From positions 3,906,001 through 3,970,000 of the forward strand of contig NZ_CP102850.1 in NCBI RefSeq assembly GCF_024734075.1: DNA of 64,000 nt. The letters run 5' to 3'. This DNA comes from Gordonia mangrovi (GTDB lineage: Bacteria > Actinomycetota > Actinomycetes > Mycobacteriales > Mycobacteriaceae). The notes under the pieces are model-generated. The model searched no databases. It saw only the letters and a list, made by a program, of their open reading frames with translations, and was not told the origin of the DNA. Each line of letters opens with the position of its first letter. Within the stretch, counting starts at the first letter, position 1. A program made the position numbers and the translations under genes. Below, one piece after another: positions 1 through 64,000 of this stretch.

Positions 1-480
1 ATGCGAGTGGTCGAAACCGCACAGAATCGTGGAACTGTCGGGCCGGTCGATCGCACCCAACAGGTATGCGGGGAACCCGAAGGGATGGCAGGCAGCGTCG
101 AGTGCTGCCCACAGGACTTGTTGGAGCGCCACATCCGACGTCACCCGTACGCCGGGGGTCGCCGCGAGCCGTAGTGCGAGCGGATCGAACTCCTCGCGCA
201 CGATGGTGTCGCCGCACTTCACGAACGAACTGTGCAAGGTTCCATGTCGCACGATCAGGGCGTGATAGGCGAGTCCGAGTGCGTGCCGGTCTATCGGGCC
301 CTCGACCCGGAACGCGGCGGCGAGCCACGTGCTGTGTTCGCCTGCGCCGGCGAGATGAATGCCTTGATTGAATGACAGCGGTATCCGAGAGCGTTGCGGC
401 GTCGCGTCTGACGAGTCCACCGACCACGTCAGCAGCTCACCCGATTCCGGGCGAAAACGGTCAATCGTGGTGACGTGCAC
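1..480 (-). CDS. Condensation-domain protein, N-terminal part (cut by window edge)
   Basis: The minus-strand frame is open for 160 codons and runs off the left edge. The likely start is GTG at 480, giving VHVTTIDRFRPESGELLTW. This opening, the later FNQGIHL and WLAAAFRVEGPIDRHAL segments and the terminal GFDHSH resemble the stand-alone condensation/acyltransferase proteins of mycolic-acid bacteria (PapA/Chp type), which join acyl chains to lipid or glycolipid acceptors. The window stops exactly where the HxxxD catalytic motif would begin, so activity cannot be judged. The frame stays open further upstream to a stop near 633, with other GTG codons, so the start is uncertain. The acyl substrate cannot be inferred. 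The 251 bases between this gene and the next show nothing recognisable. Confidence 0.6.
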   Translation of the reverse strand, partial: MHVTTIDRFRPESGELLTWSVDSSDATPQRSRIPLSFNQGIHLAGAGEHSTWLAAAFRVEGPIDRHALGLAYHALIVRHGTLHSSFVKCGDTIVREEFDPLALRLAATPGVRVTSDVALQQVLWAALDAACHPFGFPAYLLGAIDRPDSSTILCGFDHSH

Positions 481-731
481 GTGAGCGCCCCCGGAGTGCA
501 CCGATCGAGCGGTGGTGCGTGAGACGCACGACACCTGCCGACTCCGATGCCGGTGATCGCAAACCCGTGCGGATAGACGTCTCCCTCCACTCGAGGATCT
601 CGGTGGAGCACACCGCACCGAGTCGCGAACTCATGCTCGAACACAGCGTAGTCGCCATGGTCGTCGGCCGCTGTGCGGGCGTGGCGGGGCCGTTCGGCCG
701 AGCCGACCACGGGCTCGACAAGGGGCCTCGG

Positions 732-1502
732 CTACTGGGCGATCACCTTGTTGACGGCCCGGTTGAGGAAGTTGGGAATGAACTTCGACGCGTTGCCCAG
801 GACCAGCGTCTGGGTGCCGACCGAGTAGCTGGTGCGGTGCAACAGTTTGTCTTGGCGGGTGGGATGCACGGATTCCCACACCTTGTCGGCGACCTGTTCG
901 GGCGTGATCCGGACGCCGAGGGTCTTGGTCGACTTAGCCTCGTTCATGGCCAGGGCCGTCTTTGCCCAGAGCGGCCAGATGCCCACGACGCGAATGTCGT
1001 CGTTCTCCCATTCCAGCTCGAGTGCTTCGGTCAGGCCGGCGACGAAGAACTTGGTCGCGCTATAGGTCGCGATACCGGGCTGGCCGTAGATGGCCGAGGC
1101 GGAGGCGATGTTCACCAGGTGCGCCCCCGGCGTCTTCTTCAGGTACGGATAGGCGGCCTGCGCGCCCAACGCGACACCGAGCGCGTCGATGTCGATCTGG
1201 CGCCGGACGGCGTCGGGGGAGATCTCGTGCAGCGGGCCCTCGACCAGGATGCCGGCGTTGTTGTCGAGGACGTCCAGGGTGCCCCCGGTGTGGCTGGTGA
1301 ACTCGGCCAGTGCGTTCTCCCACTGCTGCGGATCACGGACGTCGAGTGTCCCGGTGATGAACCCGGGATGGTTGGCCTTCACCTTCGCGAGCGCCTCGGC
1401 GTCCACGTCGAACACGCCAACCGTCCATCCTTCGCGCCCGAAGCGTTCCGCGGTCGCCAGTCCGATGCCTGCGGCGCCGCCCGTGATGAAGATCGATGAC
1501 AT
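732..1502 (-). CDS. SDR-family NAD(P)-dependent oxidoreductase
   Basis: This 256-residue protein is a classical short-chain dehydrogenase/reductase. It has the dinucleotide-binding motif TGGAAGIG near residues 7-14, the NNAG motif near 80, and a catalytic Ser...Tyr-x3-Lys set in SASAIYGQPGIATYSATK (about 133-150). Length is normal for a soluble cytoplasmic SDR that oxidises or reduces an alcohol or ketone. The substrate is unknown. It is divergent from the diiron oxygenase/FprB pair and shares its 181-bp regulatory region, so it may act in the same oxidative pathway; that is inference. The C-terminus has an extended basic end (NFLNRAVNKVIAQ). Confidence 0.85.
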   Translation of the reverse strand: MSSIFITGGAAGIGLATAERFGREGWTVGVFDVDAEALAKVKANHPGFITGTLDVRDPQQWENALAEFTSHTGGTLDVLDNNAGILVEGPLHEISPDAVRRQIDIDALGVALGAQAAYPYLKKTPGAHLVNIASASAIYGQPGIATYSATKFFVAGLTEALELEWENDDIRVVGIWPLWAKTALAMNEAKSTKTLGVRITPEQVADKVWESVHPTRQDKLLHRTSYSVGTQTLVLGNASKFIPNFLNRAVNKVIAQ

Positions 1503-1604
1503 GTGCTTCTCCTGCGTTTGACCTGCGTGTTCGTGTGCCCACGTGAAACTTACCGGCGAGTATATATCCGCCGCTGTTCACTTCCGCATGACCCGATGCT
1601 ATCG

Positions 1605-1640
1605 TGACAACACGCATTGTCATAACAGTGCTCATTGTCA
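1605..1640. promoter_or_regulatory. Two abutting 18-bp dyads, candidate repressor operators
   Basis: TGACAA-N6-TTGTCA lies at 1605-1622 as a perfect dyad. Immediately after it an imperfect copy, TAACAG-N6-TTGTCA, fills 1623-1640. A third short dyad, GAACA-GT-TGTTC, lies at 1646-1657. They sit between the divergent SDR gene and the diiron oxygenase gene, close upstream of the latter's GGAGG ribosome site. A TetR- or GntR-type repressor is the obvious candidate binder, but no regulator gene lies next to the site. Confidence 0.55.
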
Positions 1641-1683
1641 TGAAAGAACAGTTGTTCACCAACTGCCCGGAGGTCGAGACCAG

Positions 1684-2643
1684 ATGACTGCAGCGATGGA
1701 CCGCACCCGCGACGACACGATCCGCGGGGGTGTCGCCGAGACCGACAACGTGGTCAGCATGCGTGACGAGGGGACCGACGAGGTCTCCGAACGTCTCCTG
1801 GCCTCGGCGGCCCGGCTGTCGCGCAACGCGATGACCGAGATCGACTGGTCTGCACCGATGGACCCGTCGAAGTACGGCTGCAGCCCGGAATGGTCATCGC
1901 TCTACGGCACCGACTACTGGGATGAGCTCACCGAGGAACAGCGCATATCCGTGACGCGCCATGAGTTCGCCTCGATCATGAACATCGGCATCTGGTTCGA
2001 GATGATCCTGCAGGAGATGGTGATCCGCGATCAGTATCTCGGCGAGTATCACAGTGCCGAGTTCCAGTTCGCGCTGACGGAGATCGCCGACGAGTGCCGG
2101 CATTCGATCATGTTCGCCAAGGCGTCGGAGAAGATGGTCGGCACCTCCTACAAGCCGACCAAGAAGGTCGGCCGACTCGGCAAACTGTTCAAGCGCACCG
2201 CAAAGAACGAGGTCGCCTACGCCGGCATTCTGGTCGCCGAGGAGGTGCTCGACGTCTTCCAGCGTGGCTGCATGCGCGACGATCGGGTGCTGCCGTTCAT
2301 CCGGACGGTCAACGAGATCCATGTCCTCGAGGAATCGCGCCACATGCGCTTCGCCCGCGAGGAGGTGCGCGAGTCGATGGACGGGGTCGGCTGGGCGCGT
2401 CGCCAGTTCAGCGCCCTTTACGTGGCGTTGGGTGCCTACTTCATCGTCACCAGCCTGGTGCAGAAGACGGCCTTCGCCGACGCCGGGCTCGATGCCGACC
2501 GCGCCGTGGCCGAGATGCGATCGAACTCGCACTTTCAGTCGATGATCCGCAGCAGCTGTGCACACCTCATGGACTTCCTCGACGAGGTCGGGCTGCTCAC
2601 CCGGCCGGCCATGTACTACTACCGGAAAGCGAACATGCTCTGA
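1684..2643 (+). CDS. AurF-like diiron oxygenase (cassette 1)
   Basis: This 319-residue protein resembles the AurF / p-aminobenzoate N-oxygenase family of non-haem diiron enzymes, which activate O2 to oxidise amines or other small substrates. Candidate iron ligands appear in order: E in NIGIWFEMILQEM, an ExxxxH pair in EIADECRHSIMF, E in ILVAEEVLDVF, and ExH / ESRH in VNEIHVLEESRHMRF. The start at 1684 is chosen because GGAGG lies about 12 bases upstream; the frame is open further upstream without a better start. The stop overlaps the next gene's ATG by one base (TGATG), so a translationally coupled ferredoxin reductase is the probable electron donor. Substrate unknown. Confidence 0.8.
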   Translation: MTAAMDRTRDDTIRGGVAETDNVVSMRDEGTDEVSERLLASAARLSRNAMTEIDWSAPMDPSKYGCSPEWSSLYGTDYWDELTEEQRISVTRHEFASIMNIGIWFEMILQEMVIRDQYLGEYHSAEFQFALTEIADECRHSIMFAKASEKMVGTSYKPTKKVGRLGKLFKRTAKNEVAYAGILVAEEVLDVFQRGCMRDDRVLPFIRTVNEIHVLEESRHMRFAREEVRESMDGVGWARRQFSALYVALGAYFIVTSLVQKTAFADAGLDADRAVAEMRSNSHFQSMIRSSCAHLMDFLDEVGLLTRPAMYYYRKANML

Positions 2644-4217
2644 TGTTCGTCATCACCCAGTCCTGCTGCAGCGACGCAGCCTGTGTGTCGGTCTGCCCGG
2701 TCAACTGCATCCATCCGACGCCGGAGGAACGCGGCTTCGGCAGTTCCGACATCCTGCACATCGACCCCGAGGCCTGCATCGATTGCGGGGCCTGCGCAGA
2801 CGCCTGCCCGGTGGACGCGATCTACCCGGCCGACAAACTCGGCACCCGCGACAAGGTCTTCATCGACATTAACGCCGACTACTACAAGAACAACCCGGAC
2901 GTGACCTCCGGGTGGTCGTCGGTCACCTATCCGGACATCCCGAAACTCCCTGCCGGCCTTCGCGTTGCGCTGGTCGGCACCGGACCGTCGGGTGGCTATG
3001 CGCTGCGGACGATCCTGGATCGCACCGAGGCGTTGGTGACCGTCATCGACAAGCTCCCGACTCCGGGCGGGCTCGTGCGTGCGGGCGTCGCTCCAGACCA
3101 TCCCGGCACGAAGGGAGTTCTGCGCGGTTTCGACCTGCTCTACCGTGATCCGCGTGTGACCATGGCGACCAACGTCGAGGTCGGTACCGGTCCGGGTCAG
3201 ATCACGCCCGACGAACTGGCCGAGCATTTCGATGCGGTGTTCTATGCGGTCGGTGCCAATGAGTCACGTCGCCTCGGGATCCCCGGGGAATCGCTGCCGG
3301 GCTCGACGTCCGCGACCGAGTTGGTCGCCTGGTACAACGCGGTGCCCGGCATCGAGGCGCCACCGATCCCGCGCGACGGGACCGGTCGCGCGGTGGTGGT
3401 GGGCACCGGCAACGTTGCCCTCGACGTTGCGCGCATCCTGGTGTCGCCGCCCGAGATGCTGGCCACCACCGATATCGCCGATCGCGCACTACGCATCCTG
3501 GAGCAGCAGAACATCCACGAGGTGGCGGTGCTCGGCCGCCGTGATCAGGCCCACGCGGCATACACATCCGCCGAATACCGGGCGTTGTCGACCATCCCGG
3601 GTGTCGAGGTGGTGGTCCACGACGATCCCGCCGCCGCGCTGCCCGACTTCGATTCGTCGGCAGATCCGAACAATCGCCGCATCATCTTCCTGTTCCACAG
3701 TGCTCCCGAAGAGATTCTCGGCCAGTCGCGGGTCGACGGGGTCACGGTGCGGACCGGCGAGCACCGTCACACCATCGCGACCGACCTGATGGTCCGCTCG
3801 ATCGGGTACCGATCCACGCCGATCGACGGCCTGCCGTTCGACGGCGACCGCGGGGTCTTTCCGAATACCGACGGCCGAATGACCACGGTGAGTGGCGATG
3901 TCATCCCCGGTGCCTACGTGTTGGGCTGGGCGAAACGCGGCCCGAGCGGCGGGATCGGCACCAACAAGGTCTGCGCCGAGGCGACCGTCGAGCACTTCAT
4001 CCGAGACGCCGCCGAGGGACGCTTGCCGCGCACCGGTCGGTCGTCGAAGGCGTTCGGTGCGTTGCTGCGGCGCCGCACCCGAAACGTGATCGGTTATCGG
4101 GGCGTGCGCGCGATCGACGCCGGCGAACGGCGCCGCGGTGTCACGCAGGGCCGTCCACGCGTCAAGTACACCGAGGTGTCGGACATGGTCGGTGCCGCCG
4201 GGTGGCGCAAGAGGTAG
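2643..4217 (+). CDS. Ferredoxin/ferredoxin-NADP reductase, FprB type (cassette 1)
   Basis: This 524-residue fusion begins with a bacterial-type ferredoxin domain (cysteines in SCCSDAACVSVCPVNC and CIDCGACADACP, residues about 7-50). It is followed by an adrenodoxin-reductase-like flavoprotein: FAD site VGTGPSGGYA (about 110), NADP site VGTGNVALDVARIL (about 258) and a C-terminal GWAKRGPSGGIGTNK. The architecture matches mycobacterial FprB. It should pass electrons from NADPH through FAD and FeS clusters to a redox partner, most likely the diiron oxygenase whose stop codon it overlaps. A second homologue occurs at 39229-40761. The C-terminal tail after about residue 460 is basic and poorly conserved between the two copies. 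Confidence 0.88.
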   Translation: MFVITQSCCSDAACVSVCPVNCIHPTPEERGFGSSDILHIDPEACIDCGACADACPVDAIYPADKLGTRDKVFIDINADYYKNNPDVTSGWSSVTYPDIPKLPAGLRVALVGTGPSGGYALRTILDRTEALVTVIDKLPTPGGLVRAGVAPDHPGTKGVLRGFDLLYRDPRVTMATNVEVGTGPGQITPDELAEHFDAVFYAVGANESRRLGIPGESLPGSTSATELVAWYNAVPGIEAPPIPRDGTGRAVVVGTGNVALDVARILVSPPEMLATTDIADRALRILEQQNIHEVAVLGRRDQAHAAYTSAEYRALSTIPGVEVVVHDDPAAALPDFDSSADPNNRRIIFLFHSAPEEILGQSRVDGVTVRTGEHRHTIATDLMVRSIGYRSTPIDGLPFDGDRGVFPNTDGRMTTVSGDVIPGAYVLGWAKRGPSGGIGTNKVCAEATVEHFIRDAAEGRLPRTGRSSKAFGALLRRRTRNVIGYRGVRAIDAGERRRGVTQGRPRVKYTEVSDMVGAAGWRKR

Positions 4218-4250
4218 ATCCCTCGGGCTGGGCACATCCGCCCGAACTCT

Positions 4251-4288
4251 CGACATCCACCTTCGTCACGACACGAAGGTGGATGTCG
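4251..4288 (+). terminator. Perfect 16-bp hairpin, probable terminator
   Basis: CGACATCCACCTTCGT (4251-4266) pairs perfectly with 4273-4288 around a 6-base loop. It follows the FprB stop by 33 bases and lacks a good U-tract, which is usual for high-GC actinobacterial terminators. Confidence 0.65.
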
Positions 4289-4404
4289 CTTTCCGGGGAG
4301 GGCACAATCACATCACTCGTGCGGGGACCGTCGGTGAGGTCCTGACAATCGCCTTGTAACACCCAGGCAAGAAGCGATTCACGAGCGATGGCGATAGTGG
4401 CCGT

Positions 4405-4752
4405 ATGTCCAGCACACCGCGATTTCTGCAAGGCGTCTACGCGTTCACCGGCACGGGGCTGACCAAGCCCGCTCCGATCGATCCGTCGCTGACCTTCGTG
4501 GTTCCGGCCGGCATGACGGCGCAGCCCCTCTACTTCCGCGGCGGCAACAGTTCGGGCGAGCTGATCTATGTGACGCTCCTGCGCGACGGACAGCCCATGC
4601 GGATCTTCCCGATGGGCGCGAAGTCCTCGGTCAACGTGCCGCTGCGAGTCGTCGAGGACGTCGATCCCGACACCACGCTCGAACTGGTGCTCGCAGCTCC
4701 GGAGGCCACCACGGGCGAGGTCGTCATCGACTTCGGGATGGTCATCTTCTGA
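4405..4752 (+). CDS. Small conserved protein upstream of nirB, function unknown
   Basis: The 115-residue protein has no signal peptide or membrane segment. It is rich in short beta-prone stretches (LTFVVPAGM, ELIYVTLLRDG, EVVIDFGMVIF) and probably forms a small beta-sandwich. I do not recognise an enzymatic motif. It sits immediately before nirB, with its TGA overlapping nirB's ATG (TGATG), so the two are translationally coupled. Its role is presumably tied to nitrite or nitrate assimilation. About 45 bases upstream, GTAAC-N6-GCAAG (4356-4371) weakly resembles half of an actinobacterial GlnR box; I would not rely on it. Confidence 0.7.
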   Translation: MSSTPRFLQGVYAFTGTGLTKPAPIDPSLTFVVPAGMTAQPLYFRGGNSSGELIYVTLLRDGQPMRIFPMGAKSSVNVPLRVVEDVDPDTTLELVLAAPEATTGEVVIDFGMVIF

Positions 4753-7268
4753 TGCCCGTCGATGTGACGCCCGTCCGAGAAGAGCCGGGCCGAAAGCGCA
4801 GCCTGGTTGTCGTGGGCAACGGCATGGCCGGGGCCCGCACGGTCGAGGAGATCCTCTCGCGCGGCGGCGGCGAGTTGTTCGACGTCACGATGATCGGCGA
4901 CGAACCGTACGGCAACTACAACCGGATCATGCTCAGTCACGTGTTGTCGGGTGAGGCGACCCTCGACGACGACGACCTGATGCTCAACCCGATGGCGTGG
5001 TATCGGGAGAACGGCGTCACCCTCTACTCCGGGGACAGCGCCGAGGGCATCGATCGTTTCGCCAAGACGGTCACCTGTGCCAGTGGACGCGTCATCGATT
5101 TCGACATCCTCATCATCGCCACCGGCTCCAACACGTTCTTCCCCAACATGGATGGACTGCGCGAGCCGGACGGACGCCTTGCACGCGGGGTGTTCGGCTT
5201 CCGGACCATTGAGGACACCAACGGCATGTTGCAGATGGCGACCGCCCGCGACGGTGTGCGGGCCGTCGTGATCGGTGGTGGCCTGCTCGGTCTCGAGGCG
5301 GCGTACGGGCTCAAGACCCAGGGCGTCGATGTCGACGTCGTCCACTCGCCGGGCCATCTGATGAACCAGCAGCTCGACGAACGTGGCGGAAAAGTGCTCC
5401 GCAACAAGATCGAGGAACTCGGCGTCGGCGTGCACACCGGCCAGCGCACCACCGCCGTGCTCCGCAACGACGACGGGACCGTCAGCGGAGTCGGGTTCGC
5501 CGACGGCGAGTCGCTCCCGGCAGACATGATCGTGGTCACCGCCGGTATCCGGCCGAATGTCGAACTCGCGCGCAGTGCCGGACTCATCGTCGAACGCGGC
5601 ATCGTCGTCGACGACCAGATGCGGTGCGAGGACGAGGGTTCCATCTACGCAGTCGGGGAATGCTGCCAGCACCGCAGTGAGGTGTACGGGCTCGTCGCGC
5701 CGCTGTGGGAGCAGGCGGTGGTGCTCGCCGACGTGATCACCGGTGCGAATCCTGCGGCGGAGTACCACGGTTCGCGGCTGACCACCAAGCTCAAGGTCGC
5801 CGGGGTCGACGTCGCCGCGATGGGTGTCAAGGGACCCGAACGCGAGGACGACGAATTCGTCCAGTTCTACGAACCGCGCAGCGGGATCTACAAGAGCGTG
5901 GTGGTCCGCGACAACAAGTTGATCGGCGCCATGCTGCTCGGGGACATCTCCAAGGCCAACTTCCTCACCCAGGCTTTCGACGAGAAGGTCCCACTGCCCG
6001 ACGAACGCATCTCGATGCTGTTCGACATGGGCGCACCCAGCGCCGAGACGGGCGCCGCCGAACTCGCCGACGACGTGCAGGTGTGCAACTGCAACGGTGT
6101 CACCAAGGGTGACATCGTGGCCTGCGTGCAGTCCGGCTGCACCAGCATCGGTGATGTCTGCGCGAAGACACGGGCCGGCAAGGGCTGCGGCTCGTGCAAA
6201 CCGTTGGTCGCCGACATCGTGGAGTTCGCGGCGGGCGACGCACTCACCGTCGACAAGTCGGCGGACTGGTACGTGCCGTGTATCCCGTTGACCAAGCCGG
6301 AGCTGATCGACGCCATCAAACGCCAGAATCTGCGCTCGGTGTCGGAGGTCTTCGCGAACCTCGCTCCCGAGGGTGAGGACGCAACGGCCAAGATGCCGCT
6401 GTCGTCGCTGCTGCGGGTGATCTGGGGAACCGGCTGGAACCGGGAGCCCGGAGCGTTGTTCGTCAACGACCGCGTACATGCCAACATCCAACGTGACGGC
6501 ACGTTCTCGGTGGTGCCGCAGATGAAGGGCGGGGTCACCTCGCCCCAGCAGCTGCGCAAGATCGCCGACGTGGCCGAGAAGTACGACATCCCGATGATCA
6601 AGGCGACCGGTGGTCAGCGCATCGACCTGTTGGGTGTGAAAAAGGAGGATCTGCCCAAGGTGTGGGCAGACCTGGACATGCCGTCGGGATATGCGTACGG
6701 AAAGTCGTTCAGGACCGTGAAAACCTGTGTCGGAACCGACTATTGCCGGTTCGGGCTGGGTGACTCCACCGCTTTGGGCATCGCGATCGAGACCCGCTAT
6801 CAGGGTTTGGAATCGCCGGCCAAACTCAAGCTGGCGGTCACCGGCTGTCCCCGCAACTGCGCAGAGGCGTTGTGCAAGGACTTCGGTGTCGTGGCGATCG
6901 GTGACGGCAAGTGGGAGATCCTCGTCGGTGGTGCCGCCGGTGCGCACATCCGCAAGGGTGATTTGCTCGCCACGGTCGACTCGCCCGAGGAGGTCATTCG
7001 GCTGTGCGGCATCTTCATCCAGTACTACCGGGAGCAGGCCAAATGGCTCGAGCGCACCTACGCGTGGGTGCCTCGGGTCGGGATCGAGGAACTGCGGGCG
7101 ATCCTCGTCGAGGATCGTGATGGCATCGTCGCGGGCCTACAGGAACGTATCGACGAGGCCGTCGCCGACTACGTGGACCCGTGGCTCGACCGCGAGGAGC
7201 CGCGCTCGCCCGCACAGTTCACCCCCGCGTTGCCACTGCTCCCATTGCCGCAGGTGCCGGTCCGATGA
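4752..7268 (+). CDS. nirB: Assimilatory nitrite reductase [NAD(P)H], large subunit
   Basis: The 838-residue protein has the full NirB layout. An FAD/NAD(P)H-binding half contains VVGNGMAG (about 17-24) and VIGGGLLGLEAAYG (about 173). A BFD-like [2Fe-2S] domain has cysteines in VCNCNGV and GCGSCKP (about 445-480). The C-terminal nitrite/sulfite reductase half has sirohaem and [4Fe-4S] ligands in TCVGTDYCRFG and TGCPRNCAEA (about 657-700). It reduces nitrite to ammonium in the cytoplasm with six electrons from NAD(P)H. It overlaps the preceding small gene and nirD, forming a tight three-gene operon. Confidence 0.96.
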   Translation: MPVDVTPVREEPGRKRSLVVVGNGMAGARTVEEILSRGGGELFDVTMIGDEPYGNYNRIMLSHVLSGEATLDDDDLMLNPMAWYRENGVTLYSGDSAEGIDRFAKTVTCASGRVIDFDILIIATGSNTFFPNMDGLREPDGRLARGVFGFRTIEDTNGMLQMATARDGVRAVVIGGGLLGLEAAYGLKTQGVDVDVVHSPGHLMNQQLDERGGKVLRNKIEELGVGVHTGQRTTAVLRNDDGTVSGVGFADGESLPADMIVVTAGIRPNVELARSAGLIVERGIVVDDQMRCEDEGSIYAVGECCQHRSEVYGLVAPLWEQAVVLADVITGANPAAEYHGSRLTTKLKVAGVDVAAMGVKGPEREDDEFVQFYEPRSGIYKSVVVRDNKLIGAMLLGDISKANFLTQAFDEKVPLPDERISMLFDMGAPSAETGAAELADDVQVCNCNGVTKGDIVACVQSGCTSIGDVCAKTRAGKGCGSCKPLVADIVEFAAGDALTVDKSADWYVPCIPLTKPELIDAIKRQNLRSVSEVFANLAPEGEDATAKMPLSSLLRVIWGTGWNREPGALFVNDRVHANIQRDGTFSVVPQMKGGVTSPQQLRKIADVAEKYDIPMIKATGGQRIDLLGVKKEDLPKVWADLDMPSGYAYGKSFRTVKTCVGTDYCRFGLGDSTALGIAIETRYQGLESPAKLKLAVTGCPRNCAEALCKDFGVVAIGDGKWEILVGGAAGAHIRKGDLLATVDSPEEVIRLCGIFIQYYREQAKWLERTYAWVPRVGIEELRAILVEDRDGIVAGLQERIDEAVADYVDPWLDREEPRSPAQFTPALPLLPLPQVPVR

Positions 7269-7582
7269 CCAGCGTCGAGACAGGCGTCCCGGTCGGCCCC
7301 ACCGATGATCTGCTCCCCGGCGAAGGGCGCGCCTACGCGGTCGACGGCCGACAGGTGGCGGTGTTCCGGATGACCGACGGCAGCCTACGGGCCACCGACG
7401 CGGTCTGCCCCCATCGGGGAGGTCCGATCGCCGACGGCCAGTTCGATCTCGGCCACGTCGTGTGTCCGCTGCACCAGTACGTGTTCCGCTTCGCCGACGG
7501 CGGCTGTACCGCCGACGGGATCGGCTCGCTGAGCGTGTACCGCGTGGAGGATCGCGACGGGCGGATCGTCGTCTGGCCGTGA
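7265..7582 (+). CDS. nirD: Nitrite reductase small subunit, Rieske type
   Basis: This 105-residue Rieske-fold protein partners NirB. Unlike enteric NirD it keeps a complete [2Fe-2S] ligand set, C-x-H in VCPHRGGPI and C-x2-H in VCPLHQYVF, so a cluster is probably bound. The start at 7265 overlaps the nirB stop by four bases (ATGA). The repeat hairpin that begins 4 bases after its stop may end the operon. Confidence 0.93.
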   Translation: MTSVETGVPVGPTDDLLPGEGRAYAVDGRQVAVFRMTDGSLRATDAVCPHRGGPIADGQFDLGHVVCPLHQYVFRFADGGCTADGIGSLSVYRVEDRDGRIVVWP

Positions 7583-7585
7583 GGT

Positions 7586-7658
7586 TGTCCCAGATGACAC
7601 CTCAGCGCCGCGCGGTCGTCTCAGCAGCGATCGTGTCGCGCTCCGGTGTCATCTGAGA
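7586..7658. repeat. Left copy of flanking repeat hairpin
   Basis: TCCCAGATGACACC (7588-7601) pairs with GGTGTCATCTGAGA (7645-7658) at 13 of 14 positions. TGTCCCAGATGACACC and the next five bases (7586-7606) recur exactly at 8626-8646, on the other side of the nuclease-like gene. The right arm lies inside the last codons of that gene. Confidence 0.75.
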
Positions 7659-8520
7659 CGAGTTCCCTGGTGGGCATCAGTGGCTTGAGGTGTTCGCGCC
7701 GACGCACGAGGTCCATGATCGTCTCTTCGGCGGCCGGCCACTCGTGCACCACTTGGTGATACGTCAGTCTGATGACCAGGTATCCGAGTTCGACAGCTGT
7801 GCGGTCGCGCTCGCGGTCCTTCTCGAATTGTTCTTTGCTGCTGTGGAATTCGTATCCATCCACCTCGATGATCAAGCGAGTGCCGACCACCAGGTCGACG
7901 ATGCCCACTCCCGGGATGTCGACCTGTGAGCGCACACCGATACCGCGTGATCGGAGCCGGAATCGGCTCATCGATTCGGTACCGGACTGAGAACTGCCGT
8001 CGCATCGGTCCAGCAGGCGGCGGATCCGCGCGGGTGCGGACCGGAACACGACCCGGAGGTCGGAGAGTTCGAGCAGCCCCAGATTCATGATGGAGTCGCA
8101 GACCACCACGATGCCTTCGTCGTCCAGGCATTTCAGTGCGTGCCGCAGCGCGACTGCCAGTTCGTCGACGGACGTGATCTCCGATTCCGGTCGGCCGTAC
8201 TGTTCGCAGAACGTCGCGCCGGGCGTGCGGTGCGCACAGGCGCGGGCCCGGATGTGAACGGTATCGGATGTACCGGGAACCCAGACCTTGAGCAGTCGTA
8301 GTGCCGACAGGCAACTCAGCACGCCGCCACCGGCCACTGCCGACACCACAGTACTGTCGGCCCACGGTGTGGCGTACCACCCTCGCCGCAGACATCGCAG
8401 TGTGCCGTTCTTGAGGGCGGCCCGGAGTTCGGTTCGCGTCATGCCGGCCTCACGCAGTTGTTTCCACGAAGCGACGCCGAACCCAGCAGCGAGGACCTCG
8501 GAGTAGTCGGGTTGATCCAT
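7621..8520 (-). CDS. AbiEi-like N-domain plus DUF559 (Vsr-like) nuclease-fold protein
   Basis: From the ATG at 8520 the product is 299 residues. The N-terminal third (SWKQLREAGMTRTELRAALKNGTLRCLRRGWYAT) is the winged-helix segment seen in type IV AbiEi antitoxin-like proteins. The C-terminal third has a PD-(D/E)xK-like core: IVDLVVGTRLIIEVDG (about residues 217-232), then DRERDRTAVELGYLVIRLTY. This combination is common and uncharacterised in actinobacteria; DNA binding or cleavage is plausible but unproven. No toxin partner is adjacent. The last residues (SDDTGARHDRC) are encoded by the flanking repeat, so the natural C-terminus may have been altered. The frame extends upstream to 8664, but I prefer the MDQPDY start. 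Confidence 0.72.
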   Translation of the reverse strand: MDQPDYSEVLAAGFGVASWKQLREAGMTRTELRAALKNGTLRCLRRGWYATPWADSTVVSAVAGGGVLSCLSALRLLKVWVPGTSDTVHIRARACAHRTPGATFCEQYGRPESEITSVDELAVALRHALKCLDDEGIVVVCDSIMNLGLLELSDLRVVFRSAPARIRRLLDRCDGSSQSGTESMSRFRLRSRGIGVRSQVDIPGVGIVDLVVGTRLIIEVDGYEFHSSKEQFEKDRERDRTAVELGYLVIRLTYHQVVHEWPAAEETIMDLVRRREHLKPLMPTRELVSDDTGARHDRC

Positions 8521-8625
8521 GGGGTGCAGCCTGACATCCGGTGAGGCGCGGACGAGGTGGTCGGCTGGTTCCCGGACGATATCTGTGGACAGATCCGAGA
8601 ATGTGCAGAGCGCACCCATAACCCC

Positions 8626-8701
8626 TGTCCCAGATGACACCTCAGCAGCCCGGCAGACCTCCACTGCCCGGTGGTGGGCGGCTGGCGTGTCATCTGGGAC
8701 A
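8626..8701. repeat. Right copy of flanking repeat hairpin
   Basis: TGTCCCAGATGACAC (8626-8640) is perfectly inverted at 8687-8701 across a 46-base loop. Bases 8626-8646 are an exact direct copy of 7586-7606. The pair brackets the AbiEi/DUF559 gene at a spacing of 1040 bp. The 467-bp gap between the neighbouring genes holds this hairpin and the degraded reading frame next to it. Confidence 0.78.
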
Positions 8702-8706
8702 CGTGG

Positions 8707-8920
8707 TCAGTTGACGGTGGCGTCCGGCACGATGTATCGCTCGGGCCCGAAGGTGAGGGTTGGCCTCTCCGATCGGGATCGACAGGATGGTGAGCCGGTG
8801 CCGGACGGTGCAAGGGATGCCGGGACGGCCGGCTGCGCCGATGCGCTCGTCGCGGGTGAGGCGTACGCGCTCGCGGAGGAAGAGCTCGCGCCCCTCGCTG
8901 GAGGTCGAACTCGATGCCAC
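8707..8920 (-). pseudogene. Frameshifted gene remnant, family not recognised
   Basis: On the minus strand a GC3-rich frame starting around GTG 8920 reads VASSSTSSEGRELFLRER, RLTRDERIGAAGRPGIP and VRHRLTILSIPIGE. Near 8770 the coding-like signal moves to another frame that reads PTLTFGPERYIVPDATVN and stops at 8707. Joined, they look like one small protein or the C-terminus of a larger one, interrupted by a single-base indel. I do not recognise the family. It abuts the repeat hairpin, and in the unshifted frame translation would run into that repeat. Confidence 0.35.
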
Positions 8921-8987
8921 CTCACTGGTGCTACCGTGGCCCGCGCGCCCTGCCGGACACCTGGGCAGCGCGTGTCCCGACGACGCC

Positions 8988-11900
8988 TCAGTACACGTCG
9001 CGGACGTACCGCTTGTCGGCGGCGAGTGCCTTGACGTAGGATTCCGCGCCCGCCGGTGAGCGGCGACCGTGGTGGGCGACGATCTCCTTGAGGGTGGCAT
9101 CGACGTCCTTGGCCATCCGGGTGGCGTCGCCGCACACGTAGACGTGGGCGCCCTCATGTAGCCAGCGGTAGAGCTCCTCGCCGTGTTCGCGCATGCGGTC
9201 CTGGACATAGATCTTGCGGTCCTGGTCGCGCGAGAATGCGACGTCGAGGCGAGTGAGCAGACCGTCGGACAACATCGAGGTCAGTTCGTCGCGGTAGTAG
9301 AAGTCCGTGGCCGAATACTGTTCACCGAAGAACAGCCAGTTCTTCCCCTCGTGGCCCATGGCCTCCCGCTCCCGAAGGAAGCCGCGGAAGGGTGCCACGC
9401 CGGTACCCGGCCCGATCATGATCATCGGGGTGTCGGGGTCGGACGGTGGACGGAAATGCGTTGTCGACGTGACGAACACCCCGATGTCCTGGCCGTCGCA
9501 GTGGTCGGCGAGGAAAGTCGAACACACGCCACCACGCTGCTTGCCATGCAGGTTGTAACGCACGGCCGAGACGGTGAGTTCCACTTCCTCCGGGTTGTGC
9601 AGGGGACTCGAGGAGATCGAATACGACCGTGGCTGAAGAGTTTTCAGCACCGATACCCATTCGTCGGGGTCGGCCTTCACCGGGTACTCGGTCAGGACGT
9701 CCACCGACTGCCGACCCCAGGTCCACGCTTCGAGCTCCTGCTTGTTGCCCGCCGCCGCCAGCGAGTGCAGATGAGCAGAACCGTTGCGGTCGGCGACGAA
9801 TCGCATGAAGTCCGGGGTGACCTTGGCGAACTCGAGGCGTTCACGAAGCGCGCGGCGCAACGGCATCTCGTCGCCGCCCGGAGCGTTCACGATCTCGCTC
9901 CCGTCGAGACCGGTCACGTCCAGCCATTCGTCGACGAGCGTATTGCTGTTGAGCGGCCAGACGCCCAGCGCATCTCCGGCCTTGTAGCTCAGGGTGTCGC
10001 CGGGAAGATGAAAGCCGAAGTTGCGCACATCCTTCGCCGACCCTTCGCCGTTGAGCTTGATGTTGCGCGACAGGTGGGTGACCAACGGATTCTTCTTCGA
10101 GAAGGCCGGTGCCGAACGCACCGAGGGCTGTGCGGACGAGTCGGCCGGCTCGCTGAGCACAGTGACCCGGCCGTCCGTCGACGCGTCGGACGGCTGGTCC
10201 GTGGTGATGACGGTGTCCACCTGATCGAGCCATTGGCCGGCCGGTTCCTCGAAATCCGGCTCGCAGTCGACGCGCTCGAGTATTCGCTGGGCGCCGAGTT
10301 CGCCCAACCGCTCGTCGAGGTTGCGTCCGTGTCCGCAGAAGTTGTCGTAGCTGGAATCGCCGAAGGCGAGCACGGCATACCGCAGCCCCGACAGGTCCGG
10401 AGCCGCGTCGCCACTGAGCGCATCCCAGAACGCCGAGCCGTTGTCCGGCGGCTCCCCGTCGCCTGTCGTGGAGCTGACGAACAGGGCGGTCCCGCCCAGC
10501 GCCCCGACATCGACGGCATCCATCTCGGTGACATTGACGTCGTATCCCTTGGCCCGGATGTGATCCGCGGTCTCTGTCGCGAACTCCTCGGCATTGCCCA
10601 TCTGTGACGCCCAGAGAACGGTGATCGTCTCCCGGACCGCCTCGACCGCCTCGTCGGTTCCGGTGGTGACCGGAGTGCCGCCGACCGGATGAGCGGCCCG
10701 GGCGAAGATGCCGTCGAGAAGTCCCGACGCCCACGCGTGGACCTCGCTGCGTAGGGGTGCACCGGTCGGCAGGTAGGGCCGGTCGTCGACCGGTGGCTGT
10801 GCGCGAAGCCCGGCGACCAGTCCGGCGAGATAGGTGCGCTCGGTATCAGAGGGGATGATGTCGACCGCGGTGACCCCGAGGGCCGACGCGAGCGCGTCGA
10901 CGGGGTCGGCGTCGCGCCGGGCCGTCGAGGACAGGTTGTCGGAGTCCTCTGTGGTCGGCGCTGCGTCCGTCTGCGGCCGAGCGACCTTCGTCAGCGTCAC
11001 CGCACACACTTTGAACTCGGGTTGCTGCGACATCGGGTCGACCGCGTCGGAGGTCACCGCATTGATCGTCAGATGCTCGCCGAAGACGTCATTCCAGTGG
11101 AAGGGTACGAAACAGTTACCGGGCCGGACCCGGTCGGACACGGTGGCCGGGAGCACGGCGCGACCTCGTCGCGAGGCGACCTCCACGTGGTCGCCCGAGC
11201 CGATCCCGTACCGCTGCGCGTCCTCGGGGTGGATCTCCACGAACGGCCCCGGGTTGAGCTTGTTGAGTTTGGTGACGCGACCGGTCTTGGTCATGGTGTG
11301 CCACTGATGAGGCAGCCGGCCGGTGTTCAGCAGGATCGGATAGGCATCGTCGGGCATCTCGGCGGGATCGACGTGCGGTCGGGCGAAGAACTGGGCACGA
11401 CGGTTCGGGGTCGCGAACGCGAACGCGGGCACGGTCCCGTCGTCGGTGGTGTGCAACGTCTGGCTCACACCGTTGTTGAGATAGCGGATGGGATTGCGGC
11501 CTCGATCAGCCGGGTCCGCGGTGGCGTCGGTCGGTGGGCACGGCCACTGCATCGGGGTGCGCCGCAGCCCGTCGTAGGTCATTCCGCGCAGGTCGTAGCC
11601 GGTGCGGGGATTGGCGAATCGGCGGATCTCGTCGAAGATCTGCTCGGCGTCGGTGTAGGAGAACGCCTCGGCATACCCCATCTCGCAGGCGATCCGCGCG
11701 ATGATCTCCCAGTCCGGTAGCGCCTGACCGGGTGCGTCGAGTGCGGGCTCGAACAAGGTCACGTTGCGTTCCGAGTTGACCATGGTGCCGGTGGATTCGG
11801 TCCACAAGGCGGCGGGCAGCGCGACGTCGGCGTAGGCGTTGGTCTCGGTCTCGGCGAAGGCATCCTGGGTGATGACGAGATCCGCGCGCTCGAGTCCGGA

Positions 11901-13154
11901 GATGACCGTCGACCGATTGGCCACCGACGCGACCGGATTCGTGCAGATGATCCAACACGCCTTGATCTCGCCGTCGGCCATCCGTTCGAACATGTCGATG
12001 GTGCCGCCGCCGACCTCGGTGCGCACGGTATCGGGCGCCAGACCCCACACCTGCTCGACGAACGCGCGGTCGTCGTCGGACATCACCGCCCGCTGCCCTG
12101 GCAGACCGGGACCCATGTACCCCATCTCGCGGCCGCCCATCGCGTTGGGTTGCCCGGTCAACGAGAACGGTCCGCTGCCGGGTCGGCAGATCGCTCCGGT
12201 GGCCAGGTGCAGATTGACCAGGGCGTTGGTGTTCCAGGTGCCGTGTGTGGACTGGTTGAGCCCCATGGTCCAGCAGCTCATCCAGTTGCCCGCCGAGCCG
12301 ATCATCTCCGCCGCCCGCCGGATGTCGTCGGCCGGGATACCGGTGATCTCACTGACCACTTCCGGGGGGTACTGTGCGACGAATTCCGGCATCTGCTCGA
12401 AACCGTCGGTGAACGACGCGATGAAGTCGTCGTCGGTGTGGCCACCGGCGATCAGCAGGTGCAACAGCCCGTTGAGCAGGGCCAGGTCGGTGCCGGGCTT
12501 GATCTGCAGGAACAGGTCGGCCTTGTCGGCGCTGGCCGTGCGGCGCGGGTCCACCACGATCAGCTTGGCGCCCGCCTTGATCCGGTCCATCATGCGCAGA
12601 TGCAGGATCGGGTGACAGTCGGCGATGTTGGATCCGATCACGAAGAACACGTCCGCGTGGTCGAAGTCCTCATAGGAACCGGGCGGACCGTCGGCGCCGA
12701 GGGACTGTTTGTAGCCGGTGCCGGCGCTGGCCATGCACAGCCGCGAGTTCGATTCGATCTGGGTGGTCCGGAGGTAGCCCTTGGCGAGCTTGGTCGCGAG
12801 GTACTGCGCCTCCATCGACATCTGCCCCGACACATAGAGGGCGACGGCATCCGGGCCGTGTTCGTCGACGATGGCGCGCAGCCGCGCCGCGGTGTCGGTG
12901 ATCACCTGATCCATGTCGGCGGGCTGGGGCGGGGCGCCGCGTTCGTCGCGCACCATCGGTGCGGCCAGGCGCCCACCCGCCGACAGCATGTCGGCGGTGG
13001 TCGAACCCTTGGTGCACAACCGGCCGAAGTTGGTCGGATGGTCCTTGCGGCCCACGGTCTTGGCGACCTGGCCGTCGGCGCCGAGCGCCAGATCCATCCC
13101 ACAGCCCACTCCGCAGTAGGCGCACAGCGAATGCACGATGTCGACGGACTTCAC
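8988..13154 (-). CDS. Bifunctional assimilatory nitrate reductase / NADPH flavoprotein reductase fusion
   Basis: This 1388-residue protein joins a NasA-type molybdopterin nitrate reductase to a CysJ/cytochrome-P450-reductase-like module. N-terminal [4Fe-4S] cysteines lie in CAYCGVGC (about 11-18) and LCTKG. The Mo-bis-MGD catalytic region continues to about 570 and the dinucleotide-binding domain ([18 protein letters not shown]) to about 740. After an acidic, Ser-rich linker come a flavodoxin domain ([14 protein letters not shown], about 840-985), an FAD site (RSYSISSSP) and an NADPH site ([28 protein letters not shown]). It can in principle take electrons from NADPH to nitrate on one chain, feeding nitrite to NirBD. 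The start is GTG at 13154; an in-frame TAG upstream excludes a longer form except from non-standard codons. Confidence 0.92.
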
Positions 13155-13328
13155 GATCTCCAGCGTCGGCGGGGTGTGTTTCCTGATGCGAATCGTCCAG
13201 TTACACGCCTATCAACTTGACCTCACAGGGGCCGGCAACCGATGTGCGTACCGGATCGGGGGCGAGGCGATACCCGACCCGCAATACCGCAGACCTGCGG
13301 CGATCGGTTCCGTGACACGGTGGCCGTC

Positions 13329-13344
13329 CTCAGACACATCTCAG
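13329..13344 (+). promoter_or_regulatory. CTCAG direct repeat before mprA, possible autoregulatory site
   Basis: CTCAG occurs at 13329-13333 and 13340-13344, some 24 bases upstream of the mprA ATG. MprA of M. tuberculosis binds loosely conserved direct repeats and controls its own operon, so this is a candidate box. The repeats are short and spaced 11 bases apart rather than the usual 12, so support is weak. Confidence 0.3.
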
Positions 13345-13367
13345 CCCCACGCGATAAGACTGTAGGC

Positions 13368-14054
13368 ATGCGCATCCTTGTGGTCGACGACGATCGGGCG
13401 GTACGCGAGTCGCTGCGTCGGTCGCTGTCGTTCAACGGTTACACCGTCGACATCGCCGCCGACGGTCTCGAGGCACTGGAGAAGATCGTCGCCGAGCGGC
13501 CGGACGTGGCCATTCTCGACGTCATGATGCCGCGCTTGGACGGTCTGGAGGTGTGTCGCCGGTTGCGCTCGGCCGGTGATGACCTGCCCATCCTGGTGCT
13601 CACCGCCCGCGACACCGTGTCCGAACGGGTCTCGGGACTGGACGCCGGCGCCGACGACTATCTGCCCAAACCCTTCGCACTGGAGGAGCTGTTGGCGCGG
13701 CTGCGCGCGCTGCTGCGTCGGGCCAGTCCCGACGACGAGGCCGAGAGCGAGGCGCTGTCCTTCGCCGATCTGACCCTGGATCCGGTGACCCGCGACGTGT
13801 CGCGCGGTGAGCGCAGCATCAGTCTCACCCGTACCGAGTTCGCGTTGCTGGAAATGCTGATGGCCAATCCGCGTCGGGTGCTCTCCCGCAGTCGCATCCT
13901 CGAGGAGGTGTGGGGTTACGACTTCCCGACCTCCGGCAACGCCCTGGAGGTCTACGTCGGCTATCTGCGACGCAAGACCGAGGCCGACGGCGAACCCCGG
14001 CTCATTCACACGGTGCGCGGGGTGGGCTACGTGCTGCGGGAGACCCCGCCCTAG
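13368..14054 (+). CDS. mprA: Response regulator MprA (OmpR/PhoB family)
   Basis: The 228-residue protein has an N-terminal receiver domain with the acidic pocket VDDD (residues 6-9), the phospho-acceptor Asp in [12 protein letters not shown] (about 48), Thr in LTARD and Lys in LPKPF (about 102). The C-terminal winged helix ends [15 protein letters not shown]. It matches the mycobacterial persistence regulator in sequence and position: mprB overlaps its stop (TAGTG) and pepD and moaB2 follow, as in M. tuberculosis Rv0981-Rv0984. It is expected to activate envelope-stress genes including pepD. Confidence 0.9.
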
Positions 14055-15568
14055 TGGTCACCGATACCCCGGAGTCGGCGCCGCAGTCGGGATCGGCGGC
14101 GGCGCGTCGACGGTCCGTCTTTCGTGTGCGTCGGCATGATCCGAAGGAGATGCGGGCGCCGATGCCGCTGACCCGTGCGGTGTCGTTGACGACCCGGGTG
14201 ACCTTGCTGTCGGCGACTGTGGTGCTGGTGTCGGTCAGTCTGATGGCGGCCGCCGCCTACTTCGTCGTCTACCGGGCGATGTACAACGAGGTGGACTCGC
14301 AACTGGAGAGCCGTGCCGACGGCATGACCGCGCTGGCCAAGACGGGTCTGCTGAACGAACGACCCGAGTCGCTGGTCACCGGGACGGTCTTCTCCACGAA
14401 CATCTCCCTGGCCCTGGTGCACCCGGACGGCAGTACCTATCTCATCGGCGATGTGCCCTTCGAGGACGTGGAACGCACCATCGCCCGCTCCACACCGCGG
14501 CCGGTCAACAACATGCAGAGTCTGCGAACGGTCGACAACCAGCGGGTCCTCGCCCGGAAACTGGCCGACGGCAACACTCTCGTGCTCGCGCAGAGCCTGT
14601 TGCACACCGACCGCGTACTCAAGCGTCTGGCGTGGGTGCTGCTCGTCGTCGGCGGTGGGGGAGTCGCACTGGCCGCGCTGGCCGGCACCACCGTCGCGCG
14701 CGCCGGTCTACGCCCGGTCGCCCGATTGACGCGGGCCGCGGAGCGGGTCGCGCGCACGCAGGACCTGACGCCGATCCCGGTGTCGGGCAACGACGAATTG
14801 GCGCGGCTGACCGAGAGTTTCAACACGATGCTGCGTGCCCTGGCCGACTCGCGCGATCGCCAGGCCCGGCTCGTGGCCGATGCCGGTCATGAGTTGCGGA
14901 CACCGCTCACCTCGTTGCGCACCAATCTCGAGTTGCTGATCGCCGCCGGTGAGCCGGGTGCGCCCGCGATGCCGCCGCAGGACATGATCGAGTTGCGCTC
15001 GGATGTGATGGCGCAGATCGAGGAATTGTCGACGCTGGTCGGCGATCTCGTCGACCTCGCGCGCGAGGATGCGCCGGAGGTGGTGCACGAGGAGGTGGAC
15101 CTCGTGGAGGTGATCACCCGATCGCTGGACCGGGTGCGTCGGCGACGAACCGATGTCGATTTCCACACCACGGTGACGCCGTGGTTCACCTTCGGTGAGG
15201 AGCACGGGCTCAATCGGGCGGTGCTCAATGTGCTGGACAACGCGGCCAAATGGAGCCCACGGGGGCGGCCGGTGCTGGTGACGCTGAGTCAGATCGATGC
15301 AGGCACTGCCGAACTCACGGTGGCCGACGCCGGACCCGGTATCCCGGAGGAGGATCGGGAGTTGGTGTTCGAACGGTTCTACCGATCGACGCAGTCGCGG
15401 TCGATGCCCGGCTCCGGTCTGGGCCTGGCGATCGTGCGACAAGTGGTGACGCGCAACGGTGGCACCGTCCGGGCCGAGCAGTCCGATCTGGGGGGAACGC
15501 TGATCCGGATGACGCTGCCGGGCAGTCCCAGCCCTGAGGAACCTTCGCCGCAGGTCGTTCGTCAATAG
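14054..15568 (+). CDS. mprB: Sensor histidine kinase MprB
   Basis: Starting at GTG 14054, which shares one base with the mprA stop, the product is 504 residues, the same length as M. tuberculosis MprB. It has a transmembrane segment (TLLSATVVLVSVSLMAAAAY, about 49-68), an extracytoplasmic sensor loop, a second membrane helix (LAWVLLVVGGGGVALAALAG), a HAMP linker, the H-box DAGHELRTPLTSLRTN with the phosphorylated His, and ATP-binding N and G boxes (LDNAAKW, DAGPGIPEED, GSGLGLAIV). It senses envelope stress and phosphorylates MprA. Residues before MRAPMPLTRA are low-complexity, so a later start cannot be excluded. Confidence 0.9.
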   Translation: MVTDTPESAPQSGSAAARRRSVFRVRRHDPKEMRAPMPLTRAVSLTTRVTLLSATVVLVSVSLMAAAAYFVVYRAMYNEVDSQLESRADGMTALAKTGLLNERPESLVTGTVFSTNISLALVHPDGSTYLIGDVPFEDVERTIARSTPRPVNNMQSLRTVDNQRVLARKLADGNTLVLAQSLLHTDRVLKRLAWVLLVVGGGGVALAALAGTTVARAGLRPVARLTRAAERVARTQDLTPIPVSGNDELARLTESFNTMLRALADSRDRQARLVADAGHELRTPLTSLRTNLELLIAAGEPGAPAMPPQDMIELRSDVMAQIEELSTLVGDLVDLAREDAPEVVHEEVDLVEVITRSLDRVRRRRTDVDFHTTVTPWFTFGEEHGLNRAVLNVLDNAAKWSPRGRPVLVTLSQIDAGTAELTVADAGPGIPEEDRELVFERFYRSTQSRSMPGSGLGLAIVRQVVTRNGGTVRAEQSDLGGTLIRMTLPGSPSPEEPSPQVVRQ

Positions 15569-15727
15569 GATGTCGGCCGCTGCTGCGCAGGCCGACCCGC
15601 ATTCGGCCATTAACCTGCCGCCTCGATCACTTAGGGTTGAGGACCAGGGTCGGCGCGAGTCGAGGCCTGCACATCGATCGGGACACCCGCCATGGTGGCG
15701 GGGTTCGGGAAAGCTGAGGACGAGGAC

Positions 15728-17158
15728 ATGACCAGTGGCGGTTCGCACGGCGATCCGTATGGCACCGGCAGCGGTTCGGGGCAGGGATCGCACGCTGCTG
15801 CGGGCCAGTATCGGGCGCCGGACTACGGCGCGGGCCCGAATACGTCGCCGTCGCCGTACGCGCCGCCCGCCCAGGACTTCGGCTACGGCCAACACGCCGC
15901 GGCCACCCCGCAGCCGAACCCCTATGAGCCGAACCCCTATGGTCAACCCCCATCCGGTCCGCCCCAGTACGGCCCGCCGACCACCGGACAGCTGCCCGCG
16001 CATGCGTATCCCGGTCCCGGCTACGGCGGTCCCTCGCCGGCCGGACCCGCTCCCCGTAAGAAGTCGGGCGGCAAGACGGGGCTGATCATCGGCGCCCTGA
16101 TTCTTGCCCTGGTCGCCGGTGGGATCGGTGGTGTGGTCGGTGCCAACCTCGTCGACGCCGGTTCGTCGTCGTCGCTCAACGGCCCGCTCGGCGGGGATCC
16201 GAACAGCAGCGGTCAGGACGTGGTGCAGGCGCCGGCCGGTTCGGTTCAGGAAGTCGCGGCCAACGTGCTGCCGTCGGTGGTCTCGATCATCGTGCGCTCC
16301 GGCAACGCCGAGGGCGGCGGCTCCGGGGTCATTCTGTCCGAGGACGGCGTCATCATGACCAACAACCACGTGGTCTCCGAGGCCGGGGCAGCGACCGCGA
16401 GTCAGGTGCTGGTGATCTTCTCCGACGGTTCGCGCGCACCTGCCCGCGTTCTCGGTGCCGACCCCATCTCCGACATCGCGGTCATCAAGGTGGACAAGGG
16501 CGGTCTCAAGCCGATCACGGTGGGCACGTCCGACAACCTCGCCGTGGGTCAGGACGTGATCGCGATCGGTGCTCCGCTCGGACTGGAGGGCACTGTGACG
16601 ACGGGCATCATCAGTGCGCTCAATCGACCGGTGTCGACCTCGCGCGAATCGGGTACCACATCGGTGATCGACGCGATCCAGACAGACGCGGCCATCAACC
16701 CGGGCAACTCCGGTGGCGCGCTGGTCAACGCCAAGGGGGCACTCATCGGCATCAACACCGCCATCGCCACCCTGGGGGCGTCCGCCGAACAGCAGGGCGG
16801 CAGTATCGGCCTGGGCTTCGCCATCCCCATAGACCAGGCCAAACGGGTCGCCGACGAGCTGACCGAGACGGGCCAGGCCACTCAGGCAGGCCTGGGTGTA
16901 TCGGTGCGGGCCAATACCGAGGTCGACCAGCCCGGCGCCTATATCTCGGACGTGACCGCCGGTGGCCCGGCCGACAAGGCCGGAATTCCGCAGGGCGCGG
17001 TGGTGACCAAGGTCGACGACCGCACCATCTCCAGCGGAGACGCGCTGGTGGCTGCCGTGCGGTCCCACGCCCCCGGTGACACGGTCACCATCACCTACGT
17101 CATCAACGGGCAGACCAAGACGACCCAGGTCACCTTCGAGACCTTGCAGGTCGGCTGA
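15728..17158 (+). CDS. pepD: HtrA-like serine protease PepD
   Basis: The 476-residue membrane-anchored protease starts at ATG 15728. It has a Gly/Pro/Tyr-rich cytoplasmic N-terminus (about 1-110), a single membrane helix (LIIGALILALVAGGIGGVVG), a trypsin-like domain with the triad His in TNNHVVS, Asp in ISDIAVIKV and Ser in NPGNSGGALV, and one PDZ domain (about 380-470). It degrades or chaperones misfolded proteins outside the membrane and in mycobacteria belongs to the MprAB/SigE stress circuit. It follows mprB by 159 bases, so it may have its own promoter. Confidence 0.93.
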   Translation: MTSGGSHGDPYGTGSGSGQGSHAAAGQYRAPDYGAGPNTSPSPYAPPAQDFGYGQHAAATPQPNPYEPNPYGQPPSGPPQYGPPTTGQLPAHAYPGPGYGGPSPAGPAPRKKSGGKTGLIIGALILALVAGGIGGVVGANLVDAGSSSSLNGPLGGDPNSSGQDVVQAPAGSVQEVAANVLPSVVSIIVRSGNAEGGGSGVILSEDGVIMTNNHVVSEAGAATASQVLVIFSDGSRAPARVLGADPISDIAVIKVDKGGLKPITVGTSDNLAVGQDVIAIGAPLGLEGTVTTGIISALNRPVSTSRESGTTSVIDAIQTDAAINPGNSGGALVNAKGALIGINTAIATLGASAEQQGGSIGLGFAIPIDQAKRVADELTETGQATQAGLGVSVRANTEVDQPGAYISDVTAGGPADKAGIPQGAVVTKVDDRTISSGDALVAAVRSHAPGDTVTITYVINGQTKTTQVTFETLQVG

Positions 17159-17202
17159 CGCCCGGAGCACGATTCTCCTGAACGGGAGCAGAAAGGCAGA
17201 CA

Positions 17203-17796
17203 ATGAGCGACACCGGATCCACCGCCATCGACCCCGACGACGTGGTGGCCGCCGACGCGGCCGCCCGTGAGTTCGTCGCCCGACATCGCGACGACGACAT
17301 CCGGCCCGCCGAGAGCGGCGACGAGATCGGTCGTGCACTGGTCGTGGTCGTCGACGATCGGGCGGCACACGGAGAAGAACAGAGCCTGTTGGGCCCCCTG
17401 GTGGGTGAGTTGCTCGGCGAGGCCGGCTTCCACGTGGATGCCACTGTCGCCGTCTCGGGTGACGAGGTGGAGATCCGCAACGCGCTGAACACCGCGGTCA
17501 TCGGTGGCGTGGATCTCGTCGTGTCCGTCGGCGGCGTAGGTGTCGGCGCGCGTGACGTCACACCGGAAGCCACTGAACCGTTGCTGGATCGCAGGCTGCG
17601 CGGGATCGAGGAGGCCGTACGCAGTTCCGGCCTGGCGGCGGGCTCCGCCGACGGTGGACTCTCCCGCGGGCTCGCCGGCATCTCCGGTCAGACCCTGGTG
17701 GTCAATCTGTCCAACACCCGCGCTGCGGTGCGCGACGGGATGGCGACTGTCGCCCCGCTCGCCAAGCATGTGATCGAGGAGATCAGCGAGTTCTGA
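17203..17796 (+). CDS. moaB2: MoaB/Mog-family molybdopterin-binding protein
   Basis: The 197-residue protein has the MoaB/MogA fold. ALVVVVDDRAAHGE, LVVSVGGVGVGARDVTPEAT (about 107-126) and TLVVNLSNTRAAVRDGM resemble the GGTG-xx-DxTPEA and P/N-loop motifs, though the usual SDG and GGTG segments are altered. In M. tuberculosis the equivalent moaB2 follows pepD and has been linked to MprA/SigE regulation rather than simply to cofactor synthesis. Cytoplasmic. GGGAGCAGAAAGG lies upstream as a ribosome site. Confidence 0.82.
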   Translation: MSDTGSTAIDPDDVVAADAAAREFVARHRDDDIRPAESGDEIGRALVVVVDDRAAHGEEQSLLGPLVGELLGEAGFHVDATVAVSGDEVEIRNALNTAVIGGVDLVVSVGGVGVGARDVTPEATEPLLDRRLRGIEEAVRSSGLAAGSADGGLSRGLAGISGQTLVVNLSNTRAAVRDGMATVAPLAKHVIEEISEF

Positions 17797-17827
17797 GTCG
17801 CGCATCGATTCGCCCGTTGTCCGACCG

Positions 17828-18040
17828 ATGAGCGCCGACGCGGATCATCCGCCGGAACCGCAGCAGAGCGGCGGTTCCGGCGCTGAGACGCGTGGTCGTA
17901 CCGACTGGCGCGCTCGGCGCAGGATCGACGAAGTGTTCGGCTCGGACCTTCCGGACGTGACCGCCGACGAGTGTGAGCAAGGTCACAAAGGCGTAACGCG
18001 CGACTGGTATGAGGCGAACCGGCCGCCGCATTACGAATGA
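17828..18040 (+). CDS. Small conserved hypothetical protein ending in WYEANRPPHYE
   Basis: This 70-residue hydrophilic protein has a disordered start and a basic centre (GRTDWRARRRIDEVFG), and ends DWYEANRPPHYE. That C-terminal pattern recurs in small actinobacterial proteins beside pepD/moaB2, but no function is known to me. There is no membrane segment. It follows moaB2 by 31 bases on the same strand and may be in the same operon. Confidence 0.72.
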   Translation: MSADADHPPEPQQSGGSGAETRGRTDWRARRRIDEVFGSDLPDVTADECEQGHKGVTRDWYEANRPPHYE

Positions 18041-18166
18041 ACAGGCGTCCTGCGACATGGCCGACCCAGCGTGTTTTCTCTCCGTTAACATTCACTCATC
18101 TAGCGATGGCGAATGTGAAGTTCAATATCGACAGTGTCCAACCTGAGACACGGCTGAACGTATCTG

Positions 18167-18194
18167 TTGCCCCGCTGGATATCGCTCCGATAAC
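18167..18194 (+). promoter_or_regulatory. Candidate porin promoter in a 386-bp intergenic region
   Basis: TTGCCC (18167-18172), a 16-base spacer and GATAAC (18189-18194) form a plausible vegetative promoter about 230 bases upstream of the first porin gene, implying a long 5' leader. The rest of the 18041-18426 gap shows no gene. Confidence 0.35.
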
Positions 18195-18426
18195 GTTCGC
18201 AACGACGAAGCGCGCGGTGCACTCGAGGGGGCACCGACGGGGAGTCCTGCGATCTGTCGCGAGTGGCAACGCAGCAGTGACCAGGGGTGTGCGGAAGGTG
18301 ACTTCCAGCGAACCGAAACCGGCATGGGTTCGGTTGCGGGGCGGGGGTCCGCAGCCCACGAGGGTCGACCCGCGCGTACAGAGGTGTGCGCGTGGGGCAA
18401 CAACCGAATCCTGTGAGAGGGAACGA

Positions 18427-19098
18427 ATGAGCAAGTTCAGCAAGCTTGGGCTGCGTCGCGCGGCCGGCGCATGCGCAGTTGCCGCAGCGGCGGCTGTCGG
18501 CCTGGCCGGTATGGGGGCGGGCACTGCAGCAGCAGCTCCGCTGGCCAACGGATACAAGTCCGCCAGCGGTGTCGACGGTGAGACGCTCCAGACCTGGCGG
18601 AAGGCCGAGTCGCAGTACTCGGTCAAGCGGGTGGCCTACAACGGCGGCCTCGGCCGCACCGCGCTGCTCTCCGGTCTCTACCAGGCAAAGGCCTCCGAAG
18701 GTGTCTCCGGCAGCCTCGCCGTCTCGATCCTGGCCGGCTGCCAGATCGACGTCGCGGGCATCTCGCTCGACGGTGGCGCCGGTATCTCGCTCGGCGACTT
18801 CAGCAACCCGGTGCCCGGTATCTCACTCGACGGCGGCATCAGCATCCCGCTCGCACCGGGTCAGGCTGCGATCTACTCGGTGACCGACAAGGACATCCCG
18901 GAGGGCGGTACCTCCGCGATCCAGCTGTCCGACTACGAGATCAACTTCCCCAACTGCGGTGGCTATGCAACCGCGCGCACGGTGGTCAAGACCATCGCGG
19001 CCCAGGGCTACGAGATCGAGGACGACGGCGAAACGGTCACCGGTGAAGGCTCGCTCATCAAGTCCACCCTGTACGGCCAGCCCTTCTTTGTGAGCTGA
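18427..19098 (+). CDS. MspA-family outer-membrane porin, copy 1
   Basis: The 223-residue precursor has a classical signal peptide (basic MSKFSKLGLRR, hydrophobic Ala-rich core, cleavage near AAAAPLANG). The mature part has MspA-family beta-rich segments, including LAGCQIDVAG and FPNCGGYATARTVVKTIAAQG, and ends with the LYGQPFFVS motif. Such proteins form octameric channels for small hydrophilic solutes in the mycolic-acid outer membrane. A Gly-rich insertion with repeated GISLDGG (about 110-145) is present. The start is supported by GAGAGGGAACGA. Confidence 0.93.
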   Translation: MSKFSKLGLRRAAGACAVAAAAAVGLAGMGAGTAAAAPLANGYKSASGVDGETLQTWRKAESQYSVKRVAYNGGLGRTALLSGLYQAKASEGVSGSLAVSILAGCQIDVAGISLDGGAGISLGDFSNPVPGISLDGGISIPLAPGQAAIYSVTDKDIPEGGTSAIQLSDYEINFPNCGGYATARTVVKTIAAQGYEIEDDGETVTGEGSLIKSTLYGQPFFVS

Positions 19099-19169
19099 CG
19101 GCAGCAGATAACCAGCAACTCTGAGACTTATCTGCGACTGAGCAGATCTACTTTCCACGAAGGGGAATC

Positions 19170-19853
19170 ATGAAGAAGATCATCTCGCGCCGCGTGGCCG
19201 CGGCTGCCGGCGCCGCCGGTGTCGCGGTGATGGGCCTGACCAGCCTCGGCGCCGGTGGCGCCGCGGCCGGCCCGCTACCGGGTGGCTACCTGACCAAGAC
19301 GCTGGTCGACGGAACTCCGGTCTCCGTCCGGCTGTTCGATGAGGCCGTGAACGTGCAGCGCCCGCTCATCGCCTTCCCGACCACCCGTGAGGCATGGGTC
19401 ACCGGCAAGGTCAAGGTGACCGTCGGCGGTGAGGCCGAGGGCGGCACCATCGCAGCCGGCTACATCGTCGGCTGCCAGGTCAACGTCGGCATCGGCGCCG
19501 ACCTCGGTGGCGGCATCGGCTTCGACGCCGCGCCGAGCCCTGATGGTGGTGTCGATTCCGCGCCTCGCTGGGGCGGCAACTACGGCAACCCGGGTGGCGG
19601 TTCGAGCCTGGACCTCGGGCCGGGTGACGTCGCCTTCCTGCCGGTCATCACCGAGGAGAATGGCGACGGCGATGCTGTCAACGCGTTCACCTTCTCCGGC
19701 AACAGCGGTGGCGTGGCCTACAGCCAGGAAGCCCTGCCGCGCGTCGACTGCGGCGGCTTCGCCGAGGCCAAGGCCAAGATCACCGTCACGGTGAACACCG
19801 ACGCGGTGAAGGGTGTTGTGACCCTGTACGGCCAGCCGTTCAGCCTGGGCTGA
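19170..19853 (+). CDS. MspA-family outer-membrane porin, copy 2
   Basis: The 227-residue precursor opens with a signal peptide (MKKIISRRVAAAAGAAGVAV, cleavage near GGAAAGPLPGG). The mature chain has the family landmarks TREAWVTGKVKVTVGGEA, AAGYIVGCQVNVGIGADLGGG, RVDCGGFAEAKAKITVTVNT and a terminal LYGQPFSLG. It is closer in these segments to classical MspA than the upstream copy is. It lies 71 bases after copy 1, with its own AGGGGAA ribosome site, and both probably end at the hairpin at 19898-19931. The two paralogues may form different or mixed channels. Confidence 0.94.
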   Translation: MKKIISRRVAAAAGAAGVAVMGLTSLGAGGAAAGPLPGGYLTKTLVDGTPVSVRLFDEAVNVQRPLIAFPTTREAWVTGKVKVTVGGEAEGGTIAAGYIVGCQVNVGIGADLGGGIGFDAAPSPDGGVDSAPRWGGNYGNPGGGSSLDLGPGDVAFLPVITEENGDGDAVNAFTFSGNSGGVAYSQEALPRVDCGGFAEAKAKITVTVNTDAVKGVVTLYGQPFSLG

Positions 19854-19897
19854 TCGCATCGGAGCCTGCTACCGCGGGCGCCTGAACACACCACCGC

Positions 19898-19931
19898 AAG
19901 GGGCGGGATCGGAGTTCCGATCCCGCCCCTT
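19898..19931 (+). terminator. Strong GC-rich terminator after the porins
   Basis: AAGGGGCGGGATCGGA (19898-19913) pairs perfectly with 19916-19931, giving a 16-bp stem with a very tight turn, 45 bases after the porin stop codon. Confidence 0.85.
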
Positions 19932-19961
19932 CGGCGTCGCTGGTGCCGTGACCGGCGTGGA

Positions 19962-20087
19962 TCAGCTCCCGAAGAACGGGAACGGGAAGAACGGCTGCGG
20001 CTGCTGACGGCGACGCGGCTGAGGGCTCGGCGTACGGCGAGTGGTGCGATTGTTGGTGCGGGTGTTCGGGCTCTGCTTCTGCGGCAT
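19962..20087 (-). CDS. Candidate 41-residue Pro/Arg/Phe-rich small protein
   Basis: ATG at 20087 is preceded by GGAGG at good spacing (GGAGGTTGCATCAGCAATG on the minus strand). The peptide is hydrophilic and basic, rich in Asn, Thr, Arg and Pro, and ends PQPFFPFPFFGS, an unusual aromatic tail. No family is recognised. It is convergent with the porins and lies between two strong hairpins. The good ribosome site argues for translation; the size argues for caution. Confidence 0.4.
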   Translation of the reverse strand: MPQKQSPNTRTNNRTTRRTPSPQPRRRQQPQPFFPFPFFGS

Positions 20088-20239
20088 TGCTGATGCAACC
20101 TCCGTGTCGTTTGATTCTCGTGGTGCCGGCGGATCTCTCCGTCGACTTCTGCGACGGTAAGAGGGCAACCTTGTCGTTGCCTGCCTGGCCCGCTGTCAAT
20201 GGGCTGGGAGCCCGACTGAACGCCGATACGGATGCCCCT

Positions 20240-20286
20240 CAACGACTTCGGGCCGCGCTCGTGATGAGCGCGGCCCGAAGTCGTTG
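20240..20286. terminator. Perfect 21-bp hairpin downstream of mscL
   Basis: Bases 20240-20260 are perfectly inverted at 20266-20286 around the loop GTGAT, with core CTTCGGGCCGCGCTC. It lies directly after the mscL stop on the minus strand and before the small ORF, so it can end transcription in either direction. Confidence 0.88.
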
Positions 20287-20290
20287 ACGG

Positions 20291-21007
20291 TCAGCGGGAA
20301 TGACGTCCCGGTGTGTCCGACGGCGGGTATTCGCCGGGGAATTGTCCTTGCTGCGGATAGCTTCCCGGGGGATAGGTGCCCTGCGGGTAACCGCTCGGGG
20401 GATAGGTCCCCTGGGGGTAACTGCCCGGCGGTGGATACGACCCCGGCGCGGGCTGCGGTGTGGGGTAGGGCGGGTTGGCGGCGGAACGGGTCTGAGCTTC
20501 CACGGCCGCGGGCGGGGGAGTGGTAAGGCGTTGCGTCGCACCCGATTCTGTGTGGTCAGACGGTGTGCCCGGCTCGCGCAGGTGATCGGGGAGGTCGCTT
20601 TGGGCTTCTTCCTTGGCCTTCGACGTGCCCTCCGGGTCGAGCAGATCACGGATCTCGGTGAGCAGCGAGACCTCGCTCACCTCAGCCTTCTTCCCGAAAC
20701 CGCCGAGTTCGGAGAGTTTGTTGTACGGCACGATGATCAGGAAGTAGACGACCGCCGCGATGATCAGGAAGTTGATGATCGCGGTGATCAGGGCGCCGAT
20801 GTCGACGAATGTCGACGGGTTGTCGGTGATCTGGAAGCCGAGCCCTTCTGCCGCGTCGGTGCCGATCGGAATCGCATTGATCAGCGGCTGGATGATCTGA
20901 TCGGTGAATGCGGTGACGATGGCGGTGAACGCTGCACCGATGATGACCGCGGTGGCCAACTCGACGACATTGCCCTTGAGTATGAATTCCTTGAAGCCCT
21001 TGAGCAC
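20291..21007 (-). CDS. mscL: Large-conductance mechanosensitive channel with extended Pro-rich tail
   Basis: Residues 1-135 are a normal MscL: the N-terminal MLKGFKEFILKGNVVELA, gate helix ATAVIIGAAFTAIVTAFTD, second membrane helix IINFLIIAAVVYFLIIVPYNKL and the cytoplasmic helix around EVSLLTEIRDLL. It opens under membrane tension to release solutes in hypo-osmotic shock. The total of 238 residues is about 90 longer than usual. The extra C-terminus is disordered and contains degenerate PPGSYPQGTYPP repeats (about 185-230). The gene occupies the mscL position of the M. tuberculosis order. Confidence 0.95.
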   Translation of the reverse strand: MLKGFKEFILKGNVVELATAVIIGAAFTAIVTAFTDQIIQPLINAIPIGTDAAEGLGFQITDNPSTFVDIGALITAIINFLIIAAVVYFLIIVPYNKLSELGGFGKKAEVSEVSLLTEIRDLLDPEGTSKAKEEAQSDLPDHLREPGTPSDHTESGATQRLTTPPPAAVEAQTRSAANPPYPTPQPAPGSYPPPGSYPQGTYPPSGYPQGTYPPGSYPQQGQFPGEYPPSDTPGRHSR

Positions 21008-21171
21008 GGTGTGCGGTCCTCTCGCAATCAGTTGCCGCTCGGTTCCGGTATTCGCTTCTGTTGCAGGTCAACGCTGATGAGTACGCCAGACGCGCGCCGC
21101 GCTCGGCAAACCTATCCAGGATCGTAAACGACCTTTGCACTGTTTCGCCGGAAGCGCGCCGTTTTACCAGG

Positions 21172-21849
21172 TCAGTGCACGACGACCGTGAGCGGGCCGT
21201 CCAGGCCGGCCGCTGCGACGCGATGGGCATCGACCTCGGCCATGGCCAGCAACACGGGCCGGCGGGCTGCGCCCGACGGTGACAGCGCATTGTCGCGACC
21301 CGATCCGACCGTCAGCGCCACGATGGCTGCGCGAGCGAGTACCGCGCTTGGCGCAGACTCGCCGCCACGCACGGTCAGAATGTCCACGACGTCGCCTTCG
21401 CGCAGCAGTGACGCAACCGTGTCGTCGGCGAGCTGGACCGGGACGAGCCGTGCCTCCCGCCGTCCCGTCAGCTGCGCTGGCAGGTGCGAGGACAGGAGTC
21501 GGACATCGGTGAGGATCTCGCCGGTGCGCACACGGCCGACCAACGTGCGTCCCGTGGCATCGGCGGTCATGCGCAGGGCGCCAGTCGGGATCAGCCCGCC
21601 CGGTACGCTGACGACGGACAGATCGTCGGGAGCAACCGTCTGACCGGGTCGCAGATCGTGCGCGGCCACCACCACCGAACGCGACTCGTCGTTGCGATGG
21701 CCCACCACGGTGGTGACGACCGCGGCGAGGACAAGTGCTCCCGACACCACCCGGCGCACGACGATCGACCGGGCCCACCCTGGACGCGCGAGATGACGGA
21801 CACGGTCGACGAGGCGTGGAGACAACTCACCGCGGAACAAGGCCGGCAT
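21172..21849 (-). CDS. SAF-domain protein (CpaB/RcpC-like), membrane anchored
   Basis: From ATG 21849 the product is 225 residues. One membrane helix (VVSGALVLAAVVTTVVG, about 34-50) is followed by an SAF domain (VVVAAHDLRPGQTVAPDDLSVV and GRTLVGRVRTGEILTDVRLL). The rest resembles CpaB/RcpC pilus-assembly proteins (VPVQLADDTVASLLREGDVVDIL). CpaB proteins act in Flp-type pilus assembly on the outer face of the membrane, but no pilus genes are nearby, so its job is open. It is divergent from nhaA across 254 bases in which I see no gene. Confidence 0.8.
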   Translation of the reverse strand: MPALFRGELSPRLVDRVRHLARPGWARSIVVRRVVSGALVLAAVVTTVVGHRNDESRSVVVAAHDLRPGQTVAPDDLSVVSVPGGLIPTGALRMTADATGRTLVGRVRTGEILTDVRLLSSHLPAQLTGRREARLVPVQLADDTVASLLREGDVVDILTVRGGESAPSAVLARAAIVALTVGSGRDNALSPSGAARRPVLLAMAEVDAHRVAAAGLDGPLTVVVH

Positions 21850-22103
21850 ACGGCGAACGTAGGCGCTGCGACCCGGCGTGACGGGCCCGCAGCGGATCTG
21901 TGGACACGTGGGTGGACCACTCACAACCCGCCACACACCGCGTCGTCGTCCGCTCAGTTGTCCACGTGCCGATTGGACCGCGCCGGAGGCATCGGGGAGA
22001 ATGGACCAACGGTGCGCCGGGAAGTCTGGTCGGCCCCTGCCGTCGACTGGGCAGGGATGTACTGTACGCACGTCCGTCCTGCGGCCGATGACCAGGAGAC
22101 TTG

Positions 22104-23351
22104 ATGTCAACAGTTGACCGACAGCCGTCTGCCCGTGACCGTTTCCGTCGGTGGATCTCCCTCGACACCCCCAGCGGCGCACTGCTGCTGATCGCGGCCG
22201 TCCTCGCGGTGGTCTGGGCGAACTCGCCGTGGGAAGCGGCCTACCACTCCCTGGCCGGTTTCGAGTTCGGGCCCGAGGCTCTCCACCTGCATCTGTCGCT
22301 GGAGGAGTGGGCCGCGGACGGACTGCTCGCGATCTTCTTCTTCGTGGTCGGTGTGGAACTCAAGCAAGAGTTCGTGATGGGCAGCCTCCGGCAGCCGAAA
22401 CAGGCCGGCGTGCCGATCGCGGCGGCCCTCGGCGGCATGGTCGTCCCCGCGCTGTTCTACGTGGTGATCGTCGGAATCGGCGACCCCGATGCACTGAACG
22501 GTTGGGCGATCCCCACCGCCACCGACATCGCCTTCGCGCTCGCGGTGCTCGCGATCTTCGGACGTGGTCTGCCGTTGGCTCTGCGTACCTTCTTGCTCAC
22601 CCTGGCCGTTGTGGACGACCTGCTGGGCATCACGATCATCGCGACCTTCTACACCGAATCCATCGACTTCCTGATGCTGGTGATCGCACTGGCGCTGATC
22701 GTGGTGTTCGCCTTCCTCGTCCGGATGCGCAAGACGCACTGGTGGATGCTCATCCCGGTCGCCGTGGCCGCGTGGGGTTTCATGCACGCCTCCGGCGTGC
22801 ACTCGACGGTCGCCGGTGTCCTGCTCGGCTTCGTGGTGCCGGCCAAGCTGATGTACGACGAGAAGGAATCGCGCACGCACCACTTCGACGACGCGGTCCG
22901 GCCGGTGTCCTCGGCGGTGGCGCTGCCGATCTTCGCCTTCCTGGCCGCGGGTGTCACCGTGGTGGGTACCGACGCCGAGCTGATCCAACCGGTGTCGATC
23001 GGGATCTTCCTCGGCCTCGTGGCGGGCAAGCTGATCGGTGCGATGAGCGTGACCGCGCTGATGACCCGGTTCACGCCGCTGCGCCTGCCCGACGCCATCG
23101 GCGTGCGGGACCTGCTGCCGGTCGGCTTCCTCACCGGAATCGGTTTCACCGTCGCGTTGCTGATCGACGAGTTGTCGTTCACGGACGCCGACGCGCATGC
23201 CGAGGCCTCCAAGACCGCGATCCTGGTGGGCTCGTTGGTCGCTGCGATCCTCGCCGCTCTCTGGCTGCGGTGGGATGCGCGTCAGGCCCGCGCCGCGGAC
23301 ATGAACCGCGACAACGTGCCGGACCGCAACATCGACGTCATCGGCGGCTGA
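22104..23351 (+). CDS. nhaA: Na+/H+ antiporter NhaA
   Basis: The 415-residue inner-membrane protein starts at ATG 22104 after AGGAGACTT. It has about twelve membrane segments and family signatures: LAIFFFVVGVELKQEF, WAIPTATDIAFALAVLAIFG and the essential ALRTFLLTLAVVDDLLGI with paired Asp residues that bind Na+. It exports Na+ in exchange for protons for pH and salt homeostasis. Confidence 0.95.
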   Translation: MSTVDRQPSARDRFRRWISLDTPSGALLLIAAVLAVVWANSPWEAAYHSLAGFEFGPEALHLHLSLEEWAADGLLAIFFFVVGVELKQEFVMGSLRQPKQAGVPIAAALGGMVVPALFYVVIVGIGDPDALNGWAIPTATDIAFALAVLAIFGRGLPLALRTFLLTLAVVDDLLGITIIATFYTESIDFLMLVIALALIVVFAFLVRMRKTHWWMLIPVAVAAWGFMHASGVHSTVAGVLLGFVVPAKLMYDEKESRTHHFDDAVRPVSSAVALPIFAFLAAGVTVVGTDAELIQPVSIGIFLGLVAGKLIGAMSVTALMTRFTPLRLPDAIGVRDLLPVGFLTGIGFTVALLIDELSFTDADAHAEASKTAILVGSLVAAILAALWLRWDARQARAADMNRDNVPDRNIDVIGG

Positions 23352-23376
23352 GGCCCTCGGCCTCGTGCGGACGTAA

Positions 23377-23565
23377 GCCCCGCTTCGTCGCCGACAGAAC
23401 CCGCTTTGTTGCCGACAGAACCCGCTTTGTTGCCGACAGAACCCGCTTTGTTGCCGACGGAACCCGCTTTGTCGCCGACTGAACCCACTTTGTCGCCGAC
23501 GGAACCCGCTTTGTCGCCGACTGAACCCAGATCGCTGCCGACCGAACCCAGATTCCCGCCGACAA
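23377..23565. repeat. 21-bp minisatellite, nine units
   Basis: Nine consecutive 21-base units of the type AACCCGCTTTGTTGCCGACA begin at 23377, 23398, 23419, 23440, 23461, 23482, 23503, 23524 and 23545. The central units are near identical and the ends diverge. Because the unit is a multiple of three, all minus-strand frames stay open and read as 7-residue repeats (for example SVGNKAG). It fills most of the 333-bp gap between the convergent nhaA and symporter genes. Confidence 0.9.
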
Positions 23566-23618
23566 CAGCGGTCTTCCACTGGTGAACCCCGGCGATTCCC
23601 GCCGTGTCAGCAACGACA

Positions 23619-23649
23619 GCGGCCACCTACCGGGCAGGTAGGTGGCCGC
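23619..23649 (-). terminator. Terminator hairpin after the alanine/sodium symporter gene
   Basis: GCGGCCACCTACC (23619-23631) pairs perfectly with 23637-23649 around loop GGGCA, some 36 bases beyond the symporter stop. Confidence 0.8.
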
Positions 23650-23684
23650 GTGAAACGTCGGTCGAGGACCGCTGGGCTCGCCGG

Positions 23685-25232
23685 TCAGGGAGCGTCGACG
23701 GCCTCCCGGGTCTTGCCGGTGACCGGATCGTAGTTCTCCCAGAAGGTCGCGCCCATGATGCCGAGCGCCTTCGGATCGAAGGTCGGGTCCTTGCCCAGCT
23801 TCTGCTGGCGCTCGTAATCGCGCAGCGCCTTGAAGGCGGGCTGTTGCAGGATGATGATGCCCACGATGTTGAGCCAGGCCATCAACCCGACACCGATGTC
23901 GCCGAGGGTCCAGGCCTCCGAGGCGGTGGACACGCATCCGATGACCACCGACACCAGGATCAGGGCCTGGAGCAGCAGGGTGAGGTTGGCGCCGAGCGTG
24001 CTGCGCAGCGGGCGGATCTCGATGGTGGCTGCCTTGCCCATCAGGAACCGGAGGTTGGTTTCGGCCATGTAGTAGTAGGCGATGATCGTGGTGATGCAGA
24101 AGAACAGCAGGGAGATCGCGACGAACGACGACCCGGCGCCACTCCAGAAGGAGTCGAACCCGGTCTGCACGAACGTCGGTCCCACCGCCACGTCGGCCGG
24201 CAGGATGCCGCCCTCGGCGATGACCGAGCCGTCCGCGGATTCACCCTCGAACACCCGGTAGGCGCCGGTGGACAGGATCAGGAATCCGGTGGCGGTGCAG
24301 ACGAACAGGGTGTCGATGTAGACGGCGAACGCCTGGACCAGGCCCTGCTTGGCCGGGTGGGAGACCTCGGCGGCCGCGGCCGCGTGCGGTCCGGTGCCCT
24401 GACCGGCCTCGTTGGAGTAGATGCCGCGCTTGACCCCCCACATGATCGCCGATCCGACGATGGCGCCGAAGGCCGCGTCGGCGCCGAAGGCGCTGGAGAA
24501 GATCGTGCCGATCACGTTGGGCACCTCGGAGGCGTTCAGTGCCACGATGATGATGGCGAGCGCGATGTAGACGACGGCCATGAACGGCACGACGATCGAG
24601 GCGAAGGTGGCGATGCGCTTGACGCCGCCGATGATCACGAAGGACAGCACGATGACCGAGCCGACCGCCACGACCCATTCGGAGATGCCCCAGGCCTCGT
24701 TCATCGCCAGCGCCATCGAGTTCGACTGGACGCTGGGCAGCAGCAGGCCGCAGGCGAGGACGGTCACCGCGGCGAAGATCAGGCCGTAGACCTTGAACGC
24801 CCCGCTCGCGTTGGTGTGGGCCATCGCCCGGCTGAAGTAATAGGCCGGTCCGCCGCGGTACTCACCGGTGAGTCGGTCCTTGGTCTTGTAGATCTGGCCG
24901 AGGGTGCATTCGACAAAGGATGTGGACGCACCCAGGAAGGCGACCACCCACATCCAGAACAGGGCACCCGGACCGCCGAAGGCGATGGCCGTGGCGACGC
25001 CGGCGATATTGCCGGTACCCACTCGGCCGGCCAGTGAGATCGTCAGTGCCTGGAACGAGGAGACACCCGACGGCGACTTCTCACCGCGGAACATCAGCCG
25101 GACCATTTCGGGGATCTGGCGCACCTGCAGCAGTCGCGTACGTATCGAGAAGAAGACACCCGCGGCCAGGCACAGAAACACGAGTGCATTGCTCCAGATG
25201 TACCCATTGATGTCGCTCAGGAAGTCGCTCAT
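23685..25232 (-). CDS. Alanine/glycine:cation symporter (AlsT/AGCS family)
   Basis: The 515-residue membrane protein starts at ATG 25232. It carries AGCS landmarks: SSFQALTISLAGRVGTGNIAGVATAI, GGPGALFWMWVVAFLGASTSFVE and KRGIYSNEAGQGTGPHAAAAAE. It has about eleven helices and probably imports alanine or glycine with Na+ or H+. The C-terminal 50 residues are soluble. It is convergent with nhaA and divergent from the fmdB-like gene. Confidence 0.93.
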   Translation of the reverse strand: MSDFLSDINGYIWSNALVFLCLAAGVFFSIRTRLLQVRQIPEMVRLMFRGEKSPSGVSSFQALTISLAGRVGTGNIAGVATAIAFGGPGALFWMWVVAFLGASTSFVECTLGQIYKTKDRLTGEYRGGPAYYFSRAMAHTNASGAFKVYGLIFAAVTVLACGLLLPSVQSNSMALAMNEAWGISEWVVAVGSVIVLSFVIIGGVKRIATFASIVVPFMAVVYIALAIIIVALNASEVPNVIGTIFSSAFGADAAFGAIVGSAIMWGVKRGIYSNEAGQGTGPHAAAAAEVSHPAKQGLVQAFAVYIDTLFVCTATGFLILSTGAYRVFEGESADGSVIAEGGILPADVAVGPTFVQTGFDSFWSGAGSSFVAISLLFFCITTIIAYYYMAETNLRFLMGKAATIEIRPLRSTLGANLTLLLQALILVSVVIGCVSTASEAWTLGDIGVGLMAWLNIVGIIILQQPAFKALRDYERQQKLGKDPTFDPKALGIMGATFWENYDPVTGKTREAVDAP

Positions 25233-25344
25233 CGGCGGAATCCGCCCTCTCGGAGTCAGATGGGTCCCAGGTCCCCGACGCCTGGATTGATGTGCGTAAC
25301 ACAATCGCATGTCCGCCCGCGAACCGCACGGCGAACGATGATCG

Positions 25345-25371
25345 TTGGCACTCGGAATGGTGGAGTGCCAA
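25345..25371 (+). promoter_or_regulatory. CIRCE element (HrcA operator)
   Basis: TTGGCACTC (25345-25353) and GAGTGCCAA (25363-25371) form perfect 9-base arms separated by exactly 9 bases. The canonical CIRCE is TTAGCACTC-N9-GAGTGCTAA, so this has 16 of 18 arm bases with the changes compensated. It lies about 47 bases before the fmdB-like start, where the heat-shock repressor HrcA would block transcription. Confidence 0.88.
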
Positions 25372-25417
25372 AATCGGTTACACTGTGCAACGATCACAAG
25401 TCTTCCGGAGGTTATCG

Positions 25418-25747
25418 GTGCCCACTTACTCGTATGCGTGCACGGAGTGCGACAACAAGTTCGACATCGTGCAGTCGTTCTCCGACGATGCACTCACCGA
25501 GTGCCCCCAGTGCACCGGCCGGCTCCGCAAGCTATTCAACTCGGTCGGCATCGTGTTCAAGGGCAGCGGCTTCTACCGCACCGATTCGCGGAAGTCGTCG
25601 TCGTCGAGCGAGTCGTCGTCCTCGGACTCCTCATCGGGTGGCTCCTCATCGGGTGGCTCGACGTCGGGTAGCTCGTCGTCGGATTCGTCGAGCAGCTCGT
25701 CGTCGAAATCCGACAGCACGTCGGCCACGGCGTCCGCCGCGTCCTGA
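25418..25747 (+). CDS. FmdB-type zinc-ribbon protein, Ruc-like redox chaperone
   Basis: From GTG 25418, preceded by CCGGAGG, the product is 109 residues. Residues 1-45 form the FmdB zinc ribbon with two CxxC knuckles, CTEC and CPQC. The remainder is almost entirely Ser with some Gly and Asp, and disordered. It corresponds in position and design to M. tuberculosis Rv0991c (Ruc), a redox-regulated chaperone whose zinc cysteines oxidise to activate it; that gene is also under HrcA. The CIRCE element upstream supports the same role here. Ruc function in this organism is inference. Confidence 0.87.
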   Translation: MPTYSYACTECDNKFDIVQSFSDDALTECPQCTGRLRKLFNSVGIVFKGSGFYRTDSRKSSSSSESSSSDSSSGGSSSGGSTSGSSSSDSSSSSSSKSDSTSATASAAS

Positions 25748-25795
25748 TCCGAACCCCGGCGGCCCCAACCCGGCTGCCCTGCGCGCGGACGTCGT

Positions 25796-26413
25796 TCAGC
25801 CCAGTTCGCGGAACCCGCCGTCGGGCGTCAACGCCCATCGCACCCGGACGTCGTGTGGTGCGGTGGGCAGTGAATCCACGAGTTCCTCGTCGTAGACCAC
25901 CGCGACGATGTCGGCGGTCAGCCCGGTGAGGGTTCGGTCGTAGTAGCCGGCGCCCCGCCCGAGCCGATTGCCCGCCCTGTCCACCGCGTAGGCGGGGACG
26001 AAGATGATCGACGCCGCCTCGATGGCGTCGGCACCCAGGCGATGGCCGGTGGGCTCCAGCAACCCCCAGCGCCCCCGCGCCAGCGACTCGGCGCCGTCGT
26101 AGCGCACCCAGTCGAGTGCCGCGGGCTCGCCCGCGGGTACCGCCGGCACGATGACGGTTACGCCGCGGTCGGTCAACGCGTCGAGCAGGGCGGGCGATCC
26201 GGGCTCCGCGCCGAAGGGGACATACGCGGCGACGGTGACGTCGTACTCGAGCCGAAACGGTGCCGAGGACACCCATCCGGCGAGGTTGTCGGCCGCCGTC
26301 TTGCGTGCCGCGAACGGTCGCGCCACCCGCCGCTGCTCGAGTTCGGCACGTAATCGTCTCTTGGTGGACCGCACCCGACCGCCCTCTCCTCGTCGCATCT
26401 CGCCGTACGCCAT
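25796..26413 (-). CDS. 5-formyltetrahydrofolate cyclo-ligase
   Basis: The 205-residue enzyme (start ATG 26413) belongs to the 5-FTHF cyclo-ligase family, which uses ATP to turn 5-formyl-THF into 5,10-methenyl-THF. A basic N-terminus (STKRRLRAELEQRR) precedes VTVAAYVPFGAEPGS and the conserved substrate/ATP motif RLGRGAGYYDRTL (about 150-162). It is convergent with the fmdB-like gene, the same relation as Rv0991c-Rv0992c, and divergent from galU across 64 bases. An upstream in-frame ATG at 26458 is less likely. Confidence 0.92.
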   Translation of the reverse strand: MAYGEMRRGEGGRVRSTKRRLRAELEQRRVARPFAARKTAADNLAGWVSSAPFRLEYDVTVAAYVPFGAEPGSPALLDALTDRGVTVIVPAVPAGEPAALDWVRYDGAESLARGRWGLLEPTGHRLGADAIEAASIIFVPAYAVDRAGNRLGRGAGYYDRTLTGLTADIVAVVYDEELVDSLPTAPHDVRVRWALTPDGGFRELG

Positions 26414-26477
26414 CACACCCGGGAATTGACTGGCTTCACGGGAGGATCTTGCCAGCAATCAGCACTAGGGTGGTCGC

Positions 26478-27434
26478 ATGAGCACCAGTGACGTGAGCCA
26501 GAATACCGACGTGTTCACCGAATACGAATCCGTGCCCAACACCCCGCCGATCCCGCGCACCGCGGTCGTTCCCGCTGCGGGTCTGGGTACGCGTTTTCTG
26601 CCGGCCACCAAGACGGTTCCCAAGGAACTGCTGCCGGTGGTGGACACCCCAGGCATCGAACTCGTTGCCGAGGAGGCGAAATCGGCGGGCGCCGAGCGGC
26701 TCCTGATCGTCACCTCGCCGGGCAAGGACGGCGTGGTCGCGCATTTCGTGGAAGACCTGGTGCTGGAGAACACCCTCGCCACCCGGGGGAAGGCGGCCAT
26801 GCTGGCGAAGGTGCGCAAGGCGCCGTCGCTGCTCGAGGTGGCCTCGGTGGTCCAGGAGAAGCCGCTCGGACTCGGGCACGCGGTCGGTTGCGTCGAGCAG
26901 TATCTCGACGACGACGAGGACGCGATCGCGGTGCTGCTGCCCGATGACCTGGTGCTGCCCGGTGGAGTGCTCGAGGTGATGTCGCGCACCCGGCAGCGCC
27001 GTGGTGGCTCGGTGTTGTGTGCGATCGAGGTGCCCGAGGATCGCATCAGCGCCTACGGCGTCTTCGAGGTGGAGGAATTGCCCGACGCCAACAACCCGAA
27101 CGTCAAGCGACTCAAGGGCATGGTCGAGAAGCCCGCCGCGAAGGATGCGCCGTCGAACCTGGCGGCGGCCGGGCGATACATCCTGGATCGCAAGATCTTC
27201 GACGCGTTGCGTCGCATCGAGCCGGGCGCGGGCGGTGAGTTGCAGCTGACCGACGCGATCGCGTTGCTGATCGCCGAGGGCGAGCCGGTTCACGTCGTGG
27301 TGCATCACGGTACGCGGCATGATCTGGGCAATCCCGGCGGATACCTGAAGGCGGCAGTCGACTTCGCGCTCGACCGCGACGACTACGGGCCCGACCTGCG
27401 CGAGTGGCTCGGTAAGCGCCTCGCCGAGGGCTGA
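26478..27434 (+). CDS. galU: UTP-glucose-1-phosphate uridylyltransferase
   Basis: The 318-residue nucleotidyltransferase has the signature VVPAAGLGTRFLPATKTVPKE (residues about 32-52), then VVQEKPLGLGHAV, LLPDDLVL and MVEKPAAKDAPSNLA. It makes UDP-glucose from UTP and glucose-1-phosphate for trehalose, polysaccharide and glycolipid synthesis. Length and position match Rv0993. Confidence 0.96.
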   Translation: MSTSDVSQNTDVFTEYESVPNTPPIPRTAVVPAAGLGTRFLPATKTVPKELLPVVDTPGIELVAEEAKSAGAERLLIVTSPGKDGVVAHFVEDLVLENTLATRGKAAMLAKVRKAPSLLEVASVVQEKPLGLGHAVGCVEQYLDDDEDAIAVLLPDDLVLPGGVLEVMSRTRQRRGGSVLCAIEVPEDRISAYGVFEVEELPDANNPNVKRLKGMVEKPAAKDAPSNLAAAGRYILDRKIFDALRRIEPGAGGELQLTDAIALLIAEGEPVHVVVHHGTRHDLGNPGGYLKAAVDFALDRDDYGPDLREWLGKRLAEG

Positions 27435-27527
27435 CCGGCGACCTGGCCAGCGCGCCTGCGACACCCGGCGGCCACCTCCGGCTAATGTCTGGTCAAGTCT
27501 GTCAGCCGAGATGGGGCGAGAGGTGAG

Positions 27528-28832
27528 ATGCGTTCGGTCGAAGATCATCTGACCCGGGTGACCGCTGCCGCGGTGGCACCACGGCCGGTGCGTGTCGCGA
27601 TCTCCGAGGCGCAGGGCCTGATGTGCGCCGAGGAGGTCGTCACCGAGCGGCCGATGCCGGGTTTCGACCATGCCGCGATCGACGGATACGCGGTGCGGGC
27701 GGTCGATGTGGACCTGGCCGGCACCATCGCGCCCGACGACGTCGAGGACTTCGACCCGGGTGGCGCCGAATTGGTGGACCTCGAACCCGGCGCGGAGATG
27801 ATCGTGTCGTTGCCGGTGGTCGGTTCGGTGGAACCGGGTGCGCGAACACCCACGCGGTTGCAGCCGCGACAGGCGGTCCGCGTCGAGACCGGAGCGCCGA
27901 TGCCCACGCTGGCCGACGCGGTGGTGCCGCTGAGGTGGACCGACGGTGGCGAGCAGAAGGTCAAGGTCGGCCACGCCGTGGAAAGCGGTGACTATGTGCG
28001 TCGAGTCGGCGACGACGTGCAGCCGGGCGATGTCGCGGTACGCGCGGGTTCCATCATCGGGCCCGCGCAGGTCGGCTTGCTCGCCGCGGTGGGGCAGGCC
28101 CGGGTGATGGTTCATCCGCGGCCGCGACTGTCGGTGATCTCGATCGGCAGCGAACTCGTCGACATAGACCGATCCCCGGGTCCGGGGCAGATCTACGACG
28201 TCAACAGCTATGCGTTGGCAGCTGCCGCACGTGACGCCGGTGCCGATGTCAACCGGGTGGGCATCGCCGAACGCGAGACCTCGCGGATGCGGGAAGTGGT
28301 TGAGGCGCAGCTCATCCGATCCGAGATCGTGGTGATCTGCGGGGCGGTCGGCGGGAGTGCATCGCGGGCCATCGCGGAGGCGCTGAGCGACCTCGGTGAG
28401 CTCGAGATCCTCCGTGTGGCCATGCATCCGGGCTCGGTCCAGGGATTCGGCCGGCTCGGCCGCGACGAGGTACCGACCTTCCTGCTGCCGGCGAACCCGG
28501 TCAGTGCATTGGTGACGTTCGAGGTGATGGTGCGACCGCTGATCCGGATCGCGTTGGGTAAGCGTCAGCCGATGCGCCGGGTCATCACCGCCCGCACCAT
28601 CGGCCCGATCGCCTCCGTCCAGGGCCGCAAAGGCTATCTGCGCGGACAGCTGATGCGCGACGAACGCTCCGGCGAATACCTGGTGCAGGTGATCGGCGCC
28701 TCGCCGACGGGGAGTTCCCACCTGCTCGCCGAACTCGCCGAGGCGAACTGCCTGATCATCGTCGAACCCGACGTGGAGGAGCTGGCCACCGGCGACGAGG
28801 TCGAGGTGGCGTTCCTGGCGCAGCGGGGTTGA
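27528..28832 (+). CDS. glp: Gephyrin-like molybdotransferase Glp (MoeA family)
   Basis: The 434-residue MoeA-family protein has domain signatures MPGFDHAAIDGYAVRA (about 41-56), VRVETGAPMPTLADAVVP and LSVISIGSELVDIDRSPGPGQIYDVNS. The usual GGxSxGDYD molybdate-insertion motif is replaced by CGAVGGSASRAIAEALS, so catalysis is doubtful. In Corynebacterium the Glp protein at this locus binds FtsZ and a membrane receptor, GlpR, in cell division. A GlpR-like gene lies two genes downstream (29655-30998), with rimJ between, supporting that identity over a plain cofactor role. Confidence 0.88.
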   Translation: MRSVEDHLTRVTAAAVAPRPVRVAISEAQGLMCAEEVVTERPMPGFDHAAIDGYAVRAVDVDLAGTIAPDDVEDFDPGGAELVDLEPGAEMIVSLPVVGSVEPGARTPTRLQPRQAVRVETGAPMPTLADAVVPLRWTDGGEQKVKVGHAVESGDYVRRVGDDVQPGDVAVRAGSIIGPAQVGLLAAVGQARVMVHPRPRLSVISIGSELVDIDRSPGPGQIYDVNSYALAAAARDAGADVNRVGIAERETSRMREVVEAQLIRSEIVVICGAVGGSASRAIAEALSDLGELEILRVAMHPGSVQGFGRLGRDEVPTFLLPANPVSALVTFEVMVRPLIRIALGKRQPMRRVITARTIGPIASVQGRKGYLRGQLMRDERSGEYLVQVIGASPTGSSHLLAELAEANCLIIVEPDVEELATGDEVEVAFLAQRG

Positions 28833-28853
28833 CGCGGACATAAACTCACTCTC

Positions 28854-29510
28854 GTGTTGAGGTGGTTGTCGGGGGCGCAGATCAATCCTGGCTGGCCCGC
28901 GACACTGGGTCCCCTGCACACGCAGGCGGGTGCGGTGACGTTGCGCCCGGTCAGGATGCGCGACGCCAAGGCCTGGAGCACCCTGCGCATCCGCAACCAG
29001 AACACGCTGATGCCGTGGGAACCCACCGGGATCGGGTCGTGGGCCGAGCGCCACCAGCCGAGTGCCTGGCCGCCGCTGTACTCGGTGCTCCGGTCGGAGG
29101 CCAAACGCGGGACCGTGCTGCCCTTTGTCATCGAACTCGACGGCGTTTACATCGGTCAGCTCACCATCGGTAACGTGCAGCGCGGAGCAGTGCGCAGCGC
29201 CTGGATCGGCTATTGGATCGACGCGACACACGTGGGTCAGGGAATCGCCACCGCGGCAGTCGCACTCGGCGTGGACCACTGCTTCGGTCAGGTCGGCCTG
29301 CATCGGCTCGACGCCACCGTTCAGCCCGCCAATGTCGCCTCTCAGGCGGTGTTGACCAAGGTCGGGTTCCGCCGCGAGGGACTTCTCGAACGGTATATGG
29401 ACGTCAACAAGCGGTGGCGTGATCACATCCTGTTCGCGCTCACCGTCGAAGAGGTCACCGGCAGTGCCGCAGCGACGCTGGTCCGCGCGGGCCGCGCCTC
29501 CTTCGACTGA
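28854..29510 (+). CDS. rimJ: GNAT acetyltransferase, RimJ type
   Basis: The 218-residue protein starts at GTG 28854, 21 bases after glp. It shows GNAT features: VTLRPVRMRDAKAWSTLR, the acetyl-CoA site IGYWIDATHVGQGIATAAVALG (about 118-140) and HRLDATVQPANVASQAVLTKVGF. Such enzymes acetylate N-termini, classically ribosomal protein S5. The neighbours match Rv0994-Rv0996. Confidence 0.9.
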   Translation: MLRWLSGAQINPGWPATLGPLHTQAGAVTLRPVRMRDAKAWSTLRIRNQNTLMPWEPTGIGSWAERHQPSAWPPLYSVLRSEAKRGTVLPFVIELDGVYIGQLTIGNVQRGAVRSAWIGYWIDATHVGQGIATAAVALGVDHCFGQVGLHRLDATVQPANVASQAVLTKVGFRREGLLERYMDVNKRWRDHILFALTVEEVTGSAAATLVRAGRASFD

Positions 29511-29654
29511 CACCACCCGATCCGGCGGTGCTGAGAACGCCCTGTGAATCCGTGAAAGTGAGCGGGCCTCGGCGCGTCTGCGCTGGGTCGACCGCCCGCG
29601 CACCTAGATTGTGAGGTGGCCTCGTGTAACCAGAGTGAAAGAAGGGAGAGTCGC

Positions 29655-30998
29655 ATGCCGAACTCAGTCTTGTGGGTCTGCCTCGTGGCCGTATGGCTTT
29701 TCGTACTGGTTCCGATGGTCATCAAGGGCCGCCCGCAGATGCGGAAGTCCACGGTGGCAGCCAAGGAGACGCGTCTGCTGCACCGAGGTGGTACGCGTGC
29801 CCGGGGCACTCGGCGGCGTTCCGCCGGCTCCCACCCGCACGATCCGTCCTGGACGTCGCGGCGCGCGAAGTCCGGTGCCGACTCGGCCACCGCAGTTCTC
29901 GACGACGAGGACGACCGCGACGCCGAGGGCGTCGAGGGCGACGCCGAGAACGTCACGGACGCCATCGATTCGGACGCCGCCACCGATGACAACGCGACGC
30001 CGATGCGGCGCGCCATGGATGCCGAGGCCGCGGCGCCGACGGCCGACGACGATGAGATCGACATCGACGCCGACACCGCAACCGCGCATGAGACGAGCGC
30101 CGACGACGACGAGGAGATCACCCTCGATGGCGAGTTCGTCGACGCCGACCGCGACGCGGTCGACGAGGAACTCGAGGACGTCGAGGACGCGGAGATCGCG
30201 TCGGCGGAGGAGATGGCCGCCGAGGAAGCCGCAGCACAGTCTGCCGACGGCGTCGACGACAATCACGGCCACGGCCACCACGACTCCGCGTTCGTGGTCG
30301 ACGACGACGTCGAAGACGCCTACGACGACGCCTACGACGACGACGATGACAACCTCGACGACGAGTACGACGCCGAGGAGGAGTACGACGCCGAGGAGGA
30401 GTACGACACCGACGAGTACGACACCGACGACGAGTACGAGGACGTGTACGACGACCTCGACGAGGACATCGAGCAGGTGTCGGAGGCGCCCGCGGCGGGG
30501 ACTGGGTCTGGTCGTCGGAAGGCCGACCGGCCCGACCCGTCACGGCGACGAAGTGTCTACTCGCCGGACGCCCGCCAGTCCGAACTTCGCTACCGGGAAC
30601 GCCAACGCGTCCTGATCGGGTTGCTCGCACTCCTCGTGATCGCCGGGGCGGTCGGCTTCTTCGTCGGGCTACCAGGCTGGATCGCCACCGGTGTCGTCGG
30701 CGTGATGCTGGTGGCGTATCTCGGCTACCTGCGACGTACTGTCGCGATGGAACAGAAGATCCGGGCTCAGCGCGCGGCGCGGGCGCGTCGGTCCGAACGC
30801 GACCAAGCCCAGCGTCGGCGTCGGGCCGACGCCGCGGCGAGATTCGAGTCCGCTCCACCGCCGCCGCGTTTGCGGCGACCGGGCGGTGCGACCGTGCTCG
30901 AGATCGACGACGAGGACCCGGTGTTCGATCACCTGCCGCCGTTCCAGCGTCGGCGTCTCATGCGAGAGGACGACGGTCTCAGGAGGGTCGCCGGCTGA
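29655..30998 (+). CDS. glpR: Glp receptor-like membrane protein GlpR with long acidic region
   Basis: Start ATG 29655 after GAAGGGAGAG gives 447 residues. An N-terminal helix (VLWVCLVAVWLFVLVPMVI) leads to a basic patch, then about 200 residues that are nearly all Asp, Glu and Ala (about 75-285, with tandem EEYDAEEEYD segments). Two further helices (VLIGLLALLVIAGAVGFFVG and WIATGVVGVMLVAYLGYL) precede a basic tail ending PFQRRRLMRED. This is the layout of the corynebacterial gephyrin-like receptor that ties Glp and FtsZ to the membrane. The last 20 bases overlap the convergent next gene. Confidence 0.85.
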   Translation: MPNSVLWVCLVAVWLFVLVPMVIKGRPQMRKSTVAAKETRLLHRGGTRARGTRRRSAGSHPHDPSWTSRRAKSGADSATAVLDDEDDRDAEGVEGDAENVTDAIDSDAATDDNATPMRRAMDAEAAAPTADDDEIDIDADTATAHETSADDDEEITLDGEFVDADRDAVDEELEDVEDAEIASAEEMAAEEAAAQSADGVDDNHGHGHHDSAFVVDDDVEDAYDDAYDDDDDNLDDEYDAEEEYDAEEEYDTDEYDTDDEYEDVYDDLDEDIEQVSEAPAAGTGSGRRKADRPDPSRRRSVYSPDARQSELRYRERQRVLIGLLALLVIAGAVGFFVGLPGWIATGVVGVMLVAYLGYLRRTVAMEQKIRAQRAARARRSERDQAQRRRRADAAARFESAPPPPRLRRPGGATVLEIDDEDPVFDHLPPFQRRRLMREDDGLRRVAG

Positions 30999-31722
30999 CC
31001 GCCGCGGGGTGATCGGCAATCCACCGCCGGCCCCGCCGAGTGGCCTGCGACAGCGCGAGCCGTTCACCGATGTAGGTCACCGGCGCCCCGACCACCGGGA
31101 TGTAGGCGAGCATGCGCAACGGCAACAGGGGTTGTGGCCGGCGATCGAACTCGTCGGACAATCCACGCATGATCTTGGCGATGTCCCAGATCGCGCCGAT
31201 CAAGGTGGTGCCCTCGCGCTGGTCGGGTTCGAGGTCCTCGGCGTCGCCGTCGACAACCGCCGCCGGCACATCTCGGCCGCACAACACCGACGCCAGCAAC
31301 TGCACCTGATGTCCACGATCGGTCACGCCGTATTCCCGGGCGATCGCAACCAGCACGATGGCCTGATTGGCGAATCCGAGTAGTGAGGCCAACGGGAGTC
31401 GACGGGTCCAGCCGCCGAATACACCGGGGTACGCGACGGCCACGGTGTTGATCGTCCCGATCCGGCTGATCCACCAATCCGCGCGGCTGTTCATCGACCG
31501 CTGAGTCCAGCCCAGCGTGCCGGGCCAGTCGGTGACGTCGAGGCCCTGGGCGAGCAGATGCAGGACCCGCTGGAGCCGCGAATCGGTGTGCTCATCCTCG
31601 TGGAAGGTGTGCCTCTTGAGTCCCAGCGGATCGCGCTGGGCCAACGCCTCGAGGACCGGGTTGATGCCGGCCACGGCCCGATCGAGCACCGCTGCGACCT
31701 GTTCATCGGACATCTTCGCCAT
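30979..31722 (-). CDS. Conserved hypothetical protein, weakly hydrophobic
   Basis: The 247-residue protein is not assigned to a family. It begins with an amphipathic helical region (MSDEQVAAVLDRAVAGINPVLEALAQRD), has hydrophobic stretches in the middle (LPLASLLGFANQAIVLVAIARE, about 106-127) and near the end (LRMLAYIPVVGAPVTYIGE), and a basic C-terminus. It could associate peripherally with the membrane. It is convergent with glpR and overlaps it by 20 bases. The frame has coding-type composition throughout. Confidence 0.75.
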   Translation of the reverse strand: MAKMSDEQVAAVLDRAVAGINPVLEALAQRDPLGLKRHTFHEDEHTDSRLQRVLHLLAQGLDVTDWPGTLGWTQRSMNSRADWWISRIGTINTVAVAYPGVFGGWTRRLPLASLLGFANQAIVLVAIAREYGVTDRGHQVQLLASVLCGRDVPAAVVDGDAEDLEPDQREGTTLIGAIWDIAKIMRGLSDEFDRRPQPLLPLRMLAYIPVVGAPVTYIGERLALSQATRRGRRWIADHPAAVSRRPS

Positions 31723-31779
31723 GCCGCGAGATTATCCCGGTCGGGTTCCGGCAAACCTCTCGTCGCGTTGCGCAGCGGT

Positions 31780-31810
31780 TTGGGTTCATCGGGGTGTGGG
31801 CTGCTAGAGT
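31780..31810 (+). promoter_or_regulatory. Candidate tRNA promoter
   Basis: TTGGGT (31780-31785) and TAGAGT (31805-31810) lie 28 bases upstream of the tRNA gene, with a long 19-base spacer. Weak but correctly placed. Confidence 0.35.
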
Positions 31811-31837
31811 GGCCAACGGCCGGTCACGCGACCGCCC

Positions 31838-31910
31838 GGGGCTATGGCGCAGTTGGTAGCGCGACTCGTTCGCATCGAGTAGGTCAGGGGTTCGATTCCC
31901 CTTAGCTCCA
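31838..31910 (+). tRNA. tRNA-Ala (anticodon CGC)
   Basis: GGGGCTA (31838-31844) pairs with TAGCTCC to close the acceptor stem with one G-T wobble. The D arm (GCGC...GCGC), an anticodon stem ACTCG/CGAGT around loop TTCGCAT, and the T arm AGGGG-TTCGATT-CCCCT follow in order. The anticodon CGC reads GCG alanine codons. Discriminator base A; CCA is not encoded. Confidence 0.96.
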
Positions 31911-31917
31911 CGCCGAC

Positions 31918-31948
31918 AACCCGTCTCGATCGATGATCGGGGCGGGTT
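31918..31948 (+). terminator. Terminator after tRNA-Ala
   Basis: AACCCG...CGGGTT (31918-31923 / 31943-31948) with inner CTCGATC/GATCGGG pairing forms a long hairpin 8 bases after the tRNA. Confidence 0.75.
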
Positions 31949-32076
31949 CTGTCATCGGAGAATCATCCCGCACACGTATCCCGCACATCCGCCCTGGGTA
32001 CGCGCGACGTCGAACCCGACGTATATTCTCGGATGTGTTGGGTGAACAGCGTGCTCCGAGCGGGGAGTGATCCTGG

Positions 32077-33813
32077 ATGTCAGACGGTCGGGGCGATCAC
32101 GCCGATCGGGGTGATGAACAGGCCGGCCGTCGAGCGGCGCATGTGCTTGCGGCCATGCCGCAACCGGTGATCCTCGTCGGGGCGGACGGGCGCGTGGCGA
32201 TGGCGAACCCCGCCGCGCTCCATGTGTTGAATCTACGGTCCGCATCAGTGCCGGGAATTCCGCTGGAGGACGTCGGCATCGACTTCGCCGCCACCGAATC
32301 CTCGCCGATCGCCGTGTGTGCGCGGACCGGCGAGGCATTCGACGATCAGGTCGCGACGATCGTCGCGTCGCAGGGCCGGCGATGGCTGTCGTGCAATGGT
32401 CGCCCCATTGCCGACGACGGCGCGGCCGCGGTGGTGGTCACCATCACCGACATCACCGAACGTCACCGGGAAACCGCGCGACTCGAGTGGGACGCGAACC
32501 GCTTCGAATGGCAGGCGTTTCACGACGACCTGACCGATCTGTTGAACCGGGCGGGCACCCTCACCGCCATCGGTGAGCACCTGCAGAAGCTGTCCGCACC
32601 CGAGGACTGTGTGGCGGTGCACTACGTGGACCTCGACGGTTTCGGCATGATCAATGACGGGCTGGGTCGGGCGGTCGGTGACGACATCCTCACCACGATC
32701 GGCGGCAGGTTGCGCGATGCGCTGGGCCACACCGCCGCCGTCGGTCGGCTCGGTGGCGACGACTTCGTGGTGGTGGAGCTGATCCGCGACGACCTGCGCG
32801 ATCGGCTCGACCATCAGGCGGCTCGCATTCGTGACGCGATCGACCAGCCGATAGCTCTCGACGGCCGCACCGAACGGGTCTCCGCCTCCATCGGGGTGGC
32901 CGTCGCGCGCCACGGTGCGGATCATCCTGCGCCGCTGGACTTGTTGCGCGATGCGGAGATCGCCCTGTATGAGGCCCGGACGAACACGACGGTCCGGCCG
33001 TATGCGTGGTTTCGTCCGCACTACCGGTCGGATCGACTGCGCCGGCAACGCATCGAGTACGAATTGCGGAACTCGGTGAAATCTGACCCCGGCCAGCTGT
33101 ACTTCGACTATCACCCGGTGGTGGATGTCGGACGTGGCCACGAGCGGGTCGCGCTGGAGGCGCTGATGCGTTGGCGGCATCCGAAGTTGGGGCAGGTGTC
33201 GCCTGGCGAGTTCATCACCATCGCCCGGCGTAGCGACTTGATCGAGCAATTGGGGGCACACCTTGTGGACACCACGATGCGTGAGTTCGTCGACAACCAG
33301 GCGACGACGGACGGGCTGGTGCTGAGCCTGAACTTCACGCGCCGTGAACTGGCGGACCGTCACTTCGTGCCCCGTCTGCAATTGGCGCTCGGTGACTCCG
33401 GATTGGTGCCCAGCCGCTTGTGTGTGGAGATATCCGAGCGTGACCTCGCGGCCGGTGACGCCAAGGGCATCAAGGCGACGATGACGTCGATTCGCGACCT
33501 CGGGTGCGAGATAGCGGTCGACGACTTTGGCACGGGCGGAATGGGTTTGAGTGACCTCTACCAAATGCCTATCACCACGGTCAAGACGGCCAAGGCGTTT
33601 GTCGACGAGATGGAGGACGGTGCGGCCGACGAGGCCGACCGCGCCGAACTGATGGTGACGGGCATCGCAAGCGCTGCGCACGCGCTCGGCATCACAGTCG
33701 TCGCCGAAGGTGTGGAGACGTCTCGGCAGGCCGCGGCGATCGAGCGGGCCGGATGCGACTTCGCCCAAGGCTTCTTCTATGCCTTCCCGCAGCGCCTCGT
33801 CGATATCGACTGA
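32077..33813 (+). CDS. PAS-GGDEF-EAL cyclic-di-GMP signalling protein
   Basis: The 578-residue soluble protein has a PAS domain (about 20-125), a GGDEF domain (about 150-300) and an EAL domain (about 325-570). The cyclase signature is GRLGGDDFVVV, a permitted GGDDF variant. The phosphodiesterase keeps ALEALMRW, SLNFT, EISERD, VDDFGTGG, an AEGVET motif and AQGFF, so c-di-GMP hydrolysis is likely; the lysine segment reads TVKTAKAF instead of the usual VKIDR. No membrane segment is present. PAS could sense redox or a ligand. It stands alone behind the tRNA terminator. Confidence 0.9.
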   Translation: MSDGRGDHADRGDEQAGRRAAHVLAAMPQPVILVGADGRVAMANPAALHVLNLRSASVPGIPLEDVGIDFAATESSPIAVCARTGEAFDDQVATIVASQGRRWLSCNGRPIADDGAAAVVVTITDITERHRETARLEWDANRFEWQAFHDDLTDLLNRAGTLTAIGEHLQKLSAPEDCVAVHYVDLDGFGMINDGLGRAVGDDILTTIGGRLRDALGHTAAVGRLGGDDFVVVELIRDDLRDRLDHQAARIRDAIDQPIALDGRTERVSASIGVAVARHGADHPAPLDLLRDAEIALYEARTNTTVRPYAWFRPHYRSDRLRRQRIEYELRNSVKSDPGQLYFDYHPVVDVGRGHERVALEALMRWRHPKLGQVSPGEFITIARRSDLIEQLGAHLVDTTMREFVDNQATTDGLVLSLNFTRRELADRHFVPRLQLALGDSGLVPSRLCVEISERDLAAGDAKGIKATMTSIRDLGCEIAVDDFGTGGMGLSDLYQMPITTVKTAKAFVDEMEDGAADEADRAELMVTGIASAAHALGITVVAEGVETSRQAAAIERAGCDFAQGFFYAFPQRLVDID

Positions 33814-34098
33814 GGCGAGCGTGCCGATTTCCGCGGCGTTCACCTCACGCGGTACGCGGCCCCTGGCCACATGACGGTCATCACGATGATTTGGCCGGGC
33901 TGACCGGCCTCGCGTAGCCTGAAGTCATTGATGCACCCATGGAGGTGCGGTCAACGCGTCGTAGAACGCTTCTTCGACAGGCTGCAAGCGCCTGCTCTTT
34001 GACTTCATACGGCGAACGAACACGCACAGATGCGTCTTCGCCATCCGACCCCGACCTGCGGTCTGACGCTGCTCGGTGTCCACAGAGAAAGACGGACC
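33814..34098. other. 285-bp intergenic region before the helicase gene
   Basis: No confident gene. It contains the short dyad GCACC-CATGGA-GGTGC near 33932-33950 and could include a leader for the helicase mRNA, as is common for cold-induced DEAD-box genes. A 27-codon minus-strand frame ends at 33925 but has no ribosome site. Confidence 0.4.
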
Positions 34099-35490
34099 TT
34101 GTCCACTACCTTCGCTTCCCTCGGCGTACCTGCCGAGATCGTCCGAGTCCTCGCCGCCGAGGGCAAGACCGAACCGTTCCCGATCCAGGCCGAGACCCTC
34201 GGCGACACCCTGGCCGGCAACGATGTGATCGGTTCCGGTAAGACCGGTTCCGGTAAGACCCTCGCCTTCGCCATCCCGATGGTTGCCGGGTTGGCCGAGA
34301 TGGGCGTGACCCGGCGCCCCGGTTCTCCCACCGGCCTGGTGCTGGCGCCCACCCGCGAACTGGCCACCCAGATCGCCGCCGTGCTCACCCCGTTGGCCAA
34401 GGCGCTGAACCTCACCGTGACCACCGTGTTCGGCGGTGTCCGACAGAACCGGCAGGAGGAGGCCTTCCGCCGCGGGGTCGACATCGTGGTCGCCTGCCCG
34501 GGACGACTCGAAGACCTGATGGGCCAGGGCATCGTGCGGCTCGCCGACGTCGAGATCACCGTGCTCGACGAGGCCGATCACATGGCCGATCTCGGCTTCC
34601 TGCCCGGTGTCACGCGCATTCTTGCCGCCACCCCGCGCGACGGGCAGCGCATGCTGTTCACCGCCACGCTCGACAACGGGGTCGACAAGGTGGCCAAGCG
34701 TTTCCTCGACAACCCGACGGTGCACTCCACCGAGAAGACCACGGCTCCGGTCCAGATGACCCACCACGTCTTCGAGGTCGATCCCGGCGCCAAGAACGAT
34801 CTGGTCCGTGAGCTGGCCGCCGGCCGCGGTCGACGGATCCTGTTCACCCGTACCAAGCATCAGGCCAAGAAGCTGGCCAAGAAACTCACCGATGGCGGCA
34901 TCCCGGCCGTCGACCTGCACGGCAACCTCAGCCAGGCTCAACGGGACCGCAACCTCAAGGCGTTCGGCGGCGATGATGTGCGTGTCCTGGTGGCGACCGA
35001 CGTCGCGGCCCGCGGAGTCCACGTCGACGGTGTGGAACTCGTGGTCCACGTGGACCCGCCTGCCGAGCACAAGGCCTATCTGCATCGCTCGGGACGTACC
35101 GCACGCGCGGGCAGCAGCGGTGACGTCGTCACCGTATGCCTGCCGGATCAGCGACGCGACGTCGCGGGTCTGTTGCGCAAGGCGAACATCAAGGTGGCGC
35201 CGACCCGCGTCGTGGCGGCCTCCGCCGAGGTCGACGACCTCGTCGGTCCCCGTGCCGAGTTCGTGGCACCGCAGCCGAAGCCGGCGCAGAACCAGCCGCG
35301 GAGCGGGGCGCCGCGTGGGCAGCGCGGCAACGCCGGTCGCGGTCGCGGCCACGACGCACGTCGTCCGAGTGACGGACAACGGCGTCGTGGCGGCGCCGCG
35401 CGCCGTGGCCGTGGCGCGGCCGGCTCGGGTAGCCGTGTTGCTTCGGGCAACCGCGGCGGCGCCGGAGCGCGACAGACCGCCGGCCGATAG
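34099..35490 (+). CDS. DEAD-box ATP-dependent RNA helicase
   Basis: With start TTG 34099 (reading MSTTFASLGVPAEIV after AGAAAGACGGACC), the protein is 463 residues; an in-frame ATG at 34030 would add 23 unconserved residues. Motifs: Q-motif EPFPIQAETL, motif I GSGKTGSGKT with a duplicated GSGKT, Ia APTRELATQ, II VLDEADHMAD, III FTATLD (TAT for SAT), V DVAARGVHVDG and VI HRSGRTARAG. The C-terminal 90 residues are Arg/Gly-rich and should bind RNA. It remodels structured RNA, perhaps in ribosome assembly or cold adaptation. Confidence 0.93.
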   Translation: MSTTFASLGVPAEIVRVLAAEGKTEPFPIQAETLGDTLAGNDVIGSGKTGSGKTLAFAIPMVAGLAEMGVTRRPGSPTGLVLAPTRELATQIAAVLTPLAKALNLTVTTVFGGVRQNRQEEAFRRGVDIVVACPGRLEDLMGQGIVRLADVEITVLDEADHMADLGFLPGVTRILAATPRDGQRMLFTATLDNGVDKVAKRFLDNPTVHSTEKTTAPVQMTHHVFEVDPGAKNDLVRELAAGRGRRILFTRTKHQAKKLAKKLTDGGIPAVDLHGNLSQAQRDRNLKAFGGDDVRVLVATDVAARGVHVDGVELVVHVDPPAEHKAYLHRSGRTARAGSSGDVVTVCLPDQRRDVAGLLRKANIKVAPTRVVAASAEVDDLVGPRAEFVAPQPKPAQNQPRSGAPRGQRGNAGRGRGHDARRPSDGQRRRGGAARRGRGAAGSGSRVASGNRGGAGARQTAGR

Positions 35491-35526
35491 TCGCGTCGGC
35501 GGCCGGTCCTCGGTGCGGCGTGGCGA

Positions 35527-35847
35527 TCAGGCAACGCCGCAGGCCCGCAGACCGGCCGTGACGCCCGCGGCGAGCACGATCACAACAATCAGGGGCGCCC
35601 GCCACACCGCGGCGACGATGCCGACGGCCACGCCGGCCGGTCGGGCCCAGCCGGCAATCTCCTGACCGGCGAATACTGCGCCGGTCAATGCCACGCCGAC
35701 GAGCAGCACGATCGCCGCGCGATCCATCAACTCCGCGGCACCCGGGCTCACCTCATATCGGCTGCGCAGGGCGGGGCCGGTCACCCGGATCAGATACGTC
35801 CCGACGGCCAGCACCGCGACGCCCGTCATGAGTTGGGCTGTGGTCAT
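35527..35847 (-). CDS. azlD: AzlD-type branched-chain amino acid exporter subunit
   Basis: The 106-residue protein has three or four membrane helices and the AzlD motif GTYLIRVTGPALRSR (about 16-30). It overlaps the azlC stop by four bases, so both subunits are made together. The pair exports branched-chain or related amino acids. Confidence 0.9.
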   Translation of the reverse strand: MTTAQLMTGVAVLAVGTYLIRVTGPALRSRYEVSPGAAELMDRAAIVLLVGVALTGAVFAGQEIAGWARPAGVAVGIVAAVWRAPLIVVIVLAAGVTAGLRACGVA

Positions 35848-36578
35848 CGTGTGTACTCCCGTGGTCGGTGGTCGAGGGGTTCGGCATGCGCGCCCGATGC
35901 GCGAGGTGTGCGGGCGGGCCTTCGTGCCACCACGGCCAGGCCGGTCAGTGTGCACAGGATTGGCAGTCCGGGCGGCAGGAACGGGGTGGCCGCGATGGCC
36001 GCCGTTCCGCCGATCAGCGCGGCGCACAGCGTCTTTCGGTCGCGTAGGGCGCCCACGGCGAGAGCAACCAGCAGTGCCGGGAAGGCTGCGTCGAGGCCCA
36101 GGGATGCCGGGTCGGCCACGACCTCGCCGATCGCCACCCCGATGGCCGACCCGAGCGGCCAGCTGATCAGCACCCCTGCACCGCAGAGGAGGAACGTGGC
36201 CCGGGCCCGCCGGGGATCGGACTCGGCAGCCGTCATCGCGGCGGTCTCGTCGTTGATCAGGTGGGCACCGAGTGCCATCGACCATCCCCGTGGCAGGAAT
36301 CGCCCGACCGACAGGCCGTAGCCGAAGTTGCGCGTGTTGACCACCAGGCCGGCGAGGGCGGCGAGCAGGGGAGCGCCACCGGCGGCGAGGATGCCGACGA
36401 ACACGAATTCCGACGATCCGGCGAGTACCACCGTCGCGATGACGACGACATGCCACCACGCCAAACCCGCCGAGTGGGCCGTCACGCCATATGACGCGCC
36501 GATGACCAGCACGGACATGCTCATCACCAGGACGGTGCGCACTGTCGACCAGGTGAGTGTTCCTCGAATCGAACGCAT
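35844..36578 (-). CDS. azlC: AzlC-family amino acid exporter subunit
   Basis: The 244-residue inner-membrane protein begins at ATG 36578. Family segments include AGSSEFVFVGILAAGG, VNTRNFGYGLSVGRFLPRG and the AHLINDETAAM loop. It forms the large subunit of the AzlCD exporter. A TATAGT hexamer lies four bases upstream of the ATG, so the message may be leaderless. The XRE regulator gene is divergent across 19 bases and almost certainly controls it. Confidence 0.9.
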   Translation of the reverse strand: MRSIRGTLTWSTVRTVLVMSMSVLVIGASYGVTAHSAGLAWWHVVVIATVVLAGSSEFVFVGILAAGGAPLLAALAGLVVNTRNFGYGLSVGRFLPRGWSMALGAHLINDETAAMTAAESDPRRARATFLLCGAGVLISWPLGSAIGVAIGEVVADPASLGLDAAFPALLVALAVGALRDRKTLCAALIGGTAAIAATPFLPPGLPILCTLTGLAVVARRPARTPRASGAHAEPLDHRPREYTR

Positions 36579-36585
36579 GGCTACT

Positions 36586-36599
36586 ATAGTGAACACTAT
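36586..36599. promoter_or_regulatory. ATAGTG-AA-CACTAT operator over divergent promoters
   Basis: A perfect 6-2-6 palindrome lies between azlC and the XRE gene. It overlaps opposed TATAGT -10 hexamers (36585-36590 plus strand, 36588-36583 minus strand) and runs into the XRE start codon at 36598. A repressor bound here would shut both genes. Confidence 0.7.
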
Positions 36600-37209
36600 G
36601 GTTGATGTTCGTCAAGATGGACGATCGTCCGATGAATCGAACGGTTCCGGGATGGCCGAGACATTGGATCCCAAACGGGTCGTGGCAGCCGCACTGAAAC
36701 GCGAGCGGACCCGGGCCGGTCTGTCGATCGGCGAATTGGCCCGCCGCGCCGGGATCGGCAAGTCGACGTTGTCGCAGTTGGAGTCAGGCGAGGGCAACCC
36801 CAGCGTGGAGACGCTGTGGGCCCTGTCCACGGCGCTGGGGGTGCAGTTCTCGGCGTTGCTCGACTCTCCGGCGCGCTCGGTGGAGGTGATCAGGTTCGGC
36901 GATGGTCCGGTCATCCCGGCGGCCGCCGCCGACTACTCGGCAACACTGCTGTCCACCGCGCGGCCGGGGACACGTCGCGACCTGTATCTCATCCGGGCTC
37001 AGCCGGGGGAGCCGCGGATCTCGGCGCCGCACGCCCGCGGGGTCGTGGAGTTGGTGGTGATCAGCAGCGGGCGGGCACGGGTCGGCCCCACCGGCAGCGA
37101 GGTGGAACTGGCTGCGGGTGACTATGTCTCGTATGCGGGCGATGTCGAGCACGTGTTCGCGGCGCTCGAGCCCGACACGGTGGCCGTCATGGTCAGCGAA
37201 TCGACCTGA
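36598..37209 (+). CDS. XRE-family regulator with cupin domain
   Basis: The 203-residue protein has an N-terminal helix-turn-helix (LKRERTRAGLSIGELARRAGIGKSTLSQLESGEGNPSVETLWALS, about 30-75) and a C-terminal cupin ligand domain (about 115-200, GVVELVVISSGRARV, LAAGDYVSYAGDVEHVFAAL). This class typically senses an amino acid or metabolite. The start at 36598 would be leaderless, because TATAGT lies seven bases upstream; a later ATG at 36652 (MAETLDPKR) is the alternative. Its stop abuts the next convergent gene. Confidence 0.88.
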   Translation: MVDVRQDGRSSDESNGSGMAETLDPKRVVAAALKRERTRAGLSIGELARRAGIGKSTLSQLESGEGNPSVETLWALSTALGVQFSALLDSPARSVEVIRFGDGPVIPAAAADYSATLLSTARPGTRRDLYLIRAQPGEPRISAPHARGVVELVVISSGRARVGPTGSEVELAAGDYVSYAGDVEHVFAALEPDTVAVMVSEST

Positions 37210-38016
37210 TCAGGCCGGCGCGAATCGTTGGCAGAGGCCGGCTGCCAGCCACGGTCGTGCGCCCCAGGCGAATGCCCGTCCGGTCAGTGCCGCCCAGGTG
37301 GGCGACATCCGACCGTAGGCGGTCAGCATGGCGACCACCGGGTCCACGCTGATGTGCACGTCGGGATGCCGGCAGTCTGGCGGGTCGATCACCAGTCGGC
37401 CGTCGGTGAACTCGTAGACATACCGCTCGTCGGATCCACGCAGGCGGATGTCATAGGTGGCCGTGTGGCCACCGCATGTCGACTCCATCAGCCACCGGGG
37501 AAGCACCTGGTGTCGCCCGCGCGCCACGAGCGGGGCCACTCGTGGATCGATCTGCCACGAGGCGCCGACGGCTCTCGCCACGTCATGTCCGTGCACGACG
37601 AACTCGCCGATAAGGATGCCCAGCGCCGCGTCGGACCGGACCCGTGAATCGGCGTCGAAGTTCATCACCGGTACCCGAGCGCCGAAGTGCGAGACGGTGT
37701 CCAGCAGGCGTTCGAGGTCGTCCAGGAATCGTTCGGTGAGCCGGTGCACGTCACGCGTCGACATGTTCGCGATCTGCTTGGCGTTGAAGTCGGGCAGATC
37801 GCCCGGCCGGTGGGGCCACGAACCCGCGCCCTCGATCAGTTCGAGGTAGCGGCCCGGGGCGGTCGCCACATGGCCCAGGCAGTCCACGACGGTCCATCCC
37901 GGAGTGCCTGCGAGGCGTACGTCGGGCTCGGCGACGGTACGTACCAGGTCGACGAAGCGCTTCCCGGTATCGCGTGCGGTGTCAATGTAGTCGAAGCGCG
38001 AGTACATGGTTCGCAT
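37210..38016 (-). CDS. DinB/MDMPI-like maleylpyruvate isomerase family protein
   Basis: The 268-residue protein (ATG 38016 with AGGGGGG eight bases upstream) has an N-terminal DinB-like four-helix domain with possible zinc ligands in VVDCLGHVATA and EFVVHGHDVARA. The C-terminal half (DVHISVDPVVAMLTAYGRMSPTWAALTG) resembles an SCP2 sterol-carrier fold. The family includes mycothiol-dependent isomerases and many uncharacterised enzymes. Substrate unknown. Its stop codon adjoins that of the convergent XRE gene. Confidence 0.75.
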   Translation of the reverse strand: MRTMYSRFDYIDTARDTGKRFVDLVRTVAEPDVRLAGTPGWTVVDCLGHVATAPGRYLELIEGAGSWPHRPGDLPDFNAKQIANMSTRDVHRLTERFLDDLERLLDTVSHFGARVPVMNFDADSRVRSDAALGILIGEFVVHGHDVARAVGASWQIDPRVAPLVARGRHQVLPRWLMESTCGGHTATYDIRLRGSDERYVYEFTDGRLVIDPPDCRHPDVHISVDPVVAMLTAYGRMSPTWAALTGRAFAWGARPWLAAGLCQRFAPA

Positions 38017-38143
38017 CCGTGGTACCCCCCTGGCCAAGTGTCTGTCAGGATATCGCGGAACCGTTTGGCGGACAGGGAAATCGCAATGGCCCGGCCTGGA
38101 TGCGCGGTGCTGAATCCAATTGCGGTCAGTGCGCGGCCGGTCG

Positions 38144-38173
38144 CACCGTCTGGGACGGTTGTCCCAGACGGTG
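38144..38173 (-). terminator. 13-bp hairpin terminator after the DMT permease
   Basis: CACCGTCTGGGAC (38144-38156) pairs perfectly with 38161-38173 around GGTT, 16 bases past the permease stop on the minus strand. Confidence 0.8.
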
Positions 38174-38188
38174 GTCCGAGTGTCGGCG

Positions 38189-39124
38189 TCAGATCACCGG
38201 TTCCTCGCCCCGTGTCGACGCCTCGCCGGACCGGACGACGATCACACCGACGACGATCAGCCCACCACCGAGAAGTTGCCCGGAGGTGGGTAGTTCGGCG
38301 AGTGCGGCCCACGCGAAGAGGACCGCGAACAACACCTCGGAGAGTCCGACGAAACTCATCACCCGTGACCCCAGGCGCCGCCCGGCGGCGATGCCCAGCG
38401 AGTATGCGAGAGCTGCGGTCACCACCCCCAACAGGGCGGCCGGGACCCACCACGCCATGGACCGGCCGGCGAGCGTCACGGCATCGGTGGTTGCCGCCAT
38501 CGGTAGCAGCCCGACCAGACCTGCCAGCGACAGGCCGACGGCGCCGATCGTGAGTCCGCCGGCCGCCAGCGTCAGCGGTGGCAGATCGATCCGGTCGTCC
38601 GCGGAGATCACGAAATAGGCCGCCGCGCCCACCATCGCGATCAGTGCCCACACCACACCGAGGGCGTCGATGCCGACACCTCCGCGCAGGTCGAGGACGA
38701 GCGCCAGGCCCGCCAGCGCCACCGCCGCGCCCAGGATCGTGAGCCGTCCCGGTCGTTGCCGGTGACGCAGCCACATCCAGCCGATGACGGCGACCGGCGC
38801 GGTGTACTCGATGAGCAGCGCCACCCCGACCTGCAGATAGGTGACCGCGTAGAAGTAGGCGAGCTGGCAGGTGGCCACGGCGAGGACTCCGTAGGCGAGC
38901 ACAAACGACCACGATCGGCGTAGTGCATTCCAGTTGCCGCGGAGGGCTATGATCCCGGGGACCACCAGTAGCGCCGCACCCAAGGTGATCCGGAGCGTCA
39001 CGGTGGCTCCGGCGGTCCACCCGGAGTCGATCATCGCGCGGGCGAGTACGCCGGACAGCGCGAATGCGGCCGAGGAGGCCAGTCCGAGTAGCAGTCCCGT
39101 CGACGTGCGGGTTCGGGTGTTCAC
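38189..39124 (-). CDS. EamA/DMT-family permease
   Basis: The 311-residue inner-membrane protein has ten predicted helices in two EamA repeats, for example LLLGLASSAAFALSGVLARAM at the start and VMSFVGLSEVLFAVLFAWAAL in the second repeat. Members export amino acids or other small metabolites. Substrate cannot be inferred. It lies on the same strand as the second FprB-like gene, 104 bases apart. Confidence 0.9.
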   Translation of the reverse strand: MNTRTRTSTGLLLGLASSAAFALSGVLARAMIDSGWTAGATVTLRITLGAALLVVPGIIALRGNWNALRRSWSFVLAYGVLAVATCQLAYFYAVTYLQVGVALLIEYTAPVAVIGWMWLRHRQRPGRLTILGAAVALAGLALVLDLRGGVGIDALGVVWALIAMVGAAAYFVISADDRIDLPPLTLAAGGLTIGAVGLSLAGLVGLLPMAATTDAVTLAGRSMAWWVPAALLGVVTAALAYSLGIAAGRRLGSRVMSFVGLSEVLFAVLFAWAALAELPTSGQLLGGGLIVVGVIVVRSGEASTRGEEPVI

Positions 39125-39228
39125 GATGCCGATGGCCTCGCGTCGTACGTGTCGGCTCGGCGCAGGTCATGCATCGGCACAATCTATCCGTGCCGGCGCT
39201 GGTGAGCCCAGCGGTTTACGCCGTCCGG

Positions 39229-40761
39229 TCAGTCGAGCGGTCCCGGCATCCCGGACACCGCCGATCGGGCCGACAGCTTCCCTGACTCGTGGTCGCTCAG
39301 CAGCGAGGCGACGGTCTCGGCGGAGTCGGTTTTGTTCGTGCCGATGAACCCCGAGGGTCCGCGCTTGATCCAACCGGTCACGTACATGCCGGGTCGGAGC
39401 CCACCGTCGTCGAGTATGCGTCCGGCATCATGCGGGATGACGCCGCGGGCGTCGTCGAAGGGCAGACCCGGGACGGCGACTCCGCGGTACCCGATCGATG
39501 TGAGCACCAGCGAGGTGTCGATCGTCTCGGCGGTGCCCATGGGCTCTATCGCGCCGGTGGGGCCGACTCGGGTGTGGTCGGTGACCAGCCCGACGACCCG
39601 GCCGTCGGGACCGAGGCGGATCGCCGACGGGGAACGGTGGAAGGCCAGCCGGATGCGCGGGCCGTCACCGGGGGTGCGTCGGGACGCCTCGCCGAGCAGT
39701 TCCAGCTTCGCTTGTGTGGTGGCATCATCGATGACAAGGTCGGATGCCGAGTCGAGGTCGGCGGGGTCGACGACCACGTTGATCCCGGTGTCGACCAGGC
39801 CCACCAACTCGGGCAGGGTGAATGCGGCGTGCGCGGCGCTGCGGCGTCCGAGCACGATCACCTCGTCGATGGCGGAGCGTCGGAGTGCATTCAGTGCTTG
39901 CCGCGAGATCGAGGTGTCGGCAAGTGATTTGGGGTCTGTGGTGAGGATTCTGGCTACGTCCAGCGCTACATTGCCATTGCCGATGACCACTGCCCGCAGG
40001 CCCGACAGGTCCACGTCGAGGTCGGCGTGGTCGGGGTGGCCGTTGTACCAGCCGACCAGTGCAGTGGCGCTGAGAACACCTGGTGCGTCGGCGTTCTCGA
40101 GGTCGAGCCGTCGGTCGATTTGGGCGCCGCCCGCCCAGATGACCGCTTGATGCCGGCGTCGCAGCGCGTCCAGCGAGACGTCGGCGCCCACGGTGACGTT
40201 CAGGCGGATGTCGCATCGCGGTTCGCGGGCGATGTCGTCGAACAGCCGCATCACCGAGCGGGTGGCGAGGTGGTCGGGGGCGACCCCGAAGCGGGCCAGA
40301 CCGAACGGACGGTCCAGCCGCTCGTAGATGGTGACTGTGGCCTGTGGATGCCGCAGCAGCTCATCGGCGGCGTACATCGCCGACGGCCCGGAGCCCACGA
40401 TCCCCACCGACAACGGTTCATCGACGGCGAGTCGTCGCGGCTTGTCGATCGGCGCCAACGGAAGTCGGCGTCCGGCGTCGACCGGGAACCGGACCGTGCC
40501 CGACGTCGCGGGATCGAAGTGGGCGGCGTTGATGTCGGCGAAGCGGGCCTGATCCTCGGGGAGGCGATGGCCGGGCATGATGGCGCCGACCGGGCATGCG
40601 CTCACGCAGGCGCCGCAGTCGACGCAGGTCGACGGGTCGATGTAGAGCATCTCCGAGGTGCCGAAGTCGGGCTCGGAGGGGGTGGGGTGAATACAGTTGA
40701 CCGGGCATGCGTACACGCACGACGCGTCTCCGCAGCACGCCTGGGTGACGACGTGGGGCAT
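39229..40761 (-). CDS. Ferredoxin/ferredoxin-NADP reductase, FprB type (cassette 2)
   Basis: The 510-residue paralogue of the protein at 2643-4217 has the same order: ferredoxin cysteines in QACCGDASCVYACPVNC and CVDCGACVSACP, an FAD site IVGSGPSAMYAADEL, an NADP site VIGNGNVALDVARIL and the terminal WIKRGPSGFIGTNKTDS. It should deliver NADPH electrons to a partner. The gene just upstream on the same strand (31 bases) encodes a diiron oxygenase, so the functional pairing seen in cassette 1 recurs. Relative to cassette 1, the basic C-terminal extension is absent and the reductase ends soon after the NADP domain. Confidence 0.9.
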   Translation of the reverse strand: MPHVVTQACCGDASCVYACPVNCIHPTPSEPDFGTSEMLYIDPSTCVDCGACVSACPVGAIMPGHRLPEDQARFADINAAHFDPATSGTVRFPVDAGRRLPLAPIDKPRRLAVDEPLSVGIVGSGPSAMYAADELLRHPQATVTIYERLDRPFGLARFGVAPDHLATRSVMRLFDDIAREPRCDIRLNVTVGADVSLDALRRRHQAVIWAGGAQIDRRLDLENADAPGVLSATALVGWYNGHPDHADLDVDLSGLRAVVIGNGNVALDVARILTTDPKSLADTSISRQALNALRRSAIDEVIVLGRRSAAHAAFTLPELVGLVDTGINVVVDPADLDSASDLVIDDATTQAKLELLGEASRRTPGDGPRIRLAFHRSPSAIRLGPDGRVVGLVTDHTRVGPTGAIEPMGTAETIDTSLVLTSIGYRGVAVPGLPFDDARGVIPHDAGRILDDGGLRPGMYVTGWIKRGPSGFIGTNKTDSAETVASLLSDHESGKLSARSAVSGMPGPLD

Positions 40762-40792
40762 AGGCTTCCGTTACGGCTGTGGGTGAATGCGC

Positions 40793-41806
40793 TCAGGCGG
40801 CGGTGTAGGTGGGTTCGCTGCGGAACCGGGACGGGCGGCCGCCGATACCGAGCAACTTCCACAGCAGTCGCGAGACCGGATTCATCAGGCCGCATTGCTC
40901 ACCGAGCATCCGGACATCACCGAACACGTTGCGCAGGAACTTTTTCGACTCCGGTGAACGCCAGAAGATGTCGCGCATCACGTCGTCGGGGATGTCGAAT
41001 CGTTTCTGGAACGATTTCGGCGGTACCACGATGGCGCCGCACAGGATGCGCATGGTGAGCGGAAACATCAGCGACAGCAGGAACCGCTGGATTCGACCCT
41101 TGCGCGGAACGGTCTCGCGCAGCAGGTGATGCGCGAACGAGATGTGGCGGGCCTCCTCGGCCACGTGCAGTTGCATCACCGCGGCCATGGTCGGATGCAG
41201 ATTGGCGCGCGTGCGCAGGAAGTCCTTCTGGATGTGGTCGATCGGCTCCTCGCCGCCGAGTACCCCGAAGAAGAAGACGGTCGGGAAGATCGTCGATGCC
41301 AGTGGCACCAGAGGGGAGATCACTCGGTAGCCGACCTTGGCGCCCGGGACGTCCATGCCGGAGCGGTTCACGAACTCCTGGAACATCAGCGTGTGGTTGC
41401 ACTCCTCCTTGGATTCGTGCGTGGTGTAGCGGAACTCCTTGGCGCCGTTGGGCAGCTTGAAGCTGTACTGCATGAGTCCGCGGATCAGCACCGATTCGAA
41501 CTGCAGGCCGACCTTGGCGACGTTGGCCTGCCGCCACATGCCGATCTCGATCTGCTTGTCGCGGGGGAGTTGCCGATACCAGGGGTGCCGGCCGACCGGG
41601 TCGACCTCGGGCGACAGAATCCACCGGTCGTCGTCGGGCACGATCGCCATTTTCGGGTCGTCCCAGTCGATGTCGAGGTAGGGGTCGAAATTGCGGTGCA
41701 CGGATGCGGCCGACAGGTCGTCGAGGACCTGCGGGTAGTCGTCGGCCGACGTTTCCGGTCGCTCGGGAACATACGGCGCACCGAGGCGTTCGATGGCGTT
41801 GGTCAT
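40793..41806 (-). CDS. AurF-like diiron oxygenase (cassette 2)
   Basis: From ATG 41806 the product is 337 residues. Candidate iron ligands lie in FESVLIRGLMQY, THESKEECNHTLMFQEF (ExxxH), GEEPIDHIQKD and QLHVAEEARHISFAHH, the pattern of the AurF/ferritin-like superfamily. It differs clearly from the 1684-2643 protein outside those motifs, so this is not a recent duplication. It is followed by its FprB-type reductase. The C-terminus (KLLGIGGRPSRFR) is basic. Substrate unknown; amine N-oxidation or hydroxylation is possible. Confidence 0.82.
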   Translation of the reverse strand: MTNAIERLGAPYVPERPETSADDYPQVLDDLSAASVHRNFDPYLDIDWDDPKMAIVPDDDRWILSPEVDPVGRHPWYRQLPRDKQIEIGMWRQANVAKVGLQFESVLIRGLMQYSFKLPNGAKEFRYTTHESKEECNHTLMFQEFVNRSGMDVPGAKVGYRVISPLVPLASTIFPTVFFFGVLGGEEPIDHIQKDFLRTRANLHPTMAAVMQLHVAEEARHISFAHHLLRETVPRKGRIQRFLLSLMFPLTMRILCGAIVVPPKSFQKRFDIPDDVMRDIFWRSPESKKFLRNVFGDVRMLGEQCGLMNPVSRLLWKLLGIGGRPSRFRSEPTYTAA

Positions 41807-41931
41807 GATGGTGCGGGTCCTTCTGCGCTCAGAGTCCTGCTGTCCAGGTCGATTGACCGAGGGGCGTGCCGACGGATGGTCGATGGATGTCGAAAGTAGT
41901 TCGGTGGCCACCTATATGTCAACAGTCAATG

Positions 41932-41944
41932 TCACAATTTGTGA
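41932..41944. promoter_or_regulatory. Near-palindrome in the cassette 2 promoter region
   Basis: TCACAATTTGTGA is a dyad broken only at its centre. On the minus strand it lies upstream of TTGACATATAG, a good -10 region (TATAGG) for the diiron gene. A repressor or activator site is plausible. Confidence 0.45.
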
Positions 41945-41994
41945 TGGCACGGCGTGGCGCCAATGGTCGCCACGCGTGCGACAGGATGGTCGGC

Positions 41995-43803
41995 ATGGAG
42001 AAGATCCTGTTCGTCGTCATCGCGGTCCTCGGGATAGCCGCCGCGCATGTCATCGGACCCCGTATCCGGGTTGCCGCACCGTTGTTGCTGGTCGTCGTCG
42101 GCGCCGTCGTGGGTGTGCTGCCGTTCGTGCCGGAGGTCACGGTCGATCCGGAGTGGATTCTCATCGGAGTCCTCCCGCCGCTGCTCTATTCGGCGGCGGT
42201 GTCGATGCCGACGATGGAATTCCGTCGAGATTTCACCGCCATCGGCGCGATGTCCGTGGCCTTGGTCGTCATCAGCTCGGTGCTGTTGGGATTGTTCTTC
42301 GACCAGGTTCTTCCCGGCGTCGATCTCGCCACGGGTATCGCGCTGGGGGCGATCGTCTCGCCCACCGACGCCGTCGCGACGTCGATCGCCAAACGGCTCG
42401 GCGTCCCGGGTCGGGTGATCGCAATCCTGGAAGGCGAGAGCCTGCTGAACGACGCGACCGCGCTGGTGCTGCTGCGGGCGGCGGTCGCCGCGACCGCCGC
42501 CGGATTCTCGTTCGGCCACGTGGCGGCCAGCTTTCTCTGGGCTGTGGTCGCCGCGGTGGCCATCGGCGCGGTGGTCGGGTGGGGCAACCTCTGGATTCGG
42601 CGCCGCATCGGTGACGCGACCGTCAACACCGCCATCTCGTTCACAGTGCCGTATCTTGCCTATCTCCCCGCGGAGGAGCTCGGGGCCTCGGGACTGGTTG
42701 CCGCGGTCACCGCCGGGTTGATCACCGGCGCCGGCGCAGTCCGGTATCTGTCCCCGCGCCATCGCGTCTCTGATGCGCAGAACTGGCGAACGGTGGAGTT
42801 TCTCGCCGAGGGCGGGGTGTTCCTGCTGATGGGATTGGAACTGTGGGGTCTGCTGGTGGCCGTCCGCGACGACCACGGTGGCATCGTGACGGCCGTCTGG
42901 ATCGGCCTGTCGGCGCTGGCGCTCACCGTGGCCGTGCGTGCGCTGTATGTGACCCCGCTGATCCTCCTGCTCGACCGCGTCGCGCGCCGGCGCACCGCGA
43001 TGCGTCCGTATCTGGCGGGCATGGACGCCACCATCGTCGAGAAGTCCCGCAAGGCCGCCGTAGCGGCTGATCGCCCCGGAGCCGGCCCCGACCGCGGGCG
43101 ACCACGTCGCCCGCTTCGGCTCCGTCGCGCCACCCGGAACGACGGCGGCGACGAGCAGTTGTCGACGGCGGCATTCGCCGCCGATCCTCAATCGGCGCAG
43201 CGGGTGCGCGATCGCATCACCCGAAGGATGGCCGACATCGACTACTACACGGCCGCGCCCATGGGGCCGAAGGAGGGCGCCATCATCGTCTGGGCCGGGA
43301 TGCGTGGCGTCGTCACCCTCGCGGCGGCCCAGACGTTGCCGGCCGACACCCCGTCGCGCGAACTGCTGGTGCTCCTCGCGTTTGTGGTCGCCGCGGCCTC
43401 GCTGATCGTGCAGGGAGGCACGCTCGGCTGGTTGATCCGGGTGCTGCGGCTGGCCGATGTCTCCGATGACCGCGCGGCCGAGCGTGCCCGACTGCACGCC
43501 GCCCTGTCGCGAACCGCGTCGGAGACCCTCGCGGCCTCCGACGTCGCGGCTCGCTATCCCTGGATTCGCGAGCGGATCCAGCGGATGGAACGCCAGGCCG
43601 ACAGCGACGACACCGTGATCGGCACCAATCTCGCGTTCCGGGCGGCGTTCGAGGAGACCCGGCGGGCGGTGATCGACGCCCAGCGAGACCTGCTGCTACG
43701 GATGCGGGCCACCGGCAGCTATCATTCGTCGCTGTTGAGTCACGAACTGGCACAACTCGATGCCGAGGAGATCAGTCTCGACATGCGGGTCGACGACGGG
43801 TGA
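41995..43803 (+). CDS. CPA1-family Na+/H+ antiporter
   Basis: The 602-residue protein has about twelve N-terminal helices and the CPA1 core: LIGVLPPLLYSAAVSMP, GAIVSPTDAVATSIAKRLGVPGRV with the conserved Asp, EGESLLNDATALVLLR with paired acidic residues, and IIVWAGMRGVVTLAAAQTLP. An insertion of about 90 basic residues (about 355-420) interrupts the membrane part, and the last 90 residues are a soluble helical tail. It exchanges Na+ or K+ for protons. AGGATGG lies seven bases before the ATG. Confidence 0.92.
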   Translation: MEKILFVVIAVLGIAAAHVIGPRIRVAAPLLLVVVGAVVGVLPFVPEVTVDPEWILIGVLPPLLYSAAVSMPTMEFRRDFTAIGAMSVALVVISSVLLGLFFDQVLPGVDLATGIALGAIVSPTDAVATSIAKRLGVPGRVIAILEGESLLNDATALVLLRAAVAATAAGFSFGHVAASFLWAVVAAVAIGAVVGWGNLWIRRRIGDATVNTAISFTVPYLAYLPAEELGASGLVAAVTAGLITGAGAVRYLSPRHRVSDAQNWRTVEFLAEGGVFLLMGLELWGLLVAVRDDHGGIVTAVWIGLSALALTVAVRALYVTPLILLLDRVARRRTAMRPYLAGMDATIVEKSRKAAVAADRPGAGPDRGRPRRPLRLRRATRNDGGDEQLSTAAFAADPQSAQRVRDRITRRMADIDYYTAAPMGPKEGAIIVWAGMRGVVTLAAAQTLPADTPSRELLVLLAFVVAAASLIVQGGTLGWLIRVLRLADVSDDRAAERARLHAALSRTASETLAASDVAARYPWIRERIQRMERQADSDDTVIGTNLAFRAAFEETRRAVIDAQRDLLLRMRATGSYHSSLLSHELAQLDAEEISLDMRVDDG

Positions 43804-43826
43804 CCCCGGAGCGTCTTGGACTGGTG

Positions 43827-44090
43827 TCAGCGACGGGAATCGTAGGGGAGCAAAGCCATTTCCCGCGCATTGCGGATGGCGGTGGCGACCTGTCGTTGTT
43901 CCTGAGGTGACAGACCGGTCACCCGGCGGCTGCGGATGCGTCCCTTGTCGGACAGGAACTGTCGCAGTAGCGCCACATCCTTGTAGTCGATCGGGTTGCG
44001 CCCGTCGACGTACACGCCCTGGCTGTGCAACAGGTTGCGGGCGCGCTTCGTGGAATCCTCTCGGCGAAGTCGAGTCGGCTTGCGGGTCAT
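43827..44090 (-). CDS. rpsR2: Ribosomal protein S18, zinc-free paralogue
   Basis: The 87-residue S18 paralogue keeps the family core ([49 protein letters not shown]). It contains no cysteine at all, so it cannot hold the zinc of the primary S18. It is the last gene of a four-gene ribosomal operon used when zinc is scarce. Confidence 0.95.
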
Positions 44091-44117
44091 GGGATCACCT
44101 CTATCTCGGGTGGCGTG

Positions 44118-44423
44118 TCACCAACTGGATTTCTGAATGCCCGGGAGTTCGCTCCGGTGAGCGAGTTCGCGGAACCGGACGCGGGACAGGCCGGCCTTAC
44201 CGATGTAGCCACGGGGGCGACCGTCGACGACGTCCCGGTTGCGCAGGCGTGTCGGGCTGGCGTCGCGGGGTAGTTGCCGCAACCTGCGTTGGGCGTCGGC
44301 GCGTTCCTGATCGGACGATGTCGGCGCGGCGATGACTCGTTTGAGTTCGGCGCGGACCTCGGCATACCGCGCCACGGTCTCGCGTCGTCGCTCGTTGCGG
44401 ATGATCTTGGATTTCTTCGCCAT
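44118..44423 (-). CDS. rpsN2: Ribosomal protein S14, zinc-free paralogue
   Basis: The 101-residue S14 has the long, cysteine-free form ([20 protein letters not shown] at the start, [26 protein letters not shown] near the end). The start ATG overlaps the stop of rpmG2 by one base (TGATG). Confidence 0.96.
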
Positions 44424-44587
44424 CAGCGATCCTCTCGGAAGTCGACATGCTTGCGGACGACCGGGTCGTATTTGCGCAGCACCATTCGGTCGGGGTCGTT
44501 GCGTCTGTTCTTGCGCGTGACGTACGTGAAGCCGGTACCGGCCGTCGATCGGAGCTTGATGATCGGCCGGATCTCGTTGCGAGCCAT
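44423..44587 (-). CDS. rpmG2: Ribosomal protein L33, zinc-free paralogue
   Basis: This 54-residue L33 ([20 protein letters not shown], then [22 protein letters not shown]) has no cysteines, where zinc-binding L33 has two CxxC pairs. Both ends overlap neighbours by one base (TGATG), so the operon is translationally coupled. Confidence 0.96.
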
Positions 44588-44823
44588 CAGACTTCCTCTC
44601 CGCGTGCGCGCATCGTGGCCAGTGCCGACTCGATGCCGATCTTGTCGATGGTCTTGATCCCCTTGGCGCTCACGCGCAGCGTGATGTGACGTCCCTCGCT
44701 CGGGACGAAGTAGCGGCGCCGTTGGATGTTGGGGTTCCACCGACGTGAGGTGCGTTTGTGGGAATGCGAGACCTGTTTGCCGAATCCGGGTTCGCGGCCG
44801 GTCACCTGACACCGTCGGGACAC
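44587..44823 (-). CDS. rpmB2: Ribosomal protein L28, zinc-free-operon paralogue
   Basis: The 78-residue L28 leads the operon: [25 protein letters not shown], then [29 protein letters not shown]. Only one cysteine remains, so the zinc knuckle is not intact. A Zur-like box lies 40 bases upstream. The rpmB2-rpmG2-rpsN2-rpsR2 order equals the mycobacterial Rv2058c-Rv2055c operon. Confidence 0.95.
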
Positions 44824-44862
44824 GGTGCCTCCTCTCGTGTTTGGTCGTCAGAAATGGGTTAT

Positions 44863-44877
44863 TGACAATGATTGGCG
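44863..44877 (-). promoter_or_regulatory. Zur-like box before the ribosomal paralogue operon
   Basis: TGACAATGATTGGCG has the Fur-family 7-1-7 form and matches the actinobacterial Zur-type core TGAnAATGATTnTCA at most positions. Zinc-loaded Zur would repress the operon beginning at 44823. Confidence 0.6.
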
Positions 44878-44915
44878 TTAGCCCGACTGTCACGGTACCG
44901 TCGAGCCGAGGTAAA

Positions 44916-44930
44916 TGGAAATTGTTGTCA
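44916..44930 (+). promoter_or_regulatory. Second Zur-like box before the CobW-like gene
   Basis: TGGAAATTGTTGTCA matches the same core at about 11 of 15 positions and overlaps the exact dyad TTGTTG-T-CAACAA (44922-44934). It is 12 bases from the GTG start of the divergent gene. Confidence 0.55.
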
Positions 44931-44945
44931 ACAAGGTGGTGGACG

Positions 44946-46316
44946 GTGAACGACAGAGGGTCGGCTCAGGAGCAGGGCGCAGAAGCGACGAGCGACGGCC
45001 GGACGCCGGTCGTCCTGGTGACCGGCCTGGATTCGGAAGTGGTGTCCCGGGTCGGCGATGCGCTCACGGCCGATGAGCCGGGGGTCGCCGCCGGGACCGT
45101 TCTGGTGCATCACGACCTCTCCGACGTGAGTGATGGCCGGGTGGCGCGGCGGATGAGTTGGGTCGATCCCGACGGGCGTCGGCGCGAGCGGACGGTCGGC
45201 GTCAAGCTCGCGCACGGGTGCGTGTCCTGCACGCTGAGAGAGGATCTGCTGCCCCTGTTGCGGCGTCTGCATCGGCGCAGCGCGGTGCGGCGGATCGTGC
45301 TCACCCTGGACCCGATCCTCGAGCCCGAGCGCATCGCCTGGGCGGTGGCGGAGGTCGTGGTCGAGGGAATGCCTGGCTTCGTCGACGGACCGGCCTCCCG
45401 CGACGTCCGGATCGAGGCGACCATTGCGTGTGTCGCCGAGCAGGATTGGCTCGAGTCCGCGACCGGCGACACCACCCTTGCCGAGGCGGGGTTCGGGCCC
45501 GTCGACGATGAGCGAACCCTGGCCCAGGTGGCGGTCGGTCAGGTGGCCTTCGCCGATGCGCTGGTGGTGGCCGGTTGCGACCCGGCGATGCGCGACGCGT
45601 GGGAGTCGGCACGTCTGACCGCCGTCCTGAAACGACTCGCGCCGCATGCGCCGATCATGATGGAACTGCCACAACGGCCGGCGACGCCGCTCCTCGTCGC
45701 GCGGCTGCTCGCGCATGTGAGTCCGACGTCGCGGCGCGGTCGGGTGGATGCGCCACACGATCCGCTCCTGCGTGGCGAGCCGCCACTCGACGCCGACTGC
45801 GGAGTGCGCTGGATGGAATTTCACGCCGACCGACCGATGCATCCGGCACGTCTGCACGACGCCATCGACGCACTGCTCGACGGTGTGGTGACCGCCCGCG
45901 GGCGCATCTGGCTCGCCACGCAGTCCGACGAGGCACTATGGCTGGAATCGGCCGGGGGTGCACTGCAGGTGGCTCACGGCGGTCGGTGGCTGGCCGCCAT
46001 GAGCGACGAGGACATCAACTCGGTCTCCCTCGAACGCCGCGCGATGGGAGCGCTGCGCTGGGATGCGGACCACGGCGACCGGCACACCTCGCTGGTGGCC
46101 CTGGTTCATCGCGCCGACGTCAACGAGATCCATGCCGCGCTTCGCAGCGCCTGCCTCAATGAAGTGGAATTCGCTGCCGGACAAGATTTCTGGGCGACGT
46201 TTGACGACCCCTTCGGCGGGTTCCATGCCGACCCCTGCGACGACCTCGACCCGCCGGTGGGCGACGTCGTCGACGCTGTGACGATCATCGACCACATCGA
46301 CCCGCGAGAGGCCTGA
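44946..46316 (+). CDS. CobW-like metal-homeostasis protein with degenerate P-loop
   Basis: From GTG 44946 the product is 456 residues. It resembles the COG0523/CobW zinc-chaperone family of mycobacteria (Rv0106 type): a [19 protein letters not shown] metal-motif region (about 93-111), [21 protein letters not shown]-like and the C-terminal CobW_C domain ([20 protein letters not shown]). The N-terminus reads [18 protein letters not shown] where active members have GxxGxGKTT, so GTP hydrolysis is unlikely. It precedes the L31 paralogue by 3 bases and is divergent from the zinc-free ribosomal operon, fitting a Zur regulon. Confidence 0.88.
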
Positions 46317-46319
46317 CCC

Positions 46320-46571
46320 ATGAAACGAGACATCCACCCCGACTACCATCCCGTCGTCATCCGCGATGCGTCGACGGGATCGCAATTCCTCACCCGGTCC
46401 ACCGCGACGTCCGACGATCACGTCGAGTGGACCGACGGCAACACCTACCCGCGGATCACCGTGGATGTCACCAATGAGTCCCATCCCTTCTACACCGGCG
46501 TGGCACGTGTCCGCGACGTCGCCGGACGAGTCGAGAAGTTCCATCGTCGCTACCCGGGCCTGCGCCGATGA
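46320..46571 (+). CDS. rpmE2: Ribosomal protein L31 type B, zinc-free
   Basis: The 83-residue type B L31 ([20 protein letters not shown], then [13 protein letters not shown] and [12 protein letters not shown]) has no cysteines. It lies 3 bases after the CobW-like gene. It replaces zinc-binding L31 during zinc starvation. Confidence 0.96.
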
Positions 46572-46580
46572 TCGGCGCCC

Positions 46581-46910
46581 TCAGCTGACCAGTGCCGGTC
46601 CGGTCCCGAAGAGGAAGAAGATGAACATCGCCAGCAGGAACCACGAGGCGCCTTGCCACACCTGCCATCGGCCCCCCGCCCGCCAATTGCGGTAGGTGCG
46701 CCAGAGTGCGGCGACGGCGCCCACGAGGACGACAATCGGTGCCGTAACGATCAAGGCCGTGCGCGCAGTTCCGTCGGTCAACCCTGCGGCGACGAGTACG
46801 AGAAGTGCCAATCCGATTGTCACCGAACCATGTACGAGTGCCTGGCGGAACTCGTCACGTGATCGCCGCGGTCCTCGCCGGTCACCTGCGTCCGGATTCT
46901 GATCGGTCAT
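46581..46910 (-). CDS. Small membrane protein, function unknown
   Basis: The 109-residue protein has a hydrophilic start (MTDQNPDAGDRRGPRRSRDEF) and three helices (TIGLALLVLVAAGLTDG, ALIVTAPIVVLVGAVAALW, GASWFLLAMFIFFLFGTGPA). No motif is recognised. It is convergent with rpmE2. Confidence 0.75.
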   Translation of the reverse strand: MTDQNPDAGDRRGPRRSRDEFRQALVHGSVTIGLALLVLVAAGLTDGTARTALIVTAPIVVLVGAVAALWRTYRNWRAGGRWQVWQGASWFLLAMFIFFLFGTGPALVS

Positions 46911-46954
46911 TCGTGCCCTCGGTTCCTCGGTACCCGGTGACGAATTCTACTGTG

Positions 46955-46975
46955 ACCGGGACTTTTTGCCCTTTT
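46955..46975 (+). promoter_or_regulatory. DosR-like box before the universal stress protein
   Basis: GGGACTTTTTGCCC (46958-46971) resembles the DosR/DevR hypoxia box, core GGGACT-WW-AGTCCC, with both GGGACT and CCC kept and the centre altered. It is about 75 bases before the USP start; USP genes are typical DosR targets in mycobacteria. Confidence 0.5.
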
Positions 46976-47047
46976 CGATCCGCTGTCTTGTTGGCAGGAT
47001 GGAAGATGAGGACACCAGCGTAGACCAGTGAGGAGTGAGGACCGAAA

Positions 47048-47905
47048 ATGAGTGCGATTCTCGTCGGTGTGGACGGGTCGGATGCCTCGGACACCGCAGT
47101 ACGGTGGGCTGCGAAGGCCGCCACCACCGAAGATGTGGAGTTGAAGCTGGTCGGTGTCTACGACATCAGCACCAGCAACTACGCGCCGGGCCTGATCATC
47201 CCGCAAGATGTCGTCGACGCGATCAGGCAGGACGCCACCGACGCGGTGCATGCGGCCGCCGAACTCGCCAAGCAGACCGCTCCTGGCGTGACCTTGCAGA
47301 CGTCCACCGCCGAAGGTGACGCGGCGCGCGTGTTGCTCGAGCTCGGACAGGATGCGGGCACCATCGTGCTCGGCACCCGCGGACTCGGTTCCATCAAGGG
47401 CTTGTTCCTGGGGTCGGTCAGCGTCAGCGTCGCCGCGCACTTCCACGGTCGGGTCGTGGTGGTGGCCGGCCCCGGCGGTGACGGCCCCATCGTGGTGGGC
47501 GTCGACGATTCGCCGGTCAGTGATGTGGCGGTGTCCGAGGCGTTCCGGCAGGCTTCGCTGCGCAACGCCAAGCTCGTGGCCGTGCACACCTGGACTCCCC
47601 TCGACGTCGACGCACTGCACGGCTACGGCATCGAACCGGCGGAGATCACCCGCATGTCGGGTGAAGCGGTCGAGGCCGTCGCCGAACGCCTCGCCGGCTA
47701 CGCCGCCGACTATCCCGACGTCGTCGTGGAACGGGTGGTGATCCCGGAGGAACCCGCCAAGGCGGTGCTCGATGCAGCCGGCGACGCCCAGTTGATCGTG
47801 GTCGGCAGCCGGGGCCGCGGTGGGTTCGCCGGGCTGCTGCTCGGATCGACCAGCCAGAAGATCCTGCATCAGGCGGAGCGCCCGGTCATGGTCGTTCGCG
47901 AGTGA
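47048..47905 (+). CDS. Universal stress protein, tandem UspA domains
   Basis: The 285-residue cytoplasmic protein has two UspA repeats. Each starts with a beta strand and Asp (ILVGVDGSDAS, IVVGVDDSPVS) and ends with an ATP-binding G-2x-G-9x-G-S/T motif (LGTRGLGSIKGLFLGSVS, VGSRGRGGFAGLLLGSTS). Such proteins bind ATP and accumulate under hypoxia or stasis. It is monocistronic and ends at a clear terminator. Confidence 0.93.
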   Translation: MSAILVGVDGSDASDTAVRWAAKAATTEDVELKLVGVYDISTSNYAPGLIIPQDVVDAIRQDATDAVHAAAELAKQTAPGVTLQTSTAEGDAARVLLELGQDAGTIVLGTRGLGSIKGLFLGSVSVSVAAHFHGRVVVVAGPGGDGPIVVGVDDSPVSDVAVSEAFRQASLRNAKLVAVHTWTPLDVDALHGYGIEPAEITRMSGEAVEAVAERLAGYAADYPDVVVERVVIPEEPAKAVLDAAGDAQLIVVGSRGRGGFAGLLLGSTSQKILHQAERPVMVVRE

Positions 47906-47913
47906 CCCGGTCT

Positions 47914-47942
47914 CGAGGGTTGCCCCAGCACGGCAACCCTCG
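47914..47942 (+). terminator. Terminator after the universal stress protein
   Basis: CGAGGGTTGCC (47914-47924) pairs perfectly with 47932-47942 around a 7-base loop, 8 bases after the stop. Confidence 0.85.
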
Positions 47943-47969
47943 GGGGTGGCGGCGACCTACCATGGTGGC

Positions 47970-48416
47970 GTGTCGCTGAAGAAGCTCGAGCTGTCGGTGG
48001 GCGAGTTGGCGCAGCGGGCCGGCATCGCGCCGTCCGCGGTGCGCTTCTACGAGGATCAGGGGCTGATCTTCAGTCGCCGAACCTCGGGTAACCAGCGCCG
48101 ATATCATCGCGCGATGCTGCGCCGCGTCGCCTTCATCCGCGCCTCGCAGACCGCCGGTATCCCACTGTCCGTGATCGCCGATGTGCTCGCCGAACTCGGC
48201 GATCACGAATCGCCGCCGAAGTCGATGTGGGAGGCCGCATCGAAGCGGTGGATCGACGACATCAACAATCGCATCGCGCTTCTGGAGAACATGCGCGACA
48301 TGATCGGTTCCTGCGTGGGTTGCGGCTGTCTGTCGCTGGGCGAATGTCATCTGCTCAATCCTGGCGACGAGATGAACAAACTCGGTCCCGGTCCGCGGCG
48401 CCTGATGCGCGACTGA
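47970..48416 (+). CDS. soxR: Redox-sensitive transcription activator SoxR
   Basis: From GTG 47970 the 148-residue MerR-family protein has an N-terminal winged helix (LSVGELAQRAGIAPSAVRFYEDQGLIFSRRTSGNQRRY), a dimerisation helix and the SoxR [2Fe-2S] motif CVGCGCLSLGEC, that is C-x2-C-x-C-x5-C (about 117-128). It is activated by redox-cycling compounds. In actinobacteria SoxR usually controls efflux and oxidoreductase genes rather than soxS; the MFS transporter 101 bases downstream is a natural target. Confidence 0.94.
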   Translation: MSLKKLELSVGELAQRAGIAPSAVRFYEDQGLIFSRRTSGNQRRYHRAMLRRVAFIRASQTAGIPLSVIADVLAELGDHESPPKSMWEAASKRWIDDINNRIALLENMRDMIGSCVGCGCLSLGECHLLNPGDEMNKLGPGPRRLMRD

Positions 48417-48517
48417 GCGACGGGTCGATTCGCCGGTGCCGCGGCCGCCGGTCGGCGCGTGGTCGATAGGCTCATGATCACCATGGGTGCAGCATTCGAC
48501 ACGACCAGACCGGCATC

Positions 48518-49744
48518 GTGAGACAGATCCCCCGCGGAATCTGGGTTCTGCTCGCCGCCAATGTCGTCATCGCACTCGGCTACGGGCTCATCGCGCCGGC
48601 GTTGCCGGCCTTCGCCCGCAGCTTCAACGTCAGCTTCACCGCGGCCTCGGCAGTCGTCTCCGCATTCGCGGTGATGCGCCTGCTGTTCGCGCCCACCACC
48701 GGCCGACTTGTCACGGTGTTCGGGGAGCGTCGGATCTATCTCATCGGACTGCTCATCGTGGCGGGCAGTACTTTTGCATGCGCATTCGCCCAGGGCTATT
48801 GGCAACTGCTGTTGTTTCGCGCGGCCGGCGGCGTGGGTTCCACCATGTTCACCGTCTCGGCGATGGCGCTGCTGATCCGGATGGCGCCCGGGGAGATCCG
48901 GGGACGGGTCTCGGGGTATTTCTCGGCGGGATTCCTCATCGGCAACATCACCGGTCCGCTGATCGGGAGCGCACTGGTCGGTTTCGGACTGCGCATGCCG
49001 TTCGTCGTGTACTCGATCGCCCTGATGATCGCGGCGGCTGTGGTGGCCACCCAGCTGCGCGACCAGGGTGGTCGACCTGCGTCGTCGTCGACTCCACAAC
49101 CCGGTGTGATCGCGTTGCGGACTGCGCTGCGCAACAGCACCTACCGGGCGATCCTGACGTCGAACTTCGCCCAGGGGTGGGCGTCCATGGGCGTTCGGGT
49201 CGCGGTGGTGCCGCTGTTCATCACCGAAGGCCTCGACGAGGGCCCCGCAATGGCCGGTGTCGCACTCGCCATCTACGCCGCCGGCAATGTGGCCGCCATC
49301 GTGGTGGCCGGACGACTGTCGGACACCTTCGGCCGCCGCCCGGTCATGCTGCCCGGCCTCGCGACCGCCACGATCGCCACCGGCCTGCTCGGTCTGGCCC
49401 CGAACCTGTTGGCGGCGCTGGGGCTCTGTCTCGTCGCGGGCGTGGGCTCCGGACTGTTCGCACCGACACACCAGGCGGCGCTGGCCGACGTGCTGGGTAA
49501 TCGGCAGCAGGGCGGGTCGGCGCTGGCCGCTTACGGCATGTCCTCGGATCTCGGCGCGGTCAGCGGACCGGTGGTGGTGGGCTTTGTCGCCGACCGGGCC
49601 GGCTTCGGGCCGGCGTTCGTGCTCACCGGGGTGGTGACGGCGGTGGCGTTCGTGTTGTGGTCCTTCGCCGGCGAGACGGCTCCCGCGGTGGTCGGCACCG
49701 GCCCGCACCTGACCGAGGCGGACCGCGACACGACTGATTCGTGA
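48518..49744 (+). CDS. MFS multidrug-type transporter
   Basis: Start GTG 48518, 408 residues and twelve membrane helices. Motif A-like GRLVTVFGERRIYLIG (loop 2-3) and GRLSDTFGRRPVMLPG (loop 8-9) are present. It resembles DHA1 drug/proton antiporters. It follows soxR on the same strand and may export redox-active compounds; that link is inferred. Confidence 0.88.
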   Translation: MRQIPRGIWVLLAANVVIALGYGLIAPALPAFARSFNVSFTAASAVVSAFAVMRLLFAPTTGRLVTVFGERRIYLIGLLIVAGSTFACAFAQGYWQLLLFRAAGGVGSTMFTVSAMALLIRMAPGEIRGRVSGYFSAGFLIGNITGPLIGSALVGFGLRMPFVVYSIALMIAAAVVATQLRDQGGRPASSSTPQPGVIALRTALRNSTYRAILTSNFAQGWASMGVRVAVVPLFITEGLDEGPAMAGVALAIYAAGNVAAIVVAGRLSDTFGRRPVMLPGLATATIATGLLGLAPNLLAALGLCLVAGVGSGLFAPTHQAALADVLGNRQQGGSALAAYGMSSDLGAVSGPVVVGFVADRAGFGPAFVLTGVVTAVAFVLWSFAGETAPAVVGTGPHLTEADRDTTDS

Positions 49745-49783
49745 TGTCGGGTGAGATCGCGCGTGACGAACTACCGTTGATCC

Positions 49784-51010
49784 ATGAGCATGACGGCTGC
49801 GAATTATCCGCTGGGATCACGATCCGAGGTCGGTAGGCTGCGCGCGGTGATGCTGCATCGCCCCGGCGACGAACTGCTTCGGCTCACCCCGCGTAACAAC
49901 GATCAGCTGCTCTTCGACGGCCTGCCCTGGGTGGCGCGGGCTCAGGAAGAGCACGATGCGTTCGCCGACGTGCTGCGCGCCAACGGCGTCGACGTATACC
50001 TCCTCGGTGACCTGCTGACCGAGACGATCGAGCACAGCGGGGCCGCGCGCATCCAGGGCATCAGCTCGGCGGTGAGCCCGCGACGCCTGGGGACCCACCT
50101 CGCCGAGGATCTGGCCGCCCATCTGCGCTCCCTGCCGGCCATGGATCTCGCGCATGTGCTCACCGCCGGGATGACCTTCGACGAACTGCCGGTCACCCCC
50201 GCGGCCGCGTCGTCGTCGTTGGTGCGGCGGATGCACCACGGACCCGAGTTCGCCATCGAGCCGTTGCCGAATCTGCTGTTCACCCGCGACAGCTCGTTCT
50301 GGATCGGTGCGCGATTCGCCATCACCTCCCTGGCACTGCCCGCACGGGTACGCGAGACCTCGCTGACCGACATCATCTACGCGCACCACCCGCGGTTCCT
50401 CGGCGCGCGGCGGGCCTACGAATCGCAGGTGGCGCCCGTCGAGGGTGGCGATGTGCTGTTGCTCGCGCCGGGAATCGTGGCGGTAGGGGTGGGGGAGCGA
50501 ACCACTCCGGCCGGTGCGGAGGCGCTGGCCCGCAGCCTCTTCGACGACGGGCTGGCGCACACCGTGCTCGCCGTCCCGATCGAACAGGCCCGCGCTTTCA
50601 TGCACCTCGACACCGTCTGCACGATGGTCGACGTGGATGCGGTGGTCATGTACCCGAACATCGCCGAGACCATGGCGGCATACACACTCCGATCGGTCGG
50701 CGACACGGTGGTCGTGTCCGGCCCCCGCCCCTTCGTGGATGCGGCCGCCGAGGCGATGGGCATCGAGAAGTTGCGGGTGATCGACACCGGACTCGACCCG
50801 GTCACCGCCGAACGCGAACAGTGGGACGACGGGAACAACACGCTCGCGCTGGCACCAGGGGTCGTGGTCTCCTACAACCGGAACGTGGAGACCAATCGCC
50901 GCCTGCGGGATTCGGGAATCGAAGTCCTCGAGATCGAGGGCCGTGAGCTGGGCTCCGGACGTGGCGGACCGCGTTGTATGTCCTGTCCGCTGGCACGCGA
51001 CGAGCTGTGA
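49784..51010 (+). CDS. arcA: Arginine deiminase
   Basis: The 408-residue guanidine-modifying enzyme converts arginine to citrulline and ammonia. Catalytic features: [10 protein letters not shown] (Asp), [11 protein letters not shown] (His, Asp) and the terminal nucleophile Cys in [12 protein letters not shown]. No carbamate kinase or ornithine transcarbamylase lies nearby, so it is not a full ADI operon. Position matches Rv1001. Confidence 0.95.
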
Positions 51011-51022
51011 CGAGGACCGCCG

Positions 51023-51388
51023 ATGGACCTGGCCGACCGGCTCGCTCTCGACCCCGACGGGCCACCGCCGTTCGAGCAGGTGCGCAGCGGCATCATCGAT
51101 CTCATTCGTCGCGGTGATCTCCTGGTGGGCCAGCGCATCCCGACGGTCCGCCGGCCGGCGGCCGATCTGGACCTGGCGCCCAATACGGTAGCCAAGAGCT
51201 ACCGCGAGCTCGAATCGGCCGGGATCATCGAGACCCGTGGCCGCCACGGCTCGTTCATCAAGGCCGGCGGCGACACCGCTCGCGACCGTGCCCAGCAGGC
51301 GACCGTCGATCATGTGGCCGCGTTGCGCCAGCTGGGCATCGACGACGACATGATCGTCGCCATGGTGCGGCAGGTCATCCAGGGCTGA
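51023..51388 (+). CDS. Small GntR-family regulator (YtrA subfamily)
   Basis: The 121-residue protein is little more than a winged helix: PPPFEQVRSGIIDLIRRGDLLVGQRIPTVRRPAADLDLAPNTVAKSYRELESAGIIETRGRHGSFI (about 14-80), plus a short dimerising tail. The YtrA type usually controls adjacent ABC exporters, but none is here. It lies 12 bases after arcA, so it may be co-transcribed and regulate it. Confidence 0.9.
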   Translation: MDLADRLALDPDGPPPFEQVRSGIIDLIRRGDLLVGQRIPTVRRPAADLDLAPNTVAKSYRELESAGIIETRGRHGSFIKAGGDTARDRAQQATVDHVAALRQLGIDDDMIVAMVRQVIQG

Positions 51389-51443
51389 CCGGCCCTCGAC
51401 ATCGACGCGCCCGGCCGCAACCCGTCCGGCCGACCCGTCCAAC

Positions 51444-53048
51444 TCAGCCCCAACTGGGCAGCCAGATCTGTTGCTGCCACTGTGCCGGTGAGATCGGACT
51501 CGCGGTGAGAATCGGCCACAACCAGATGAAGTTGACCACCACCAGCCCGACGTACACGGCCACGAGGAGCACCGCCAGCGTGCGGCGTTCGGGACGGGAC
51601 TGCGCCGTCCGCCCGGCCGTGCGGAGGAGGTCGCCGCAGGCCAAGGCGAGTCCCATCACCAGGAACGGCGCCATCACCGTGGCGTAGAAGAAGTACATCT
51701 GGCGGTCCAGATCGGCGAACCAGGGCAGCACGCCGGCCAGGTAGCCGGTGAGCACCGCGGCATATCGCCAGTCGCGGCGCACGATCCACGACCACAGCCC
51801 CCACAGCACCATCGGTAGTGCCAGCCACCACATCGCCGGTGAACCGATCAGCATCTGCGCGCGGACGCACTCTCCGGCGCCGCACTGGTCTGGACCGTTC
51901 TCGATGGCGTACAGCATCGGGCGCAGGCTCATCGGCCACGTCCACGGCTTCGATTCCCACGGGTGGTGGTTCCCCGCCGAGTTCGTGAGCCCGGCGTGGA
52001 ACTCCAGAATGCCCGATTCGTAGAACCAGAAGGACCGCCACGCACCCGGTACCCACGCGAAGGAGCCCCCGACCCCGATCTGGTTGCCCACCTCGTATCG
52101 GTACACCGCGGTCTCGCTGGTGAACCAGGGGATGAAGGTGACGAAGTACAGGATCACCGGCAACACCGCGAGGCTCATGCCCGCAGGGACCAGATCGCGT
52201 CGTAGCACCCCCAGCCACGGCCGGCGGACGTGATATGCCTTGCGCGCCGCCACGTCGAACCCGATGGCGAGCAGCGCGAAGAACAGCACGAAGTAGGCGC
52301 CGGACCATTTGGTGCCGCAGGCCAGGCCGAGCATGACGCCGGCGGTGAAGCGGTACCAGCGGAAACCCAGCCGGGGGCCGTAGTCGCTGGCGGCGATCCG
52401 GCCTTCCACGTGGACCCGATGCATCCGGGCGCGGACCTGGTCGCGGTCGGCGATCAGGGCGGCGAACGCGGCCACGACAAACGCTGCCTGGAAGATGTCG
52501 AGCATCCCCATGCGGGATTGGACGAACAGCACCCCATCGCAGATCGCGAACACTCCGGCAATCGCACCGACCAGCGTTGATCGCGACATGCGGCGCACCG
52601 CGCAGTAGACCATCACGACGATCGCGATGCCGGCGATCGCCGGCGCGATCCGCCAGCCGACGGGCCCATAGCCGAAGAGCGCTTCCCCGGCCGCCAGCAG
52701 CCATTTGCCCACCGGTGGGTGGACGACGAGGCCGTAGGCGGGGTTGTCCTCGATCCAGTTGCCGCCGGTCAACACCTGCCAGGCCTGCGGCACATAGTGC
52801 TTCTCGTCGAACACCGGCGTGCCCTGATCGGTGGGCCGGGCCAGCCCCCAGAGCCGGGTGATGGCCGCCACAGCCGCCAGCACCACTCCGACGAGCAGTC
52901 CCCGCCACCGATCGGGTGCCCCGAAGACCGGGGCCGGGAGCGGCGGACCGGGGGCGGTGCCCAGGTCCTCGGCGCGGCCGCGATCGACAGGAGTGGGATG
53001 GTCGCCGTCGGCCGGCCGGTCTCGATCGAGGACGGCGGAGTCTGTCAC
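51444..53048 (-). CDS. pmt: Polyprenol-phosphate-mannose protein O-mannosyltransferase
   Basis: The 534-residue GT39 membrane enzyme starts at GTG 53048. The acidic catalytic loop is FDEKHYVPQAWQVLTGGNWIEDNPAYGLVVHPPVGKWLLA, with DE in the first luminal loop and EDNP later, and there are ten or more helices. It transfers mannose from polyprenol-P-mannose to Ser/Thr of exported proteins, as mycobacterial Rv1002c does. It is divergent from rsmI across 38 bases. Confidence 0.93.
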   Translation of the reverse strand: MTDSAVLDRDRPADGDHPTPVDRGRAEDLGTAPGPPLPAPVFGAPDRWRGLLVGVVLAAVAAITRLWGLARPTDQGTPVFDEKHYVPQAWQVLTGGNWIEDNPAYGLVVHPPVGKWLLAAGEALFGYGPVGWRIAPAIAGIAIVVMVYCAVRRMSRSTLVGAIAGVFAICDGVLFVQSRMGMLDIFQAAFVVAAFAALIADRDQVRARMHRVHVEGRIAASDYGPRLGFRWYRFTAGVMLGLACGTKWSGAYFVLFFALLAIGFDVAARKAYHVRRPWLGVLRRDLVPAGMSLAVLPVILYFVTFIPWFTSETAVYRYEVGNQIGVGGSFAWVPGAWRSFWFYESGILEFHAGLTNSAGNHHPWESKPWTWPMSLRPMLYAIENGPDQCGAGECVRAQMLIGSPAMWWLALPMVLWGLWSWIVRRDWRYAAVLTGYLAGVLPWFADLDRQMYFFYATVMAPFLVMGLALACGDLLRTAGRTAQSRPERRTLAVLLVAVYVGLVVVNFIWLWPILTASPISPAQWQQQIWLPSWG

Positions 53049-53086
53049 CCGATCGATCGTAGTGCGCCCTCGTAAGCTGACTGTTG

Positions 53087-53986
53087 ATGAATGCAGCACC
53101 ACACTCCGCCGGCGCACCCACACCGCACGTCGACGACGACGGCGTGGGCTGCCTGCTGCTGGCGGCGACCCCGATGGGGCAGGTCGACGACGCCTCGCCG
53201 CGCCTACGCGCAGCACTTGCCAGTGCCGACATCGTCGCCGCGGAGGACACCCGCCGCGCGCGTGCACTGGCCGCCGCGCTGGAGGTGGTGATCGGCGGGA
53301 AGCTGGTGAGCTACTACGACCAGGTGGAGGCCTCCCGTACGCCCGCACTGGCCGAGGCCGTCCGCGGCGGCTCGACGGTACTGCTGATCACCGATGCCGG
53401 CATGCCCTCGGTCAGTGATCCGGGTTATCGGATCGTCGCCGCATGCGCCGAGGCGGGGCTGCGGGTCACCTGCCTTCCGGGCCCGTCGGCGGTCACGACC
53501 GCGTTGGCGGTGTCGGCGTTGCCGTCGGAGCGGTTCTGCTTCGACGGTTTCGCGCCCCGACGTCCCGGGGCCCGACGGGACTGGCTGGCCGGATTGACCG
53601 ACCAACCCCGCACCACTGTCTTCTTCGAGTCACCGCATCGGCTCGCCGACACGCTGGCCGACGCCGTCGAGGTGCTGGGGCCGGACCGTCGGGCCGCGGT
53701 GTGCCGGGAACTCACCAAGACCTACGAGGAGATCCGCCGCGGCACTCTGGCAGAACTCGCCGGCTGGGCCGCCGACGGCGTGCGTGGCGAGATCACCGTG
53801 GTCGTCGAGGGTGCCGTCGCCCGGAAGACCGACGCCGCGGATCTCGTCGACGAGGTGGAGCGGCTCGTCGAGGGCGGCATGCGACTCAAGGATGCATGTG
53901 CGCAGGTGACGCAGGGCGGCGGTGTTTCCCGACGTGAGGTGTATCAAGCGGTACTGGAGCGGCGTCGGCAGGAGCGGGATCGATGA
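53087..53986 (+). CDS. rsmI: 16S rRNA 2'-O-methyltransferase RsmI
   Basis: The 299-residue tetrapyrrole-methylase-fold enzyme methylates the 2'-OH of C1402 in 16S rRNA. Signatures: LLLAATPMGQVDDASPRLRAALASADIVAAEDTR, LITDAGMPSVSDPGYRIV, CLPGPSAVTTALAVSALPSERFCFDGF and TVFFESPHR. The last 101 bases overlap the end of the next gene, which is antisense to it. Confidence 0.95.
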   Translation: MNAAPHSAGAPTPHVDDDGVGCLLLAATPMGQVDDASPRLRAALASADIVAAEDTRRARALAAALEVVIGGKLVSYYDQVEASRTPALAEAVRGGSTVLLITDAGMPSVSDPGYRIVAACAEAGLRVTCLPGPSAVTTALAVSALPSERFCFDGFAPRRPGARRDWLAGLTDQPRTTVFFESPHRLADTLADAVEVLGPDRRAAVCRELTKTYEEIRRGTLAELAGWAADGVRGEITVVVEGAVARKTDAADLVDEVERLVEGGMRLKDACAQVTQGGGVSRREVYQAVLERRRQERDR

Positions 53987-55187
53987 CGCCGCGGGTGTCG
54001 GTGCTCGGATCCTCGGTCGCGACATGGAGGGTGACCCCGGCGGCGAGCCGATAGGGCCGGCTGGTGATGAGGGCGCCCACCGCGCGCCGCAACCGCGACA
54101 TCTCGGCGCGCACCGTCACCACATGACCGGTGTCGCCGAAGATCAGGCGACTGAGCCGAGCCGACGTCAGCCCGGAATCGGCGGCCTCGGCGAGTAGGAG
54201 CAGTATCTGCGCGTGGCGCCGGGTCAGCACCGTGCGCCACTCGTCCCCGTCGCCGTCGACGGTCAACGACGGTTCGCCGCGCAGGTCGAGTGAGGCCACG
54301 ATCGGGCTGGCCGGACCGACGCGGCGCAGCAGCCAGCCGGTGCCGACCGCTTGTGCGACACAACTACCGATGCCCGGGACGAACTGGGGGGCGTCTTCGG
54401 CGGGCACCGCGACAGCGGACGGCGCGGTACACCCCCGACTGTCGGCGACCCAGCCGTCGCGGTCCACCAGCAGGGCGGGTCCGCGCACCCCGGCGAGGCG
54501 GGCCCCCGCTGTCCGGCGCAGGTCCGCCAGGGATCGCGCGTGCGCGGCAGCGATCTCGTGTTCGGCCAGAGCGGCCAGACTCGTCGCGAACGCCGTCGAC
54601 GACGGCTGGACGGCATCGGCAGGTCCGGCGAGCCCGACGATCCCGGACAACGCGCCGGTCCGGGGATCGTGCATCGGGGCGGCCGCGCAGTACAGCGACT
54701 GCAACGCGTGGTTGTAGTGCTCGGTACCGACCACCCGGGTCGCGCGGTGCTCGGCCATCACCAGCGAGACCGCGGTGGTGGCGGTGGACCGCTCGTCCCA
54801 GCGGCTGCCCTCCACCAACTCGAGGGTGTCGGCGACACTGAGCCATCGCTGGGTTCCGCCGCGCCACAGCAGAACCCCTTCGGCGTCGAACACGCCCATC
54901 ATCAACTCGGCGTCGTCGATGCTGTCGACGAAGATCCGCTGCAGCCGTGCGGCACCACCGGCCAGCGGGCTGGTCGCCTGTCGGCTGTCGACGTCGGACG
55001 CCGCGAGATGGACGGGCGCGTGCCGATCCGCCCGCGCGCCGGCCGCATTCGCGCGCCCCCAGGACGCGACCACCTCGGTACGTTCGGTCGGCACCGGCAG
55101 TTCGGCAGTGACCTCGATCGTTGATTCATCACCCCGACTGCGAGCCGACCCCGCACCTCCCGTACTGGGAAGTATGGAACCCCGCAT
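53886..55187 (-). CDS. GAF-domain regulator with C-terminal helix-turn-helix
   Basis: The 433-residue protein (ATG 55187, start uncertain) has an AcoR-like GAF sensor (about 95-240, MMGVFDAEGVLLWRGGTQRW, YCAAAPMHDPRTGALSGIVGLAGPADA). A middle segment (RGPALLVDRDGWVADSRGCT) and a C-terminal DNA-binding domain (LTRRHAQILLLLAEAADSG, VVTVRAEMSRLRRAVGAL) follow. It lacks the sigma54 ATPase domain of true AcoR. It is on the pabB-metG strand, 28 bases from pabB. Ligand unknown. Its tail is antisense to rsmI. Confidence 0.82.
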   Translation of the reverse strand: MRGSILPSTGGAGSARSRGDESTIEVTAELPVPTERTEVVASWGRANAAGARADRHAPVHLAASDVDSRQATSPLAGGAARLQRIFVDSIDDAELMMGVFDAEGVLLWRGGTQRWLSVADTLELVEGSRWDERSTATTAVSLVMAEHRATRVVGTEHYNHALQSLYCAAAPMHDPRTGALSGIVGLAGPADAVQPSSTAFATSLAALAEHEIAAAHARSLADLRRTAGARLAGVRGPALLVDRDGWVADSRGCTAPSAVAVPAEDAPQFVPGIGSCVAQAVGTGWLLRRVGPASPIVASLDLRGEPSLTVDGDGDEWRTVLTRRHAQILLLLAEAADSGLTSARLSRLIFGDTGHVVTVRAEMSRLRRAVGALITSRPYRLAAGVTLHVATEDPSTDTRGVIDPAPADAAPVPLDTPHVGKHRRPASPAHMHP

Positions 55188-55214
55188 GTTCGAATATTAC
55201 CCCAGCAGCGTCGG

Positions 55215-56387
55215 TCAGCCGGATCGGCGGTCGACATCACCGACGATGCTGGCAGCCTTGTCCAGACATTCCTGCCATTCCCGGTGCGGGTCGGAATCGA
55301 TGGTGATCCCGCCTCCGACGCCGAGGGTGGCAGACCCGTCGGGAGTCACGGCCACGGTTCTGATGGCGACGTTGAGATCGAGCGCGTGGCCCGGCCCGGC
55401 CATCCCGACGGCGCCGCAGTAGACCCCGCGCGGATCGGTTTCCCAGCCGGCGATCAACTCCATGGCCCGCAGCTTGGGGGTACCGGTGACCGATGCCGGC
55501 GGGAAGGTCGCCCGCAACAACTCGGTGTTGCCGACCCCGGGATCGACGAGTGCCTCGACCCGGGAGACCAGATGCCACACCCCGGGTGCCGCCACCACCG
55601 ACAGCAGGTCGGCGACGCGGACCGATCCGGTGCGGGCCAGCCGGCCGAGATCGTTGCGGACCAGGTCGACGATCATCACGTTCTCCGCGACGTCTTTCGC
55701 CGAGCGCGCCAGCGATTCCGGGTCGGCCGACGCCGGGCGGGTTCCCTTGATGGGGGATGACGTGACGAGATGGCCGGTACGGCGGAGGAAGGACTCCGGT
55801 GAGAAGCTCGCCACGGTCCCCCACGTGCCCTGCAGGAAAGCGGCTTTCGCGGGGAGGGTGGCTGCGGTGATGTCACCGAACAACTCGAGCGGTTCGCCGC
55901 TGACGACGCCGGTGAAGCGGGTGCACACACACGCCTGGTAGACCTCGCCGGCCCGGATCGCCTCGAGACACTCGTCGATGGCGGCCAGGTGGGGTTCGGG
56001 TGTCGGTTGCTGCCACTGTGCCGTCCAGGTGCCGGCGGCGGTTGATGCGCGGGCGGTCAGTGTGGCGGCGACCCAGGGGGCACATGCGGCCCCGTCGACG
56101 TGGTGGTGGGTCCACCGACCGTCACGCAGGATCAGGATCTCGTCGGTCATCCCGCCCACGGCCGGGGGCAATGCCGACTCGGTGGCACCCACCGGGAATC
56201 CGAGGTAGCCGAACCAGAATCGGTCCGGATCGTCCGGTGGGGCGAATCCCGGCCGCAGCCGGACCGACGGCGCGATGACGGCATCGGCGTCCCACCAGTC
56301 GCCGATCAGCGCGGCCGGCGGCGGCATCCCGGCCGCGCGGGTGTGCGCGTGCAGCGCACGCAGGACGTCGAGCGCCGGGGTCGTCAC
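55215..56387 (-). CDS. pabB: Aminodeoxychorismate synthase component I
   Basis: The 390-residue chorismate-binding enzyme (GTG 56387) has [15 protein letters not shown], the catalytic SSPIKGTRP loop, [36 protein letters not shown] and [23 protein letters not shown]. It forms 4-amino-4-deoxychorismate for folate. A weak first 90 residues replace the usual N-terminal domain, and no PabA is adjacent. It overlaps the metG stop by four bases (GTGA). Confidence 0.93.
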
Positions 56388-57961
56388 GCCTCGTGACGGG
56401 GGAAGACCGGCGCCGGCTTGGGCAGAGCCGTTCCTGCCACGAGCTGCTCGTCGATCGCGGTGAACTGCCGCCGATCGGGATCGACGGCGAGCAGATCGAG
56501 CATGCGCGCGGTGGAGGTCGGCATCACCGGTTGGGCGAGCAGCGCCACCACCCGGACCACTTCCGCGCACACATAGAGGACGGTCGCGGTGCGTTCGAGA
56601 TCGGTTTTGGCGAGCTTCCACGGCTCCTGTGCGGAGATGTAGCGATTGGTCTCGGCCAACGCCGACCACAGCGCCTCGATACCCAGGTGAATGGCCTGCG
56701 CGTCGAAATGGTCGCGGACCCGGGGGAGCAACTGGGAGACGCGGTCCAGCAGCGCCACGTCCTCGTCGGTGCGTGCGCCCGGGGCGGGTACCGCGCCGTC
56801 GAAGTATTTGCCGATCATCGACAGCGTGCGCTGGGCCAGATTGCCGAACTCGTTGGCGAGGTCGGCGTTGATCCGGCTGATGATCGCCTCGGTCGAGTAC
56901 GAGCCGTCCTGGCCATAGGAGAACTCGCGCAGAAAGAAGTAGCGGACCGGGTCGAGCCCGAACTCGTCGATCAACACATCCGGGTCCACCACGTTGCCGA
57001 CGGATTTGCTCATCTTCTCGCCGCGGTTGAACAGGAAACCATGGGCGAACACACGTTTGGGCAGGTCGATCCCGGCGCTCATCAGGAACGCCGGCCAATA
57101 CACACAATGGAACCGGATGATGTCCTTGCCGATGACGTGGAGGTCGGCAGGCCAGTACCGGTTGAACGCCGCCATGTCGTCGGGGAATCCGACACCGGTC
57201 AGGTAGTTGGTGAGTGCGTCGACCCAGACGTACATCACGTGCTCGGGATGTCCCGGCACCGGCACACCCCAGTCGAAGGTGGTGCGGGAGATGGACAGAT
57301 CGGTCAGCCCGCCCTTGATGAAGCTGACGATCTCGTTGCGGCGGACCTCGGGTCCGAGGAACTCCGGGTTGGTCGCGAACAGATCGAGCAGCTTGTCCTG
57401 ATATGCCGACAGTCGGAAGAAGTAGGTCTGTTCCTCGGTCCAGGTCAGGAGGTGTCCGTTGTCGGTGGCGACCCGGCTGCCATCGGCGGCAACCGTCGTG
57501 TCGGCGTCGCTGTAGAACAACTCGTCGCGGATGTCATACCACCCGGAGTAGGTGTCGAGGTAGATGTCGCCCGCGTCGGTCATGCGCTGCCAAATGGCCT
57601 CCGAGGCCCGCTTGTGGTCGGCGTCGGAGGTGCGGATGAAGCGGTCGAAACTCGATCCGAGTCGCTCCTGCAAGGCTTGGAACCGATCGGAGTTCCGGTC
57701 GGCGAGCTCTGCGGTGGCGATCCCCTCGGCGACTGCGGTCTGCTGCATCTTCTGGCCGTGGACGTCGGTGCCGGTGAGAAAACGGACGTCGAAGCCGTCG
57801 AGGCGCTTGAACCGGGCCAGGGCATCGGCCGAGATGTACTCGTAGGCGTGGCCGATGTGCGGGACGCCGTTGGGATAGGCGATGGCCGTGGTGATGTAGT
57901 ACGGGCGGCCGGCGCCGTGGGAGGCGTGATCAGCGGATTCGGTGCGGGTCGGGTCGGTCAT
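56384..57961 (-). CDS. metG: Methionyl-tRNA synthetase
   Basis: The 525-residue class I enzyme has [22 protein letters not shown] with the HIGH motif (about 36-39), [12 protein letters not shown] and the KMSKS signature in [14 protein letters not shown]. It is the short, actinobacterial form without the C-terminal tRNA-binding domain; the Zn knuckle is absent. It charges tRNA-Met. Confidence 0.97.
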
Positions 57962-57993
57962 GGTGTCGTCAGAATACTTGGTGGCCGACCCCG

Positions 57994-58032
57994 CGCATCG
58001 CCCGTCCCGTCATCGACGGTACGGGCGATGCG
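57994..58032 (-). terminator. Hairpin after the GH65 gene
   Basis: CGCATCGCCCGT (57994-58005) pairs with 58021-58032, with a further CCGT/ACGG inner stem, directly after the GH65 stop on the minus strand and 33 bases upstream of metG. Confidence 0.8.
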
Positions 58033-58035
58033 GGC

Positions 58036-60390
58036 TCACTCGTTACGACGATACGGTTCGCAGCCCGGCGGGGCCTTCGGCGGCTCGCGCTTGACCAGTT
58101 CCGGGATGCCCTTGGTGACCGGATGACGCTCCTGCAGGGTGAACTTGTCCCCGTGGTGGGCGAGGTCGATCGGAGGTCCCGACAGCAACCGGTAGGTGGC
58201 GCTGTCGCGATCCACCGCGACGACGAACTTGGAATCGCCGACCGCCATCCGGAAGGAGAGGTAGGTGAGACGGCTCGGCAGCCGCGGCGCGAAGGTGATG
58301 TTGCCGCCGAAGTCGCGCATACCACCGAACCCGGCGACACAGTCGGTCCACGCGCCGGCGAGCGCCGCGATGTGCAGTCCGCTCGAGACGTTGCTGTGGA
58401 GGTCGTGCAGGTCGGTGAACACCGATTCGCACATCAGGTCATACGACAGATCGAGGTAGCCGACCTCGGCCGCGACCACCGCCTCACAACACGCCGACAA
58501 CGACGAATCCCGCACGGTCAGCGGGTAGTAGTAGTCGAAGTTGCGCACCTTCTGCTCGGGGGTGAACGCCGACCCGAAGCTGTACATCGCGAACACCAGG
58601 TCGGCCTGCTTGACCACCTGCTTGCGATAGAGGTCGTAGTACGGGTAATTCAACAGGAGCGGATAGCGCCCGACAGACGCCTCGAAATCCCACGCCCCCA
58701 GCAATGTGAACGACTCGCACTGCTGATGCACGCCAAGAGCCTCGTCGAACGGGATCGACATGTCATCGGCGCAGGACTCCCAGTGCGCGGCCTCGGCGTC
58801 GGTGACACCGAACTCGCGAGCGAGATCGGGTCGACGGTGCACCGCTGCGACTGCATCTCGAAGATTTTGCTGCGCAGCGAGATTGGTGAACACATTGTTG
58901 TTGACGACGGCGGTGTACTCATCCGGGCCGGTGACCCCGTCGATGCGGAACTTGCCGTTCACGTCGTGATGCCCGAGGCCGGCGAAGAGGCGGGCGGTCT
59001 CCACGAGCAGTTCGACGCCGCATTCGGTCTCGAACTGTTCGTCGTCGGTGGCGCGCAGGTACCGGGCCGTCGCGTTGGCGATGTCGGCACTCACATGCAC
59101 ACCGGCGGTGCCGGCCGGCCAATACCCGGAGCACTCGTCGCCGTTGATCGAACGCCAGGGGAACATCGCGCCGCGCTGTCCGAGTTCGGCGGCGCGGCTC
59201 TTGGCCTTGTCCATCGTCGAGTGTCGCCAGCGCAGCTCCTCGCCGGCCGCCGCGGGCACCGTGTAGGTCAGCATCGGCAAGATGAAACTCTCGGTGTCCC
59301 AGAAAGTGTGGCCGTCGTAGCCGGGGCCGGACAGTCCCTTGGCCGGGATCGCGCGGGACTGACCACGCGCACCCGCCTGCAGCACGTGGAAGAGCGCGAA
59401 CCGCACCGCCTGCTGCAGTTCGGGGTCGCCGTCGAGCTCCACATCGGCGTCTCGCCAGAAGTCCTCGAGGTATTCGATCTGGTCGGCTTTCAGCGCCTCC
59501 CAACCGGTTTCCATCGCCATCGCCAAAGCCGCGTCGACCTGTGCGCGCAGCGCCGGGACCGATCGACGCGCCGACCAGCCGTATCCCATGTACTTGGTCA
59601 GCGACAGTTTGGTGCCCTGCGGAACGTTGGCGGCAACGGTCAGACGTGCCAGGTCGTCGTCGGCGCGGATGAAGGCGTCGGCCCGGTCCGGGAAGTCGAT
59701 CTCGTGATCCATCCCGGCAGCGATGTGTAGACCGGACTGCTTGGTGTGATGCACCAGCATGCCCCAGTAGTTGCGGCAGGCCGAGAGATCGGAGATCAAC
59801 GGCGACTCCAGCGCGGCAGCGAGGCGGGGGTCGTTGCCGGGCGCCGGCACCGGCTCGTTGGCGAGCAGATCTGACTGCAGCACCAACTTCATGTCCTCGT
59901 CGACCGGTTCCACCTCATAGTGGATGGCCGCGATGGTCCGCTTGGTGAAGGAGACGAGCCGCTCGGAGCGAATCCGTACGGTGCGACCGGTCGGCGACGT
60001 CCACAACGTATGGCGACGCAGCGTACCGGTCCGGAAATCCAGGGTGCGTTCGTGCTCGACGGTGCGGCCGTAGCGCAGATCCATCGGCTCGTCCTCGACG
60101 AGCAGTCGGATGATCTTGCCGTCGGTCACGTTCACCACGGTCTGCCCGGATTCCGGGTAGCCGTAGCCACTTTCGGCATACGGCAGACCGCGCAACTCAT
60201 AGAAGCCGTTCAGGTACGTCCCCGGATGGTCGACCGGCTCGCCCTCCTCGAATGTGCCGCGCAGGCCGATGTGGCCGTTGGACAGTGCGAACAGCGTTTC
60301 GGTCCGGCCCAGCACATCGACGTCGATACCACGCCAGCGCAGCTGCCAGGGGTGGACGTCGAATCCGTGCTCCATGGCGCCCGGGCTCAC
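58036..60390 (-). CDS. Glycoside hydrolase family 65 protein (disaccharide phosphorylase-like)
   Basis: The 784-residue protein has the GH65 layout: an N-terminal beta-sandwich (FALSNGHIGLRGTFEEG, TYLNGFYE), then an alpha/alpha barrel with GYDGHTFWDTESFILPMLTYT, RGAMFPWRSINGDECSGYWPAGTAGVHVSADIA and the general-acid Glu in DGVTGPDEYTAVVNNN, followed by a C-terminal segment. Members phosphorylyse maltose, trehalose or kojibiose to beta-glucose-1-phosphate. The upstream gene, overlapping by four bases, is a beta-phosphoglucomutase-like HAD protein, which would convert that product to glucose-6-phosphate. Start GTG 60390 gives the overlap; ATG 60375 is the alternative. Confidence 0.92.
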   Translation of the reverse strand: MSPGAMEHGFDVHPWQLRWRGIDVDVLGRTETLFALSNGHIGLRGTFEEGEPVDHPGTYLNGFYELRGLPYAESGYGYPESGQTVVNVTDGKIIRLLVEDEPMDLRYGRTVEHERTLDFRTGTLRRHTLWTSPTGRTVRIRSERLVSFTKRTIAAIHYEVEPVDEDMKLVLQSDLLANEPVPAPGNDPRLAAALESPLISDLSACRNYWGMLVHHTKQSGLHIAAGMDHEIDFPDRADAFIRADDDLARLTVAANVPQGTKLSLTKYMGYGWSARRSVPALRAQVDAALAMAMETGWEALKADQIEYLEDFWRDADVELDGDPELQQAVRFALFHVLQAGARGQSRAIPAKGLSGPGYDGHTFWDTESFILPMLTYTVPAAAGEELRWRHSTMDKAKSRAAELGQRGAMFPWRSINGDECSGYWPAGTAGVHVSADIANATARYLRATDDEQFETECGVELLVETARLFAGLGHHDVNGKFRIDGVTGPDEYTAVVNNNVFTNLAAQQNLRDAVAAVHRRPDLAREFGVTDAEAAHWESCADDMSIPFDEALGVHQQCESFTLLGAWDFEASVGRYPLLLNYPYYDLYRKQVVKQADLVFAMYSFGSAFTPEQKVRNFDYYYPLTVRDSSLSACCEAVVAAEVGYLDLSYDLMCESVFTDLHDLHSNVSSGLHIAALAGAWTDCVAGFGGMRDFGGNITFAPRLPSRLTYLSFRMAVGDSKFVVAVDRDSATYRLLSGPPIDLAHHGDKFTLQERHPVTKGIPELVKREPPKAPPGCEPYRRNE

Positions 60391-61139
60391 GCGGAGACCA
60401 ACTCGTCGAGATCGTTCACGACCCGATCGGCACCGGCCGAGCGCATCGCCGCGGCCTGGCCGCCGCCCACCCGGTCGATCGCGACGACATAGCCGAACTT
60501 GCCGGCCACCGCCGCCTCCACCCCGGAGATCGCATCCTCGAACACCACGGCCTTGTCGGGTGTCACGCCCATGAGTTCGGCACCGAGCAGGAAGGAATCG
60601 GGAGCCGGCTTACCGCGCAGTCCTTTCGCGACGATGTCGAGTCCGTCCACTCTCACCTCCACGAACTTCGTCAGGTCGGCGGCATCCAACACTGCTGCTC
60701 CGTTCTTCGACGACGTCACCACGGCGATCCGCAGGCCGGCAGCCCGCGCTGCTTCGAGGTAGCGCACCGAACCGGGGTAGGGATCGACACCGTTGGTCTC
60801 CAGGGTCGACACGAACTCGGCGTTCTTGCCGGTCCCGATCGCGGCGACGGTCTCCTCGTCGACATCGTCGATCTGCCGTGAATGCAGGAACGCGCGCACG
60901 CCGTCGTCACGGGGTCGGCCGTCGACGTGGTCGAGATAGTCCTGCTCGGTGAACGGTACCCAGTTCTCGGGATCCCGTTCGGAGAGGAAGGCATCGAACG
61001 CCTGCTTCCAGGCGTTGCGATGAAGGACCGCTGTGGACGTCAGCACACCGTCGAGATCGAACAGTGCGACCGAGGTGCTTTCTGGCAAACCCAACACTCC
61101 CCGAACGCTACCCGCCCGAGCGGGTACTCCGCGCGCCAT
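60387..61139 (-). CDS. HAD hydrolase, beta-phosphoglucomutase family
   Basis: The 250-residue HAD-IA protein has motif I ALFDLDGVLTST (about 25-36), motif II VVTSSKN, Lys in LRGKPAPDSFL and motif IV VVFEDAISGVEAA. The DLDGVL second Asp and the cap residues fit beta-phosphoglucomutase. Paired with the GH65 gene as in M. tuberculosis Rv3400-Rv3401. The ATG at 61139 is used here; a GTG at 61097 (VLGLPEST) is possible and would trim an unconserved leader. Confidence 0.9.
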   Translation of the reverse strand: MARGVPARAGSVRGVLGLPESTSVALFDLDGVLTSTAVLHRNAWKQAFDAFLSERDPENWVPFTEQDYLDHVDGRPRDDGVRAFLHSRQIDDVDEETVAAIGTGKNAEFVSTLETNGVDPYPGSVRYLEAARAAGLRIAVVTSSKNGAAVLDAADLTKFVEVRVDGLDIVAKGLRGKPAPDSFLLGAELMGVTPDKAVVFEDAISGVEAAVAGKFGYVVAIDRVGGGQAAAMRSAGADRVVNDLDELVSA

Positions 61140-61179
61140 GCGCGGGTATTCGCCGCCGACCTGTGGTGCCGGCGTCGGC

Positions 61180-61881
61180 TCACGCCGACGAGGCAGCGGT
61201 GTCCGCGGCCGCGTCGTCCCAGAATCCGATCGACTCGAGCCGCTGCACCAGTCGATCTCGGGCGTCGGCGAACTGCGTGTGGATCTCGTCGCGGATCGCG
61301 CGCGAATCCCCGGAGCGCAGATAGCCGATCAGGCGTCGATGACTGGCGACCGCCTCACGGCCCCACTCGGAGTCCCGGGCGTACAGGTCGTAGGGGTTGT
61401 ACTTGCTGGCGGAGAAGACGAACCAGGCGAGCTTCTTGCTGTTGGCGGCGAGATTGACCTGACGATGGAACGCGTACTCCCGATTGAGTACTTGCGCATC
61501 GTCACCCGCATCCACCGCCAGCTCGAGCTGGTCGACGATGGTCTGCATCTCGGCCAGATGGATGCCGAGGTCGGGGTTGTCCACGGCATGGCAGGCCAGC
61601 CGTGCGGAGAGTTCGGCCTGGATCCAGAAGATGTCGGTGATGTCGCCACGATTGAGTGGTTCGACGATGAAACCGCGATGCGGTGACGATCGGACCAGAC
61701 CCTCACCGCGCAGCGTCACCAGCGCCTCACGCACCGGGGTGACACTGCAGCCGAGCGCCGACGCGGTGTCATCGAGCCGGATGTACTCACCGGGCCGCAG
61801 GTTGCCGGTCATGATGCGGTTGCGCAGGTGATCGGCCACCTCGTCGGTGAGCTGCGTGCGGCGCAGCGACATGCGACTCAT
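61180..61881 (-). CDS. GntR-family regulator, FCD domain
   Basis: The 233-residue regulator starts at ATG 61881, with GGGGAG eight bases upstream. It has an N-terminal winged helix (LTDEVADHLRNRIMTGNLRPGEYIRLDDTASALGCSVTPVREALVTLRGEGLVRSSPHRGFIV) and an all-helical FCD ligand domain with likely metal-binding His residues (HLAEM, EYAFHRQVN, ASHRRLIGYLRSGD). It may control the flanking genes; the ligand is unknown. Confidence 0.92.
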   Translation of the reverse strand: MSRMSLRRTQLTDEVADHLRNRIMTGNLRPGEYIRLDDTASALGCSVTPVREALVTLRGEGLVRSSPHRGFIVEPLNRGDITDIFWIQAELSARLACHAVDNPDLGIHLAEMQTIVDQLELAVDAGDDAQVLNREYAFHRQVNLAANSKKLAWFVFSASKYNPYDLYARDSEWGREAVASHRRLIGYLRSGDSRAIRDEIHTQFADARDRLVQRLESIGFWDDAAADTAASSA

Positions 61882-62070
61882 GCCGTCTGCTCCCCGTCGC
61901 GGTGATCGTGATCCACGAACTTCTCTTTCACTCGTGATGCTGCTGTCGTGCATCGCCGTTGCGCCCCTCGCCGGCGACAGTGATGGGGCTCACCGTCAAC
62001 GGTACGTTTTCCGGCGCGAGCGTGGGGATCGTGGGCGCTGCGACACGACGATCCCGCGAGGCGACCCTGG

Positions 62071-62985
62071 TCAGACCAGCGACCAGTCGTGCTTCATGCG
62101 GAAGCGCAGGTCGCGCATCAGCAGGCGGTTCCCGCCGAATCGGATCGGTTTGGGCAGTGCCCGGTTGGCCGTGGAGACCGACGCGAACAGACGGTTGAAC
62201 CGCCGCTGATCTCGTTTGGTCCACTCGAGTCCCAACTGCTCGCGGAACAGCGGCGGCAGGGTCCCGATCGTCAGGAAACGCAGCAGCGGTGCGAACGGAA
62301 CCCGCAGCGCCGGACTGATCATGCGCAGGTCGACCAGGTCGTTGAGGAACGCCTTGGTGGTCTCGTCGATGGCGACACGGCCGGCGGCAACATTCCAGTA
62401 GCGATCGAACTCGACGCGGGTTGCCGGCCACATGTCGTCGGGCACCTGCAGTGTGGTGCCCAATGTCTTGGCAGACTGATAGAACTCCTCGGCATCTGCG
62501 GGACCCATGATCCCGTGCAGCAGCTGATGGGTGTCCTCGATGCCCACGAACAGGCAAGCGGCGACCCACATCTGGAGTTCGCGATCGAACGCGTTGTACT
62601 TGACCGGGCTCTTGTCGTCGGAGCGGACATGCCGATGGGCGGCGTTGACCGCCTCCCGGAAGGCCGCCTTCTCCTCGTCGTTGCCCAGAATCGCCACGGT
62701 CAGATACTGCGCGGTGGTGCGTGCGCGTTTCCATGGGTGCTTCATCAGCGATCCGGATTCGACCTTGCTCTCCATCACGCCGTAGGCCACCTCCGGCCAC
62801 CCCAGCTGCATGACCACATTGGCCGCGGCGCCGGCGAAGGCCCAGAAGTCGATCGCCTCCTGAATCCGGGCCGGCTTGCGGCTGGTGGCCACGCGCTGTC
62901 TGCGCGCGGGGATCGTGATCCGGGTCTGTGCGTTCGTCAGCTCCGGTGTGGTCTCCTCGATTGACGCTAGGTATCGCCCGGCCAT
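62071..62985 (-). CDS. MpaB-family (DUF2236) haem oxygenase-like protein
   Basis: The 304-residue protein starts at ATG 62985 after AGGGGGG. It matches the MpaB/latex-clearing-protein-related family: IDFWAFAGAAANVVMQLGWPEVAYGV, FVGIEDTHQLLHG with a probable haem ligand His, EFYQSAKTLGTTLQV, and RRFNRLFA near the end. It is cytoplasmic, with no signal peptide. Related enzymes are b-type haem oxygenases. A perfect 20-bp palindrome lies 100 bases upstream. Confidence 0.82.
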   Translation of the reverse strand: MAGRYLASIEETTPELTNAQTRITIPARRQRVATSRKPARIQEAIDFWAFAGAAANVVMQLGWPEVAYGVMESKVESGSLMKHPWKRARTTAQYLTVAILGNDEEKAAFREAVNAAHRHVRSDDKSPVKYNAFDRELQMWVAACLFVGIEDTHQLLHGIMGPADAEEFYQSAKTLGTTLQVPDDMWPATRVEFDRYWNVAAGRVAIDETTKAFLNDLVDLRMISPALRVPFAPLLRFLTIGTLPPLFREQLGLEWTKRDQRRFNRLFASVSTANRALPKPIRFGGNRLLMRDLRFRMKHDWSLV

Positions 62986-63084
62986 GATGCGGCCCCCCTG
63001 TTCTTCGTTGCGCACTCGATTTCTGGCACAGCCACCCCGAACGTGACTGTGATCTGTGTCGCGCACTGAGCACGGTATCGCACC

Positions 63085-63104
63085 AGGTTTCATATATGAA
63101 ACCT
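63085..63104. promoter_or_regulatory. Perfect 20-bp palindromic operator
   Basis: AGGTTTCATATATGAAACCT is perfectly self-complementary. It lies 100 bases upstream of the MpaB-family gene and 75 bases before the divergent PhzF-family gene, and contains TATATG on both strands, so it would cover a promoter. TetR or FCD-GntR dimers typically bind such sites; the GntR gene at 61180-61881 is one candidate. Confidence 0.72.
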
Positions 63105-63178
63105 GAAACCGCGCGGAATGGTGCCTCGGCCGGAGAAATTCGATTGGACGGGTGACCCCGGATGGAGAGGATGGAGCG

Positions 63179-64000
63179 ATGACGACCCGACGCTTTGCTC
63201 AGGTGGATGTCTTCTCGGGTGTGCCCGTGGGTGGCAACCCGGTTGCGGTTGTGCTCGACGCGGACGGGATCACCGACGACGAGATGGCATCGTTCGCGCG
63301 CTGGACGAACCTCTCGGAGACGACGTTCGTGCTGCCGTCGGACGATCCCGCGGCCGACTACCGCCTGCGCATCTTCACCCCTGCCGGGGAACTACCGTTT
63401 GCCGGCCATCCCACCCTCGGTTCGGCCCATGCCTGGTTGGAGGCCGGGGGATCGGCGGGCGGGGGGTCGACGGACGGGGGGTCGACGGACGGGGGCCGCA
63501 TCGTGCAGGAATGTGGCGTCGGGCTCGTGCCCATCCGGACCGAGCGGGGCCGGCTGTCGTTCGCGGCTCCGCCACGAGTCCGCTCGGGCCCGGTCGACGA
63601 GGAGACGGTGCAGTCGGTGGCCGACGCGCTCGGCCTGGACCGTGCCGAGGTCGTCGCCGCCGAATGGGTGGCCAACGGTCCGGATTGGATGGCGTTGCTG
63701 CTCGCCTCGGGCGATCGGGTGCTGGAGGTGGAGCCCGACATGGCGGCGCTGGGCATGCACGAGGTGGGATTGATCGGCCCGTATTCCGGTGGCTTGCCCG
63801 GTGAGCCCGGCGTGCTGTTCGAGGTCCGCGCCTTCGCTCCCGGGTACGGAATCGCCGAGGACCCGGTGACCGGGAGTCTGAATGCGGGTCTGGCCGTCTG
63901 GCTGCGGCAGGACGGTCGTGCACCCGCCGCCTACGTCGCTGCGCAGGGTGGCGCACTGGGTCGATCCGGTCGCGTGCACGTCGCCGACGACGGCACCGAC
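63179..64000 (+). CDS. PhzF-family isomerase-like protein (cut by window edge)
   Basis: The frame is open from ATG 63179 to the window end (274 codons). Signatures: RFAQVDVFSGVPVGGNPVAVVLDA, NLSETTFVLPS with the family's catalytic Glu, RIFTPAGELPFAGHPTLGSAHA and EDPVTGSLNAGLAVWL. PhzF proteins are diaminopimelate-epimerase-fold isomerases. A low-complexity insertion GGSAGGGSTDGGSTDGG (about 96-112) sits between the first two strands groups. GGAGAGGATGGAG lies upstream. The partner substrate is unknown; no phenazine genes are visible. Confidence 0.9.
   Translation, partial: MTTRRFAQVDVFSGVPVGGNPVAVVLDADGITDDEMASFARWTNLSETTFVLPSDDPAADYRLRIFTPAGELPFAGHPTLGSAHAWLEAGGSAGGGSTDGGSTDGGRIVQECGVGLVPIRTERGRLSFAAPPRVRSGPVDEETVQSVADALGLDRAEVVAAEWVANGPDWMALLLASGDRVLEVEPDMAALGMHEVGLIGPYSGGLPGEPGVLFEVRAFAPGYGIAEDPVTGSLNAGLAVWLRQDGRAPAAYVAAQGGALGRSGRVHVADDGTD

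Follow-up and report, generated by a model that had tools for sequence, protein, structure and literature searches.

AurF-type diiron oxygenases paired with FprB-type ferredoxin-reductase fusions in Gordonia mangrovi and other actinobacteria

The window analysed here, a stretch of 64,000 nucleotides of the Gordonia mangrovi genome, contains two cassettes that each combine a gene for an AurF-type diiron oxygenase with a gene for a ferredoxin/FAD-NADPH reductase fusion (Table 1). Cassette 1 is best explained as a two-gene, self-contained oxygenase system, a reading that we hold as a whole with good confidence. In the proposed chain, the FAD domain of the reductase would accept hydride from NADPH, electrons would move within the same polypeptide from FAD to the N-terminal 7Fe-like ferredoxin domain, and this domain would reduce the diiron site of the co-translated oxygenase. 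The reduced oxygenase would then activate O2 and oxidise a small substrate, most likely at nitrogen (an amine, a hydroxylamine or similar). Cassette 2 would be its diverged equivalent, having acquired a partner of this kind independently, and a common regulator would probably control both. The electron transfer, the O2 chemistry, the N-oxidation and the regulator are our inferences from what the cassettes show directly: their gene structure and domains, the residues for cofactors and metal ligands, the fold, the linkage, the history in two clades and the shared palindrome upstream. The first-pass annotation had proposed such a dedicated electron chain feeding the oxygenase, and at the level of genomics the linkage, the two-clade history and the kinship of the reductases support it.

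The oxygenase-reductase module is conserved from soil actinobacteria to mycobacteria. The linkage suggests a likely partner of FprB, a redox protein of the tuberculosis bacterium, and the genomic evidence offers one testable answer to two questions, which partners FprB has and which donors AurF-type enzymes use in the cell. Enzymologists, who now use chemical mediators, would benefit from a matched native donor.

Table 1. Coordinates of the features of both cassettes in the window
Feature	Position	Strand	Details
Short-chain dehydrogenase (SDR), divergent to cassette 1	732..1502	-	PF00106, E 1.1e-41
Operator-like perfect palindrome TGACAA-N6-TTGTCA, upstream of cassette 1	1605..1622		only exact copy in genome
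Weaker second palindrome TAACAG-N6-TTGTCA	1623..1640		2 mismatches
GGAGG ribosome-binding-like site of cassette 1 oxygenase	1669..1673	+	from sequence; similar in upstream alignment of relatives
Cassette 1 AurF-type ferritin-like diiron oxygenase	1684..2643	+	319 aa, PF11583
Cassette 1 ferredoxin/FAD-NADPH reductase fusion, FprB architecture	2643..4217	+	524 aa, Fer4 + Pyr_redox_2
Cassette 2 ferredoxin/FAD-NADPH reductase fusion, fprB/Rv0886-type clade	39229..40761	-	510 aa
Cassette 2 AurF-type diiron oxygenase, Rv0885-type clade	40793..41806	-	337 aa, PF11583 355 bits, tree
Operator-like palindrome upstream of cassette 2	41917..41934		TGACATTGACTGTTGACA on - strand; motif match

Results and discussion

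Gene structure of the cassettes

In the Pfam profile search the cassette 1 oxygenase gave a full-length match to PF11583 (E 8.8e-102; 340.5 bits against a curated cut-off of 29.6). The overlap between its stop and the start of the reductase, reported by the first-pass annotation, is correctly placed and amounts to a single base: the TGA at 2641-2643 and the ATG at 2643-2645 form TGATG. The reductase has at its N-terminus a ferredoxin domain in which nine cysteines are invariant, and its C-terminal 410 residues resemble adrenodoxin reductase and FprA of M. tuberculosis (E 1.9e-81 for FprA), with the motifs GTGPSG, GTGNVALDVAR and RR. An N-terminal ferredoxin joined to an adrenodoxin-reductase-type FAD/NADPH domain is the arrangement of the FprB-type Fd-FNR fusions, whereas FprA has no fused ferredoxin. 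The divergent SDR gene adjoins cassette 1 in most Gordonia and Williamsia loci, and is conserved only there; the cassettes of nearly all other genera lack it as a neighbour. No beta or gamma subunits and no effector protein of a bacterial multicomponent monooxygenase occur among the genes conserved around the cassettes, which places the cassettes outside that group. Between cassette 1 and a nitrite-reductase-like gene lies a 115-aa protein without a Pfam match (4405-4752), kept in about ten Gordonia loci.

The second, clearly diverged pair that had been noted at 39229-41806 is also confirmed. Its two genes are separated by a 31-bp gap, without overlap, and both fall in clades separate from those of cassette 1. 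The single-contig genome of 5.39 Mb has three PF11583 genes and five ferredoxin-reductase fusions, of which two of each are paired, both pairs being in the window. The third oxygenase (L023) is unpaired and located near a ferritin-like gene. The three unpaired fusions (L020, L021 and L022) have no oxygenase neighbour, and two of them lie beside lipid or steroid-type genes; their surroundings, named from sequence by eye, are a glycosyltransferase gene, thiolase/enoyl-CoA hydratase genes and a thiolase/acyl-CoA dehydrogenase cluster.

Linkage of oxygenase and reductase

The co-occurrence of PF11583 proteins with FprB-type fusions was surveyed in 150 genomes of the host's order. PF11583 is present in 95 of them and the fusion in at least 58, the fusion counts being lower bounds because no more than 14 first-look candidates were scored in each genome; one pair (L146), absent from this count, was found at its fetched oxygenase locus. 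All 58 fusion-bearing genomes also have PF11583 (hypergeometric 1.6e-16, with relatedness ignored). The linkage is physical as well, since at least 63 of 78 fusions have a PF11583 gene upstream within a few hundred bases, in every case on the same strand and with the oxygenase first. About 15 fusions in this survey are unpaired, including the three in the host genome. Outside the order, a phylum-wide draw found five fusions, all paired.

Regarding cassette 1 itself, 80 named loci of its oxygenase were compared, from Gordonia, Williamsia, Nocardioides, Amycolatopsis, Actinomycetospora, Streptomyces and others. The reductase follows directly downstream in 69 of them, and the exact 1-base overlap is kept in 27, with the tight overlap in Gordonia and Williamsia; these counts argue that neither the pairing nor the overlap is due to chance. 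The 11 unpaired loci are extra copies: ten are in genomes that contribute a paired copy to the 80 loci as well, and L198, the eleventh, is assigned to the strain of genome G071, which holds the pair L054. The unpaired extra oxygenase copy of Gordonia sp. ABSL49_1 (L130, L198) has one metal-ligand histidine replaced by leucine. Intact pairs are also found on plasmids of Rhodococcus qingshengii and of two Streptomyces strains, while a Pseudonocardia plasmid and a Tsukamurella plasmid have the oxygenase with no annotated fusion adjoining.

The dedicated chain would be in doubt if the two families usually stood apart. For the reductases this is not what was found, either in the order, in the phylum-wide draw or in the named loci. 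The oxygenase side is broader, and many PF11583 genes, including several whole clades, have no adjoining fusion. In the genus coded g2, which from its neighbour genes we take to be Mycobacterium, the gene after an unpaired oxygenase often encodes a DUF4873 domain (L124:3876-5048).

The unpaired fusions show that this type of reductase can serve elsewhere. They also favour, together with papers that treat FprB as a partner of cytochromes P450 (PMC9577196, PMC12090724), the view that fusions of the FprB type donate electrons generally, to acceptors such as P450s, and that adjacency to the oxygenase is a regulatory convenience. We regard this view as very improbable, because one oxygenase family precedes most of the fusions across two distant clades and no P450 is widely conserved as a neighbour of the pairs. 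The published data on ferredoxins point the same way: the 7Fe ferredoxin FdxA reduced none of the M. tuberculosis P450s tested (PMC6469627), and the efficient ferredoxin partners of CYP125A77 in M. neoaurum are of the 3Fe-4S type (PMC13254585). A counterpoint to a dedicated donor is that AurF-family enzymes also work in vitro with PMS/NADPH or FAD/NADH (PMC13061610, PMC9478400).

Active site and likely reaction

The cassette 1 oxygenase has all seven metal ligands of the family, six plus a seventh histidine (E106, E137, H140, E186, H213, E217 and H220), and the set is kept in 124 of 124 paired oxygenases, 94 of them of the cassette 1 group (A1) and 30 of the cassette 2 group (A2). Likewise, the FAD motif, the GxGNVAxD-type NADP motif and the NADPH-type RR pair are kept in 66 of 66 reductases. 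No solved structure matched the oxygenase when its sequence was searched, alone or as a profile; matches came from fold comparison alone. The predicted model (mean pLDDT 86) is closest to CmlI (Z 21.7) and AurF (Z 20.2), above the R2lox and ribonucleotide-reductase R2 entries (Z of about 17-18).

Within the superfamily the seventh histidine is characteristic of N-oxygenases (PMC13061610), and N-oxidation of a small substrate is more likely than C-oxidation. The other reading, in which the enzyme would be a desaturase or C-H hydroxylase for a lipid or aromatic compound and the SDR would take the next step, seems unlikely to us. The SDR divergent to cassette 1 and conserved in Gordonia and Williamsia could hint at C-hydroxylation, and a similar palindrome precedes an acyl-CoA-ligase-like gene. 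Nevertheless, the ligand set is that of the N-oxygenases (PMC13061610), and the cassettes of nearly all other genera have no SDR beside them.

Two clades of pairs

In the oxygenase tree the paired genes form two groups. A1 includes cassette 1 with members from Gordonia and several other families, and is nested among unpaired clades; A2 includes cassette 2 with Gordonia, genus g2 (all 17 genomes whose A2 locus was fetched) and others, and has some unpaired members. The fusion tree matches these groups one to one, with all 25 F1 fusions accompanying A1 and all 30 F2 fusions accompanying A2, and the unpaired fusions branch near F2. Mirror-tree correlations are 0.90 for A1/F1 and 0.95 for A2/F2. 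An unpaired Mycobacterium oxygenase that had been considered as the orthologue of cassette 1 was ruled out, as it belongs to a third clade of the tree.

A single clade of all paired oxygenases is rejected by the AU test (p 2e-18). The A1 and A2 oxygenases are separated by a distance of about 2.5, against about 0.9 for the F1 and F2 reductases, even though within-clade rates are alike for both genes. Since the reductase clades are so much closer than the oxygenase clades, the pairing was probably gained twice, two distant oxygenase clades each recruiting closely related reductases. This strengthens the earlier suggestion that the pairing itself is selected, because the paired oxygenases form two clades and not one, and yet have closely related reductases. 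A duplication that gave both cassettes from a single ancestor, with the unpaired oxygenases as later losses, would account for the equal gene order and architecture of the two cassettes and for the unpaired genes in the cassette 2 clade; given the unequal distances and the AU test we consider it improbable. Gene conversion between reductases may be an alternative source of the closeness of F1 and F2.

The oxygenase and reductase trees have odd cross-family placements in common (L063; L089, L091 and L103). Together with the intact pairs on plasmids, these shared placements suggest that the pair is transferred as a unit.

Relation to Rv0885-fprB and to other systems

In the g2 genomes the A2 pairs adjoin three genes named by eye: a SerC-like one, which is read from the opposite strand, one of VOC type and one resembling citrate synthase. 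We take the gene order of H37Rv to be Rv0884c (serC), Rv0885, Rv0886 (fprB), Rv0887c and Rv0889c (citA). The conserved neighbourhood fits this order, so that cassette 2 appears to be of the Rv0885-fprB type, which it also resembles in architecture and in sharing a clade with the g2 pairs. Cassette 1 differs, being a separate lineage in both genes: its reductase falls in F1, apart from the g2 fusions and cassette 2 in F2, and is thus not the orthologue of FprB (Rv0886). The redox partners of FprB have been stated to be unknown (PMC9868604), and none of the papers searched connects Rv0885 with FprB as its redox partner. We lean, by a little, towards the broader proposal that FprB-type fusions are dedicated donors of AurF-type oxygenases throughout the actinobacteria, FprB-Rv0885 included, with two independent recruitments and one Gordonia regulator for all copies.

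The arylamine N-oxygenases AurF and CmlI resemble the cassette 1 oxygenase in the PF11583 domain, in all seven ligands and in the predicted fold (Z 20-22), at about 16% identity in the structural alignment. Cassette 1 differs from them in having a dedicated reductase in its operon. It differs likewise from the related Dob3 cluster, which encodes no redox partner; there the partner is assumed to come from another part of the genome (PMC13061610). Among AurF-family enzymes with a linked reductase, the closest earlier case is DnfA-DnfB of Alcaligenes (Dirammox), where, as here, an AurF-family diiron oxygenase and a ferredoxin-reductase-like protein share one operon (PMC9478400). The architecture is another one: DnfB has FNR-like and 2Fe-2S domains, whereas cassette 1 has an adrenodoxin-reductase-type flavoprotein fused behind a 7Fe-like ferredoxin. 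DnfA needed no DnfB in vitro, the linked reductase being dispensable (PMC9478400). Cassette 1 is thus known in its parts, the AurF-type oxygenase and the FprB-type fusion; what is new is that the two are constantly paired, that this pairing probably arose twice and that an upstream site is shared.

Upstream palindrome

In the host genome both cassettes and the third, unpaired oxygenase are preceded by the same rare palindrome. It occurs within two mismatches upstream of 38 of 38 paired Gordonia and Williamsia loci, and in none of 196 control windows within three. In four of four Gordonia the same motif also precedes cassette 2. In two of three it precedes the unpaired third oxygenase too, and the remaining one has a site with three mismatches there. 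A relaxed form, TGACAW-N6-TTGWCA, chosen after both promoters had been seen, is found at only three places in the genome, before the two cassettes and before a PEPCK-like gene. The shared palindrome makes it likely that a common regulator controls both cassettes.

A one-mismatch copy (L263:1501-1518) stands directly before a MarR-family gene (1538-2011), whose product is a candidate for this regulator and is given here as a lead. In front of the MarR orthologues of related Gordonia the motif is similar but degenerate, and sometimes absent. Another one-mismatch copy (L261:1501-1518) lies about 36 bp upstream of the acyl-CoA-ligase-like gene.
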